Shown here piece by piece: positions 1 to 64,000 of a DNA stretch of 64,000 nucleotides (position 1 is the first letter of the stretch; each line of letters opens with the position of its first letter). The position numbers were made by a program, and so were the translations under genes. Under the pieces are notes generated by a model. It did not search any database, had not been told where the DNA came from, and worked only from the letters and a program-made list of their open reading frames with translations. The DNA is from Leucosporidium creatinivorum (taxonomy: Eukaryota > Basidiomycota > Microbotryomycetes > Leucosporidiales > Leucosporidiaceae). The stretch covers positions 437,581 through 501,580 of the forward strand of contig BCKL01000005.1 of NCBI GenBank assembly GCA_001600635.1. The letters run 5' to 3'.

Positions 1-149
1 GCTGCCGGGCAGCATTCCCGTAGCCTCCTCGCTGGTGTACTGCTGTACTACACACGGTCTACATCCTCTTGTCCTGCAGCGCTCCCAGGCGAGCCATCCT
101 CTCCAGCTTGACTCTCGCTCTCCCTCGCCTCAGAACACTGCTGCCCTAA

Positions 150-398
150 GCTCCCGACGTTCGTCTCCCTCGTCGCCATCCTCCTCAACAGCTCGGCGCG
201 GAATATGCGAGTCGTCGTCCTCGACAGTACCTTGCCTTTCTGGCCCTCCACCTTCCACCTTCCGCCACCCCTGCACCGCTCTTCAGCTCCGTCGAGAATC
301 GGCCGAGCTCCCCCTCCCGCGCTTGCGCCTCGTCTTCCCCGACATCTTTCGCTTCACGGTCTCCGACAGAATTGTATCTCAACTGGGCAGACGCTTAA
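150..398 (+). CDS. possible 3' end of a gene cut by the window edge
   Basis: One frame is open from about 150 to a TAA at 396-398, with the C/G-rich third positions of genuine exons in this window. It would encode a Ser/Pro-rich C-terminus ending in LYLNWADA. An in-frame stop lies just upstream at 147, so the exon would have to start after a 3' splice site near 132-150. I recognise no domain. Other frames are also open here, including one on the minus strand, so strand and frame are uncertain. Confidence 0.22.
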   Translation, partial: APDVRLPRRHPPQQLGAEYASRRPRQYLAFLALHLPPSATPAPLFSSVENRPSSPSRACASSSPTSFASRSPTELYLNWADA

Positions 399-550
399 AC
401 TGGTCTGGTCCGAATGGAGATGCTGAGGAAGCCCGCGGAGGAGGCTCTGGACCGAGAGTGAGTAGGAGACGGCTTGACTTTGCCCCACTTGTTCGCCTCA
501 CAAAAGCTCGAACGAGGACTCAAGTCAGCTTATCCCCACTCATTAACACC

Positions 551-1398
551 ATGCGTAAGCTGTGACATTGGACTCTGTAGCTGTATATAGCTAACCTTCT
601 GCTCCCTCGCTCCTTCTTCTTTCTTCGCCTTCCGTTTCGTCTTCTCTTCTTCTCCCCTACCACCTCTGCCCCCTTTCCTCGTCAACATTCCTCTACTCTC
701 ACACTACAGCATCCCGCTCATCCTCGGCTCTCGCCTCCCAATCCTACGCTCAATACGCCAACAACTCAGGCGCCAACATGGGAGCCGACTCAGCCTCGGA
801 GGCGTCCTCCGACGAAGGCGCTGGTGCAGCATACTACTCTTCCACCGCTGGTCGCTCGGGAAGCGGTCTCGGAGGAGCTCGCTCCTCGTCTACCACCCTC
901 GGCGGATCCGGAACCTCGGCTCAAGCACAAGCCTCCCAATCCCTCGCCTCCTCCTCCTGCGCTGCCCATGCAGCAGCAGCCTCGGCATACTCTTCCCTCT
1001 CCGCCCATCACGCAGCTCTCGCCTCTGCAGCCTACGAGGACGCCGCCGCTGCCTCTGGCTCCGGTACCGGCTCGGCCACCATGCACTCGATGGCCAAGGG
1101 AGCAAGGAAGGCGGCTAGGAGCGCTGCAAGGCAAGCTGCCGCCGCGATGGAGACTGCAGCGAATGCGGCGCAGATGTCCGAAGCAGCGGGAGCAAGCATG
1201 ATGCACTCGATGGGACATTCGGCGGCGGGCGCGTCGGCGAGGGGAGCTAGCGCTAGCTCGGCGCGGATGGCGGCGATGGAAGCGGCTTATGGAGGGATGT
1301 CGACGTCGGCGGCGAGTGGATATGCTGGTGCTAGAGCGAGTGGAAGTGGAAGTGGTGGGTACGAGAGGTCGGCGTCGAGGAGTTCGGCGAGGTACTGA
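551..1398 (+). CDS. Ala/Ser/Gly-rich low-complexity protein with a 4-nt first coding exon
   Basis: I do not recognise a domain. The ATG at 551 is followed after one base by a GTAAGC donor at 555; a CTACAG acceptor ends at 709 and exon 2 (710-1398) continues in frame, giving about 230 residues starting MPSRSSSALASQSYAQYANN. Composition is dominated by Ala, Ser and Gly with recurrent Met-His and Met-Ala steps (MHSMAKGA, MHSMGHSA, ARMAAMEAAY). There is no signal peptide or membrane segment. A later ATG at 778 is in frame, but the coding composition clearly runs upstream to the acceptor, so I prefer the spliced start. A disordered or structural role is possible; no function can be assigned. Confidence 0.6.
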
Positions 1399-2232
1399 GT
1401 TGGGGGCCGAGCTGGGAACCTGTAGATAGTCCTCCTTCTCCTTCTGGTTCCCCCTCATGGTATATCATAGTCGAATGTACCTATTGAGCAAGTCGACCCC
1501 TGCCCAAAGCTGAGTACGTAAGCGAGCCGCACAAGTTGACTGCCATCGCCGAGCTCCGAAGTCTCCTCGTAACAAGCTCCCTGCACAGGAGCAGCTTCCT
1601 ACAGGTCTAACCGATAGCAAGCACTAGGCCAAACGCGCAACACTACGAAGAAGAGTCTCGCCGCTCGATGGACGTACAGCTCGCGCTTCTCGCGCTTGTA
1701 TCGAACCGACGACCACCTCCATGATCAGGCCACTGAAAGGCAGTGATGCTGAAATCAACCCGAAGAATCTATGCTGCCACTACACCAAGTGGCCATTTCT
1801 CTGGTCAGATGTCATCCCTAGACGATGGTACACGCCGCTGCCCGTTTCGCCCAGCCGCCATCGCCGAACTCTCTCCCGTCTTTCCTGCCGCTTTGTGCTC
1901 GCCCTGAGCTGTCTCTGGCCGCCGTCTTCCGAGAGAGTGTATAAAGGTGTATAAAGACAGGCTCTAGTCCTCCAAGTCGAGTGGAAGGTTGCTGGGACCT
2001 TAGAACTGACCGGAGCGAGCACCTCGCGTTCGCCGAGCTGTCTCTCTTTTAGCGCTGAAGAAGCGGAGAGGGCAAAGAAGTCAAAATATCATCGGATCGG
2101 TACATCACACGCGCATAGCAGTACTGCCTCGCCCCTTCCCCACTCCAAGTAGCTGTGCGCCAAACGAGTCGCCCGTCAGATTTCGGCGCTTTCAACTGAG
2201 GCGAGCAGCAAGACTCACCTTTGGCCCAGGCA
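1399..2232. other. intergenic, no gene seen
   Basis: No long frame with coding character. It holds a 29-bp block (1703-1731) repeated in reverse orientation at 8184-8212, and a TATAAA-like doublet near 1938-1954 that points to no obvious gene. Confidence 0.4.
1703..1731 (-). repeat. 29-bp repeat, copy 1 (Pol III B-box-like end)
   Basis: The reverse complement matches 8184-8212 exactly over 29 bp and ends in GTCGGTTC, which resembles the start of a tRNA T arm. The flanks differ between the copies. I could not fold a full tRNA around it. Confidence 0.5.
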
Positions 2233-3138
2233 TCAGTAGGCTGTACGGCAGGGACAGTTCTCACGAGGAGCTTCCTCCCCGCAGGCATTGCAGTAGGTGG
2301 TGCCGCATCGGCAGCGTCTAAGTGGGGTCGGGCAAAAGGACGGTGGGCGCGGAGAGTTGGGAAAGAATCAGCACGTTGGCTCGAGCTCGTAGAGACTCTG
2401 GAACCGTACACATGCTTGCATCCGCCCTCTCGAATCGCCAGCCAACGGCAGCTGGGGCAGCGACGAGCCTTGAAGAGCTCGAAGAGATGCTCGGCGACGG
2501 CTTGATCGGCGGGATCATCCTTGCAGGAGACTTCGGAGCCGTGCTGTAGGTCAGTCAGGGTCAGCAGACTCCCTCAAAGAAGACGCGAAAGTAAATCGAG
2601 CTCACCCAGGGTGCTTTACACGCGATGCAGGTCATCGTCTCGCACCTCGGGCACTTGATCGGCGCTCCCTCCGCCTGGCGCCTCCCCAAACGAAAGCTAC
2701 ATCCCTTGTTCGAGCACTTGACCCTCGGGTCGAGATCCTCCTTCCTCTTGCGAAACCTGGTCTGCTCGTCGACGGTGAGGAACGGTTCGGCGAGGAGAAA
2801 AGGGACGGCGAGTTGGCAGCAGCTTGGTGGGAAGGTAGATCCGCCGTTGATAGAGACGAGGAAGAGCGTTTGGAGGCAACTTGAGCAGTAGAGATGACCG
2901 CAGGGAAGTCGAACCGCGGTCGAGAGAGGGATCGAGTCGGTGCAAGCGAGGCACTGTACAGAGACCCTCACGGCTCGGTCGAGGGTCTGAGGAGTAGACG
3001 AGGGTACTCAGTGACTGCTCTTGCTTTCCAAAGAGAGAATAGAGCACCCACTTTGCCTGCAGCGCCATCGCCGAGCCCTTTGACTTCAGTGTCGGCGAGC
3101 GAGAGGTGTCCCAGCTTGGATGATAGAGTGTCGGCCAT
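2233..3138 (-). CDS. RBR (RING-IBR-RING) E3 ubiquitin ligase
   Basis: Four exons (3138-3052, 2986-2606, 2543-2410, 2317-2233) keep one frame and give 228 residues. RING1 is seen as CLACTDS...LPCGHLYCSSCL. The in-between region ends CPRCETMTCIACKAPW. RING2 reads CPSC, then GGCKHVRCRCG, TTYCNACG and NCPC. RBR ligases take ubiquitin from an E2 onto the RING2 Cys before passing it to substrate. Here both that Cys (in GGC) and the following His (CKH), equivalent to the parkin Cys/His pair, are present. The protein is short for an RBR, with no extra substrate-binding domain. Two paralogues lie at 37-38 and 43-44 kb. Its start codon is only 27 bp from the next ATG on the other strand. Confidence 0.88.
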
Positions 3139-3165
3139 GAGAGTGGACCGGGATACTGCTACGAT

Positions 3166-4523
3166 ATGGAAGCGNCGAAACAGCCGAGTGACGAGGCAGG
3201 AGAAGATGCAGCCAGCCCAACTCGAGCTTCGAAGTCGAATCCGCCTTTTGATCTCTTGCGCTCACCTCGCTCGCTCGCCTCTCGCCCATCGACTAGGAAG
3301 GAAGCTCAGCCAGCTAACAAGCCTACCAGCACACCCTACGCCCGGCCCCAGCAACCTACAGAATCACCCGCCGCTGCCCTCCCTACAGAAACGCTCGTTC
3401 GCATCTTCGAGCTCGCGACGGAGGACGAAGCGTGGCCGTTCTACAAGCAGAGGGTCAGATGGAGATTCCAGAGGGTCAGCTGGCAGAGGTGGACTGCTGC
3501 AGGGAAGCAGAGGGACTTTGCTCTGGAGCGCGAGAGAGAGGTGGAGGGGCTGGTCGAGGTTCTCAGCGCCAACGGCAGAGGTGGTGTGGTGCAGAGCTTA
3601 TCGCTGTCGCATGAGTTGATGGATGGAGCCGCTGCAGGTGCTACGACGGAGCTCCTCAGGCTCTGCTCGGCGCTGAAGAAGGTAGAGTTGCAGCGAGCTG
3701 ACCGATTTGACTTCGCCAAGGGAGATGAGGAGGCTTGAGAGGCTATGCTTGGGATCAGAGAGATCAAGGAGGTGGTCTTGGTGGGTTCGCCTGAGTCGTT
3801 GACGCTCTCCGGGCGAGTTTGGGACCGTCACAGAGCTGAGCGCCGCTTGCTGACCCTCGCTCCTCAGGGTTCTACGCGCCTGGCCAACCCTGCGATCACT
3901 CACACTCAGCTGCCGTTTCGCCGATGAGCCCTATATGCTCCACTCGCGACCCACCGTTTCCCTTTGGCACCTTGACACCTTCGCCGACGTTTCTATGATC
4001 CGCTCGCTGCTCCCCTATATCGAGGACTCGGAGCTACCTTGCTCGCTCGTGGCCAGAGACTTTGACGGCTGTGTTCGTTGTCTTCTGATCCCTGAGGTAG
4101 CCGAGGCCCTTCTGCTCCTCGCCTTGCGCGGTCGTCGCTTCTCGGCGACTCGGCGACCGACCCTTGGCAGCCCTCACCTGCCTTTTACCAGCTCATCAGC
4201 AGCATGTCGGATCTACGACGACTGGAGATTTGCTATTCGGGTACACATCTGCTCCCAATAATGGCGGAACGGGGCACAATTTACCTCGCGCCGCCTCGCT
4301 TCACCAACTCGCCTCGCTCCACGAGCTTATACTCTGGCGCACGGGCCACACGGAGCGTACCGACGAGCTTACTCCTGCTATTCTCGAGATCCTGGACACC
4401 CCTCCACCCTCGCTGAGGCGCTTACAGATCGACTTGAGCCTGTTGAGCTGGACCGAGGGCGGCGAGAGGAAGAGGGCTGAGGTTGAGGAGAAGGTCAAAG
4501 CAGCTGGCATTTGGCTCGTCTAG
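3166..4523 (+). pseudogene. decayed F-box/LRR family member
   Basis: The sequence aligns by eye with the intact paralogues at 6511, 47156 and 48708: an F-box-like segment (LPTETLVRIFELA), LRR-like strands and the family C-terminus (ILDTPPPSLRRLQIDLSLLS) ending at 4523. The conserved start codon before EAQPA is AAG (3298-3300), although an in-frame ATG lies upstream at 3166. An in-frame TGA at 3736-3738 interrupts exon 1 while homology continues past it. The exon 1 donor near 3820 is not recognisable in the family phase. Exon 2 (from 3868) changes frame near 4110-4140 and again near 4270. One ambiguous base sits at 3175. Recent decay is likely; sequencing error could explain part of it. Confidence 0.65.
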
Positions 4524-4883
4524 TCGCGACGGCTTCGGTCGTGAGTGCTCCCTTATGCCTTGCGTCCTACCCTCCTCTCGAGTCTGTCGCTGATCATCTC
4601 TCGGATTCGCAAGTAGCTCGGCGGAAGGGGAGCAGCTCGCGGTTGGAAAGGGGAGCTTATTGAGGGTATTACGTCATTCAGAAGCTGCTGCTATAAAGTG
4701 GTCGTGCTGCTACTACGTCTCGAGGTGAACGAGCCCGGCGTCGACTTCAATTGTCACTCTTCGCAGGGAGCAGCCAAGTTCAACGCCGAAAGTTGCGCTC
4801 CATCTGCTCTCGGACTCCATGTCTCTCAGGCCGAGTGCCAATTATCTCTACAATCTTCAATACATCTTCTCTCATGCTACCCC
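4524..4883. other. intergenic, convergent gene ends
   Basis: Lies between the end of the F-box pseudogene and the stop of the minus-strand gene at 4884. I see no coding frame I would defend. Confidence 0.4.
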
Positions 4884-6055
4884 TCACGCCCACCGCTGGC
4901 GAAGCTCCTCCTCCGTAACGCCCGAACGCTTAGCTTGCCTCGGCGAGAGGTTGGGGATGTGCTGATGGGTGATCTCAAGCTCAAAGAGTGGTCCAGCCTT
5001 CATCTAAAGACATGTGTGTACTCAGCTTCACGTCTTTGAGCGCGGGGAGAGGCCACACTGCACTCACATGCCAGGGCTTGGGCGGCAGGGGGTGGCCGCG
5101 CCCGCGATTCGCCATGGCATGGTGAATGAACTGTAGCGAGGCGGTTGGATAAGTGAGTATCTGCTTTAGGCGCCGGAATACCCGAACTGACCTCTTCCCA
5201 CTCCTTGCAGCAGAGAACGACTCGAGCTCGGTCGAAAAAATCGAGCGAAGCCCACTCCTCGCGGCCCAGCCAGATGCCGGGCGAAGAGTCCTGAGGGTGC
5301 GCTCTGCAAGAGATAGCCATCCTCAGAGCCACGTACTCGACGTAGCTGCGTACAAGAGTAGGTAGAGTCAAGGATCAGCTGTGGTCCCCGAGGCTCGGCG
5401 ATCGTTCGGCGTTTGGCGACAACGTACCACAGTAGGGTCACGCCATTAGCTGAGATTGACTGCTGTCAGTTTTTACATGGCGGTAGCGAACAGCAAATAA
5501 GAAGGACTCACCCTCACAAAAGAACGAACGCCGCGCTTTCCAAGACTCGAAGTGGTGTCGGTGTCCTTCTCCACCAAGGTGTGGTACATCGACTTCCAAT
5601 TGTGGTCCTGGAGGAAGGTAACTTTGAGCTGCTCCTTGCCCTGATTGATGGCATCTCTGTACCGACTCAACGCTCAGCGAAGGACCCCGAGCTAACTCTG
5701 GGCTGCTTGCTTGAAGCTGGACTGACTCAGCAAGGTACATGGCTTCCACATGGTCCGAGCTGTGTTGTTGAGGATCGACGAAAAAGGGCTGGCTGCCCAC
5801 GAAGAGCTCGCAGAACTGAGTGCGAACCTCGAAGGCAGCATGATACTCGGCGCGAAGCACGCTGGCTTCGTCTGAGGTCCTCGGTGGTGATCCCGCAGGC
5901 CGCGTAGGCAAGGATAGAGGAGGCATGTAGCTCTTCAGACGCCGCCCCTCCCAGTGTTTCGTCACGGGCTTCAGCTCGGAGTCGGGAGTCGCCTTGAGTT
6001 CGGCGAGTATGGAAAGCCCATGGGGGCCGAAATGGAGAGCTGTAGGAGCGCTCAT
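4884..6055 (-). CDS. unknown protein, six exons
   Basis: The exon chain 6055-5697, 5656-5512, 5459-5428, 5345-5192, 5130-5068 and 5003-4884 keeps frame exactly and gives 290 residues. It starts MSAPTALHFGPHGLSILAEL and ends EELRQRWA. Mid-protein segments include FCELFVGSQPFFVDPQQHSS, DHNWKSMYHTLVEK and GREEWASLDFFDRARVVL. It is rich in His, Trp and charged residues, with no signal peptide or membrane helix. I do not recognise a family. Continuous frame through five introns argues that it is a genuine, constrained gene. The first donor (GTTAGC) is a weaker variant. The exact acceptor of the 32-nt exon 3 is uncertain by three bases. Confidence 0.7.
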
Positions 6056-6510
6056 GGCAAGAGGGTGAGAGGAAGTGAAAACAAGAGAGCAGAGAGGACA
6101 AGAGGAGCAGCGGGAAGGAGCAGATCTGCTCCTTGAAACTGCTGCACAGCTTCGCCGAGGAGGGAGCGACGTTCAGAAGATGACGGAGCGGTAGGCTCAG
6201 CAAGGAGCGCTAACCGGAGCGCTGTTCATACAGATGGTCCTACTCCCGGCTGCATGCACGAGCTTGGTGGCGAGGTGAGCCAGGACTTGACCACGAACGA
6301 TCGGCGCCGAGCTCGGCAGACGGAGGGCCAGCTCGAGTAAACCGTCAAGGTGTATCGTGCTACAGGAATGACACTTCATAGTTGCAAGATAGTCAAGCTG
6401 AGCTTGCGGGGTCCAGCACTCGTGCACCTTGTCACCCCTCTTGACCCCTCGCCTCATCAGCTGGCGCCTTTCGTCTCTTGCCTTCCCGCTCTCACCTCCG
6501 ACAGCTCGCG
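6056..6510. other. divergent promoter region
   Basis: Separates the divergent start codons of the unknown gene (6055) and the F-box/LRR gene (6511). No supported coding frame; presumably carries both promoters. Confidence 0.4.
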
Positions 6511-7755
6511 ATGGAAGCTCAGCCAGCTCTGCACTCTACCAGCACCACCTACGCCCGCCCTCAACAGCCTAGAGACTCGCCAGCCGCTGCTCTACCCACC
6601 GAAACGTTGACGCAGATCTTCGAGCTCTCCCTGCACGACCTCTCGCCCGCCGCTCGTCAGACGGCTCGACTCGCCTTCTCGCAGGTCTGTAGGCACTGGT
6701 ACGACCTCGCTGCCGCCTCCTCCCTCGTCGAGATGTACGTCGCCAATTCGAGCCAAGCCCAACGTCTCGCAGCGTCTCTCAAGAAGCCCGACAAGCAGAA
6801 GAGGGTCCGCACGCTGTTCATCAACATCGAGAGGAAGGAGAACACGCCCGTGGGTCGCGGCAAGAGGCTCGAGGCGCTGCTTCACTGCTGCCCGAAGCTC
6901 GAGCGCCTTCACCTCACCCTCGCCGACTCGCTTGGGGAGCGCAAGATTAACGCCCCTTCGGGATCGCTAGGAAACACCTTACGCCACGCGATTGGCAAGG
7001 TCACCTCCATCCGACACCTCGAGCTCTCCGGAGCGATTCAGGTGCCCGCGACAGCTTTCGCCGAGTGAGTTCTTCGGTTCAGCGTCGCCAGTCGTCCGCT
7101 GAGCCAGTCGCCTTCCTACAGGACGCTTTCCAAGCTCTTCAACCTCCGGAAGCTGGTGTGCCCTACGCTTGTCCTGCAGCCGTCCGCCTCTGCCTCGTAT
7201 CTCAATCTACCGCGCAAGCTCAACCGCCTCGAGATGGCTCACGACCTCGCCGAAACCGTCCTGAGACCTCAGATCCAAGCATCAAAGAGCTACCTCACCC
7301 ACATTCGTCTTGAAGAGCTGAGGTCTCACGCTGAGACCATTGTCCAGGAGCTCATCCCTCTCGCCCCTCGGCTCGTCGGCCTTCAAATCGTCGCCACGAC
7401 GGCTCCGACGCTCGACTACCTGGTACCGCTGCTGCAAAAGCTGGCTCGGGTTCGCACCCTTGAGATCGGCGGATGCGGCTACCACCTGTCGAAGCTGTTT
7501 GTTATGCTCAAGCAGCTTCGCACGCTGGAGGACTTCACGCTTCGCCTGGATTCTGTATTCCTTCTCGCCCTCGCTCTTGTGGGACTGTGCGGCCTCAATG
7601 CGGATGACGCTGTCAGCTACATCGGGCAAGCGACTAAGCTCAAGGCTCTCACCCTCCAAGCCGCCCTTCGACACACTTCAACCTGGTCGACCGCCGACCT
7701 CGCCGGCGTCGAGCAAGCCGCAACTTCTGGACGCGTCGAGCTGCACTATGAGTGA
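6511..7755 (+). CDS. F-box-like / leucine-rich repeat protein
   Basis: Two exons, 6511-7064 and 7122-7755, joined at a phase-2 intron, give 395 residues. After a Tyr-Ala-Arg-Pro-Gln-Gln-Pro leader comes an F-box-like helix (LPTETLTQIFELSLHDLSP) and a Cys/His/Trp element (FSQVCRHWYDLAA), typical of the F-box fold that docks on Skp1 in SCF ubiquitin ligases. The rest is a run of irregular LRR-like segments (LLHCCPKLERLHLTLADSL, LQKLARVRTLEIGGCGY). It is the longest intact member of a family with relatives at 3.2, 45.9, 47.5 and 62.5 kb; exon 2 is 634 nt here and in two of them. The SCF adaptor role is inferred from the fold; the substrate is unknown. Confidence 0.82.
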
Positions 7756-8597
7756 GGAGGAAGATAAGTGGTAAGAGCACGATCCTCCTTGCGAGGCGAC
7801 GGCTTACGGCGCTGACAGCCTTCTTCCGGCGACCGTAAAGAACCTGCTGCGCCGAGATGGGATAGGGAATGAGACGCTTGCTTGAGCTGGAAATCGTGTC
7901 GTCGAATGCGAGATGTCGATTTTGGAACAGTGCTCTGTGCACCTCGACCTCGCCTTGTTCACGACCAGCGAAGGCGAGCAGGTTGAGCAGGTTGGGAGCT
8001 CGGATCAGCATTCGGCGAGCTTCTCCGCGCTCAACAGCTGACGGCGCTGCCTCGTGCCCAGCTATCAGCTATTGCAGGTTAGCTACATAGCCTGTCAACC
8101 TCCTCGGCGACCTTCTCTCCCCGTCCACTCGCTTCTCCTGCTCGGCGCCTCCTTCGGGTTCCTTCACTCGGCTGCTCTTCGGCGGCCTGATCATGGAGGT
8201 GGTCGTCGGTTCAATCCCGGCAGTGGCCCCAATTTTTGCCACTCTGTACCTTTGAACGTCTCAAAGTGCAGAATCGAGCTTTTTGCCCTCCTCCGGCTTG
8301 CTTCCCCCGCCTCCTCAGTTTCGGCGAAGGCCCCTTCTCGCCTTGCTCGAGTAACCACCGGAAGGGTCGGGCGACGGAGACACGACAAGCAGAGTCATGC
8401 TACCTCTCACGAGTCAAGGTCCTCGCTCTGGCTTGGTTCAAATGTTGACGTCGACCTGCGCCGAGCGAGTACTCGGCGAGCAAGTCTCTCCTCGGCTCTT
8501 CTTCTCGTCGAAGCGAAGACGGCTACGCACTTCTAGAGTTCCATCCCTGGCTACCTTGACCGCAATACGAACATACAAGACTGTCTCACTGCACCCC
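7756..8597. other. intergenic, contains one Pol III-like motif
   Basis: Lies between the F-box gene and the convergent end of the myosin gene. Several frames are open but none has coding character. A tRNA T-arm-like stretch followed by TTTTT lies at 8206-8237. Confidence 0.4.
8184..8237 (+). repeat. 29-bp repeat, copy 2, with T-arm-like hairpin and T-run
   Basis: 8184-8212 equals the reverse complement of 1703-1731. It continues into GTCGG-TTCAATC-CCGGC, a five-pair T-arm-like hairpin, then AGTGGCCCC and a TTTTT tract that could end Pol III transcription. I found no matching acceptor 5' strand, D arm or anticodon arm upstream, so I do not call a tRNA. Confidence 0.4.
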
Positions 8598-11500
8598 TCA
8601 CTCCATCCTGATCCCCTTCGCTCGCAACGCCGCCTGCAAGTCTCCAGGGTTAGGCGGCCTCGCCTCTCCACCTCCCAACTGTCGACCCGAGCTACCTGCA
8701 CGAGGAGCAGAAGGCCTCGCCGGGGCGAGTGGTGGCCCTCCCGGCCTGGTAGGAGCGGCGGGAGCTCCTGGTCTCGCAGGAGCAGCGGGAGCTGATGGCC
8801 TTGCCGGTGCAGCAGGCGCCTGAGGGCGAGCTCCGGGTGCGGGAGGAGCAGGTGCACGACCGGGGATGGAGGGGGCGGGAGGACGAGCGCCATTGGGGAT
8901 GGAGGGTTTAGCGCCTGGGATGACGGGCTTGCCGGGGATGGAGGGCTTCATGCCGGGCTTGGGACCAACGACGGGCGGCTTGGGGCCAGGTTTCGGCGCT
9001 CCGGGCTTGCCTGTGGAGCGAGAGACGGGTCAGTCGAGCGTCTGAGAGAGTGGCTGGCGAGCCTGAACGCACCGAGTGCCGATCCTGGTCGACTTCCAGC
9101 CGGAGTGCTTCCGTTCGAACTCGGCGCCGAGCTTCCATTATCCTCGGTCTCAACCTTTGCGCGCTTGGCAGCGAGGATGGCGGCGAGACCTCCGGAGTTG
9201 CCCATACCGGGCATGACGGAGACGGGAGCCGAGTTGGAGTCGGCCTTGACCGAGAATTGAGGTGCGGAAGGAGCGGAAGGGGCTGAGGGTGCGGAGGGTG
9301 CTGACGGAGTAGCGGGAGGGGCACGACGAGCGGGAGGTGCTGGTGCAGGCTTGGGCTTGGCGGAAGGAGGGACGAGTTGGAGGTACTGCGCGATAGACGA
9401 GGAGGTCAGCGAGCGCTCGGCGAGCGTTCGAAGGTGGAGGCGCTGAACGACTCACGTTCGAAGGAGCCCATCCTTCGGTCGCGCCCTTCTTGACGAGCCA
9501 CCATCCTTCAGAGTCGATAGTATGTCAGCGAAGAGCGAAGATTTGTTGACGGACTCAACTCACCGGCCTCATCCTTCTGCGCAACCTCGACGAGCTCATC
9601 CTTGACGAGCGAGATCTCTCCGGGCTGGTCCGTCTCGAAGTTGAAGAGGCTGCGTGAACGAGATGAATGATCAGCGGGAGCTTTACTCCACTTATGAACG
9701 AGCGACTCACGCTTTGTACTTCTCGACCTCGGGCTCAGGCGGTGGCGGAGGGGCAGCCGCCCTTGTCGGCGGGGGAGGAGCCGTCCGTCCAGCGCCAGGC
9801 GGGGCGGGAGCAGTGCGGGGAGTAGAAATGGCGGCAGGTGCGGCGGGAGTAGAAGCGAAGCCTCCGGAAGCGGGGAGAGGCTGCGATTGAGGAATGGCGC
9901 GAGCGGTGGGCTTGGGCTTCTGCTCGATGAACGGGAGGTCAGCGACGTGGAGGGAGCAGGAGGAAGAGCCGAAACGCACGCTAGCAGCCTGCGAAGCTCC
10001 TACAGGTCGCTTGGGAGCGGCGGCTCTCGGGGCGACTGCCTTGCGCTCGGCGGGCGGCCACGAAGCGCTATTGGCAGGCTCGCCCGAGGGCACGCTAACG
10101 GCCGAGGACTTGTAGACGTCGTCCTTCCTGACCGTCTCGTCCTTCTTGAAGGTGATCTGCGCCTGCTTGTCCTTCTTCTTCGAGTAGGCGATGCTGTGAG
10201 AGAGGGAAGGAGGTCAGCTCGGCTGAGGAGAGAGAGAGGAGAGGAGAGGAAGGAAGTACGAAGGTCCGATGTTGACCTGCACGCCAGCGTTGGTTCGCTG
10301 CATGAGGTGCGTAACGAACTCGGTCTTGAAGTAGCAGTGAAGCAGCGGGTCGGCCTCCTCCGAGTTCGAGACGTTGAGCGCCTGCGACAGAAAACTGGGA
10401 TCAGCGAGGCTCGCGGACCGAAGAGGAGGGATCACTCACCATCCAATCATCCCTCAACTGCGACAGACCGACGCTGCGAATGGTCGAGAGGTTGATCTTG
10501 CGCTCGAGGGTCGTCTGAGCGTGGCCATTGACGGCCTGCGAGATGAGGATGTAGACGGCCTTGTCGGTCTACGAGATCGAGATGGGGTTAGTACAGTGTA
10601 AAGTTTCGTCGAGGATCGCAGCGACGCACGAGGATGAGGTAACGAGGGCTCGGCTTGGACGAGCGACCGAGCTTGGAGACGAGAAGTTGGGCTCGAGCGC
10701 TGAAGGCGACGGTCTCGCCGGCTGTAGTCGAAGCTCAAGATCAGCTGCTGCACCTCACCAGCTCTTCAGTCCACGAGCAACTCACGATCAATCCCCGCCG
10801 CCCCACTCAGCATCTGACCCTGCGCTCCCCTCTCCCCAACTCCGAGATAATCCCCCTGGAACCTCCGCATACTAACCAACGAGAACCTCCTCCTCTCCTT
10901 CCGTCCCGCTAGGACCTGATGTCCATAATCCCTCAGCTGCACGAGCGCGATCCCCTCCTTCTTGTTCATCCAGAAGCGCTGGATCTTGGTCGCGCATTCG
11001 TGCTTGTAGCGCATGTAGTTGCGCCACGCGCGTTGGATCCGACCGGCCATGTTGTGCCAGTAGCGGTCGCGCATGTGCTCGAGAGCGAAGAGCTGTTGAG
11101 AGTGAAGAGAGGGTCAGCTCGGCACCGAGAAAGCGAAGGAAAGAGGAAGAGACGTACAGTCTCGGGATTCTTGATAAATGCCTTGGTCGTGCCCATCTGC
11201 CACTCCTCGCGAGCGATGCCCGTGTCGTTGAGGATCCTCTCGCAGCCGGTCCTGGCGTCTCCCGACCAGATGTACTCTCCCGCGTACGAAGTCGCCGGCG
11301 AAAGGAGGTAGAACCTGCTCGTCCACACCCCATCAGCTCCCTCTCTCTCGCTCGAAAACCTCAGAAGACAAACTCACCTCTCCACCATCTTCTCGAACGT
11401 ATTCCTATACGCGAACCCAGCTCGGCGAATGCGGATATTCTCCTGCAGTCCGAGGTACTTGATCTGATGCAGGATGGCCTTGGTGTCGTACTCGGTGGGA

Positions 11501-14124
11501 CTCTTGTTCTGGTTGGGCTTGATGGTGCGGATGTAGGAGGGCTGGGAGCGCATGAGCTTCTCGACGAGGGCGTTGGCGGAGCTCTGTTCGGCGGTGAGAG
11601 TGAGGGAGGGGGTCAGCTCTCTTGCTCGAGGGAGGTCGAGAAAGAAGAGAGGGAGAGAACGAACCTTGATCTTGTCACTAGCGGTAGGAGGGCGCTTCTT
11701 CGAATTCGGATCCGGACGGTCGGGGAAGAGGCCTTGCAAGAACTGGTTGGACGACGAGCCGACGAGGTCGAGCAGATCCTTGAGGAGGACGTCCTTGTTC
11801 TTGTCCGTCATTCCTGCGACCGTGTACATGACGTCTCCGCTGTTGTCGTTTTTGTCGTCGTCAGCTTCTGCTCGGCCGAGATGGGAAGCGAGAGGCGACT
11901 CACGCGTAATGACGAATCAGGAACTTTGAGCCTCGCGAATCGAACTGAGGGCTCGAGACTCCTCCAAGACGTTGCGAAAACGAGCCATCCGCGGCGGTTG
12001 GGTCGGCATGAGCGGTCGCGCAGGCATCGTTGAGGGCGGCAAAGACGCCGGGAGGGCGTTTTTCCTCGATGAGGTCGCAGACGATTTGATTGTTGAAGTA
12101 GTCGATGGGGTCCCACTGTTCGTAGCGATGGCAGAACGGTCAGCGAGTGAGAAGGGAGGAGAGGGAAGGAGAGGAGAGGAGAGGAACGAACCTTGATCTG
12201 CTCGCGCACGTATTCCTCCTGCTCCGTCTTGAGCGTAAGCTGGATGAAGATCTGCTGCAACTTCTCATTGACGTAGTTGATGCACAGCTGCTCGAACTGG
12301 TTGGTCTGTTCGTCCCCTCCAAATCGGGTCAGCAAGCACTCGGACTCGGCGCTCCCCTCCCCACCTCGGCGCTCCAATCGAACTCACATCAAAGATCTCA
12401 AACCCATAGATATCGAGGACGCCGATAATATGCGCCGCGGGAGCTTTGGCCTTCATCGAGATGTTGACCCTATCGACGATCCAGTCGAAGAGGTTGTTGT
12501 AGATGGCTTTGGCGAGGGCGTCGCGGACCGAGGAAGCTTGCGCGGGGTTGAGAGGGACTTCGTAGACGGATCCTGTTTTATTATAATCGCCCTGTCAGCT
12601 CGTCGCGACTTGGAGAAGGAGGAGGAGGAAACCAGACGAACCTCGGCGCCCTCCCCTCGTCGTCTCGACCACCCTACTCGTCAACACCTTCGTAACCGTA
12701 GCGGCATCGACCTCCATCAAATACGCCACAAACGCGGGCACGCTCTCATCCGACACAAACGCATTCCCATCCTCCTGCTCCCCAAACGGCACATTGCCCA
12801 ACCACAGCACCGTGGCCAACATCCTGAGGATATCATCCTGCTCCTGCGCGGTGATGCCGATCGTATCCATCGCCTTGAGCGTCTCGGCCCAATCTTGTAC
12901 GTCGTCGATGCCGGGGACTTGGAGGCAGTTGGAGCGCGAGGTGTAGGCGTAGGCTTCGGGGCCTTGGAGGCCGTAGGCGTCCCTTTGGGCGGCCGAGGCG
13001 CCCTTTGTGAGTTGGTAGAAGATGTGGAAGTTGCGCTCCGTGTCGATTTGGCCGGTGACGCGGTTCTGTGTGGGTTGTGCAAGGGAGAATTAGCGACCGA
13101 GAAGTGCAAGCGAAGGAGGGAAACACGGACCTTCTCGAGGAGGTAGTTGGTGATGACTGCTCCGACGGGGCCTCCTTGAGCGTCAAACTCGATCTCGAGG
13201 TACTTGCCCTGTCGCCGGGAGAGTGCAGAGTCAGCTTCCATCTCAATGCTACGCCGAGCGCCGAACCTCCTCGCTCCCTCGACAGAGACACTCACATGAC
13301 GACTCGAGTTATTGTTCCTCAACGTCTTGGCGCATCCAAAGCTCTCCAACAGCGGGTTGGTAGCCATGACCATTTCCTTGACTCCCTCGATTCCCTGCCC
13401 TCCAGCAACCGCCGCGATATACTGCATGATCCTCTTCGCAGCCTCCGTCTTTCCCGCTCCCGACTCTCCACTAATGATGACGCATTGGTTATCCTTGTAG
13501 GAGATCATGTTGTAGTAGGCGCTCTCGGCGATGGCGTAGACGTGAGGCGACATTTCGAGGCGGTTCTTGCCGCGGTAGGAGTGGAGGACTTCGTCGGTGT
13601 AGATGGGGAGCATGCGGAAGGGGTTGACCGAGATGAGGACGTGGCCGATGTAGGTCTGTCGTTGGCGAAGGAGGTCAGCGACGAGTAGAGTGGGGGGGCC
13701 AACACGAGGTCGTCGCTCTCAAAACGCACGTAGATCTCGGCGTTCTCGTACCTGTGTACAGCAGTGGATCAGCAACGAGATCCTGCAGTACAACAGAAGC
13801 TAGGACCCACCGCTTCTTGAGGTTATCATTGACGGAATCGTTGGAGATGGTCGAGAGGAGGGTCATATCGCTCACTCCCGCCTGCTTCTTCTTAAAGCCT
13901 TCCTTCCAATCCGCCTGTAGGTCGATATAGCCATCAGTCATGAGCTCCCGCCCTCGCCTACCTCGCTACGGGGCTCACCTTTGATACACCGCCAGTCTTT
14001 CGTGACGACGAGGCGGCAGCGGGGGCCGCAGCGCCTGCTTTCTTGCCCTTGCGGGTTGGAGCCTGTATGGGCGGTAGTAGATCAGCTGCGTGGATAGGAG
14101 AGAGCTACAGCCCAGACGTACCAT
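8598..14124 (-). CDS. MYO1: class I myosin (Myo1/Myo5 type)
   Basis: The long-tailed fungal class I myosin drives Arp2/3-linked actin assembly at endocytic sites. The whole architecture can be read through more than a dozen introns. The motor has the P-loop [13 protein letters not shown], switch 1 NNNSSRH and the relay DIYGFEIF. The TEDS-site Ser, the PAK-kinase target in yeast, sits in [13 protein letters not shown]. An IQ segment follows ([20 protein letters not shown]), then a TH1 membrane-binding domain and an SH3 domain ([39 protein letters not shown]). The Pro/Ala-rich TH2 tail ends in [12 protein letters not shown]. The start appears to be a lone ATG (14122-14124) spliced to APTRKGKK. 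I see no terminal acidic Asp-Asp-Trp motif. Divergent from URI1 with 265 bp between the starts. Confidence 0.95.
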
Positions 14125-14389
14125 GGTGTAAGCTGAAGAGGATGAAGGACGATCGGACGAGGAGGTGGAGCTGAGTTCGGGTTGGATGAGAGGTGAGAGG
14201 CCGAGCTCGGTACAAGAGTTCGGTGTTACTGTAGCCTGGTAGCTGTTGCTGTAGCCTGATACGAGCGAGACGAGACGAGGCGGGCGAGAGAGCGACGAGA
14301 ACAAGCAGCGAGTAGTGGGGAGAGGGCAAGAGCTGAGCAAGGCGAGGAGAAGGGGGTTGACCTCCGCCTGTTTGCCGCCTCTCGACTCG

Positions 14390-17300
14390 ATGGATCAACC
14401 TACAGCTCCTTCTGTAGCAGAGCAATCCGACGCGGCTCTGCGCCCTCTCACTTTACCAGCTCCTCCCGCCTGGTCTAAACTCACCGCCAACAAGCAGCAC
14501 CTCGCCTCTCTCCAAGCTAATCTCGATTCCTGTAGCAAAGTAGCCACAAAGCTCGAGACCCTGACGGATGAACCTACTTGGAACGCTTTCGTGAGTAGTC
14601 TCATCACAACTCTGTAGCTCTTCACTGAGCGAGCAGGCCGTATTTTGCTCTGCGACGCTCTCGCAAACCCCTTCTGCTCCAAGGCGAGGGCTGATGGAGG
14701 GCGTGGGAGCAGCAGAGCATACTACAGAAGGCTGAAGTACCTCAGCCTTGCTGTTTCGCCCACTAATCACCACTCCTCGCTCCACCAGATCCCCTTCGGC
14801 CCCCTCGCCTACTTCCCCGGCCAGCTAATCCACACCAACGACATCACCCACACTCTCCCCATCTCTCCCCTCGACCCTTCATCTGTGTCCTCGTCCTCCT
14901 TGCCCCCGCCTGTACCAGCAACGGCAGCAGAAGCAGCTCTCCGCGCCGAAGCCGGAGCAGACTGGCGCGAAGGAGATAGCTGGAAGGTGCTGAAGAGCGC
15001 TAAGCAGGCAAGAGCTTCGGCGTTGAAGAGTAGACAAGGTATGTCCTCTCTCACTAGCTCGGTCGGAGCCAAGAGCTGACCTTAAGCGGATTGCAGAGCT
15101 CGAAACCGCGATCGCCGAATTGGCGGCTAGCATCGAAAAGCAAGAGTTAGAGGTCAAGAAGGAGCAGGCTGCTCAAGCTGTAGGAGGCGCCGAAGGATCC
15201 GAGGATTGGAGCTTCAACGAGCGTGGCGAGGTGCGTTGGTCTTCCGTCCGCACTACTCCCTTCCGCCGAACCTCTCAGACTGACGCTTGCTTCGACCACA
15301 GGTCATCAACGAGGAAGGACTGCCCATGTTTGACATCCGAGAAGAGCTTCCGGCCGAGGAAGTCAAGGAGGTCAAGCCCGAGCCGGTGAAGGAGGTCACG
15401 CTCGAGCAGCCCAAACCGCAGATGCGCTACTTGATCAAGAAGGGAGGGAAGCAGGTCGTCAGTGAGTTGCCATCGCTCCTCATTTACACCTCTTTTATCT
15501 TGACTGACTCGCGACACCTGCAGAACCTCTCAACGTCCCCTCAACGCCCCTCGCCGCCTCTCCAGCAGCAGCAACACCGAAGCCCACGTCCTTCGCTCCC
15601 TCCTCCTCTGCTCCCACTCGATCGGCTCCTCCCCCGAATCCATCCACCTCAGCTCAGAGTCTCGACACCAGATCCATCCTCGACGCTTTCGAGCGGGAAG
15701 AGGCCGCCGAACGAGAGTTGGAGAAGGCAAGGGAGGAGAGCGAGGGAGCCGCTACGCCTTCTACCTCTGCGCCAGCGACAGCACCTGTACCAGCACCAAT
15801 ACCCACACTCGCGGCAGCCGCCACTTCACCCAAGCCCACCCCGAAACCGACCAAGAAGCCCGGCAAGCAATTCGGCGGCTTCTCCGCTGGCTTCCTCTCC
15901 CAGAAGCCCACCGCCACTGCCAAGTCTTCTTCCCTTGCCCCTTCCTCCTCAATCGCTTTCCCGGCCCCTCTCGCCTGCTCCACTTCTCCCTCCTCCTCCT
16001 CGAAGATCACCGAACTCCCCGCCTCCCCCTCGGCAGATAAACCTCACCACTCCCCCCTGCACCACACGGCGCCTCTCCCTAAATCCATTGTCCGTCCTAC
16101 ACCTCCTCCCTCCCGTCCCGACTCCCCTGCATTCTCCCATCGCGTCAAGTTCGACGTCCCCTCGGGCGCGGCACCTGGCGACCACGAAACGAGCCCGAGT
16201 AAGGGGAAGAAGATGGCTATTCCTCTTCCTCCCCCACCTCCCAAGGAAGGAGAGGAGGGGGAGGGGAAGGGGAAGAAGGCAGCGGGAGGAGTGCAGGAGA
16301 AGTTTGAAAGGCCGATCAAGGAGAAGGTGGTGGAGAGGGAGGTGAAACCGCCCGTTGCTCCTGGGGAACGGAGAGCGAGGCCGGCGGGAGAGAGGGAGAG
16401 GGATGTGACCAGTCGGAGCAAGGAGGAGAGAGATCGGTATCTCAAGACGCTGGGACGGCCGCCGAAGGTCCGTGAGCCGACAGCAGCGCCGACGCCCATC
16501 TCCCCGGCATCCGCTCCTCCCGGCTCCTCGGCCGCTACGCCCATCCACACCATCTCCCTCTGCGCCCCGACCCCCTCCTCCTCTCTCGCCAAAGGCTCCA
16601 TCTCTCACGCCGACATCCCCTCCTCCGACGAAGAGGAGGACACGACGCTCCACCTGGCGCCCGGTTACGACGATGGAGAAGACACCTCTCTCCAGCAACC
16701 TTCACTCACCTCCGACGGGGAAAGCGATTCCTCCGACGGATTCTACGCCTCCGAGGATGAAGATGACGCCGAGGAGGAGTTCGATATTGATGCGGCGTTG
16801 CATGCGAGGGAGGTGGCGCTCGCGTATCATGATCGGAGGATGGGGGTTGGTGCTGGAGCGGGGACGGGACCGCTAGGTGGACATCAAGATCCCGAGGCGT
16901 TTGATGCATGGAACCAGCCTGTGCGTCCTCTCTTCTCTCCTCCTCTCTCCCCCGCCGAGCAGCGCTGACTTCGAGCGATCGTTCAACCGAAACAGGAAGT
17001 CCCAGTCGCTGCGACACTGCAAGGCCGTCCCGCCTCGCACGGCTCCTCCTCCCGCTTCCGTACCGGTCGCCTCGAATCAGCGCAGATGATCATTCCCTCC
17101 CTCCTCGCCGAGCATGTCAGGGAAGACGGCCAACCTTCGTCTGATGAAGAGGAGGACGAGGAGGGCAAGAAGGATGGGTTGACCAAGGTCGAGAGGGAGA
17201 GGTTGAGGGTCAGTCTTGAGGCGTTGGGGAGGGGGGAGATGCCCGAGCCGTTTGAGATTGGAGGAGGGGAGGAGGAGAGGGCGCCGGCAGCTGCTGTCGC

Positions 17301-17548
17301 ACCGGTGGAGACCAAGGTCAGGGAGAAGACCCCGCCTCAGATTATCGCTACGCCTATTTCGGTGCCCTCCAATGCTGTGCCGACGAGGCAGGAGGAGGTG
17401 GAGGAGTCAGCGCCGGCGCCCGCCGAGCGGCCGAAGAAGATGTCGAGGTGAGTATCTGCAGTCCTCTCTTGTGTGAAATAGCTCGAGCTGATCCTCTCTG
17501 TCTCCCAGGTTCAAGGCTCGTCAGCTCGGGCTCGAGGAGGATGCTTGA
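14390..17548 (+). CDS. URI1: URI1/Bud27-type unconventional prefoldin
   Basis: Seven exons (14390-14590, 14789-15038, 15097-15230, 15302-15461, 15524-16920, 16996-17447, 17509-17548) keep frame and give 877 residues. The N-terminal prefoldin-alpha coiled coil contains the characteristic turn IPFGPLAYFPGQLIHTNDIT. A second helix starts ELETAIAELAASIEKQELEV. Downstream is the family signature EEGLPMFDIREEL, then a long Pro/Ser/Ala-rich disordered region with acidic blocks (SSDEEEDTTLH, ASEDEDDAEEEFDID). It closes with PKKMSRFKARQLGLEEDA, the conserved C-terminus of Bud27/URI. The family acts in cytoplasmic assembly of RNA polymerases and in translation control. The match of both ends supports orthology; the middle is unalignable by eye. 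Confidence 0.85.
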
Positions 17549-17671
17549 TAGCTTGCTCGCTCGCAATCGACCTCTCCTTCGATTCGCACTTCGGCCGAGA
17601 CGAGATGTGTGGCAACGAGAGCTGGATTGTCACAAGCAACAAGCAACAAGCACAACAACCTACCACACAGC

Positions 17672-19104
17672 TCACTGCACGACCCACCTCACCCCCCTAC
17701 TCTTGCACACCTTATTGAACTTCTTGCCCGTCTCGCTCGTCGCCAAGTTGCCTCTCTTCGTTCCGAGGCTGACGACCTCCTCCAACTGGGGCATGCACGC
17801 ACGCTCTCCTCCTTCCTCATCAACGTCCATCCCCTCCCCATCCCCATCCTCATCCTCATCCTCCTCGCCATCGCCGAGCGCTTCGCTCAGCGCGACCCTC
17901 ATCCCACTCTGCGCCGTATCCTCCATCTCGAGCTTCTTGAGCTGCTCGAAAGGGAGATCAAAGACCTTCTCGAGCGACGAGGGAGGCGCGAAGATGGAGG
18001 CGAGGCTGAGTTCGACGAGGGAGGGCGCCGCGCGCTTGAGGACCGAGAGGAGGGGAGGATCGACCTCGACTTGGGCTGCAGCGGCCGTCGCCGTCGTCGA
18101 GCTGGCCTTGAGAGCAGGCCACGAGCTAGTAATGTTAAGCCTCTTCAAACCTCCCGCGACCTTCTCCAACGCCTCAAGGCTGCGCCTCGCCTCTTGCCCT
18201 CCGCCGGGGAAGGCCATCTCGACTTCTTCGAGCGCCGCTTGATTTTCGAGCAGCCAGGCAATGTGCTGGCTAGCGAGAGAGTTCTTGCTGATCTTGAGAA
18301 TCTTGAGCGAAGGTCGCTGGTCGTTGGGGTCGAGTCGGTGAGTGTGGGTGTCGCCTCGGAGGAGAGCATCGACGGAGAGCGAGCGAAGGGAGGGCATAAC
18401 GATGAGAATCGAGGCGAGGTCGTGCATCCAGAGCTCGGAGGCGTCGAGAAAGATATGAGTGAGCTTAGAGATGGAACTGAAGGCCGAAGGGAGGTCGCGG
18501 AGCAGGTAGGTGAGCGGCGAAGAGGCGTTGGGTGGGCCGAGCTCGAGCTTGAAGCGTTGAAGCGAAGTACAGGCTGCGAGGACGTGCTTGGGCGAGTGTC
18601 CCTTCCATGTCGTAGCTTTTCGACTGCCCAGTTCGAGCGAGTAGATGTCGGGAATGCTGCTCTCGAGGTCAGCTTCCTTCTTTCTCCTCGCTCGGCGAAG
18701 GTCTTCTCACCTGATATCGAGCTCTTTTAAGTGTACTCCCAGCCCAGCATGTCCCTGGAAGCTTCGAGCGAGCAAAGAAAGAGAGCGAATGTCCTTGGTC
18801 TCGACGTGCGAGTAGACCTCAGCGAGCAGAGCTGTGCGAGTCGCCTTGCTGATGGTGGAAAGGGCGAAGAGAGCTTGCTGGGTAATCTGCGGGTCTAGAA
18901 AGGAGTGCAAAGGAGTCACTTCCTGCTCTACAGCTACAGCTGTCCCATCGATCGCCCGAACGTGAGCAGCTCACCTCCCTTGCTCGTCTGCTGAGCCGTG
19001 TCGAGTAGGACAGCGCGCAGAGCTTCGACTGGGAGTCGAGTGAACGGGTCTTGAGCAGTAGCTGACTTCTGAATCTCGACCTTGAGCATCTTGGCGGGCG
19101 GCAT
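17672..19104 (-). CDS. F-box-like/LRR protein, separate lineage
   Basis: Start at 19104; exon 1 encodes PFTRLPVEALRAVLLDTAQQ, an F-box-like opening. Exon 2 (within about 18919-18714) gives ALFALSTISKATRTALLAEV and a large third exon runs to the stop at 17672. LRR-like segments include LRSLSVDALL, LKILKISKNSL, LKRLNITSSW, LVELSLASIF and LKKLEMEDT. Near the C-terminus is an acidic stretch (GEEDEDEDGDGEGMDVDEE). About 440 residues. It shares layout with the family at 6.5, 46, 48 and 62.5 kb but not its leader, intron phase or C-terminal motif, so it is at best a distant relative. It is convergent with URI1, with 123 bp between the stops. Confidence 0.7.
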
Positions 19105-19742
19105 TGGAGACGAGGCGAGACGACGTGAGTGGAAGAAGGGAAAGAGATCGAGCTCAAGAGCCGAGTAGCTCGCTGCTCTGATCTACCAAGCCCACTCTTC
19201 GCGACAGGATCCTCGCCCGAGCTGATCACGCCAACTTAGAGCTCGCCTCAGCCTTTGCAAGCTCGGCGCTCGGTACCTCGGTCGCGCTCCTTCTTTTCGC
19301 TTCGTCGCTTCTCTCCTCCCTCGTCGGCTGTATCGAGAAGCACATCTCTGTTCTCTGACCTATCCCTTCGCCACCGCACTTCCGAAATCCAACGGCTCTC
19401 GCTTGCTCTCTCGCTTGCTCGGCTCTAGGGTGCCCCCGGGGTTCCTTCTCCTCCTCATGCTCGACTCCACACCCCGCTTCTCGTTTTTCTGTGTATCGAA
19501 GTCGAGTCTTCGCAGCTCGACTACATCTGGTCACTATCAACGTACATCCCGTTACAAGCAAGCACCTAGTCAAGTACAAAATCGCCCTTCGCCGAGGGTT
19601 TGAATTGACCGCCGAGCGAGTCGTCCAGTCCGAGCTACGCGTATATGGGTAGAGGTGGGAAGAAGATGGAAGACGTGTGCAGCTTATGGCCGTATGAAGG
19701 GGAGCTGGGAAGCTGGAAGGCGCTATATCGAGAGTCGCCGCG

Positions 19743-20352
19743 TTATCGCCGAAGGTGCTGGCGGTTCGGTGTAGGCTGTTGGCCGAGGGGTGACCTGCGC
19801 CGAGTGTCGTCGAGGAGGTGTTGCAGAGTCGAGTCCGAGTGCAGAGATGTGATGTAGGTCGGTCGTGGGCCCGTCTCGAGGAATTCCAATGCTTCGATGT
19901 CGAAAGGGCTCAGGTCCTGCGAAGCGAGCGAGCGAGCGAAAAGACGCGGAAGGAGGGTCAGCTGGGCTGCATATGTACTGCAGCAGAGCCCTAGCAATAG
20001 CTCACCTAACAGGAGGATGCTCCGTCAACCATTCCATCGCCTTTGCAATCTCCAAATCGCGAGTGTACGAGCTCTGGCGCTTCTTGTCCATCGGCTGCGA
20101 GGACGAGGCGAGGATTGCTGAAGCCTTGTCGGTGTAGTCTGAAGCGACTTGGTGTAGGTGAGCTGCCCAACCTTCTGGTAGTGGGTTGTGGAGTGGTGCA
20201 GTCGGTACGCGGTAGGTCGAACTGTAGGTTACGCTGCTCGCCGAGCTGGAGCTGCTTGAGCTGGAGGAAGTGGAGGTGCTGCTCGAGTTGGAGTCGGTCG
20301 ACGAGGAGCGAGTTGGGAGTGGTGCGAGAGCCATGTGCTGCAGGGCGAGCAT
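19743..20352 (-). CDS. Ser-rich protein of unknown function, left copy
   Basis: Mirror copy of the gene at 25921. Exon 1 (20352-20011) starts MLALQHMALAPLPTR, runs through a poly-Ser tract and then PLPEGWAAHLHQVASDYTDK. Exon 2 (19916-19743) begins DLSPFDIEALEFLETG and ends RSPLGQQPTPNRQHLRR, a tail different from that of the other copy because the arms diverge at 19822. 171 residues. LPEGW resembles the start of a WW domain, but the second Trp is absent. No signal peptide or membrane span. Confidence 0.5.
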
Positions 20353-20520
20353 GTAGCTTGTAGACGCGAGAGAAGAGCGAAAGTTGGAGGAAGAAGAGAG
20401 TCGAAACTTGGACGCGCGGCGCTCAAGACCTCGGGGGCTCGGCGTTCGGCGGCGGGGTCGAAGGTGAGGTTTTGTGGGTTCGGGGAGGCGACAGAAGGGC
20501 GGTGCAGCTTTTGTTCTGCT

Positions 20521-20770
20521 NCAGGCAAGTGTGTGGTAGAAAGCCAAGCCTCTCTGCAACACCTCCACTACAAATCTCTGACTCAATGAGGAAACGAGGG
20601 CCTCGAATGGGGATCGCAGCTCGGTCAGCAGCTTCGGCGGGGGCCAGCGGGGGAGGCTGACTGTTGCACTTCGGGGGCGATCTTGTGGCCCCGCGCGCCG
20701 AGGNTTNANCTGTAGNNGANANNGNATCTGCAGCTCTGTAGCTCTGTACAGGCCNCGACTCTCNCTNGAA
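20521..20770. other. cluster of ambiguous bases inside the left repeat arm
   Basis: About a dozen isolated N calls lie at 20704-20767 plus one at 20521, not one long gap run. Each has a mirrored N in 25503-25570 or at 25752. Scattered single Ns mark disagreement between reads, not a missing stretch. Confidence 0.9.
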
Positions 20771-21049
20771 AGCTGCTACTTCGCTGCCAGCCTCGGCTGT
20801 CGAGTTGCAGACGAGTGACAAGGTGCAACCCATGCTAACGGGCGCCGCATGTGAAACGACTCTCAAGCATCGTCTGAAGCACTCAAGGAAGCTGCCACGC
20901 CGCTTCTGAAACGACCCACAGAGGCAGCGCCGAAGTGGATCTCAGGCTCATCGCTTCGCCGAGCTTCGACGGAGAAGAGCACGGAAACGGAAAGGTTACA
21001 GCAAAAGTCTATGGTGCGTGTTTGATGTCGTGTATCGTATCGAGAAGCT

Positions 21050-21458
21050 CAAGCAGAGTTCAGCTTGGCGCTCTGTAGGCCGGGCTGCTCGGTCGATGCT
21101 GGCGAGGGGATTCGGGGCGATTTGGACAAGCTGGCGAGGGAGGCGAGAGTCGCGCTGTGATATGAGGAGGATAATTGAGGTGCAACTTCTCGTTTTTCGT
21201 CCTCTTGCGAGCGTGGGAGCTGACTCGGTCGCTGCTCGCAGGCGGCCTCGGTCGGCGCGACGAAGAGAGCAAGGCTGCGGAGTGGTCAGCCAGCATATAG
21301 CATCGCACAGCTCGTATGGCAACCAACCATACAGTAATCTAGAGACTCAGCAGTGCAGCTCTCGGCGTTTGAGCTTGCAAAAACCCTGGTGAGCTTGCGA
21401 ATTCGGCGACGGTCTGTTCATGTCAGGCTTCATACGATGAGCCCTAGCCCCTCGCTCC
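21050..21458. other. intergenic between repeat arm and membrane-protein gene
   Basis: First unique sequence inside the inverted repeat, downstream of the minus-strand four-TM gene. I see no coding frame I would defend. Confidence 0.35.
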
Positions 21459-22443
21459 TCATCTACTCCTGCTTCTACCCGGACTGTCCATCCTGCCCAG
21501 CTGGTACGCCTCGACCCTCCTCGCCCCCGGCTGCTCCCCGCCGAACCTCATCCGCCCATCTCCCCCGGCCATCTCATCGCCTGAGCCGAATTGCTCCAAA
21601 GCGGAGGCGGCGACGCCCATGCGGAACTCTTCTTCCTCGCCCTCGGTCAAGTCGTCAGACGAGGAGAGGTCGACTGGACGAGGGTTTTGATAGAGGAGAG
21701 GTCGATTCGGCGAAGGATTGAGCTGGACGGGAAGGGGCGGAGGATTGACCAGAGGATTGCGGAACATGCGGATGAAAAGGATGAGCTGGATGGTGGCGAG
21801 GAAGATGTTGAAGCAGGCAATCTGTCACCAAGGAGGAGGGTCAGCATGCGAACGAGGTTCGGTGAAGGTCCGAGACGAACGACGAGAGGCCCGACTCGGA
21901 ACCAGGCGTATTTGGACGGGCAGTCGACGGTACATCCCATGTTGAACACCATCTCGGGGTTAAGAGCTTTGGCCTTGAAGTACAGGACAATTAAGAGCGC
22001 CGAGGTAGCGAGCGAGCAGAACTCAAGCCGAGCGATGTCCAGGATAAGTTGGATCGGATCTTGCAAGGTGCTGTGGCGGATTTCATCAGCTGGATTTGAT
22101 CCCTACTGTCCCGAGCCGCCCTCACCGAAAGTCGTGGCTTAGCAAGCCCGTGAAGATGAGGGAGAGTAGAGCGAACGCCGCTCCTCCTCCGTATTCCCAC
22201 CAGATGACACGATGGTACAGCAGGACATATCTCCCCTGTCGAGTAGTATAGCTAGCATCCTCCCCTGCTCCCACGACATCCAGAACGACCTACAAGAAAA
22301 GCGGTGGATCCGAGCACCCCGAGCGCCCCGAGTGAAGCAGCGCAACCAGCTGCGATGAGTCCCCAAGCTTGATGTTTGACCTTGATGTGCTCTGGTAGTT
22401 GCTGGATCGCTTTGATCTCCGCCGGCGAGATGTAGGCCTCCAT
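21459..22443 (-). CDS. four-span membrane protein of unknown function
   Basis: Exons 22443-22294, 22235-22126, one starting near 22070 and a last one ending at 21459 keep frame and give about 240 residues. Four hydrophobic segments are visible: GLIAAGCAASLGALGVLGST, AAFALLSLIFTGLL, SLATSALLIVLYFKA and CFNIFLATIQLILFI. The second extracytoplasmic-type loop holds two Cys (MGCTVDCPSKYAWF), which may form a disulfide. The tail is Pro-rich and then acidic (SSSDDLTEGEEEEF), probably cytosolic. The topology recalls MARVEL/tetraspan proteins but no family motif convinces me. It is divergent from PDC, with starts 313 bp apart. Confidence 0.7.
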
Positions 22444-22756
22444 CGAGAGCGTCCAGATCAAGAGCGAAACGCATCGTTGCCTGCGAAGATGGCACCCCCT
22501 CGGACTTCTCCTGAGGCGGCTGAGCGGTCCGAGCGAGCTTGTGCTCGACTACAGAAGCACCTGCAGCACCTTCTCGGCTCTGCTTGGAGCACCTAAAAGC
22601 ATCTCGGTGGTTGCGGGGTAGCGTCATGATGGCCGAGGGAAGAGAAGCAGATTCCCTCTTCTCTCTCCCCCCATCACCTCGCGATTCAAACAGCCTGTCC
22701 AAGTACAACTCGTTCTTTCTTCCCCTCCTCCTCGTCTCCTTACTCAGCCAGCACCA

Positions 22757-25225
22757 ATGTCGTCCCCCGGCAAACTCCAGGACAACGAGGTCTACCTCGC
22801 TTCCTACCTTATTGAGAGGCTTCTCCAGCTCGGCGTTAAGTGCATGTTTGGAGTCCCTGGAGACTTCAACTTGGTCTTTCTGGACGAGGTAGAGGCTCAC
22901 CCCAAGTTCGAGTGGCTGGGATGCTGCAACGAGCTCAATTCGGGATACGCCGCCGACGGATATGCTCGCGTGAAGCAGGTGAGTCTCTCGATCCCAGCGG
23001 GCGCATAGGGTGTAGCTAACAGGCTTGCACTACAGTCCCAGGCCAACTCTACCGGCAGCAACGGCGACCGCACCACTCAGGGAGGCGTCAAAGGTTCGTC
23101 GTCGCTAGACCGAGAGTCGACCGAATCACCGCTGATTGAGATCTCTCTACAGGTCTCGCCGCCCTCTGCACCACCTTCGGAGTCGGAGAGCTCAGCGCCA
23201 TGAACGCCATCGCCGGAGCCTACTCGGAGCGAGTCCCCATCCTTCACATCGTCGGCGCTCCCTCGACCTCGGCGCAAAAGAACGGTTTCCTCCTGCACCA
23301 CACGCTCGGAGATGGCAAGTTCAACGTTTTCAAGACGGCGACTATGGGCGTCACCGCTGCTCAGGCATTCCTCGAGTCGGGCGACAATGCTGCCGAGGAG
23401 ATCGACCGAGTTCTGAGGGTCGCTCTCGAGACTGTGAGGCGCTCTCTTGCGCTCGAGCCAGACTATACAGCTGACGAGCTCACCTTAACACTGCAGGCCC
23501 GCCCTACCTACATGACTCTCCCCACCGACCTCGTCTACGCCCCCGTCTCGAAGACTCGGCTCGACACCCCCGTCATCCCTCCCGCGCCCACTGTGCACGA
23601 CAAGTCGACTCTTCCCACCGGCATCAAGCTCGAGGATGGAGATGTTGAAAAGCTCAACTTTGTTAGCGACGAGATCGAGCGTCTCTGGTCCACCGCCAAG
23701 AACCCTATCCTCATCGTGAGTTCTTCGTTAGCCGTGGTCGACTTCTCGGCTGACTTGAAGCCTTCTATCCTAGGTCGACGCTTGCGCCATCCGCTACGGA
23801 GTAGCTCATCTCGTCCGCGACCTGATTGATGCCACCAAGGTCAAGGTGAGCAGCCCACTAGACGGAAAACTCGGCTCGGCGCTGACCTCATCCACTCTTG
23901 CAGTACTTCTCCACCCCCATGGGCAAGGGAGTCATGCACGAGGATCCTACACACGGCTTCGGTGGAGTCTACGTCGGTGCCATCTCCGACCCGGACGTCA
24001 AGAAGGCTGTCGAAGCCGCCGATTTGACGATTATGGTCGGCGCGATCAAGTCCGACTTCAACACGGGCGAGTTCTCGTACGAGTTTGACACCAAGAAGCT
24101 CATCGAGCTCCACAGCGACCACACGGTCGTCCAGTACGCCGACTACCCCGGCGTCTCGTTCCACACTCTCCTTCCCGCCCTCGCTCGCTCGCTCAAGGCC
24201 AAGGAGGTGGAACCCACCGCTGAGCATGCTGGTCTCGTTCGCAAGATCCCCGATGGACCCAAGGATGAGATGGTCAAGCAAGAGGCGTTCTGGCCGCTTT
24301 GGGGACAGTTCTTCAAAGAGGACGACATCATCATCGCTGGTGAGCTTCGGACTCGTGGTCGACGCCGAGAACCGCTTGCTGATCCTTTCTTGCCATTGCA
24401 GAGACCGGAACCTCTTCGTTCGGCATGATTGATACTCCTATTCCTCGCGGCGGAACCTTCGTATCGCAGGTGAGTGGTTCTAATCGCCTTTGCGCCGAGC
24501 AGCGAGCTCACGATGCTCTTCCCCTCTGCAGGTCCTCTGGGGCTCGATTGGTTGGGCTGGAGGAGCTCTCCTGGGCTGTCTGCTTGCTGCTCGCGAGGCC
24601 GGCTACCCTCGTCGTACCATCCTCTTCATCGGCGACGGTTCTCTGTGAGTTGAAGCTGCCTCGAAGTGTCGCCGAGCTACGAGGACTGACCCGCTTCCTC
24701 GCTCCACAGCCAACTCACCGTCCAGGAGATCGCCACCATGCTGAGGCATGACCTCTGCCCCATCATTGTCCTCCTCAACAACGACGGCTGTTCGTCTCTA
24801 CCTCGACTCGATCCAGCTTCGACCGCTCGCTGACCTCCCTCATACTCTTCAACAGACGTGATCGAGCGCCTCATCCACGGCCCCGAGGCCGTCTACAACG
24901 ACATCTCGCGCTGGAAGTGGCAGGAGCTGCTCAACTTCTTCAACGCCGACGGCCACCCTCACAAGACCTGGCTCGCCGAGACTCGCGGGCAGTTCGAGGA
25001 GATTCTCGGCAACGAGGACTTCGCCAGGGCGGACAAGTGCCAGTTGATTGAGGTCAAGATGGATAGGCTCGATGCGCCCCGTGCGCTGCAGCTTCAGGCT
25101 GAGATGGTGCGTGCAGTAGTTCGGTCCTCACATCGGCCGATGCGCTCGGGACGATCTGGCGCAGAGACCGAGGCTGACTGCCTTTGCTTCTCGACCTACA
25201 GAGCGCCAAATTGAACTCCACCTAG
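22757..25225 (+). CDS. PDC1: pyruvate decarboxylase
   Basis: Thiamine-diphosphate enzyme converting pyruvate to acetaldehyde and CO2 in the cytosol. About ten exons give roughly 600 residues. The N-terminal PYR domain has the catalytic Glu context [16 protein letters not shown]. The paired active-site His are in [14 protein letters not shown]. The central domain starts near [14 protein letters not shown]. The ThDP/Mg-binding motif [16 protein letters not shown] ends with [10 protein letters not shown]. The C-terminus spliced after LQAEM reads SAKLNST, and its TAG sits at the junction with the right inverted-repeat arm. Every motif needed for activity is present. As the only fermentation gene here, it has no functional link to its neighbours. 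Confidence 0.96.
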
Positions 25226-27014
25226 CTTCTCGATACGATACACGACATCAAACACGCACCATAGACTTTTGCTGTAACCTTTCCGTTTCCGTGCTCTTCT
25301 CCGTCGAAGCTCGGCGAAGCGATGAGCCTGAGATCCACTTCGGCGCTGCCTCTGTGGGTCGTTTCAGAAGCGGCGTGGCAGCTTCCTTGAGTGCTTCAGA
25401 CGATGCTTGAGAGTCGTTTCACATGCGGCGCCCGTTAGCATGGGTTGCACCTTGTCACTCGTCTGCAACTCGACAGCCGAGGCTGGCAGCGAAGTAGCAG
25501 CTTTCNAGNGAGAGTCGNGGCCTGTACAGAGCTACAGAGCTGCAGATNCNNTNTCNNCTACAGNTNAANCCTCGGCGCGCGGGGCCACAAGATCGCCCCC
25601 GAAGTGCAACAGTCAGCCTCCCCCGCTGGCCCCCGCCGAAGCTGCTGACCGAGCTGCGATCCCCATTCGAGGCCCTCGTTTCCTCATTGAGTCAGAGATT
25701 TGTAGTGGAGGTGTTGCAGAGAGGCTTGGCTTTCTACCACACACTTGCCTGNAGCAGAACAAAAGCTGCACCGCCCTTCTGTCGCCTCCCCGAACCCACA
25801 AAACCTCACCTTCGACCCCGCCGCCGAACGCCGAGCCCCCGAGGTCTTGAGCGCCGCGCGTCCAAGTTTCGACTCTCTTCTTCCTCCAACTTTCGCTCTT
25901 CTCTCGCGTCTACAAGCTACATGCTCGCCCTGCAGCACATGGCTCTCGCACCACTCCCAACTCGCTCCTCGTCGACCGACTCCAACTCGAGCAGCACCTC
26001 CACTTCCTCCAGCTCAAGCAGCTCCAGCTCGGCGAGCAGCGTAACCTACAGTTCGACCTACCGCGTACCGACTGCACCACTCCACAACCCACTACCAGAA
26101 GGTTGGGCAGCTCACCTACACCAAGTCGCTTCAGACTACACCGACAAGGCTTCAGCAATCCTCGCCTCGTCCTCGCAGCCGATGGACAAGAAGCGCCAGA
26201 GCTCGTACACTCGCGATTTGGAGATTGCAAAGGCGATGGAATGGTTGACGGAGCATCCTCCTGTTAGGTGAGCTATTGCTAGGGCTCTGCTGCAGTACAT
26301 ATGCAGCCCAGCTGACCCTCCTTCCGCGTCTTTTCGCTCGCTCGCTCGCTTCGCAGGACCTGAGCCCTTTCGACATCGAAGCATTGGAATTCCTCGAGAC
26401 GGGCCCACGACCGACCTACATCACATCTCTGCACTCGGACTCGACTCTGCTACACCACCACCACCCTCGGCCGGCGTCAACAGCCTACACCGAACCGCCA
26501 GCACCTTCGGCGATAACGCGGCGACTCTCGATACAGCGCCTCCCAGCGTCCCAGCTCTCCTTCATACGGCCATAAGCTGCACACGTCTTCCATCTTCTTC
26601 CCACCTCTACCCATATACGCGTAGCTCGGACTGGACGACTCGCTCGGCGGTCAATTCAAACCCTCGGCGAAGGGCGATTTTGTACTTGATTAGGTGCTTG
26701 CTTGTAACGGGATGTACGTTGATAGTGACCAGATGTAGTCGAGCTGCGAAGACTCGACTTCGATGCACCGAAAAGTGAGAAGCGGGGTGTGGAGTCGAGC
26801 ATGAGGAGAAGGAGGAACCGGGGGGGCACCCTAGAGCCGAGCAAGCGAGAGAGCAAGCGAGAGCCGTTGCAAACGCAGAGGGGAAGGATCGCACTGAAAG
26901 GATGAAGAAGAGAGATCTGCTTCTCGTTGCAGTCGACGAGGGAGGAGAGAAGCGACGAAGCGAAAAGAAGGAGCGCGACCGAGGGCCGAGCTTGCAAAGG
27001 CTGAAGACGAGCTC
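25224..27014 (-). repeat. large inverted repeat, right arm
   Basis: Reverse-complement partner of 19239-21049. Its first bases overlap the PDC stop codon. The inner 1,227 bp are mirror-identical, including ambiguous bases; from 26451 outward the copies differ by substitutions and small indels. The arms enclose about 4.2 kb of unique sequence with PDC and a membrane-protein gene. Confidence 0.95.
25921..26575 (+). CDS. Ser-rich protein of unknown function, right copy
   Basis: Exon 1 25921-26262 and exon 2 26357-26575 give 186 residues. Exon 1 is identical to the left copy: leader MLALQHMALAPLPTR, poly-Ser tract, then LPEGWAAHLHQ and EIAKAMEWLTEHPP. Exon 2 starts DLSPFDIEALEFLETGPRPT, but after HSDSTL the frame differs from the left copy and ends ITRRLSIQRLPASQLSFIRP. 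The donor that keeps frame is GTTAGG; the stronger-looking GTGAGC four bases later would lead to an early stop. Which copy has the ancestral tail cannot be told from this window. Confidence 0.5.
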
Positions 27015-27230
27015 TGAGTCGGTGAGGTCGGCGCTGTACCTCGGTGGAGCTTGGTGAAGGATAGCTGGCAAGGAGCCTGCCGCGAAGCGTGGGCTTGTGA
27101 GATCAGAGCAGCGAGCGACTCGGCTCTTAAGCTACTCTCGCCGCTCTCCCATGGACCGCTCGGCGCTCCCCTTCGCTCTCCTTCTGCATGCGCTGGCTCA
27201 AATGAGTTGAGCTCTTCCTCTCTTGCCGTA
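26576..27230. other. outer part of right repeat arm and flank
   Basis: Mostly diverged inverted-repeat sequence to about 27014, then short unique DNA before the stop of the phospholipase gene. No convincing coding frame. Confidence 0.4.
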
Positions 27231-28815
27231 CTACCAACCACCTCCCTCCTCTCTCCTCTCCTCACCCCTCCTCCTCCACCCCACCTCATTCTCCAGCTCC
27301 CCAATCACATTCCTCAAGCTCCCCATCTCCCAATACCCTCCCACGAACCCAACATACAACATCGTCGCTCCTCCCACTCCATTGGCAATACCTAGGAGGA
27401 CCCAGATCCAGTTGAGGTACTTCAGAGGCTGATAGCTCGCTGCGAGGCAAAGCGCCGGGATGAGAAGGAGGGAGAGGGCGAAGAACCGGAGGTGAGTGTT
27501 GGAGAGGGTGGAGGTGTGGGAGTAGCAGAGGCGGAGGGTGGAGAGAAGATGGAGGAGGTCTTCTGTGCCGAGTTCTGGTGGTGGAGGGGGCAGGGCGGAG
27601 ATGAGAGAGGAGGCAGAGGTAGGGATGAAGGAGAGGGTCGACTCGAGGCCAAAGTGGTCGGAGTAGGAGACGCTGAGGCCAGGTACTAGCTCGGTGAGGA
27701 CGATTTCGGTCCCTTCACAGCGCATGACGAACCCGCTGGCTAGAGGTGAGCGGTAGAGAACATAGTCGAGTCGTTTGCCGCCTCGGATGACTGTCTCGTC
27801 CCGAGGTCCTCGTTTGGCGAGTTTGGGGATGGAGTAGGTGTTGAGAGGAGAGTCGCAGGTGATGCCATGTTGTAGCATGACTTGTTCGGGGGAGAGGGAG
27901 CGGTGCGTGGAGGAAGTGATGCTCGGCGGTTCGGGGTGGGTGGTGGAGAAGGCATCGAGGAGGGAGCCGTGCTGGGTGAGGATGCGCATGATGATGCTGT
28001 AGGGCTGGGAGTTGAAGTCTCCGGTCTGTGTGTATGAGTCTTAGTAATGTAGCGACGTGAGAATTAGCGGAACGACTGACCACCAGGACATGCCTCCCCC
28101 GCTCGGCCTTCTCCCTCACAATCTTGGCCAACTCCCACGCCTGCGCTACTCGGTGCGCACCCTCCACTCCCTCTCCTTCTCCTCCTGGTGCATACATATG
28201 CGAGTTCAACACATCTACCAGCCCCACGCCCTCGACTTGAACCGTCACTCCGCATACCGACTTGCCGGCAAAGAAGTCGCCTTCGATGAAGTGAAGGGGG
28301 TGGCCGTTGAGCGAGTAGGGGTGGATGAAGGAGGAGTGAATAGGGTGCGCTGAGAGGATGGCAAGGCCGGAACCGATGGCGCCGCTGTGGAGGAGAGGTG
28401 AGCTCGGTCTGGAGTAGAGAGGCAGAGGACAGGCGCACCTGTAGAAGAAGCGACTGAACGGCAGTCCCGCCTCCTTAGCTCTAGCAGCTACTACATCGAA
28501 GTCTGCTCGGACCCAAATCTCCTGCAGGGCGATTACGTCGTAGCCGCCTCGTGTTGCTGGCGCTGGCAGGTCGTCGCTGCTCCGATCCGAGTGGTAGGAA
28601 GCCCGAGAGGCTGCAGTAGAGTTGGTATTGCCGATCCAATCTGCTATCGCTAGCAGCCGCTCCCTCCGCTTGTCGGCGACGTATTTTAATCCCCTGCGCG
28701 ACGAGAGCTGACGGTGAGCTCAGAGCCAGGGAGTTGGAGAGGATGCAGCTCACCAGCAATTGAGGGTAAGCACGCGTAGTTGCTGCAGAGGCGGCTCTGT
28801 AGCGTAATCGTCCAT
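27231..28815 (-). CDS. ISC1: inositol phosphosphingolipid phospholipase C (neutral sphingomyelinase family)
   Basis: Mg-dependent enzyme of the exonuclease/endonuclease/phosphatase fold that cleaves complex sphingolipids to ceramide. Family landmarks in order: LRVLTLNCWGLKYVADKR across the first intron, DVIALQEIWV with the metal-binding Glu, LNSHMYAPGGEGEGVEGAHR, TGDFNSQPYSIIM, RLDYVLYRSP and the catalytic Asp-His in SVSYSDHFGLEST. Two hydrophobic spans near the C-terminus (FFALSLLLIPALCLAA and WVLLGIANGVGGATMLYVGF) match the membrane anchor of fungal Isc1. Four or five exons, about 450 residues. The start ATG overlaps an ATG on the other strand within CATG at 28813-28816. Confidence 0.87.
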
Positions 28816-28942
28816 GTCGAGTCTGAGCCGAAGAAAGCGTCGGAAGCCAAGAGCGATGGAGCGCGCGTTTCGCAGCTCTCCCTCTTGCCGTCTCCTGCTC
28901 GCTGCTCGTCTGCACCGCTTCAGCTCTCGCTCGAGATCAAAA

Positions 28943-31215
28943 ATGGATTTCGGCGACATTTCCTCGCAATTGGACGAGATCTCACTCGGCGAATCTCCCT
29001 CCCGCTCGCCTACAGCAGCGTCGCCCCCTCCTTGGGACACGCAGCAAGCTGAGGAGACCGACCTGGCTTCAACGGAGGATCATCTACAGCCCGAACAACC
29101 TCCCAGAGATGGGGACATTGGTAGTCCACCACGAGACACTCCTACAGCTCCCTCAGAAGCAGCAGAGGGCCCCCACTCCGACGCGTCGCTGGAGCAGCCG
29201 GAACAGCTGCAGGACGAGGAGGAAGAGCAGGGCTTCGAGCCTGTGACGCTGGGAGAGGAGGGGGAAGATGTACCGCCAAGTAGCAGCAGCTACACGAGCC
29301 CACCTTCGACCACCGCCTCGGCTCCAACTCCCCCTCTGAGCGACAGCACCTCGACCACTCCCGCCGAGGCTTCCTCTTCCGCTCTTCCTCCTCCTCTCGC
29401 TTCACCAACACTGCAAGTCGACACTAAAGCGACCCTTCCTATCTCAGCCGAAGCCGTCGCTCCCACTTCGCCTACCTCTCCTCGCAAGTCGGTCGACGCT
29501 GGATCGGCAAAACAGCCGAGGCTGGGGACCAGCACACCGAATGTACTGCAGAAGCTAGTGTCGATGACGAGGCAACGAGATCTGCCACCCAAGGCCAAAG
29601 AGGAGGAGGTGAGTCGTAGGATCCCTCGGTTCTAGTTCCGCGCGCGCTCTCGGCGACGTGGTGAAAAGAGCACACAAGCTGATCCTACGTCCTCCCACAC
29701 TCACAGAAGAAACACCTTCGCGAGCTCGAAGAGATGCGCACCGCCGCCAAAGAAGCCGGTCCGTACTCTCTCTTCCCTTCCCCTTCCTTCCTCGGCTGAC
29801 CCTCTCGCCTCCTTCAGAGAAACGTCGTCTCGCCTCCCTCGAATCCGCCCGCAGCCTCCGCACCGCCCGCCTCGCCTCCGCCTTCCCCACCTGGGAATCC
29901 TCCATCCTCCCCAACTGGCGCGTCGTCCTTCACGCCGACGCCGAAGGGACCGCCCTCCGAAAGCTCTGGTGGGAGGGCACGATGCCAGTGAGATGGAGGG
30001 GCAGGCTTTGGGGATTATGTATTGGAAATGGGCTGGCTGTCTCCAAGGGGAGCTATGCTAGTCATCTTGGGAGGGCGAGGAAGGGGGTGGAAGAGGGGCA
30101 ACGGAATTGGGCGGAGGCGATGGACAGGCTGGAGAGGGATGTGGAGGACACGCTGCCGACGCTCAAGCTGTTCCAGAAAGGTGGGGTCATGCATCAGGAG
30201 TTGGTGGACGTGCTGTTGGCGTACACGGCTTACGCGGCAAGCGTGGATTTGAAGGCGCCAAGATATGTATGTAGGGCTGGCTCCTTCCTTCTCTTCGGCT
30301 CGCTGACACACGCTCCCTTTCATAGCCAACGGGCATAGCTTGCCCAGCAGCCATGCTGTACGTCCCATCGTCTTCCCCTGCTTGTCCCTCGGCGCTGGCT
30401 CGTGCTGACCTCTCTCACTCCTCAGACTCGTCAATATGCCCGCCCCCGACGCCTGGGTCTCGCTCGTCAACCTGGTCAACAAGAGCTACCTCAAGAGCTT
30501 CTACAGCGAGGATACCGAGGAGGTGAGCCTCTCTCTCTCTCTGCTCGCTCGACGCTCGCAGCTGATGCTAGATGCGGACGGCAGTGCGAGGCATATTGCA
30601 GGATCTTCGACACCCTCCTTGCTGATAGCATGCCCAAGATCTACGAGAGTAAGTCGCTCTATTCTCCTTCTTGAGTCGAGCTGCTCCCGGGCCCGAAAGC
30701 TCACCTTCCTCCCTCGGCGCACGCAGACTTCAGCAAAGAGGTCGTCCGCCCGGCCTTGTACCTTGTTCCGTGGCTTACCTCCGTATACGTACGTCGCTCC
30801 AGTGCTCTCTTCGACCGCTTCCACCACGCTGACCTTGCTCTCTCGCTCGCAGGTCCGCTTCCTCCCCCTCGACCTCTCAACTCGCCTCTTCGACATCTTC
30901 CTCCTCCAAGGCGACTCCTTCCTCTTCCGCGTTGCCCTCGTCCTCCTCCAAATCCTCGAACCCCGACTCTTCAACCCCGTACAAGAAGAGCTGGACGCCG
31001 TCTTCAAGGGCGAGGATCGAGGAGCGGTGGCGATTGTGAGGCGGCAGAAGACTGCTGGGGCTGGCGGAGAAGAAGATGGCCGAGTGGAGGTAGAGGATGT
31101 GTATACGGAAATGGGGGTGACGGAGGAGGCGGTGTTTAGAGGGTTGGAGGAGATGGTGTGGAGAGAGGAGACTTGGGTGAGGTTGGTGACGAGGGAGCTG
31201 CCTGAGGCGGATTGA
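28943..31215 (+). CDS. TBC-domain (Rab GAP-like) protein, TBC1D12/14 type
   Basis: Start taken at 28943 (MDFGDISSQLDE); an in-frame ATG at 28814 would add 43 Arg-rich residues. The first ~220 residues are acidic and Ser/Pro-rich, followed by a helical KKHLRELEEMRTAAKEA. The TBC domain reads LWWEGTMPVRWRGRLWGLCI, DTLPTLKLFQKGGVMHQELV, then VRFLPLDLSTRLFDIFLLQG and DSFLFRVALVLLQILE. Order and spacing match TBC1D12/14. The two catalytic fingers look absent: the IxxDxxR Arg position is Asp (RDVEDTLP), and the YxQ motif reads YPT across an intron. It may bind a Rab without stimulating GTP hydrolysis. Seven or eight exons; divergent from ISC1. Confidence 0.82.
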
Positions 31216-32373
31216 GCGGGTAGACGTGCGTGAGGGAGGGAATGCATTTGGACACTAGTTGTGCATGTTGTGCTACATCTCTCTTGCGGTGGGAAGGAGA
31301 AGAGCAAGCGCATTCGGCGGAGGCGATCTCCAACTCGGCGCTCAGACGACCCCTCGTCACTTGCTCGGGTGTCTCGTGCTTGCTCTTCGGCAAGGCTACC
31401 GCTATCTCCATGGCGATACGCCTCTGTGTGCCCCGATTTCTCTTAGCTCCGAGAGACGGGACTACTCGTGTGCAAGCGCCGCGCCGAGTTTCGGCGGTTC
31501 GCTCAGTCCTCTCGCAAGAAGGGAGGCGGGAGGCGTCACACCGTCGTCACTCTGACTCTGATCCAAGACTTTCAAGGTGTATCGTACTGCGCTGCAGCAC
31601 CGCCATGTCTCGCGGAGCGCGGGTCGAAGAGCAGTTCGGCGGGGAGTGAGGCGATGAGCTTCTGCGACGGGGAAGGGCATCGGGGAGAGGCAGTCCCGTT
31701 GATTGCACGCAGCTTGCGGGGAGTCGAGAGGTCTCAAGTCTGATGTCCTGTACTGTGGGCGAGCAGCATGGAAGACGAAAGGCGCGAGACAGCTGGGGCA
31801 TTGTCGGCCGAGCAGCGAGCGCCGCCGCCGAAGCAGGTAAGTTGAATTGCTGAGCACGGGGAGGGGGCGATGGGGCGATGTCTAGAGGGACGAGACAGTC
31901 TGATACCCAGCTACATCGGCAAGGGATCTGCCCAGAACCCTTCGTGTCTTGAGCTTCTCCCCGCCTCTGCTCAGGGCAAGCTCTCGCCGCCGAGCTGCGA
32001 GGTCTCATCCGGTGTCTCACAGAACTTTTGTCGTCGGCGAAGAACACCGAGGAGATTCTGCACATCGCTTCCGACGATCCTTTACGTCAATCGAGCACTC
32101 GAGGCGAGGCGAGGCGGTACGGAGGTGCTCTGGAGAGATCGACACTGTACAAGGCTTGCCGAGGCGCAACGAACAAGGCTCGGTTCGCAGCTCAATTCGC
32201 CGCAACTCTCGCCGAGAAAGGCTTGGACTGATGTGAACGAGGTTGCAAGAGGGGCCTGTCGGCAGACAGGAAGACTGAAGAAGTGGGAGGGTTCGGCGAT
32301 GAGGAAAGAGGGCAATGCGACAGGGTATCTATCTCGAGTGAGAGTCTACACGAGTGGGTGGGGAAAGGCTACA

Positions 32374-32425
<52 letters not shown>

Positions 32426-32458
32426 GAAAGATACACCAGGAAGTAGGAGACCAAAGCA
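31216..32458. other. intergenic with a 51-bp poly-G run
   Basis: About 1.2 kb between the convergent ends of the TBC gene and the priA-like gene. Several short frames are open on both strands but none has splice sites or composition that I would defend. The only clear structure is the homopolymer at 32374-32424. Confidence 0.4.
32374..32424 (+). repeat. 51-bp homopolymer of G
   Basis: An uninterrupted run of G, preceded by CTACA and followed by TGAAAG. It lies 35 bp past the stop of the minus-strand priA-like gene, so it would be poly-C in that transcript's 3' end. A run of 49 G lies at 60031-60079. Confidence 0.98.
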
Positions 32459-34677
32459 CTAAGCCTTGATATCGCCGTGATGCCTGAAGGTGGCGCCCAT
32501 TCGGTTCATGTGGTGCTGAGCGTTGTGGGCGTGCGCAGCTCCGGTGGCGCGACGAGAGTGATTGCGCTTGACCGAGCGAGTGTCGGTGCGAGCGCGAACG
32601 CACATGGTGCCGTCGAGGTTGGGGCGAAAGCCGGCCGAGCAGCTGAAGACTCGGCAGGAGCCGACCTCGCAACCAACTCCGGCGGCGTGGGGGATGAGGG
32701 TGCAGTCCTGGCCTTCTCCGGTGGAAGAGCATCCTCCGCACGAGTCGATGGAGACTTGGGTATCGACGCACTCATCTGAGAGGAGGGAAAGAGGGTCAGC
32801 GAAAGAGTTCGGCGATGGCGGGAAGGGCGAGTACTCACATCCTCCAGCTCCGAGCATGACACCAGAGTAGTCGTTTCGGGGCTTGGTAAAGTGGTGGGAA
32901 GCAGCGGCCTCAAATGAACTATTGGAGGGGGGAGAAAGGTCAGCGAAAGTCGGAACGAAAGAGCGCCGAGCTACTCACGCAGAGCCGGCGATGGGGCAGG
33001 CAGTCTCCTCCTTGGCGGGGCAGAGAGTGGGCTTCTTGTTCTTCTCCTTCTTTACGCGAGCGCGCTGGCGAACGGGATCCTTGATGCAGGTGCCCTCCTT
33101 GAAGCTGAACTTCTCGGGGCAGGTGGTGATTTGGCATTGGGAGGCGACGCAGACTGCGAGAAGAGGCTCGTTAGTATGGGGCAAAGATGGCGAGAGTTTG
33201 GTGCTGCTACTCACTACCGTTGGCGCCCTTGGGGAAGAAGACACATGGGTGGTTGAGCGCACCGCAGTGATGGACTGTGAAGAAGGGAGATGGCGGGTTA
33301 GCGACCGCTTTGAGGATTATCACGCTCGGCACGAAGCGAGGAGAAGAAGCTTACCATCCGAGGTAGTATCAATCTTGTGGCAGACACCGTTGCGCAGAGC
33401 GTATCCGAGCTTGCACTGGCTGGCGAAGCACTCGCCGGAGACACAGATGGAAGCCGAGGAGCCGTGAGGCTTGCAAACCTGGCCGATGGCACCGCAGTTG
33501 TTGAGGTCGCGGGTGGTGGGACGCTATAGACGTACAAGAAGGGTCAGCTATAGCTCAGAACGAGGGAGAGAGTAAGAAGAAACGAACGCAGTAGAGGGAT
33601 TTGGCATCCCAAGAGAAGCCGGCGTTGCACACGGTCTGGCAGACCGAGTTGACGCACTCGCCAAAGCCACCGTTCACGTAGACGTTCTGGCACTTGTTGC
33701 CGATGGCGCCGCAGTGGTTGAACTGGAGAAGAGGGGGAGAAAGATCAGCTCGGCGAAGGTGACAAGGCTCGGCGGCGGCGTTACTCACGTCCGAAGTGGT
33801 GTCGATGGCCGAAAGCTCGCGGCACTCGTTGGAGGTAGAGTCGAGGTAGTATCCCTTGTCGCAAGACTCGGGCTGGCACTTGCCCGAGGAGCACTTGGAT
33901 CCCGAACCGTTGGCGAAGGAGGTCGCCGAGCAAGCGACACCGGCGGCACCGCTGTAGTCGAGTGAGAGTATCAGCGGCAGCTCAAGGTACGCTGGACAAA
34001 GTAAGTGTAACAAGACTCACCAGTTGTCGACGTCGTTGGCGAAGCGAGTGGTGCACTTTGAGCCGTCGATGGAGAAACCGGCCTTGCAGGTGGTGGGAAC
34101 GCAAACGCCCTGCTGGCAAGCCTGCGAGACGGAGTTGACGAGAGTCTCGCTGCAGGAGGATCCAATAGCGCCGCTGTAAGAGGGTGAAAGGAAGCGGAGG
34201 GAGAACAAAGAGATAGACCGGATGAGGAAGAGGTCGATCAGTTCTCGGACTTGAGATGACAAAAGATAGTCAAGGAAAGGGAGGGAGGAAGCTCACCAGT
34301 TGACAACGTCGGAGAGGATGTCTACACATCCACCGTGCTCGGCATCAAAGGCGAAGCCGTCGCTGCAAGCCTCGGGCTGACACTGAGCCTCGACGCAGGC
34401 AGCGCCGACGCCGTTCGACCATGCCGAAGGACACTTGCGACCGACAGCGCCACAGTTGTTGACCTGCAAGCAGCATACGTCAGCTAGAGCTCCTACCTCT
34501 GTACATAAACCCAGCCCCACTCACGTCGGCGGTGAGGTCGCAGAAGTAAGAAGCGAGCCCCGAGCTGCAGAGAGCACGCTGGCGCAGGCGAGCGAGGTTG
34601 GTAGGGACAACCTTCTCAGCCGAGACGGAGGAAGGAGTGAGGGCAATAGCCGCGAGGATGAGAGTCGAGTAGAGCAT
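32459..34677 (-). CDS. secreted cysteine-rich repeat protein, priA-like
   Basis: The start at 34677 gives a clear signal peptide (MLYSTLILAAIALTPSSVSA). The mature protein is a chain of about seven Cys-rich units, most beginning NCGAxG and containing two more Cys pairs, such as GAIGSSCSETLVNSVSQACQ and QPESCDKGYYLDSTSNECR. Nearly every unit is bounded by introns, so one exon encodes one repeat. A Lys/Arg-rich stretch (RQRARVKKEKNKKP) follows. The final unit CVDTQVSIDSCGGC, GQDCTLIPHAAGVGCEVG and SCRVFSCSAGF matches the C-terminus of priA-type proteins, known from mushroom fruiting and common in basidiomycetes. About 530 residues. A cell-surface or extracellular role is inferred; the mechanism is unknown. 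Confidence 0.75.
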
Positions 34678-35998
34678 GTCGATGCGTGGGTGGGAAAGTC
34701 GATTCGGAAGCTGGGGCGCTGCGAAGGTCGAGCTTGGAAAGGCGAAAGGGTGCTGGCCAGCAGCTGTTGAAGGTTGCGTGTGGGCGACGAAAGGTGAAGA
34801 GAAACCGAAGGACACGAAAGGCGAAACTGAACGACAAGCAAAGATGTGGTGAGAGGCAAAGGAGGAGCTGCTGAGGCGAGGAAAGGTCAAAGTCTAGCTC
34901 AAGGGCGAGGTTGCCAATGACAAGGCCTCCGGGGGGCGCTCTGAGAGTTCACAGACATGTACCTCACCCTGAGACCTTCCTGCGAATTCAGACCTTTGGA
35001 TCGCTCCCCTCAGCGCCGAACGAGGCCAGCCCAGTGCCTGTCGCGACGAGGGGAAGCCAGCCACCCGCAAGAGGAAGTCTTGAGACTCGGTTTCTAGTGA
35101 TGGGAAAGTAGGAGCCGGGGCCAGCTCTATGAGCCCGCTCTACAGCGAAGCGAGAGTCTGGATGAGAAGGCCCCCGTCTCATGCAACCGAGTCGCCGAGA
35201 GAGGAGTAGAGTGCCGGTTCGCAGAGCTCGGCGTTGGCCATCGAGCAGAGAGCTCGCAGCTTGATAAACGGAGTAAGTAGACACTGCATACTGCCTGTTC
35301 CTCTGATTTCGTGCTAGGCCAGAGATAGCAAGCCAGTGCAAAGCGAGGCAAAGGCCGAGCTCGAAGCACTTCCTGCTCGGCGAGAGAATAGCAGTTTGCA
35401 CCGAGGCCGGGAGCTACTCATCGTGGAGTAGGAAAGTCTATTGCCAGTGATCTCCCTTGACAGCAAACTTGGGTGAGCACCAACTCAAAGGCAAAGTTGC
35501 GGGAAGCGCTTCGCACCTCGAAGCTTCGGCGCAAGGGGTGAGACTTGAGCTTGATGGACGGGTCGAGGATCGTCAACATACTCTCGTGGATTAAGTGCAG
35601 TGCTTCTGTAGTGTAGCCAGAGCACCCCGAGACTGTAGTGTAGCGAGGTAGGCGCCCACAGCCGTGTCTCATCCCGTGCTCGGCGCCGAAGCCTGCGCTT
35701 CGGAGGTCGACCGAACGCCTGCGCATCGTTTCACTCCTAGAGAAGCTTCGGTGATCTACAGAAGCTGAGGAGTCTCAGGCGTTCACTCCTCGGTTGATGT
35801 AGCCCGCCTGTCTGTTCCTGCTCGAAGTTGCTCAATCCTCGAGCCCTTCGCCGAGCCGAGCCGAGCTTGTTCAAGCACAGAAAGCTGTCGAGAAGTCGAG
35901 ATAGGAGACCAATTAAAGGCTTACAACCTATCTCAAGCTGCAAGACTAGACTACAGCACCGTCCAGCCTCCCCTCGCCGCCCTCGGGAGGGCGCCTCC
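34678..35998. other. intergenic, no gene seen
   Basis: About 1.3 kb between the start of the priA-like gene and the end of the FMP52-like gene. It should include the priA promoter. No open frame here has convincing splice sites or composition, and I see no RNA gene. Confidence 0.4.
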
Positions 35999-36976
35999 TC
36001 ATCCTCTCGTACTCTCCTCCTGCTTCACTCCTGCCGCGATTGACTCTGCGTTGTTCACGCCCCAGATCTTCTCGTCCTTCAGCAGCTCCTCCTTGCCCAA
36101 TCCTTGCTGTGCGAGTCCCCCTCGACCAGCCAGAGCAGCGAACACCATCCCTCGGCCGAGCGTGGGCGTTTCGATGCAGAGGGGCGTGGGAGAGAAGCGG
36201 TTGAGGAAAGACATGATCCTACTGATAGGTTGGAAGATGCACGACGACGCAAAGGTCAGCTGACGGCCTGAGGAACGAGCGCCGAGAGAGAGAAACGACG
36301 AACCCCGAGACGTTCTCAACGAGCCTTCCTTCCGCCCTTCCGCCGGGGATGATGAGCATACCGGGACGGAAGATGATAGTGTCGCTGTAGCCGAGTGATG
36401 CTAGACCTTCCTCGGTGAGCCCTTTGGACTTGAAGTAGGGGAAGAGCGAGGTGGAGGAGGCTCCGCCGGACTGTAGGGAATTCCGGGAGGATCAGCTAAG
36501 GCTCGGGATGGTAAAGCAAGCTCATATGCTTCATCTGCAACCTTCCGAGAACCTCGTTCAGAGCTTCAGAGATCAGCGAGCCGACTCACGCTGCAATAAA
36601 CCAACGTCTGCTCCTTGCCCTCGATCTTGGCCCACCTACTCGCTTCCAGCACAAACTCCCTATCAATCCTCACAAACTGCTCCATCCCCCCAGCCGCCGC
36701 CCTCGTAGTCCCCAGCGCAACGACCACCAAATCCGCCTTGACGCCGCTCAACTTGGCCTGTTCTGCTGCATCCTTCTCATCCAGGAGCTTGTTGAAATCT
36801 AGCGGGATGTGCTGGAGCTTGCTGTAGCCTGGCGTGTCTGTTGGGAGGGAAGGAGAGCGACGGCCGAGGGAAGTGACTGTCGAGACGGAGGGGGAGGAGA
36901 GAGCGGAGAGGAGCGCTTGACGGCCCGTTTCGCCTGTTGCGCCGAGCAGGAGGAGCGTTTTACTGGGAGCGGCCAT
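35999..36976 (-). CDS. FMP52: FMP52-like NAD(P)-binding protein, copy A
   Basis: Atypical short-chain dehydrogenase of the TIP30/Fmp52 group; yeast Fmp52 is a mitochondrial outer-membrane protein of unknown activity. Exon 1 holds the Rossmann glycine motif LLLGATGETGRQALLSAL and ADLVVVALGTTRAAAGGMEQ. Exon 2 starts SGGASSTSLFPYFKSKGLTE with the YxxxK-type pair, then SDTIIFRPGMLIIPGGRAEG. Exon 3 begins after a CCTATCAG acceptor as RIMSFLNRFSPTPLCIETP and ends EESTRG. About 260 residues. The second intron uses a GTTCGT donor, as does copy B at 44681. It lies head-to-tail behind the RBR gene at 37245, on the same strand, as in the other cassette copy. Confidence 0.8.
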
Positions 36977-37244
36977 GATGTACGAGATGGTGCTGCTGCT
37001 AAGACGAAGGAGAAGGAGAGAGTGAGCTCTCGGACTTCGAGGTGGGGGACGCGCGGCCAGTCGGCAAGGATAAGCTTCGGAGTGACGAGCTGCAGAGGCT
37101 GCAGCGACTACGAGTAGCCAGTAGGAGCCGAAGGCGAGATCCTGCAAGCCATCTCTCGCTCTCGAGGCTGCCTCGCAAGTGGGCCTCGACCGAACCATCG
37201 CCGAGCGTATCCTCAAAGCCCTTCCTAAGCATTACATCTCTTCC

Positions 37245-38398
37245 CTAAAGCTCAGCACCGGTGCAGAACATCCTACCGACCCTCATCCCCGCTCCAAGCC
37301 TCCTTGCACTCCTGCAATCGGCCATCACGGCGGAGTCAGCCTTCAACTTGCAAGCCATCGCCGAGCTCGTCGAAAGTCGGAGCTCACCTAGCCAGACTCC
37401 TCCCCCAAGCACTCCACAAACTCTCCTCGAGACAAGGGCACGAATGTTGAGGCGCGACCTGGCCACAGCGGTCGCAGAAGGTCGTTCCGCAGAGGCAGCG
37501 ACTGTTCGGCGAATCGCAATGTCAATCAGCTCGGTGTTGAGATGCGAGAGGGTGGTAGAGCTTACACAGAGGGACAGCCATCAATTCGGGAGACGATGCG
37601 GCAACAGGAAGGACAGCGACGAGCTCGGTTCTGCTTCATTAGCTTGAGAGCAACTTGCTCCTCCGTGTCGGGCTGGCACGGCATGTCGGGGCCGTGCTGT
37701 CGTTCATCGAAGGGTCAGCTCAATCGGGACACACCTCAGACCAGCGAACGACCCACCCAAGCACCCCGACAAGCCAAACACGTCCCCCTCCCACACCTCC
37801 CACACTCTCCCTCCCTCGGCGCTCCCTCCCTCCCCCCAAGAAAAGCTCCACACCCCCTCCAATCACTGCACCAGACCTTCTCTCCCGTCGTCTCCCATTC
37901 CCTCTTCCTCCCCTCCCAGTCGAGCTTCTCCTCATCACTCAGCACCTTCTCAATCAGCTCGAAAGGAATCGGCGCCGAGCAGCAAGAGGGAGGAGCTGCG
38001 CGGGAGGAGAGGAGGAGAGCGCGGAGGCAGTGTGGGCAGAAGATGTGGGTGCAGGGGAGCTGGATGGGGTCTGTAGGCGAGGAGCTGATGCTGGAGAACC
38101 AGGTAGACGGCGAGGGCGAGGGCGAGAGGAGGAGAGGCGAGAGGCAGATGAGGCAGATGGTCTGTACGGCTCTGAGAGTCAGCTTGAAGCCAGCGAGAGA
38201 AAAGAACACTAAGGGCACCAGGGAAGAAGTAGACTCGACATCATACACTCGACCGAGCTCCCCTTGGCCCTCGCTGGCCGGCGTACTAGAGCTCTCCTCT
38301 TCTGCCCCTTCGAAGACGACTGGCTCGACGTGCTGTGGTGTGGTAGGCTCGGCGAGAGGTGCAGGAGGGAGGCAGAGGACTGCTATGTCGAGATCCAT
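37245..38398 (-). CDS. RBR E3 ligase-like protein, copy A
   Basis: Five exons. N-terminal leader MDLDIAVLCLPPAPLAEPTT; RING1 as CLICLS...LPCTHIFCPHCLRALL, with a closing Cys pair in PPSCCSAP. The in-between region is WCSDWRGCGAFLGG plus GECGRCGRGTCLACRGAW. RING2 is CPSCCRIVSRIDGCPSV, then RCLCGTTFCDRCG. The tail SARRLGAGMRVGRMFCTGAEL is followed by TAG at 37245. About 310 residues. The acceptor Cys in DGC is kept, but the His two residues later in active RBR ligases is Ser here (CPS). It is the inverted partner of 43237-44395 and fully open, so probably expressed, though the ligase activity is in doubt. Confidence 0.8.
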
Positions 38399-38720
38399 CC
38401 TTGCCGGCGGCGACGGCGTGAGATGACTAGAACAAGCGAAGAGGCAGGAGGGAGAAAGAGAGAGGGGAGAGCTCGGCGTAAGGTCGTCTCGAACCGGCAG
38501 GAGGTCGAGTGCTCGCTGCTTGAGCTTTGTCGAGCTACAAGGTTGAAGCAGCTAGAGCAGCTCAGCAGCTGCACGTCGACCGACAAGCCCAATTCCCTGC
38601 AGCTCTCGTCCGAGCTCGGCTCAGCGCCGCCGCTCGCGCTCGTCGCCTCTCCCGAGTCTGCTCTCTTCCCAAGATAACGAAGCCACGTCGGCCTTACGGC
38701 CCCCCTCCCTCATCTCCCCA

Positions 38721-40130
38721 CTACCTAGGAAAAGCGGGCAACTCAATCTGCCTCAACCCCACGCCTGCCTCCTCCATGACCCGCCTACTCGCCGTGTCCA
38801 TGCTGTAGGAGAGGGAGTAGATGACCTCCCGCACGCCTGATTGGACAATCTTGACTGTGCAGCGGAGGCAGGGGCAGCTTTGGTGTCGAGGGCGAGGGTG
38901 AGGAGAGGCAGAGGAGAGGCAAAGGGAGGGAGAGAGTGGAAGGGGAAGGGAGGGTTCGGCGATGAAGTAGGCGAGCGAGTAGGGTGATTTGAGGGGAGGT
39001 GAGGGAGATGAAAGGGGTCAGCGAGAGAAGAGCAAGAGAAGAGAAGAGACCCGGCCCACGTATTGCAATACAGCACGGCGCCCTCGGTCCCCCCACCCGA
39101 CACCCTCTCCCTCCCCGCCTCCAGCAACGCATTCTCCTCCGCATGCAAACACAAACACTCATCCAATCCCTCTCCCATGCCCCTCACCTGACTCTCTTCA
39201 AGACTAACCCCATCCCCCCCACTATTGCACCTCGCACAACCGCCCTCACCGCAATTCCTCACCCCTCTCGGCGTGCCATTATAGCCTGTACTGACGACCC
39301 TCTTCTCCCGTACGAGGACAGCCCCGACTCGGCGTTTCATGCAGTTTGAGCGGAGCGAGGCGAGAGAGGCGAGCAGCATGAAGTAGGTGTCCCAGGGGGG
39401 GCGGAGGGAGTCGGACAGGGAGGGGAGGGAGAGGGAGGTGAGGAAGGGAGAGGGGGTCGCGAAGGGGTTGGGAAGGGTTAGGGTGGCCAGAGGGAGGAGG
39501 GAGGAGAGGGGGTCGTCCGAGCTGGTCGTAGGGCCGAGGGAAGAGGAGGAAGGAGTTCGGGCAGGAGAAGGGACGGGGGAGATGGGCTGGTGGGAGGTGG
39601 GCTCAAGGTGAGAGGGTGCAGAGGGGTGTGATGGGGTAATAGAATCCTCCAGTGCGAGTCCTTCGACCAATTCCGTGAGCAGCGAGAGCGGTAAAGGGCC
39701 ATGCTGGACCAAATCATCGGCCGCTACGAATTCCTCGAGCGTAGGCGGTGGGAGGTCCGACGCGCGTGCACTGCTCACTCCAAGCTATTAGCTAGCTCCT
39801 CCCATCCTCGCTTTAGTGCAAAACTCACTCCTTGACAGCCCTCAAGAACCTTACTCCCACCGGCGCGTCGACGGCTACAATCGCGACGAACGGTCGCTTG
39901 CTAAACTCCTGCAGCTTGAGGGTATTCCTGAGATCTGTAGACACGTAATCCCGTCGCCAAGTGCGGGTGACGTGGTCTAGGAAGGTGGACGAGTGGTCGA
40001 AAGTGAGTGCGTTGGAGTCGTCGCTGGCGGAGGGGGAGATGTGTACTCGAGTAAACGAGTGTTGAGAGCATAAGTGCTGTGCTAGCAACTCTTTGCCTGC
40101 TTTAGGTGGGCCGATTAGCAGGATTAACAT
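38721..40130 (-). CDS. DCD1: dCMP deaminase with N-terminal P-loop kinase-like domain
   Basis: Zn enzyme converting dCMP to dUMP for thymidylate synthesis. Three exons, about 435 residues. Residues 1-100 look like a small nucleotide-kinase fold (MLILLIGPPKAGKELLAQHL), found at the N-terminus of fungal Dcd1. A Pro/Ser-rich linker of roughly 100 residues follows. The deaminase domain begins PPWDTYFMLLASLASLRSNC and has KRRVGAVLVREKRVVSTGYN, the zinc and catalytic motif CLHAEENALLE, and PCLRC spliced after LYCNT. The C-terminus is GLRQIELPAFPR. The linker is longer than I expect for yeast Dcd1. Divergent from the DUF3074 gene, with only 85 bp between the two start codons, so the two share a promoter region. 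Confidence 0.94.
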
Positions 40131-40215
40131 GTCGTGTCCAATTGAGCGGAGGGAGACAAGCGACCCGCGAGCGTTTCGGGGGTTGGCTTTCTCCTCATTA
40201 CTACTCGACTAGAAA

Positions 40216-41503
40216 ATGAATTCGCCGCTCAGTCTACAAGGATTAACTCTCGCCTCCCTCCCAAACTCAGCTACAGACCCTTCTTACCAACCTCTCGTCT
40301 CCTCCCTCCTCACCTCGGCTCACTCTCTCATCGCTTCTCTCGACTCTCCCTCCTGGCGACCCAAGAAGACCTACAACAAATCCACTGCACCCACATCCAC
40401 TTCCTCCTGCTCTGCACCTCCTGGACCAGCGACTCTGCCACAGGGACTCAAATGGCATCAACGCGCGTCGGTCCATCCGAACGCCAATTTCGACCATTTC
40501 AGAGCAGGGCTGCTACTGGACCACTCGCCGCATGAGCAGGAGTATGTAGAGAGCTGTACTAAAGCCGAGAGAGTCAGGGTGATTGAGGAGGGCGTGATGG
40601 AAGGTGAGCTGCAGCGACGCTTTGGGATCCGCTCGTTCGATGGAATTGGAGGGGAGATGCTGACCTCTGCACCTCGCTGTTCATGATACACAGTCTGGAG
40701 AACAACCTGTATGTCTTCCCTCTCCCTCTCCCACTGCTCTAGCTGAGCTGACCGACCTCCTCTCCTTCCTCGGCGATCGCTCGGCCCCCTCCCTCCCTCC
40801 CTTCTCCTGCACCTCGCCTCGTCGCTCTGCCCATCGTATACGATTCGATCCACAAACAGACCACCTCCCCTTCCCGACCCGCAACCGGGACTTCACCTTC
40901 CTCCTCGTCACTCTCGAATCTCCCTATCCCACCAGCTCCAGCTCAGCTGGCCAGCTACCTCCTTCCTCTGACTCGCCTCTACCACCAACATCGACCACCA
41001 AAGCAGCAGCAGTAGGCAAAGGACCAAGATCCTTCATCGTCCTCTCCATCCCCGTCGACTGTCCTTCCCAGAAAGGCTGGCTTCGGGCAAAGTATGTTAG
41101 CGTGGAGAGTGTGGTAGAGAGGGCGGAGGGCGGGGTGGAGTGGAGGTGAGTTCTTGTCTCCCTTCACTGGCTGGAGGCAGAAGCTGACCGAGGTGGGAGA
41201 ATACGCCGAGCAGGATGGCCACCGCTTCCCAAGTGAATGGACATGTGCCGGATTGGATCGCCGAGATGGCAATGTACGTTGTCTCCTCTCCTCTTCCTCT
41301 CTCTCTCTCCCCTCCCACTTCCACGTCTTTGCCCTCCCCTCCTCCCCTTTCACATCCTCTCGGCGCTCGCTCGCTCGCTCGCTGACCCCCAGGCGTCCAC
41401 TCACTCACCCACCTACAGGCCCTCCAAGATTGCAGAGGATGTACCCTCCTTCCTTTCGTGGTTGGAGAAGCGGGGGAGGAGTGCTGGGAGTGGTGGACAT
41501 TGA
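40216..41503 (+). CDS. DUF3074 / START-like domain protein
   Basis: Five exons join in frame, including a 15-nt exon near 40691-40705 between two introns. About 310 residues. The segment WHQRASVHPNANFDHFRAG, then HSPHEQEYVESCTKAERV, fits the fungal DUF3074 signature, a START/Bet v1-like hydrophobic-ligand fold. Later strands RDFTFLLVTLESPY and FIVLSIPVDCP, then YVSVESVVERAEGGVEWR, lead into QVNGHVPDWIAEMAMPSKIA and DVPSFLSWLEKRG, the helix that closes START-type pockets. No signal peptide or membrane span. A lipid- or sterol-type ligand is a guess from the fold only. Confidence 0.68.
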
Positions 41504-41736
41504 GGGGAGGCGGAAGCGGGCGGAAGAGCGAAGGGGAGGAGCTGTTCGTACTTTGCCGGTCGTCAGTCAATGTAGAGTAGGCTTGTTGTCCCTTCCTTTC
41601 GTCGTACTTGTTGTAAGAGCAAGTGGAGAGCAAAACCCGAAGCTCGGTGATCCTTCTCGCCTCTCGCCTCTCGCCTCGCTCCACGTCGATGCGATACAAA
41701 CGGTCGGTGATTCCAGCATCTGCTCCCACAAGTCTA

Positions 41737-42677
41737 CTACTCCTTCGACGCCTCCTCCTTGACGACCTGCACCGAGATAGGGAACGTCTCGTCCAAAGCC
41801 TTGAGCTGGACGTTGACTGTCAAAATCATCCTTCCGTCAGCTTTCTCCACTCTGGACCGCAACAAAGCAAGCTCAAACTCACAGACAAACTCCCCCAAAC
41901 TCTTGACCCTGCCCTTCTCCACCCCCGCTCCCTCCTCAAACGCGCCATTACTCTCCTCCACCCTGATGCCGTACTCCTTGAGCTCGGCCAATACGTCTGC
42001 TGCCGAGACGGAGCCGAAAAGGTCCGTGGTGGATGAAGTGGTGAGACGGGAGAAGGAGAGAGGTTGAGGAAGGAGAGTGAGGGAGGAAAGGAGGGCCGAG
42101 TCGTGTGCGCGGAGGGCGAGCTCGGCGGAGGCAGAGTTCTGCTCAGTTCATCCTCGTCAGCTCCCATGCCCTTTCTTCTTCCCTCGAAGTATCGAGAGAA
42201 CTCACACTAAGCTCATCAACGACCTTACTAGCCCCGACCATCCCCAACACGCCCCTACTCCTCTCCTCCCTCTCCTTCATATCCCGCAACGGGCTCACCC
42301 CCTTGCCTGCTACGACGTACAACCCCAGGCCGGAGGGGATGAGTTGGTTCCGTGCTCGTCCGGGGGAGACGGGGAGGCGGTCGCCTGTTTGAAGCACAGC
42401 AGGAGTTAGCGAAGGAGAAGCTAGGAGCTGGGAGCAGGGGAAAGAGATGCACCTCGACGGCCGAGTGAGGGGACGTCGGCGGTGAGCTCAACTTCTACGA
42501 GCTTGTGCGCTGAGCGCTGTAGGACGATATAGCCATCCGGAGAAGAAGGAGAGGCGGTGAGAGGTGTGAGCTGGTTTGCGTCGAGCAGGAGGAGAGAGGC
42601 GAGCTTACACGCTGTACGAGTTGGCAAGCTGCACAGTTGCTGGTACGGGCGAGAAGGCGCGAGCTAGAGAGGAGCAT
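41737..42677 (-). CDS. mitochondrial ribosomal protein bL9m
   Basis: Four or five exons, about 240 residues. The N-terminus MLLSSSRLLARTSNCAACQL looks like a mitochondrial presequence (basic and hydroxylated, no acidic residues). The body has the bL9 core: VEVELTADVPSLGRRGDRLP followed by VSPGRARNQLIPSGLGLYVV, matching the GxxGD...PGxARNxLxPxGxA pattern of the large-subunit protein. The C-terminal half (SLGEFVCEFELALLRSRVEK to QVVKEEASKE) corresponds to the poorly conserved fungal extension. It acts in mitochondrial translation. Convergent with the DUF3074 gene; its start faces the RBR copy B start about 560 bp away. Confidence 0.83.
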
Positions 42678-43236
42678 GCTGGAGATGAGATGAGCGACGA
42701 CGAGGAGGAGCGGAAGAGAAGGGCGCGTCCAAATCTTGGAGCATTGAATTTCTGCACCTCACTCGACTGACTCGCAAGTGGGCTGGGACTGCTCAGCAAT
42801 AGTCTCGTGAAGCAGAGTAGGCTCCTGGTGTACGTAATTAGCCTCAGCTGTCGGAGAAGAGCTGAAAGACCGGAGAGGAGCGGGCACGCAAGATCTGCTG
42901 GCGAGCATTCTCGCAGGGTCTGAGTGGGCTGAGCTGAACGTGTTAGAGCCAAGATGCTGTGTAGTGGACGCCGAGCGACGTAGAGGCACCAGATGAGAAA
43001 CGAGCGAGGAAACTGGGGAGCCGAGCTATCGCCGAGAAGGCTTTAGAGCGCTAGGAGTCGGTCTAAGCTTTGGAAGACGATACAGCGGGACGAAATACTT
43101 CTCTCGGCATCTGAGTGGCTCGAGAGCCCAGTGAGTCGCTTGCCAGCCTCACCAAACGCCCTCGCCGAGCTCGCTTTTCCTTCTCTCTCTCCTGCCCCTT
43201 CGCTCTGCTCATCTCACGCCGTCGCGGCCGACAAGT
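42678..43236. other. divergent promoter region
   Basis: Between the bL9m and RBR copy B start codons. The last ~90 bp before 43237 resemble the matching sequence upstream of 38398, so the duplicated cassette includes part of the promoter. No supported gene. Confidence 0.45.
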
Positions 43237-44395
43237 ATGGATCTTGACATAGCAGTCCTCTACCTCCCTCCTACAGCTCTCGCCGAGCCTACCGCCTCAC
43301 AGCACACTGAGCCAGTCGTCTTCGAAGGGGCAGCGGAGGAGAGCTCTAGTACGCCAGCCAGCGAGGGCGAAGGGGAGCTCGGTCGAGTGTATGATGTTGA
43401 GTCTACTTCTTCCCTGGTGCGCCTCAGTCTTCTTTTCTCTCGCTGGCTTCAAGCTGACTCTCAGAGCCGTACAGACGACCTGTCTCATCTGCCTCTCGCC
43501 TCTCCTTCTCTCGCCCTCGCCCTCGCCTTCCTCGTGGCTCTCCAACATCAGCTCCTCCTGCTCCGACCCCATCCAGCTCCCCTGCACCCACATCTACTGC
43601 CCGCCCTGTCTCCGCCGCCTCCTCCTCTCCTCCCGCGCAGCTCCTCCCTCTTGCTGCTCGGCGCCGATTCCTTTCGAGCTGATTGAGAAGGTGCTGAGTG
43701 ATGAGGAGAAGCTCGACTGGGAGGGGAGAAAGAGGGAATGGGATACGACGGGAGAGAAGGTCTGGTGCAGTGATTGGAGGGGGTGTGGAGCTTTTCTTGG
43801 GGGGAGGGAGGGAGCGCCGAGGGAGGGAGAGTGTGGGAGGTGTGGGAGGGGAACGTGTTTGGCTTGTCGGGGTGCTTGGGTGGGTCGTTCGCTGGTCTGA
43901 GGTATGTCCACATTGAGCTGACCCTTCGATGAACGACAGCACGGCCCCGACATGCCCTGCCAGCCCGACACGGAGGAGGAGGTAGCGACTAAGCTAATGA
44001 AGCAGAACCGAGCTCGTCGCTGTCCTTCCTGTCGCCGCATCGTCTCCCGCATCGACGGCTGTCGATTTGTGTACGTCGCCGTCTCATCCCTCCCTCCCTC
44101 CGTCTCTTCTCAGCTGATCCTCCCGCGCGCCGCCGAGCAGCGACTGCCTCTGCGGCCACACCTTCTGCGACCGCTGTGGCCGAGGGGTGCTCGAGCATGC
44201 GTGCGAGTGTGTAGCTACAGGAGCGGAAGACGAGCTCGAGTGGGTTTGGAATATCTGGGGAAGGAGGATGGCGAGGTGAGTTCCCGTTTGAGGGGAGCTC
44301 GGCGATGAGTTCGGCGAGCTGACTTGACTGGGTTGGCGGCTTGCAGGAGCGCAAGGAAGCTGGGAAGCGTGTTCTGTGTTACGGCTGAGGCTTAG
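43237..44395 (+). CDS. RBR E3 ligase-like protein, copy B
   Basis: Inverted paralogue of 37245-38398. Exon 1 (43237-43388) starts MDLDIAVLYLPPTALAEPTA; exon 2 starts at 43465 and contains RING1 (CLICLS...LPCTHIYCPPCLRRLL) and the in-between WCSDWRGCGAFLGG block, ending ACRGAW. Exon 3 begins HGPDMPCQPDTEEEVATKLM and carries CPSCRRIVSRIDGCRFV. Exon 4 has DCLCGHTFCDRCGRGVLEHA. A short last exon ends GSVFCVTAEA. About 310 residues. RING2 keeps the acceptor Cys, but the residue at the usual His is Phe (CRF), so the two copies lost it independently or diverged after losing it. An FMP52-like gene follows 285 bp downstream on the same strand. Confidence 0.8.
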
Positions 44396-44680
44396 TGAGA
44401 AGGAGGTAGTGGGGCGATCGGAGTACAGGAACCTTGGATCTTGCCGAGCGGGTCCGACGGCGAAGATAAGGAGAGACCGAGAGAGAGTGTCCAAGTCCTT
44501 CTGCTGTCGAATGAAGTGATCACAACGAGTGGTGCAGCTTCTTGGGGCACCATCGCAGTGCACTACAGAACCCGCAGCTTCAAGCTCTATCCCCCACACC
44601 TCGTCTTTCTGACCCGCCTCGTCCCTCTCTTTCTTCGTCTCCTTCTCCTTCGTCTTAGCAGCAGCACCATCTCGTACATC

Positions 44681-45646
44681 ATGGCCACTCCCAGCAGAAC
44701 GCTCCTCCTGCTCGGCGCAACAGGCGAAACGGGCCGTCAAGCGCTCCTCTCCGCTCTCTCCTCCCCCTCCATCTCGACCGTCACTTCCCTCGGCCGTCGC
44801 TCCCCTTCTCTCCCGACCGACACACCAGGCCACAGCAAGCTCCAGCACATCCCGCTAGATTTCAACAAGCTCCTAGACGAGAAGGATGCAGCAGAACAGG
44901 CCAAGTTGAGCGGCGTCAAGGCGGATTTGGTGGTCGTTGCGCTGGGGACTACGAGAGCAGCGGCGGGCGGGATGGAGCAGTTTGTGAGGATTGATAGGGA
45001 GTTTGTGCTGGAAGCGAGTAGGTGGGCCAAGGTCGAGGGCAAGGAGCAGACGTTGGTTTATTGCAGCGTGAGTCGATCTCTTCCTCGTTTGCAGGCGTCT
45101 AGCTCGATTGCAAGGGCTCGCAAGGGTTGCAGAGGCATCAACCGCCAAGCTGTAGCAAGCTGACCTTTTCCCGTCCACTTCTTTGCTCCCCACATGGCCA
45201 CACAGTCCTCCGGCGCCGCTTCCTCCTCCTTCATCCCCTACTCGAAGTCCAAGGGCCTCACCGAAGAAGGACTCGCTTCCCTAGGCTATACCGACACCGT
45301 CATCTTCCGCCCGGGCATGCTCGTCGTTCCCGGCGGTCGCGCCGAGCATCGTCTCGTCGAGTCCCTCGCTGCGTTCGTCCCCTCTCCCCTTCTCCCTTCT
45401 TTCTCCTCCGCTGACGAGTTAGCGGTGTCAAACAGCAAGGTCACCGGCTTCCTTTCCCTTATCTCCTCCTCCATCGAGATCAAGACCCCCGTCCTCGGCA
45501 ACGCCATGATCTTCGCCGCCCTCGCTGGTCGCGCCGAGCTCGCCAAGCAGGGGTTGGGAAAGGCGGAGGTGCTTAAAGGACATAAGGTGTGGACGCTGGG
45601 GAATGCAGATGCGATGAAGGCGGGAGCGAAGGACCAAAAGCTCTGA
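44681..45646 (+). CDS. FMP52: FMP52-like NAD(P)-binding protein, copy B
   Basis: Three exons, about 260 residues, nearly identical to copy A in exon 1 (MATPSRTLLLLGATGETGRQ). Exon 2 after a CACACAG acceptor reads SSGAASSSFIPYSKSKGLTE and VIFRPGMLVVPGGRAEHRLV. Exon 3 reads KVTGFLSLISSSIEIKTPVL and ends GAKDQKL. The glycine-rich dinucleotide loop and the Tyr-x-x-x-Lys-like SKSKG region are kept, so binding of NAD(P) is likely; the substrate is unknown. Exon 3 differs most from copy A, so the C-terminal half may be under weaker constraint. It is convergent with the F-box gene ending at 45919. Confidence 0.8.
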
Positions 45647-45918
45647 TCAGGGGGGTCCAGCAGTTCGGCGTTCGGAGTAGCGGAGGAAGGCTCTGTACGA
45701 TAGGTTGAGGGCTCGCTTGTTCTCATAAGCTTCTCATTTCGCAATTCAGTGCCATCAGTATTACGTTGGGACGTTGCCTGTTGCAGAAAGCCGTGCTCTT
45801 CATCGCCGAGCTCGCTCGCCGTCGCTTCTCCAAGCCAGCTGCTCCGTCTGAGACGTGCGAGAGGTCAGCCTCAGCGCTCCGAACGGCTCTCAGAGCAGCT
45901 GACCCACTCTCATCCAGC

Positions 45919-47156
45919 TCAGATCAAGAGCACCGTCACCTCCGCCTGCTCGGCCTGCTTCTCAATCTTGCACCGCTCCTTGTCGCTCCAATCCTCAGTC
46001 AGGCTCGCCGAGATCTTGACAGTCCAGAGCTTGGGAGGGGGGTCCTCGAGTATCTCAGAGAGCCGATGGGCGACCTTTCGCCGGTTCACGGGGTAATGCG
46101 GCTGCTTCTCAAGAATTTGGATCTCCGAAAGTTCGGCGAGGGTTTGGAGCCGCGAGGGGGGAGAGAGGCCGTACAGGTCGGGGTGCAGGAAGCTGTGGGG
46201 CGTGAAATCGAGTCGTTTGAGGTCGGATAGATGGCTGAGGAAGGGGTAGGAGGTCGTCAAGGAGAGGCGCCAGCCATCCGGGGCGGTGATACGGTCAAGG
46301 CGGCTGAAGATGCTCAGGAGGGGCTCGACCGTCGTGTTTTCAGGTAGTTCTCCCTCTGGAGAAGCTCGGACGACGAAAGCGATAGGTGGACCTTCTTCTG
46401 AGAGGTGACGGAGGATGGCGAAGAGGAGGCCTCGGTCGGCCGGAATGTCGAAATGCTGCAGTGTCGTCGGGAGATAATGCGGAGTACCCGTGTGTGTTGA
46501 GAAGGGGAGGTCTAGAGTGAGTGCTTCGAGCCCAGGAAGTCGGCGAAGAAGCCTGCGAGGCGGAAGAGCGGGTCACCTCCTCCTCGTTCGGAACTCGGCG
46601 CAGGTCAGAGATCGAGAACTCACTCGGCAAGGTCGTCTTGGTCAAACGCACTCCCAGAGACGAGCTTGAGCTCGCTGATTGGCCTCCGAGCCATCTCATA
46701 GTACATGTCTCGCAAGAATCGATTTTGACGGGCCCTCGAGGTCCCCAGCAGCTCAATGTGTAGCCTCTGCAAGTTTGTGCAAGCTCGGAGGAGACGTTCT
46801 GGGGCGTTCACGTCCTCTGCGGAGTGGTCCAGTCGAATGGCGAGGCTCGTGACCTGCTCTGACCATCGTCCCTTGCGAAGCTTCTTCCTGAGCCGTTCCG
46901 CCTGCTCCCCACTCGACGCGGCGTAGGCTGTAGAATCCTTCTGCACGACTGCCGACCACTGCAGACATACACGAGCGAAAGCGTGGATCGTCCTCTGTCT
47001 CCTAAACGGCTCGAGATCCTCATCCACGAGCTCGAAGATGCGAGCGACGATTTCGACGGGGAGGAAAGCTGCAGGGCAGTCGGCGGGCTGCTGGGGTCGT
47101 GTGTGGGGCTGGCGCGGTCCTAGTATCGACCCTAGTATTGAGAGCAGAGCTCCCAT
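45919..47156 (-). CDS. F-box-like/LRR protein
   Basis: Exons 47156-46624 and 46552-45919 with the family's phase-2 intron give 388 residues. The leader MGALLSILGSILGPRQPH replaces the usual MEA start and is more hydrophobic. The F-box-like helix is LPVEIVARIFELVDEDLEP with FARVCLQWSAVVQ after it. LRR-like segments follow: ACTNLQRLHIELLGTS, RRLPGLEALTLDLPFST and LSHLSDLKRLDFTP. The family motif EEGPPIAFVVRAS and the C-terminus PPPKLWTVKISASLTEDWSD are both present. Exon 2 is 634 nt. It is intact and adjacent to another member on the same strand, 345 bp away. Confidence 0.82.
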
Positions 47157-47500
47157 CTTTATCAGTTGGAGGCGAAACGAGCGAGCGAGCGAGTGGGAAG
47201 AGGGCAACAGACAAGGCGCTTCGAGTCTCGAGTAGCCTTCTCAACTCGGCGCGAGCTCTCTCGTTCGTTCTCGGATAGCTTGCGACGGCGCATGGCTAGC
47301 ACAGAGAGCTTGGATAGCAGGGAATGCTAGCTAAACCCTCAAATCGAACAGCCAGCGCGCATCGTCGCCGTTCGCTCCTCATCCTCAGAGCTCGCCAGCG
47401 CCGAAGAAGCTTCGCGTGAGCGGCGATTGCCTGCGCTGGTGAAAAGGTCAGCGGTTGTTGCGAACCGCTCTGAATTGGAGTAAGCTTACTTTTGACCAGC
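47157..47500. other. spacer between two tandem F-box genes
   Basis: Holds the presumed promoter of the 47156 gene and the 3' end of the 48708 gene. No coding frame supported. Confidence 0.4.
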
Positions 47501-48708
47501 TCAGACGAACGCAAGCGACACCTTCGCCTCTTGCGCCGCACGCTCGACAGCGCCGAGGAGCGCCGGCGTCCAACGCTCACTCAGGCTCGACGAAATCTCG
47601 ATGATCCTAAGCTTGGAAGGAGGCATTGCAAAGAGCTCGAGAAGATAGTAAGGTAGGGCAAGTCGTCCGTTCGAGGTATACGTTTGCGAGGCTAGGATCT
47701 TGAATTCGAGGAGCTCGGTAAGGCTTTGAAGGCGGGAAGGGGAGGGGAGGTTGTGCTCGGTGCCGTCTGTGCTACTGAGATAGGTGAGGTGGAGGTAGCG
47801 GAGGTTGATCATCGACTTGACTAGGCGCATCCCAGAGGAAGATGAAAGCTCCAATCCGTTCGGGGCGGCGATTCGGTGGAGACGTTCGGCGATGGGCAGC
47901 AAAGTGTTGGCGAGTTCATCGCTGGCGTCATCGCCATTGGTCGTATTGCGGAGAACGAAGGTCAATGGTGGACCTTCCTCGGCGAGATGGGAGCGGAGGA
48001 GTTCGAGAAGGTGCTCGTTCACGGGAACGTCGAAGTGCTGGACAGCCGTCGGCACGGTGGACATTGTGCCGGGGGATTCCAGAATTGCGCGATGGAGTTT
48101 CAGGTATCTGAGGCTGCGAGTTGCCGAGAGTACCCTGCATCGTCCAAAAGTGGGTCAGAGCTGCCTTCCTCGCGCGCTCGGAAACCTCGGGCTCACCAGC
48201 TGAGGTCTGCCGCACGCATAGAAGTGTCTCCTATAGCAAGCTCCACCAGATTGTTGAGGCTCGCGATGACCGACAGCATCTGAAAGGCTCCTCCCGCGCC
48301 GCGGCCGAGCAGCTCAATGTGGAGACGCTCGAGGTGTGTGCAGTTCGCGATGAGAGTATGTTGCGGCTCCACGATCCTTGTCCATCCACAGGCCTCGAAC
48401 CGGACTGCAAGAGTCGTGACGCGGAACCAGCCGTTGGAGCTCTCCAGCTTGCTCGTCAAGCGCATCACTTGCACCACGCCGACTACGGCGTAGGCTGTAG
48501 GATGCTTGGGGACGACCTCTGACCACAGATAGCAGACCCTGGCGAAGGCGTACGTCGTCCTTTGTCGCTCGAGGGGGTGGCCCTCGACGGCCAGTTGGAA
48601 GATGCGGGAGAGTGTTTCGACAGGAAGGGAAGCTGCAGGGGAGTCGACCGGCTGCTGAGGTCGTTCGTGAGGCTCTTCTGAGAGAGTGAGAGATGCGATA
48701 GCTTCCAT
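47501..48708 (-). CDS. F-box-like/LRR protein
   Basis: Exons 48708-48197 and 48134-47501 give 381 residues. It starts MEAIASLTLSEEPHERPQQP, almost the same leader as the gene at 62481, which is its closest relative here. F-box-like SLPVETLSRIFQLAVEGHPL, then FARVCYLWSEVVP. LRR-like segments are NCTHLERLHIELLGRG, ATRSLRYLKLHRAIL and SMINLRYLHLTYLSS. The family motif EEGPPLTFVLRN and the C-terminus MPPSKLRIIEISSSLSERWT are intact. Exon 2 is exactly 634 nt, as in the two other intact members. An SCF-adaptor role is inferred from the fold only. Confidence 0.82.
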
Positions 48709-48869
48709 CACGAGCAGTCGGAGGCGATGTCAACGAGCGAGTGAGCGGGAGGAAGGCAAGAGACGAGGCGAACGGCCTTCTCAAGTCAGCTCGGCGCAAG
48801 CTCAGCTCTCCCAGTCTTCGCTCGCTCCGCTACAAAGTCTTTGCTCATCGCTTACAACACCTCCCTCAA

Positions 48870-51800
48870 CTAGACCCTCATCCCCCATATACTCTTGACC
48901 TCCCCGCCCGTCAACCGATTCCCCGTAGCAGCCAGCACCTCCTCCGCTTCATCAGGCGAATCCAGCGTAAGGAGCGTAGCGATCTGCTGTAACCGGGAGA
49001 AGGACTCTCGGAGCGAGCCGGAAGAGAAGGCCGATTGGGAGGAGAGGTACGAGAGGATGGAGCGGACGTCACGGTCGAGGCGGAGGGCGCCGAGCTGGGA
49101 AGAGAGGAGGGAGGGAGGGGTCAGTGAGAGAGGAGGAGAGGGGAGAGGGAAGGAAAATACCTCGGTGAACTTCATGCCGCGGATCATACCCTCCCATGGT
49201 CGGACGAGGACGTTGACCGCCGTAGCAAAGAAGAGGTTGAAGTTCGTCGGCGTGAGGCTCTCCTGCGCAACACCAGTCCTATCAGCTCCCTCTCTCTCTA
49301 TGCCCCTCGAGCGCTCGAGATAACAACTCACCCGATACCCACTCATCATCCCCTCCCACGCCTTGACGAACCGTTTCCGCACGGCATCATGATACTCTGC
49401 CTCGGCGTAGCCCTCCTCGTCGAGGATGTAGGTCACGTCCTTGTAGACGTCCGAGAGGATGGGGCGTAGTCGTGGTCGGAGGAGCTGGTTGAAGAGGTGG
49501 TCGAGGCCGGTCTGTTGCGAGAGAGGAGAGGAGGGGGTTAGCTCGGCTCCTTTCCTCCTCCCTCATATTCCCTCCTCATCTCCCTCCTCCACGCTCTTCG
49601 ATTCGTGAGCTGGTAGAGCAAAGGAGAACCCACCTTGCAAACCCCTCTAAACCTCTCCTCCACGCCCCTCACACCCAGCATGGCGATCTTGGCCCGTTCC
49701 AACTCCGACTCGAGGAAGAAGGCCTGCTGCAATGCCTCTCCCGCGAGCAGTTCATCGATCAAGCGGATCGTGTAGCCCGAGGCGGTGTCGAGGTTGTTGA
49801 GGTAGATCTATGAACGACGGCGCGGGAAAAGAGGGTGAGCGAGGACGCCGAGAGAGTGAGCGAGAGAGCGAGAGAGCGGAGGAGTATCGGAACGCACCAT
49901 AAACACCCCTTTCGCCTCCCTCTCTTTCCTCTCCTTCTCCTCCTCCCTGGCCCTGCCCCCTCCCAATCCCGCTCCCCCGCCGGTCCCAACCCCAACAAAC
50001 GCGCCCTCCAACCTCCTTCTCCAAACCTCGACCACACCACTTTCCACCGCCGCTCGAACCTGCGAGGACAGAGCAACGACGGTCTCTATGTTGGAAGTGG
50101 AGAGCAGACGGTAGAGCGATTTTTTGAGAATGTAGAATGTGTCGTCGAGGGAGGAGGAGAGGGAGGGGGAGGAGAGGAGGTCGAGCTCGTCCATTTGGTG
50201 CGCCTGTTAGTGGGGTGTAGAGAAAGTTTTCAGATATCCCTTCGACTCATGGCTCGCTGCTCGCCCCTCTTCACCATCCTCTCGGCCCTCTTTCCTTCTC
50301 GCCCGTCGCGCCGTCTGTCTCCAGCCTCCTCTTTCCCCTGCGATCTTCCTCTCGACAAGGGGGAAGCGACTCACCTTCTCTACACTACTCCTCAAGTACC
50401 AAATCTCCATCGGTGCATAAACGCCCTTCAAATGCTTAGCGAGGGTGAGCCCAAGCGAGCTTTGTTCGACGATGGGGAGGGAGTCGTCCTCCTCTGCTTC
50501 CTCGGCTGCGGGAGGGGCGGCAGCGGGTGTGGTTGGTGCGGGTGTGGTGGCTGCGACGGCGGAGGCGGAGGGAGTGGGGATGTCGTCGTCCGTGTCCTGT
50601 GTGAACGAGTGAGGAAGGAGGAGAGGAGGAGGAGGAGAAGGGTCAGCTCGGCGCTCCTTCGAAGCCGGAGGGAGGAAAGGTCGGAGAGCAGAGAGAAACA
50701 CACCTTTAATCTGCCATACAGGAACCTCCTCAACAACTGCCACCTCCCACTCATCATGCTCAACTCAGCGAGCAAGGCGTCCACCTCCCTCGGGTCGACC
50801 GAGTCCTCCTGCCCTTGCTGCTCCCCTCCTTCTCCTCCCCTTCCGAGCATCGGGCTCCCCGTCCCCAACCCCACGTTCGACACATTGCTCTTCTGACTCT
50901 TATGCCTCCCGCCTCCTGCTGGGCCCAGTCCCCCACCCCCCGCACCACCGCCGAGCTCGCCAACGACCCTGCCAATCCTCCTTTCCTCCTCCCACTCTTT
51001 CAAAACCTTCTCCCCGACCCTGTCACATTCCTCCAACAGAGCACCAGCGACAAAGACCATCTTCCCCGGCCCGTAATACTTCTCGACCACGGGTTGATGT
51101 TGCGAGATGATGAGAGCGATGGATTCAAAGAGGGTGGTTAGGTGGGTGGAGAAGTGTGTGGGGGATGAAGCTGTTGGGAGCAGGTGGTGTGAGCTGCTAT
51201 TCACTATCTTGAGACGCTCTGCTCTGACGACGACGAAGAAGCAGAGGAGAATGGCCAGCGCCGCGCATCAACTCACTCTTCCCTCCCCCCGTCGCCGCTC
51301 CCCCTGCCGCACCACCACTCTTACTCCTCAGCACCCCACCCACCCACTCAGCATAAACCCCCAGCCCTTCTTCCTCCTCATCAATCATGGGGAACAGCTT
51401 GAAGAAGCGGTTAATGTTGTTCGTGTCGCCTGTGGAGGAGGCCGTGCGGAAGCAAGTGAGGAACGTTTGGAGAAGGGTGGTGTGCAGCGTGGAGAGCGTT
51501 AGGGGAGGGGAGAGGGGGAGGTCGGAGGTGGGCTGTTGGGGTTGTAGTTGTTCGATCATCGTCGAGGAGGGAGGGAGGGAGAGGAGGATTAGTGAGCGCC
51601 GAGCGCCGAGCGCCGAGCGCCGAGCGCCGAGGGGGGGAAGAGAACGACGTACGACCACAGCTTCCGCGAACCGACTAGCTACAATCTCGGGATCAATCCC
51701 CCTGGCCCTCTGCATGAACCTCGTAGCGGCCTCCCAATCCTGTTTCTGCATGGCGATATCAAGGGACGAGATGGACGATTTGAGGTCCTGAACGGCTTGC

Positions 51801-52228
51801 ACTATTTCGATGGAGGATTTGACGCGTGACTGCGAGTGTTCCCGACTCATCAGCAGTGGTTTAGTAGAGTACAGAACGAGCAGAGAAAGACATACTTGCT
51901 CCTGATCCAACACCCTAACCTTGCCCCCCACCCGCTCGGCCGTCTCTGCTACATTGCCCACCTGCATGCTCATCTTATCCGCTTCTGCAGTGATACCAGC
52001 TACTACCTCTGATAATCCTTGTAGTGCATTGAGCTGAGTGGAAAGAGCTTGTCGGTTTGAGATGAGGGAGGAGAGGCGCGAGTCGAGGGAGGATTCGTGG
52101 AGGGTTAAAGAGGATAAATGGGCGTGTATTTGAGAGCGGGTGGTTAGAGAGTGTAGGTCTAGTGGTGGTGGGGGTGCTGGAGGCTGATCAAGTACAGGAT
52201 CGGAGGGAGAGGGAGAGGCGGGCGACAT
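48870..52228 (-). CDS. COG4: conserved oligomeric Golgi complex subunit 4
   Basis: COG4 belongs to lobe A of the Golgi tethering complex that captures recycling vesicles. About ten exons, roughly 900 residues. Coiled-coil start: LTTRSQIHAHLSSLTLHESS and VVAGITAEADKMSMQVGNVA; then VKSSIEIVQAVQDLKSSISS and AMQKQDWEAATRFMQRARGI. Central SLGLTLAKHLKGVYAPMEIW and FYILKKSLYRLLSTSNIETV are typical of COG4. YLNNLDTASGYTIRLIDELL follows, and the C-terminal part is ESLTPTNFNLFFATAVNVLV with RLDRDVRSILSYLSSQ. Two low-complexity insertions (Gly-rich, Ala/Pro-rich) enlarge the middle. Divergent from the small gene at 52466. Confidence 0.92.
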
Positions 52229-52465
52229 GGCGAGAGAGGAGCACGTCGCCTGGCGCGCTGAGCCGTACAAGAGAGAGAGTCGGCTGCTGTAGGACGGTAG
52301 CAACTGTAAGAAAGAGAGAGAGCTGTGGCCGATCCGAGCTGCTTTCTGTAGATCGATCAATGAAGCGAGGTAAGAGTTACAAGCTAAGCCGCGTTCCAAC
52401 TACAACTACTCTCGGAGGCGCCTTTCCCTCTCCCGCTGTTCTACCGTCCTACAGCTTTCCTCGCT

Positions 52466-53154
52466 ATGGCGGACTCAGCACCAACAGCTCACTCAATCCT
52501 AACCTCATTCCTCCTCACTTCAACCTCCTACACTCTCCCCTCCCTCTCCTCCCTTTCGCGCTCCCTCGACCCTCACTCACGCCTCTCCGACTCGGACCTC
52601 AAACAAGCTCACCGCCACCTCTTACAACATCGCAAAGGTCTCAGGGATCAACTGCAGCAATCTATCAACGAGTACAAACTTCTCCCACCTGGAGCAGCGG
52701 CCAAGCGAACGGCCAAGGAGGAGTTGGAGGAGGAGTTGGAGGATGAAGGAGCCGAATGGGAGCAGTTGACGTTGCAGCAAGTTATCGAGCGACTAGAAGC
52801 GGAAGAGCGCTTATTGGACGCGGAAGTGGGAGAACTACAGGAGGCTGTAGAACAGCAGAAGGAGGGGTTGGACGCGTTGAGTCGCCCTTCTTTCTCTCTC
52901 TCTCTGCGGCTGAGCTGATCTAGGTGGAGTATACAGCTTCGCCGATACCCTGATATCCACCGAGAAGCCAGCGCCTACTCCACCGAGCGTTGAGAGAGAG
53001 TTGGAGGCCACTCTCGGCGGATTGGAGAGGGATGTCAAGGTCCGTTCCGGGCGCCTGTTCTGCTACAAGAGGGCTTGATTGCTAATGCAGAAAGAACGAG
53101 CAGAAGTATCGTGGACTGGTGGATGAGATCAATGAGAAGGCTTCGAGGAGTTGA
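52466..53154 (+). CDS. small coiled-coil protein, possible CNL2/NKP2 kinetochore subunit
   Basis: Three exons (start MADSAPTAHSILTSFLLTST; last exon NEQKYRGLVDEINEKASRS) give about 190 residues. The opening ILxxFLL...LPSLxSL, then LSDSDLKQAHRHLLQHRKGL and RDQLQQSINEYKLLPPGAAA, resemble the CNL2/NKP2 family of inner-kinetochore proteins: an N-terminal helix, a 'LY..L..QR' helix and a coiled coil. A strongly charged helix follows (TAKEELEEELEDEGAEWEQL). I would not rely on this without a profile search; any short coiled-coil protein could look similar. The junction of the last exon uses a GCAGAAAG acceptor to hold frame. Confidence 0.45.
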
Positions 53155-53468
53155 GAAGGGGGAGAGGAAGTCAGTTCGGTGAGCTCTCCCTCAACTTTCA
53201 AGCGTAGTGGAGGAGCTGACCTCTTGCTCAAACGCCCACTGATCTACTATATGTGCAGTACCCCGTTGTAATCCCGCGCCGGCGCGCATCTCTCCACCTC
53301 GAACTCGACGCCAGCAGCGAGCGATTCTCGGCACTCGGCGCTCCCTCTCGTTCTCTTTCTCTGTCGCCTTTCTCTCTGTCACCAGTCATCCAGCGCAAGA
53401 AACAAGAAAACAAGTCTACTGCTCAACAGCAACTACACATCCTCCCTCCTTCCTCCTCCTTCTCCCTC
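53155..53468. other. convergent intergenic spacer
   Basis: Between the stops of the small coiled-coil gene and the chitinase. No gene seen. Confidence 0.4.
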
Positions 53469-55818
53469 CTAATGCCTCCTCGCCGCCCTCAGCGCATGCC
53501 TCCTCCCCCCACCTCCAGCCCTCCTCTCCCTCTTCCTCATCCCCACAATCTCTCCATCAACACACATGGTCCCCTCCTCCACTTGTCCCATAGGCGTGCA
53601 ATCCGAGCCGTTGCTGCAGAGTGACCAGGTCGAGGAGGAGGTGCATTGGATCGTAGCCCCGCCGCCGCCGGAGGAGGAAGTGTCGGGGGAAGGAGAGGGT
53701 GAGGCGGAGGGGGAGAGCTTGACTACGCCGGGAGCTGTGGAGTCGCCAGTGGAGGCAGGAGGAGGAGTGGTGGGAACGGCGGCGTTGGCGATGGGGGAGG
53801 CGGTCTGGCTGACGGCGGGGGCGGCTTGGGTCGAGGCGGGGGCGTCCTCTTCGTCGTCGTCGCACACCTCCTCCCCATCGTCTACGTCGTCGGCAGAGCG
53901 AGTCTGCACCGGCGTAGCAGTCTTGCTCTGCCCCTCGTCGGCGTCGGAGGATCCAGAGGCCGAGCCCGAGAACCCGAGCGCCTCGGTCATAGTCTTATAA
54001 ACCTCGTCCGTGTATCCTTGAGTATCGAAGATCATGACCCCTCCCAATCCCTTCTCTTTGGCGAATTCCTGCTCGTCCGTAAAACCCACCATGAGCTCAG
54101 CTCGGCGCCGAGAAGGAGAAGGAGAAGAGAGAGAGAGAGAGAAAAAGACGAACCGACTTGGCCTTGACGCTCCCGCTATCGTCGTACGAGATGAGCACCT
54201 TGTTGTCCGAGTTGAACAAGAAGGGAGTGGAGGAGCATTCGTCCCAGTAGCGGACGTAGCCTTTGCCGCCAGTTTGCTCGTCGGAGGAGAGGAGCTGCTC
54301 GGCGATGACTTGTCAGCGTCGGCGTTGGCGAGCTGGGCGATGGGATTGGAAAAATGGCCACTCACACCAGCCGAGATCAAGTCCTTCATCTGCCATTGAC
54401 CCGAGTAACCTCCTCCAGGGCTCTTATTGCCACACTGGTCGACACCAGCCACGCTCATCGAATCTGTCTGAGGGTTGCCCTGAGGCGTCGTGCTGGTCTT
54501 GGCGTTGTACAACTGCGAGCTGTATCCCCCCACCGCGGTGGTCGAGTTGGTAAGTTGCGACGAGGTGAGGGTGAAGGAAGTCGAGTAGGCGGGAAGACCA
54601 CTGTTTCGGCGGCGGCGCGGCGCGGCGCCGAGGTCAGGTCAGCGGGTTTCGAGACGTGAGGAGGAGGAGCTGGAGAGACGTACAGCAGGATCTGGGACGC
54701 AGGGAACCCAGCGCCCATCCAGTAGTCGACGGCGGTGTCCACTCCTACGCCGCTGGAGCAAGCGCGGAGAGGAGCGAGAGGGCCAGAAGTGTCGGACCAG
54801 GAGCCCGAGACGTCGTACTGTCATACAACTCAACTCAGGCATTGCTCCAACGAAAACCGGTGAAAAGAATGAACTCACAGCCATGATCTGAATGTAGTCG
54901 AGGTAGCTAGCGAACTCGGAGGCGTCCTTCAAGGGCTGGCCATCCTCGCCGACGAAGCCGGTCAAAGAGACGGCCGAGGTGAGGAGTTTGTCCTTGCCAA
55001 AGACGGAGCGGAGCTCCTTAAGGAAGAGGAGGAAGTTGGCCGAGTCGGCTTTGGTGGGAGAGTTGCAGCCTGGAATGAGGATGGGGGAGGGGGTTAGCTC
55101 GGCGTTCGGCGGTGGTGAGAAGGAGGATGGAAGGCTAGAGAAGGTGACGGGAGATGAATGAGGGGGTGTATGAAGAACGTACCAGCTCCCTCAGCGTTAG
55201 GGTACTCCCAATCGACATCGACGCCCTCAAATCCATACTTCTCGGCGAACTCGAGCAGCTGGTTCGAGAGCTCTGTACGCGATTCGGACGAAGCAGCAAG
55301 CTTGGAGAAGTACACCGAGCCGGTCCAGCCTCCGACAGTGAAGACGGGCTTGACGTTGTCTGCTCGGCGAGGGGGAGGTCAGCGCGCACCGAGCGAGCGG
55401 ACAAAGGGGGACGGAGGGTGGGAGCCGACGACCTACTGTCCTTGGAGAGCTGGATGAAGCTCTTGATGTCCTCCTCGGATTGGCCTTCGGGTAGCTCCAT
55501 CCCAGTGGCGGTGGTGACGGTCACCTTTGTGCGACGAGAACGACCGACCAATTAGTTCTCGGCGACGACGAACATTTCGGCGAACGACGCACAAAATAGT
55601 ACATGATGCTCGTGGAACTCCAGCTCGAGATCTGAGCAGGTGTCTGTACATCAGTGCTGTAGGCTGGCCAGTATTGGGCGCTGTTGGAGGTTTGTAGCCA
55701 AGTCAGCTCGTCGCTCGGCGATGAGCAGCAGAGGAGCTCACATCTGAGGCGACGCTGAACCAGCAACGAGGCGAGTGAGGGAGAGAGTGGCGAGGAGGAG
55801 GGAAGTTGAAAGGATCAT
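53469..55818 (-). CDS. GH18 chitinase, secreted
   Basis: Glycoside hydrolase 18 hydrolysing chitin, acting outside the cell. The start at 55818 gives a signal peptide (MILSTSLLLATLSLTRLVAG). Strand motif KPVFTVGGWTGSVYF, then the catalytic motif GFEGVDVDWEYPNAEG, with the acid Glu and both Asp of DxDxE. SYLDYIQIMAV and the late strand GLGGVMIFDTQGYTDEV, with its barrel-closing aromatic area, follow. After the barrel comes an acidic linker (DDGEEVCDDDEEDAP), a Ser/Pro/Thr-rich stretch and a Cys-containing module (TIQCTSSSTWSLCSNGSDCT), perhaps a carbohydrate-binding unit. The C-terminus is basic (RKRERRAGGGGRRHALRAAR). About ten exons. A role in wall remodelling is likely. Confidence 0.9.
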
Positions 55819-56148
55819 GGCTGCTCTGCAGGTGCGTTGAAGCTACGGGAGCGAGGAGGAGGAAGAAGGAGACCACCGGGGTCTTTGCAAGGTGAGGAAG
55901 AGAGGGAGAAGCAGGAGCTCGTCGAGAGGCTGCTTAAAGGTCGCGGGAGGGAAGCAAGAGCAACGCTGCGTCGTTCTTCAACGCAGCTCAAACGCGGACT
56001 TTAGGAAAGTCGAACGAGGAGAAAGGGTTCGGCGCACGGACACCGCGCTGCGGCAGCAGACAAAGGCTCGAGTCGAGGCGGCCCTCGCTCGTGTCCTTGT
56101 TGCGAGAATGAGGTGATGGCGCTTCGTTGTTCGGGTCGGATGCAGTCT
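55819..56148. other. promoter of chitinase and 3' end of aminopeptidase
   Basis: Both flanking genes are on the minus strand. No separate gene seen. Confidence 0.4.
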
Positions 56149-59100
56149 CTACTCGAGGTAATAACCGTTCTGCTGGAGCCACTGGCGAACGTCGTCGCCG
56201 TCCCTCTGGAGCCAGGAGGCGTTCGACCGGATCGACTCGATGCCCTGTAGCCGAGTGATGATTAGCTCCGAGCTGGTCATCGCAAGAGAGAGGTGGCTCA
56301 CCTGAAGCAACGCCTGGCTGTAGAGAGACGTGTCCTTGTCGGCGAAGAAGGCCTCGACGGCCAGAGCGTCCTTCTCGGTCGAGAGGCTGGCGAAGCAGGT
56401 CTTGATGACGGAGCCAATCTGGAAGTTGCCTGTGGGAAGAATAGAGGAGAGGCAGAGTCAGGAATCACCCCAAGTCACGAAAAAAAAGCAAGCAGACAAC
56501 TCACCCGTCAATCTCTTCACGAGCGGCTCATACTCCCTCTTCAACAAATCCCACAACGCCCTCCTGGCCTTCGAATTGCCCGCCAGCGCAGCCAAACAGT
56601 TCCTCAAATCCTGCGTCTTGACCTCCTTGCCCAAGAAGAATTCCATCGTCCTCTGCAACAACTCGGGCTCGCGCGCTTCGCCGAGAGCGGAGATGCAGGC
56701 TGATTTGTGTGCTGGGGTGGGTGGTGCGCGGTAGATGGAGAGGACCTATGTAGATTGAGGGACGTCAGCGAGCTGTAGAGCGGGAGAAGCGAGGAGGAAA
56801 GACACCTTCTCGTACTCGGCGCTTCCGCCGTGACGGACTGCGAAGCGGTAGATGGAGCGACGTAGGTCGGAAGGGATGAGGGAGTCGTCATCTTGCTCAA
56901 TGAGGAGGTCGAAGCGGCGTTTGTACTCGTCGGCAACCCTGTGTCAATGAACGAGAAGGTCAGCTCGACTCTCTGGATGCTCGGCGCACGCCTCGAAGAG
57001 TCGAACTCACTCCTTCTCCCCCGCCCAAGCAGCCGCATCCAACACCAACCACCTCCCCTCCCTCTCATCCTCTCCCTCCCCCTCCCTCTCCTCCCAGCCC
57101 AATCTCGCAACAACAGGCCTAACCATCTCCCTCCTCAACTTGTTCAACGCCTTCTGGATGTCCTCTTCTTGCTCCCACCAGACGTCCGACAGCTCTGACA
57201 GAGGAGTGAGAAGCTCGTCCCAGACGAGAGAGGCGGTTTCGGTGCTGTGCAGGGTAGAGATGAGGGTGAGGGAGGAGGAGGTGCGCAGGTGGCCTGAGCG
57301 CGAGAGGGCCGAGGCGTCTTGCAGGAGGTTCATGCTGTTGAGGAGGGAGGGTCAAGGTCGAGTCAGTGAGTTGGTATACACGCGAGCGCGGAGCGTGGGG
57401 CAGAGACCATACCGGTCGTCCAAGGTGAGCGACGAGTCGGGCTTGATCGCCTCCTTGGCGAGCTTCTCAAGGCGCTCGGTGGGGTAGAGAGTCCGATCTG
57501 CGAGCGAGTCCCCAGTCAGCGCCTTTCATTTGTCGGAATCGAGACACTCCGAGCACTCACAGACGCCCGTAGCCCCCGCATTGATCTTGTAAAGACCCTT
57601 CTTCCCTCCGCCGACGATGGGGAAGAAGCCCTCCCTCTCCTTGAGGAAGACGGTCCCACCGATAGAGCTCTTGTCGTCCTTATCGACGACGAGCAGTTGA
57701 AGAGGGACGTGCCAGATCGTCTCGTCCTCCTCGGGCTGCAAGTTCCGGACGCGAGCGAGTCAACAGTCAGCTCGGCGCGCGAAGAGCAAGAGGAGGCACG
57801 AGAGGCGCACCGTAGCGTCGGCAGAAGCGAGGTATCGGTTCTGGCGCACGTGGATGCCTTCGTCGGTTTCGGTGATGGTCAGGAGAGGGTATCCGATCTG
57901 CTCGGCGAAAGGGAAACGTCAGCTCAACTGAGAGGCTCCTCCTCCGCAGAAGAGATGGAGAAAGACAGAAGATGAAGCGCACCTTCTTGATCCAGCTCTC
58001 CATCATCTCTGCGACGTCGAGCCCGCTCGACTTGGCCAGGCCGGCGCAGAGGTCGGCGGTGGTGGTCGAGCCGTAGAGATGGGCTTTGAGGTAGATGGTG
58101 CTGTAGGAGTGCAGAAGAATCAGTGACCATCGAGCTCGTGCGTGCTCAGAGCGCACATCCGAGAGGGCCGAGCCGAAACTCACACCCCCTGCAAAAACCT
58201 CTCCTCCCCGATAACAGCACTCAACATCCTCAGCACACTAGCGCCCTTCGCATAGCTCACAGCATCAAAGATCTGCTGGATGGTAGCTTCGTCGGGACAG
58301 GGCATTTCGATAGGATGGGAAGAGCGGAGCGAGTCTAATGCGAGAGCGCGGCCGAGGTACTCGGTGAGGAAGGTCGAGGGGGCGCGCCAGGTCGGCTCGA
58401 TGCGCGTGATGAGGAGGAGCTCGCCGATTAGGGTGGCGAAGGATTCTGTAGGGTGTAGATCGGTTCAGCTCGGCGCTCTTCTCCCTCGGCGGGCGAAGAA
58501 CCGAACTCACCGTTCAACCATAAATTATCCCACCACCCGGGACTCACCAGATTCCCAAACCACGAATGAGCAATCTCATGACTCGTCGTGCCGACGATGC
58601 CCTTGCGCGTTTGGAGGGACGCGGAGCAAGGGTCGCAGCAGTAGACCGAGGTGCGGCCGGTGATGAGGCCCCACTGATCTCGTTTCGAGGGAGTGGGATG
58701 GAGGCGAGGAGGAGGATGTGGTGTGAGGGAGGTAGAAGGAGGAGGAGAAGTGAGCGACCGAGCTCAGCTCGGCGCGCGCGCGAGGCGGGTCGAATGGCAC
58801 TCGAACTCACATTCTCCATCGCACCCAAATCAAAGTCTGAAATGACCAACGTCCAAAGCTTTCCCAACGGATAAGGGAGATCAAAGATGCTCTCATACAT
58901 GGGTACGAGCTTCTTTGTCACGTCCAGAGCGAAGGTGGTCTGCTCGATATGGTCCCAGGTGGCGTAGAAGCGGAGGGGGACGGTTCGGCCTGTGGTGGAG
59001 AGGAAGGAGGATTCTTTGTACCTTTATGAATGGAGGTGAGGAGTTAGCGAGAGAGGAGGGAGGGGGAGAGGGAGGGGAGAGAGACATACTCGAGATCCCC

Positions 59101-60030
59101 GTTGGCGAAGGCGACGAGGTAGGATGAGATCTTGGGAGTAGTGGTGAAGGTGACGAGCTCCCACTCGGGCGAGTGGAGCGAGGGCTGGAAGGGAGGGACT
59201 AGTACCCAATCTTCTTGGTCTTCTGCTTGAGTCGCGCCGAAGCGAGGGAGGCGCACCTTCTCATTCAAGACCTCAGTCTTCTCCTCCTCCTCCTCCTTGG
59301 TCGAGGCGTCGTTCAGCTCGAACGCAGAATACTCGAACAGGTCCTCCGACCAGATCTTGCTGCGAGGGAGGTCGCCCGAGGGAGAGGCTTTGATCGATTC
59401 GACGGCCGAGTTGGAGAGGCTGACGGTCCCTTTGCGAGAGAGGAGGGTGATGTTGTAGGTCGCCTTGTACTCTGGTTCGTCGAAGCAGGGCTGTTGAGCG
59501 TAGTGGCGTGTCAGCTTGGTCGAGAGGAGAGGGGAGGAGAAAGCCGGACGTAGGAGCGCCGAGCCGAGGTCGGTTGATGCTGAGTGACGGCGTAGTAGCT
59601 CGTCTCGTTCTTGTCGTGCTTGGAGGGGTAGGAGGAGAGGTAGTATCTGTTCTGCCAGCGAGTCAGCACTCAGCTCGCTAGCCAGAAACAGGACTGGAAC
59701 TGACCCCTTCATGCTGCCATCCAACTTGCCTCCCCACCTCAAGGCAAGCCTGTAGGTCCCCTTGACCAGTCCACCATCAAAGTGAATCTGTACTCTCTCC
59801 TTCTTCTCATCCACCTCCATACGAGTAGCTTTCCTCCGTTTGGTCGACAGTCCGAGAGCGACGTCCTTGACGAGGATAGCCGCATGGAGCTGCAAAGGGG
59901 CGGCAGCGTGTAGGGTGATAAAGGGTGTAGGTTCGGGAACGTGTAGGGTGATATCTCCTACGCCGCTGAAGGTGTGGGAAGCGAGATCGGTGCGGATGGT
60001 GAGGTTGTAGTGAGAGGGTCTGTGAGAGGT

Positions 60031-60081
<51 letters not shown>

Positions 60082-60191
60082 AGCAACCACGCGGTCAGCT
60101 GGGTGTAGAGCTGTAGGAGAGTATACACTACGGGTACTCACACAGCAGTCCTAGCTAGCCTGCCTTGATTGTTCTGTAAGGAAGCAGTCAT
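56149..60191 (-). CDS. M1-family zinc aminopeptidase (Ape2/Aap1/PSA type)
   Basis: Metallopeptidase removing N-terminal residues from peptides, usually cytosolic. Thirteen or more exons, about 870 residues. N-terminus MTASLQNNQGRLARTAV spliced to PSHYNLTIRTDLASHTFSG. Substrate motif DFDLGAMEN is followed by WGLITGR. The zinc site is HEIAHSWFGN with the third ligand Glu in WLNESFATL, formed across an intron. Next comes AKGASVLRMLSAVIG. C-terminal helical domain: WWEQEEDIQKALNKLRREMV and SDLRRSIYRFAVRHGG, then GNSKARRALWDLLKREYEPL. It ends WLQQNGYYLE. The first intron (60141-60020) has 49 consecutive C on the coding strand just before its AG. Divergent from ATG15, 128 bp between the starts. Confidence 0.95.
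60031..60079 (+). repeat. 49-bp homopolymer of G in an intron
   Basis: Uninterrupted G on the plus strand, read as C in the aminopeptidase transcript. It ends about ten bases before the acceptor AG of intron 1 and so makes up the polypyrimidine tract. It is the same kind of run as 32374-32424. Confidence 0.98.
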
Positions 60192-60319
60192 GTCCAAGCG
60201 AGAGAGATTTAAAGCAGTGAAGGGCGGGAGGAGGAGCTTAAGAGAGGGAGCGACTCGGACCTCTTGGCCTCTCGCCATTCAATTGTCGGGCTACGGCCTC
60301 TGTTTCACCCACAGCGACG

Positions 60320-62215
60320 ATGCACCTACTGTCCTACAGCTTATGGCTGCTACCTCTAGCTACTACTGCCCTACAGATCCCTTTGCTCTCTACTCCTTCG
60401 TCTCCGCCACTCGCTTCTGCTCCTCTCCAACTCACTCTACGCCAATCAGTCCACATTTCACTGCACAACAACACACAACCCCCTCTACACCGACACTACT
60501 CTCCTACAGATCTACACCTTTCCTCCCTCTCCGGAGACCCACCCTCACTCTCCCTCGCTCATCAACACACTTCAACTTGGATCCCCAACTCCAATCTCGC
60601 CTTCCAAGCAGCAAGAAGACACGCTTACAGCTCCAAGCTCATCAACAAACTCGGTCTGCTGCCTACTTGGCAACATCTCCGGGATCAAGAACTAGCGGGC
60701 ACCCTCGAGTGGGAGGAGCACGAGATCCGCATGCCCAACACCTCGGATGTAGCTACCCTTGCTGCGTTGGCGAGGATGGCTAGTAATGCCTATGTAGAGG
60801 AAAGTGCAGGGAGTTGGTGGGATTTGGACGGGAAATGGAATGTCGTGAGTAGCGAGCGACCGAGCGCGAGCGACCGAGCGCGAGCGAAGTGCGCAGACAG
60901 CTGACCCTCCGCTCTCTTCTGATACTACAGTCCGACTCATTTGGATGGCAAGAGGATGGAATCCGAGGTCACGTCTTTGCGGATCCGACCAACTCGACTA
61001 TCGTCGTCGCCATCAAGGTGAGTTCTCGGCGATGAGGCTGGCTCGGCTTGAAGCAGCGCTAACCGAGGCCGAACTGACTACAGGGCACTTCGGCTACCTT
61101 CATCGGCGGAGGAGGATCTACGGGGAAGAATGACAAGACCAACGTGAGTCTCGCTAGTTCACTTCGCTCAGCTTCAGAGCGCAACCTGACCGTCTCGCCT
61201 GCTCGCCTCACTCTTCTCGATCCCTCTCCCAACCCCACCAACCTCCTCCACACCCATTTCGCTTCTCTCCTCCTCCACTCCCCTCCGCCAAACACAACAA
61301 CAACAACAGGACAACCTCCTCTTCTCCTGCTGCTGCGCCCGGGTCGACTGGTCCTGGTCCACCGTCTGCGACTGCTACTCTGGCGCCTACACCTGCGGGC
61401 AAGACTGTCTCGAGCACGCCGTAATGACCAAGAGCGCTTACTACCCCGCTGCTACCGTTTCGTCTTCTCTCCCTCTCCCCTTCTCCCTCCCGTCGCCGAG
61501 CTCTCGCTGACCTCGATGTGTGACGCCAAAATAGAACCTCTTCAACAACATCACGGCCCTCTACCCTCACTCACAAATCTGGCTCACCGGCCACTCGCTC
61601 GGCGGGTCCCTCTCGGCCATGCTTTCAAGGACCTACGGCGTCCCCTCCATCTCCTTCGAAGCACCGGGGGACCTGCTCCCCTCGCGCCGTCTGCACCTCC
61701 CCTTGCCTCCTCCCCGCTCCTCCCTCCGCTCCTCCGGTCCAGAAATCACAACCCACGTCTTCCACACAGCCGACCCCATCGCCATGGGCGTGTGCAATGG
61801 CGCTCTCTCTTCCTGTGGAGTCGCGGGCTTTGCGTTGGAGACGAGGTGTCATACGGGGGTGAGTATTGTGTATGATACGGTGGGGAGGTTGGGGTGGAGT
61901 GTGGATATTCGGACGCATAGTATTAAGCCGGTGATTGAGTTGGTGCTTGTTGAAGAGTGGGGGGTGGGGGAGGAGCAGAGGAAGAGGGAGGAGGAGGAGG
62001 AGGAGAGGGGGAAGAGGAAGAGGGATTGGGGGAGGAAGTGGGGTTGGTGGCCTCTCCCTGGCGGGGGAAAGGGCGACGATGATGGAGAGGAGGGGAAGAA
62101 GCCGAAGAAGGAGCCCGATGATGGGCAGCATTGGGGGAGAGGTGTGCCGGCGGGGGTTAGGCAGGATGATCCGGAGCAGGAGTGCGTCGAGTGTAGTAGG
62201 TGGGAGTATGAGTAG
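60320..62215 (+). CDS. ATG15: ATG15 autophagic body lipase
   Basis: Vacuolar phospholipase/lipase that dissolves autophagic bodies. Six or so exons. The N-terminal signal anchor [20 protein letters not shown] targets it to the secretory/MVB route. [19 protein letters not shown] and [20 protein letters not shown] follow, then the Cys-rich hallmark [19 protein letters not shown]. The catalytic serine motif is [16 protein letters not shown]. Family blocks [37 protein letters not shown] and [18 protein letters not shown] complete the lipase. The tail is long, Glu/Lys/Gly-rich and ends SRWEYE; it is typical only in being variable. All the residues I expect for activity are seen. Confidence 0.95.
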
Positions 62216-62480
62216 GAGAGTTGGGCGCGAGCTTCGAGGGGGGAAAGGGAGGGAGCGCCGAGGGCGATAGTGTTGTGCGATAGCTGTTCTCTGTTTACGA
62301 GCTTGTACCTTGATTAGTTTGATCGTCTTCTGCTTGTAATCTGCCTCTGTTATAGTCGTCAATCTTCGTCGAGTTGAGAGGGGTCAGACTTGCGCCGAGC
62401 CAACATGATAAGGCTCGCTCGAGCGCTCCTCTCTTGCCTTCCTCCCACTCACTCGCTCGCTTCGCCTCCGACTGCTCGTG

Positions 62481-63733
62481 ATGGAAGCTATCGCCTCTCT
62501 CACTCTCTCAGAAGAGCCTCACGAACGACCTGAGCAGCCGGCCGACTCTCCTACAGCTTCCCTCCCCGTCGAAACGGTCATCCGCATCTTCGAGCTCGCC
62601 GTCGAGGACGACCCCTTCGAAGGGCAGGCGACGACGTACGCTTTCTCTCGGGTATGCTACCAATGGTCTACAGCGGTTCCCAAGCTACCTACAGCCTACT
62701 CGGTCGCCAATGGGGAGCAGGCGTGGCGCTTGGAAGAGAAGCTCGAGGCCGAGGGACGTGCAGGCGCCGTCAAATCGCTCGCAGTGCAGGCTAGCGGGCA
62801 CAAGTTCGTGTACAGCCACCTCGTCAAAGTCTGTAGCAGCCTCGAAAGCGTGCACATGAACCTCGCGGGTCTGTCGGGAGACGCCGAAGCGCCGGCAGAC
62901 TCCCCAGTCGTTGAACTGTGCTCCTGCCCTAGGCCGGCGGTCCTTAGAGCAGCTCTCGATTGTCGGTAGCGGCGTGCTGGTGGACAGCGACATACACACG
63001 TGAGCTGGGATCCATCCATTCCGCCTCTCTTTTCGGCGGACGCTCGCGAAGCCAGAGCTGACTCGGCTTCACGTGTGCCAGGCTCCTCCTCTTTCCCATC
63101 GAATACCTCAGGCTTGCGGTCGTTGCCTTTCATGGATGGGACAATTTCGGACCTGTATTCCCTGATGACAGCCCCGCCAGTTTCCGGATTCTCGACCTCG
63201 CCGGCGATTCGAGCCTCGTCGGCGCGGTTCTCCACCATCTCTCCCGGCTCCCAGAGAAGCTTGACCCTCCGTCCTTGATCATGCGAGCTACTTCCAGCGG
63301 AAGGCTTCCGGGTGATGACCTGGTGACACGCGTCCTGGACCACTCCCATCGCTTCGGCCGAATCACTGCCCCAAACGGATGGCATATCTCGTCGACGGAC
63401 GCCCATCACATTCTCGACCGTCTCACCAACATTCAAGAGCTCGAGTTCACCTGCCAAAGCTTCCTCGACTTCGACGAATGCGGTATCCCCTCGGCCTCGC
63501 GCCTCAAATGCCTCGCCGAGCTCTGCACCCTCCGGTTCGTCGGATTTCCCATGCGCCGCCGTCTTGAGCACATCGCGCTCGCTCAGTACCTCGTTCAACT
63601 ATTTGAAAGCCCGCCACCGAAGCTCATCATCGTCAAGATCTCACCGAGCCTGCGAGACAGCTGGACTACAGCGACCCTCGGTGCCGTAGAACGAGCGGCT
63701 GAGGAGGCCGGCGTGGTGCTTGAGTACATCTGA
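62481..63733 (+). pseudogene. F-box-like/LRR family member with a frameshift
   Basis: Starts MEAIASLTLSEEPHERPEQP, close to the gene at 48708. F-box-like SLPVETVIRIFELAVEDDPF and FSRVCYQWSTAVP are intact. Exon 1 (62481-62999) is 519 nt, one off the phase-2 length needed by its GTGAGC donor. The family reading changes frame near 62885-62890, between GDAEAP and the resumed segment SLEQLSIVGSGVLVDSDIHT. Exon 2 (63082-63733) is open throughout, with LGAVERAAEEAGVVLEYI at its end and the family C-terminal block PPPKLIIVKISPSLRDSW. One frameshift with everything else intact means either a very young pseudogene or a single-base sequencing error. Confidence 0.6.
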
Positions 63734-64000
63734 GGCGAAGCCACGTGAGCAGAGCTATTTCAAAAGCTGTCGGATACCTGACCTTGACCCCCCACTCATC
63801 GCAGGAAAGTGTAGCTTGCTTGAGACGAGTTCGGCGCTAGTGTGCGGCTCGAAAGGGAGCTGACGAGCGTTGCTGTGTGAGACTTGCGCTGCTTTGATAC
63901 ATACCAGAAGTCTTATACTCTTGCGATATACCTTCTCGAGAGCCATCAGCCTGATGTAGCTTTGTCAGAGAGCGCGAAAGAGCGAAGGAGCATGCGCCGA

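Follow-up and report, generated by a model that had tools for sequence, protein, structure and literature searches.

The window, by which we mean the whole stretch of 64,000 nucleotides that was analysed (C5:437581-501580, in a genome of 27.7 Mb and 63 contigs that, to judge by its gene content, looks like the nuclear genome of a fungus), carries a pyruvate decarboxylase (PDC) gene with several short introns at 22757-25225 on the plus strand, its start and intron borders being read by eye. Two of its exons match TPP_enzyme_N and TPP_enzyme_M (Pfam), and the comparison of one exon with solved structures gave a pyruvate decarboxylase as the best match. The gene is flanked by the arms of an inverted repeat, of which the inner parts, 19823-21049 on the minus strand and 25224-26450 on the plus strand, are perfect reverse complements over 1,227 bp. 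This is the longest mirror run, and its coordinates sum to 46273, precisely the register that the original prediction had given. A repeat search of the window returned a call of arms of 1,241 nt (19809-21049 / 25224-26464), a length at which chance occurrence of an inverted repeat is irrelevant. The outer arms (19151-19822, minus strand; 26451-27133, plus strand) are diverged and carry indels, and the divergence between the arms rises outward from the inner tract, the aligned blocks being 97% identical at 19390-19781 (392 bp), 94% at 19276-19354 (79 bp), and 88% at 19151-19217 (67 bp). The repeat, earlier placed at 19239-27014, is therefore present but reaches further on both sides, to 19151 and 27133. 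Own-genome searches with window positions 20000-22000 and 25100-27300 gave no third copy of the arm sequence among the matches listed. A Pfam scan of reading frames from the arms found no family; the right inner arm holds an ORF of 116 residues (25921-26271), the last 89 residues of which were without a Pfam match.

The identical tract starts within the stop codon of the last PDC exon, the start and exon borders again being set by eye. This exon, placed by inference at 25202-25225 on the plus strand (AGC GCC AAA TTG AAC TCC ACC TAG), would encode SAKLNST followed by the stop. At the inner edge of the left arm, a homologue of the last exon lies on the minus strand together with a splice acceptor (21049-21082); its exon part, 21049-21072, reads AGC GCC AAG CTG AAC TCT GCT TGA and encodes SAKLNSA and a stop. 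The homologue has two synonymous changes in its first five codons and a stop of its own, the rest of the gene being absent, and the segment 21049-21082 could be a fossil exon. The idea that 21090-22640 might preserve what is left of a second PDC gene was rejected: when the entire PDC stretch was compared by blastn with 7-base words, no hit outside the last exon had an E value below 0.4, and a tblastn query of 342 residues, joined from three exons and covering part of the protein, matched nothing there. Since the left edge carries a mirror version of the last exon and no further PDC remnant, the duplicated unit consists of one form of the last PDC exon followed by some 1.9 kb of 3' sequence, set in inverse orientation.

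The window contains 27 ambiguous bases (N), of which each inner arm has 13 and the last lies at 3175. The claim that isolated Ns occur at mirrored positions holds for every one of the 13 in each arm, in exact register: a single N at 20521 is paired with 25752, and a cluster of 12 within 64 bp (20704-20767) is paired with 25506-25569. Two features of a collapsed repeat are thus found here, namely ambiguous bases at homologous positions (13 of 13 sites) and at least two near-identical genomic copies, represented by two arms with different flanks. The N at 3175 likewise has a mirror N at C5:425822, the two lying in a second local inverted repeat (C5:424004-427295 / 439280-442541).

We then surveyed isolated Ns in 264 kb of the assembly from 21 sources, comprising the window and 20 stretches of 10 kb. 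The 71 isolated Ns found were confined to five sources, the other 16 being without any. A near-identical assembled copy was found for 53 of them, a number in which the Ns of the left and right PDC arms and the two Ns of the 3175 pair are all counted, and 50 of these 53 read N in the partner too; with mirrored pairs counted once, 36 of 39 independent sites were shared as N. By source, the shared Ns amounted to 26/26 in the PDC arms, 2/2 in the 3175 pair, 2/2 in L018, 15/15 in L024, and 5/8 in L012. All 15 Ns of a stretch on C3 recur in an inverted partner about 9 kb away, and both Ns of a stretch on C1 recur in a copy on C5. L012 has 26 Ns, eight of which have a near-identical assembled partner base, with four of five shared against C38 and one of three against C37:30185-30488. 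Several observations count against merged copies: three of the 53 testable Ns stand opposite a plain base in every assembled partner, for 18 of the 71 (all in L012) no near-identical assembled copy was found, and some partner copies have an N opposite a plain base (six in C38 against C5, and one at C3:99046 against an A). The Ns present in one partner only indicate that merging was not perfectly symmetrical at those places.

The repeat with copies on C5, C38, and C37 relates such Ns to differences between resolved copies. The comparison spans 364 columns, 361 of them with bases in both C5 and C37, and these two copies differ at eight of the 361. The Ns of C38 fall in five testable columns, and all five are among the eight differences (P 1.1e-9), which is direct support that Ns coincide with true copy differences in another repeat of the same assembly; in the PDC arms, the N sites read N in both arms. 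Against this are counted the remaining three differences, at which C38 has no N and carries the C5 base, and two Ns shared with C38 (L012:512 and L012:521) that face a plain base in the C37 copy. Of the five L012 Ns aligned to C38, three are aligned to a further piece of C37 as well, and all three meet a plain base there. The C37 copy is partly a gap of Ns, and the C5 copy has 15 isolated Ns in the matching stretch (L012:1709-2698), which is expected if reads of both copies went to one place; these 15 belong to the 18 for which no near-identical assembled copy was found. The sharing of Ns across copies and the result from the three-copy repeat together indicate that an isolated N in this assembly marks a site where copies disagree and were not phased.

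We consider it highly probable that reads from the inner PDC arms were merged into one consensus, with N at the differences, and that this consensus was placed in both arms of a real inverted duplication. The mirrored Ns are most likely the trace of these merged copies. On this reading, a real inverted duplication with arms of about 1.9 kb flanks the PDC gene, and the inner 1.2 kb of its arms would be so alike that reads could not be separated; the assembler or a later polishing step would have made a single consensus for both arms, written N where the two real copies differ, and put the same consensus into each arm. The 13 Ns would then be real differences between the arms, and gene conversion may keep the inner tract alike. 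The reading of a collapsed consensus placed twice, as originally proposed, gains support from the mirror N of 3175, the stretches on C3 (15/15) and C1 (2/2), and the three-copy repeat (5/5). The accompanying statement that the inner part is artificially identical stands as regards merging and needs amendment as regards identity: since reads would merge only where copies are already nearly alike, the two copies of the tract probably do agree at about 99% of their bases and differ at the Ns. Two further points count against the merged-copy explanation, namely the uneven spread of the Ns, 12 of which are packed into 64 bp, and the statement in the Pilon paper (PMC4237348) that gap filling by Pilon at default settings introduces no Ns. 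That paper also describes reads from collapsed repeats as giving mixed evidence where the true instances differ. The PDC arms resemble such a collapsed repeat in a draft assembly in that reads of several copies would be merged, with mixed evidence at the differences, but the assembly described there has fewer copies than the genome, whereas here both copies are assembled and carry the same Ns. The portions consulted of the literature on the origin of such Ns (including PMC3861042, PMC3844414, and PMC4237348) contained nothing on Ns mirrored in repeat copies and did not name the program that wrote them. The artefact is of a type already known, the duplication is an ordinary one, and the biological significance is small. 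It does, however, emphasize the caution to be exercised with this assembly, as isolated Ns flag unseparated repeat copies, and identity, orientation, and variant calls in such tracts are untrustworthy.

Gap filling is the strongest of the rival explanations, though an improbable one. One arm would have been a gap, closed by inserting the completed sequence of its counterpart, and the Ns, which would stem from poor sequence and not from differences between the arms, would have been copied along with it. Mirror identity that is exact and breaks off abruptly at 21049/25224 would result in this case too, and the sampled stretches do contain N runs with lengths of 30, 65, 1070, and at least 1080 bases; gap filling alone, however, leaves unexplained why isolated Ns are absent from 16 of the 21 sources and why the Ns of C38 fall on true copy differences. 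It is more improbable still that the whole fold-back is a misjoin and that the genome has only one arm. An identical tract could hide a join, but numerous substitutions and indels distinguish the outer arms, and the form of the last PDC exon at one inner edge is not that at the other. Both outer arms and both inner edges thus differ between left and right, and since a single locus cannot be the source of two unlike flanks on the outside and two unlike edges on the inside, two loci are implied. The inverted duplication therefore appears real as far as sequence can show, in agreement with the earlier view, based on the differing outer arms, that it probably exists. The segment between the arms might have been flipped or misplaced, and both the assembled orientation of this 4.2-kb PDC segment and its precise position should be regarded as tentative and unproved. 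That the sample was heterozygous, being diploid or dikaryotic, and that N marks sites at which alleles differ, is hardly credible, because although heterozygous sites are given as another cause of ambiguous bases in PMC4237348, allelic Ns would be expected in single-copy DNA and without mirroring, whereas isolated Ns were seen in just five of 21 sources and a second copy likewise reads N for 50 of the 53 that were testable.

Returning to merged copies, we compared the distances between Ns and resolved differences. In the PDC outer arms, differences were kept despite up to 131 identical bp between them, and the identical stretches that lie between the Ns of the PDC arms, or between these Ns and resolved differences, measure 698, 182, and 282 bp. 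This agrees with reads whose length did not suffice to connect the N sites with unique flanks. The idea that read length sharply determines which differences turn into N is not supported, since a resolved difference occurs at a distance of only 107 bp from an N in the 3175 pair and of 117 bp in the L018 pair. If the Ns are true differences, the inner tract has 13 at 1,227 sites against 64 differences (10 gaps) in the other 705 bp (Fisher P 1.2e-17), so that a clustered tract of identity lies within otherwise diverged arms, as in a gene-converted inverted repeat. On that condition, the contrast between inner and outer arms would look like gene conversion along the tract that left a single patch of 64 bp unconverted. 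From what the consulted part of PMC6790999 describes, the palindromes of mammalian sex chromosomes are similar in having a near-identical tract in inverted arms that are diverged outside it; the PDC repeat differs in being small (1.9-kb arms, 4.2-kb spacer), in belonging to another kind of genome, and in an identity that is partly an assembly product, any conversion here being putative. As a speculation that we hold to be rather unlikely, local inverted duplications in this genome might convert often, arms that are about 7-17% different elsewhere carrying near-identity tracts of 0.5-1.2 kb in three pairs, and the PDC segment might invert by recombination. Were frequent conversion true, the mirrored Ns would be the only visible differences between the arms in the tract and would serve as a map of unconverted patches.

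Other duplications are found in the window and beyond it. An inverted duplication at 36297-38478 / 43163-45379 of the window is 82-84% identical in two blocks; RING/IBR-like frames occur in both of its arms, with matches below the Pfam cut-off, and an NAD(P)-binding-like frame has a Pfam match in one arm only, also below the cut-off. The inverted pair C5:516557-518929 / 522773-525139 (L014 and L015) is 96% identical overall and includes an identical run of 1,179 bp without N, its arms being clearly diverged otherwise. No run so long was seen in 20,000 random placements of its 83 differences, and the run may reflect either complete conversion or a merge that went unmarked. On C3, an inverted pair (98791-100728 / 108058-110000) carries 15 mirrored Ns, and part of it, used as a query, had 53 matches spread over many contigs, mostly at 74-87% identity. 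In 164 kb around the window, all six alignments longer than 600 bp and above 80% identity are inverted. A general bias toward inverted over direct local duplication is not claimed, as families of diverged copies at three other sites (C1:1.00-1.43 Mb, C2:27-153 kb, and C4:4-213 kb; mostly 67-85% identical) occur in both orientations. One further 10-kb sample gave a single short match, and in this search as in those of the three families the query's own place is unlisted and long matches may be missed. The families lie largely within a few hundred kb of one contig: all 14 matches listed for the C1 family are on C1, 22 of 24 for the C4 family are on C4, and 23 of 44 for the C2 family are on C2, with the others on C5, C17, C50, C52, and C62.
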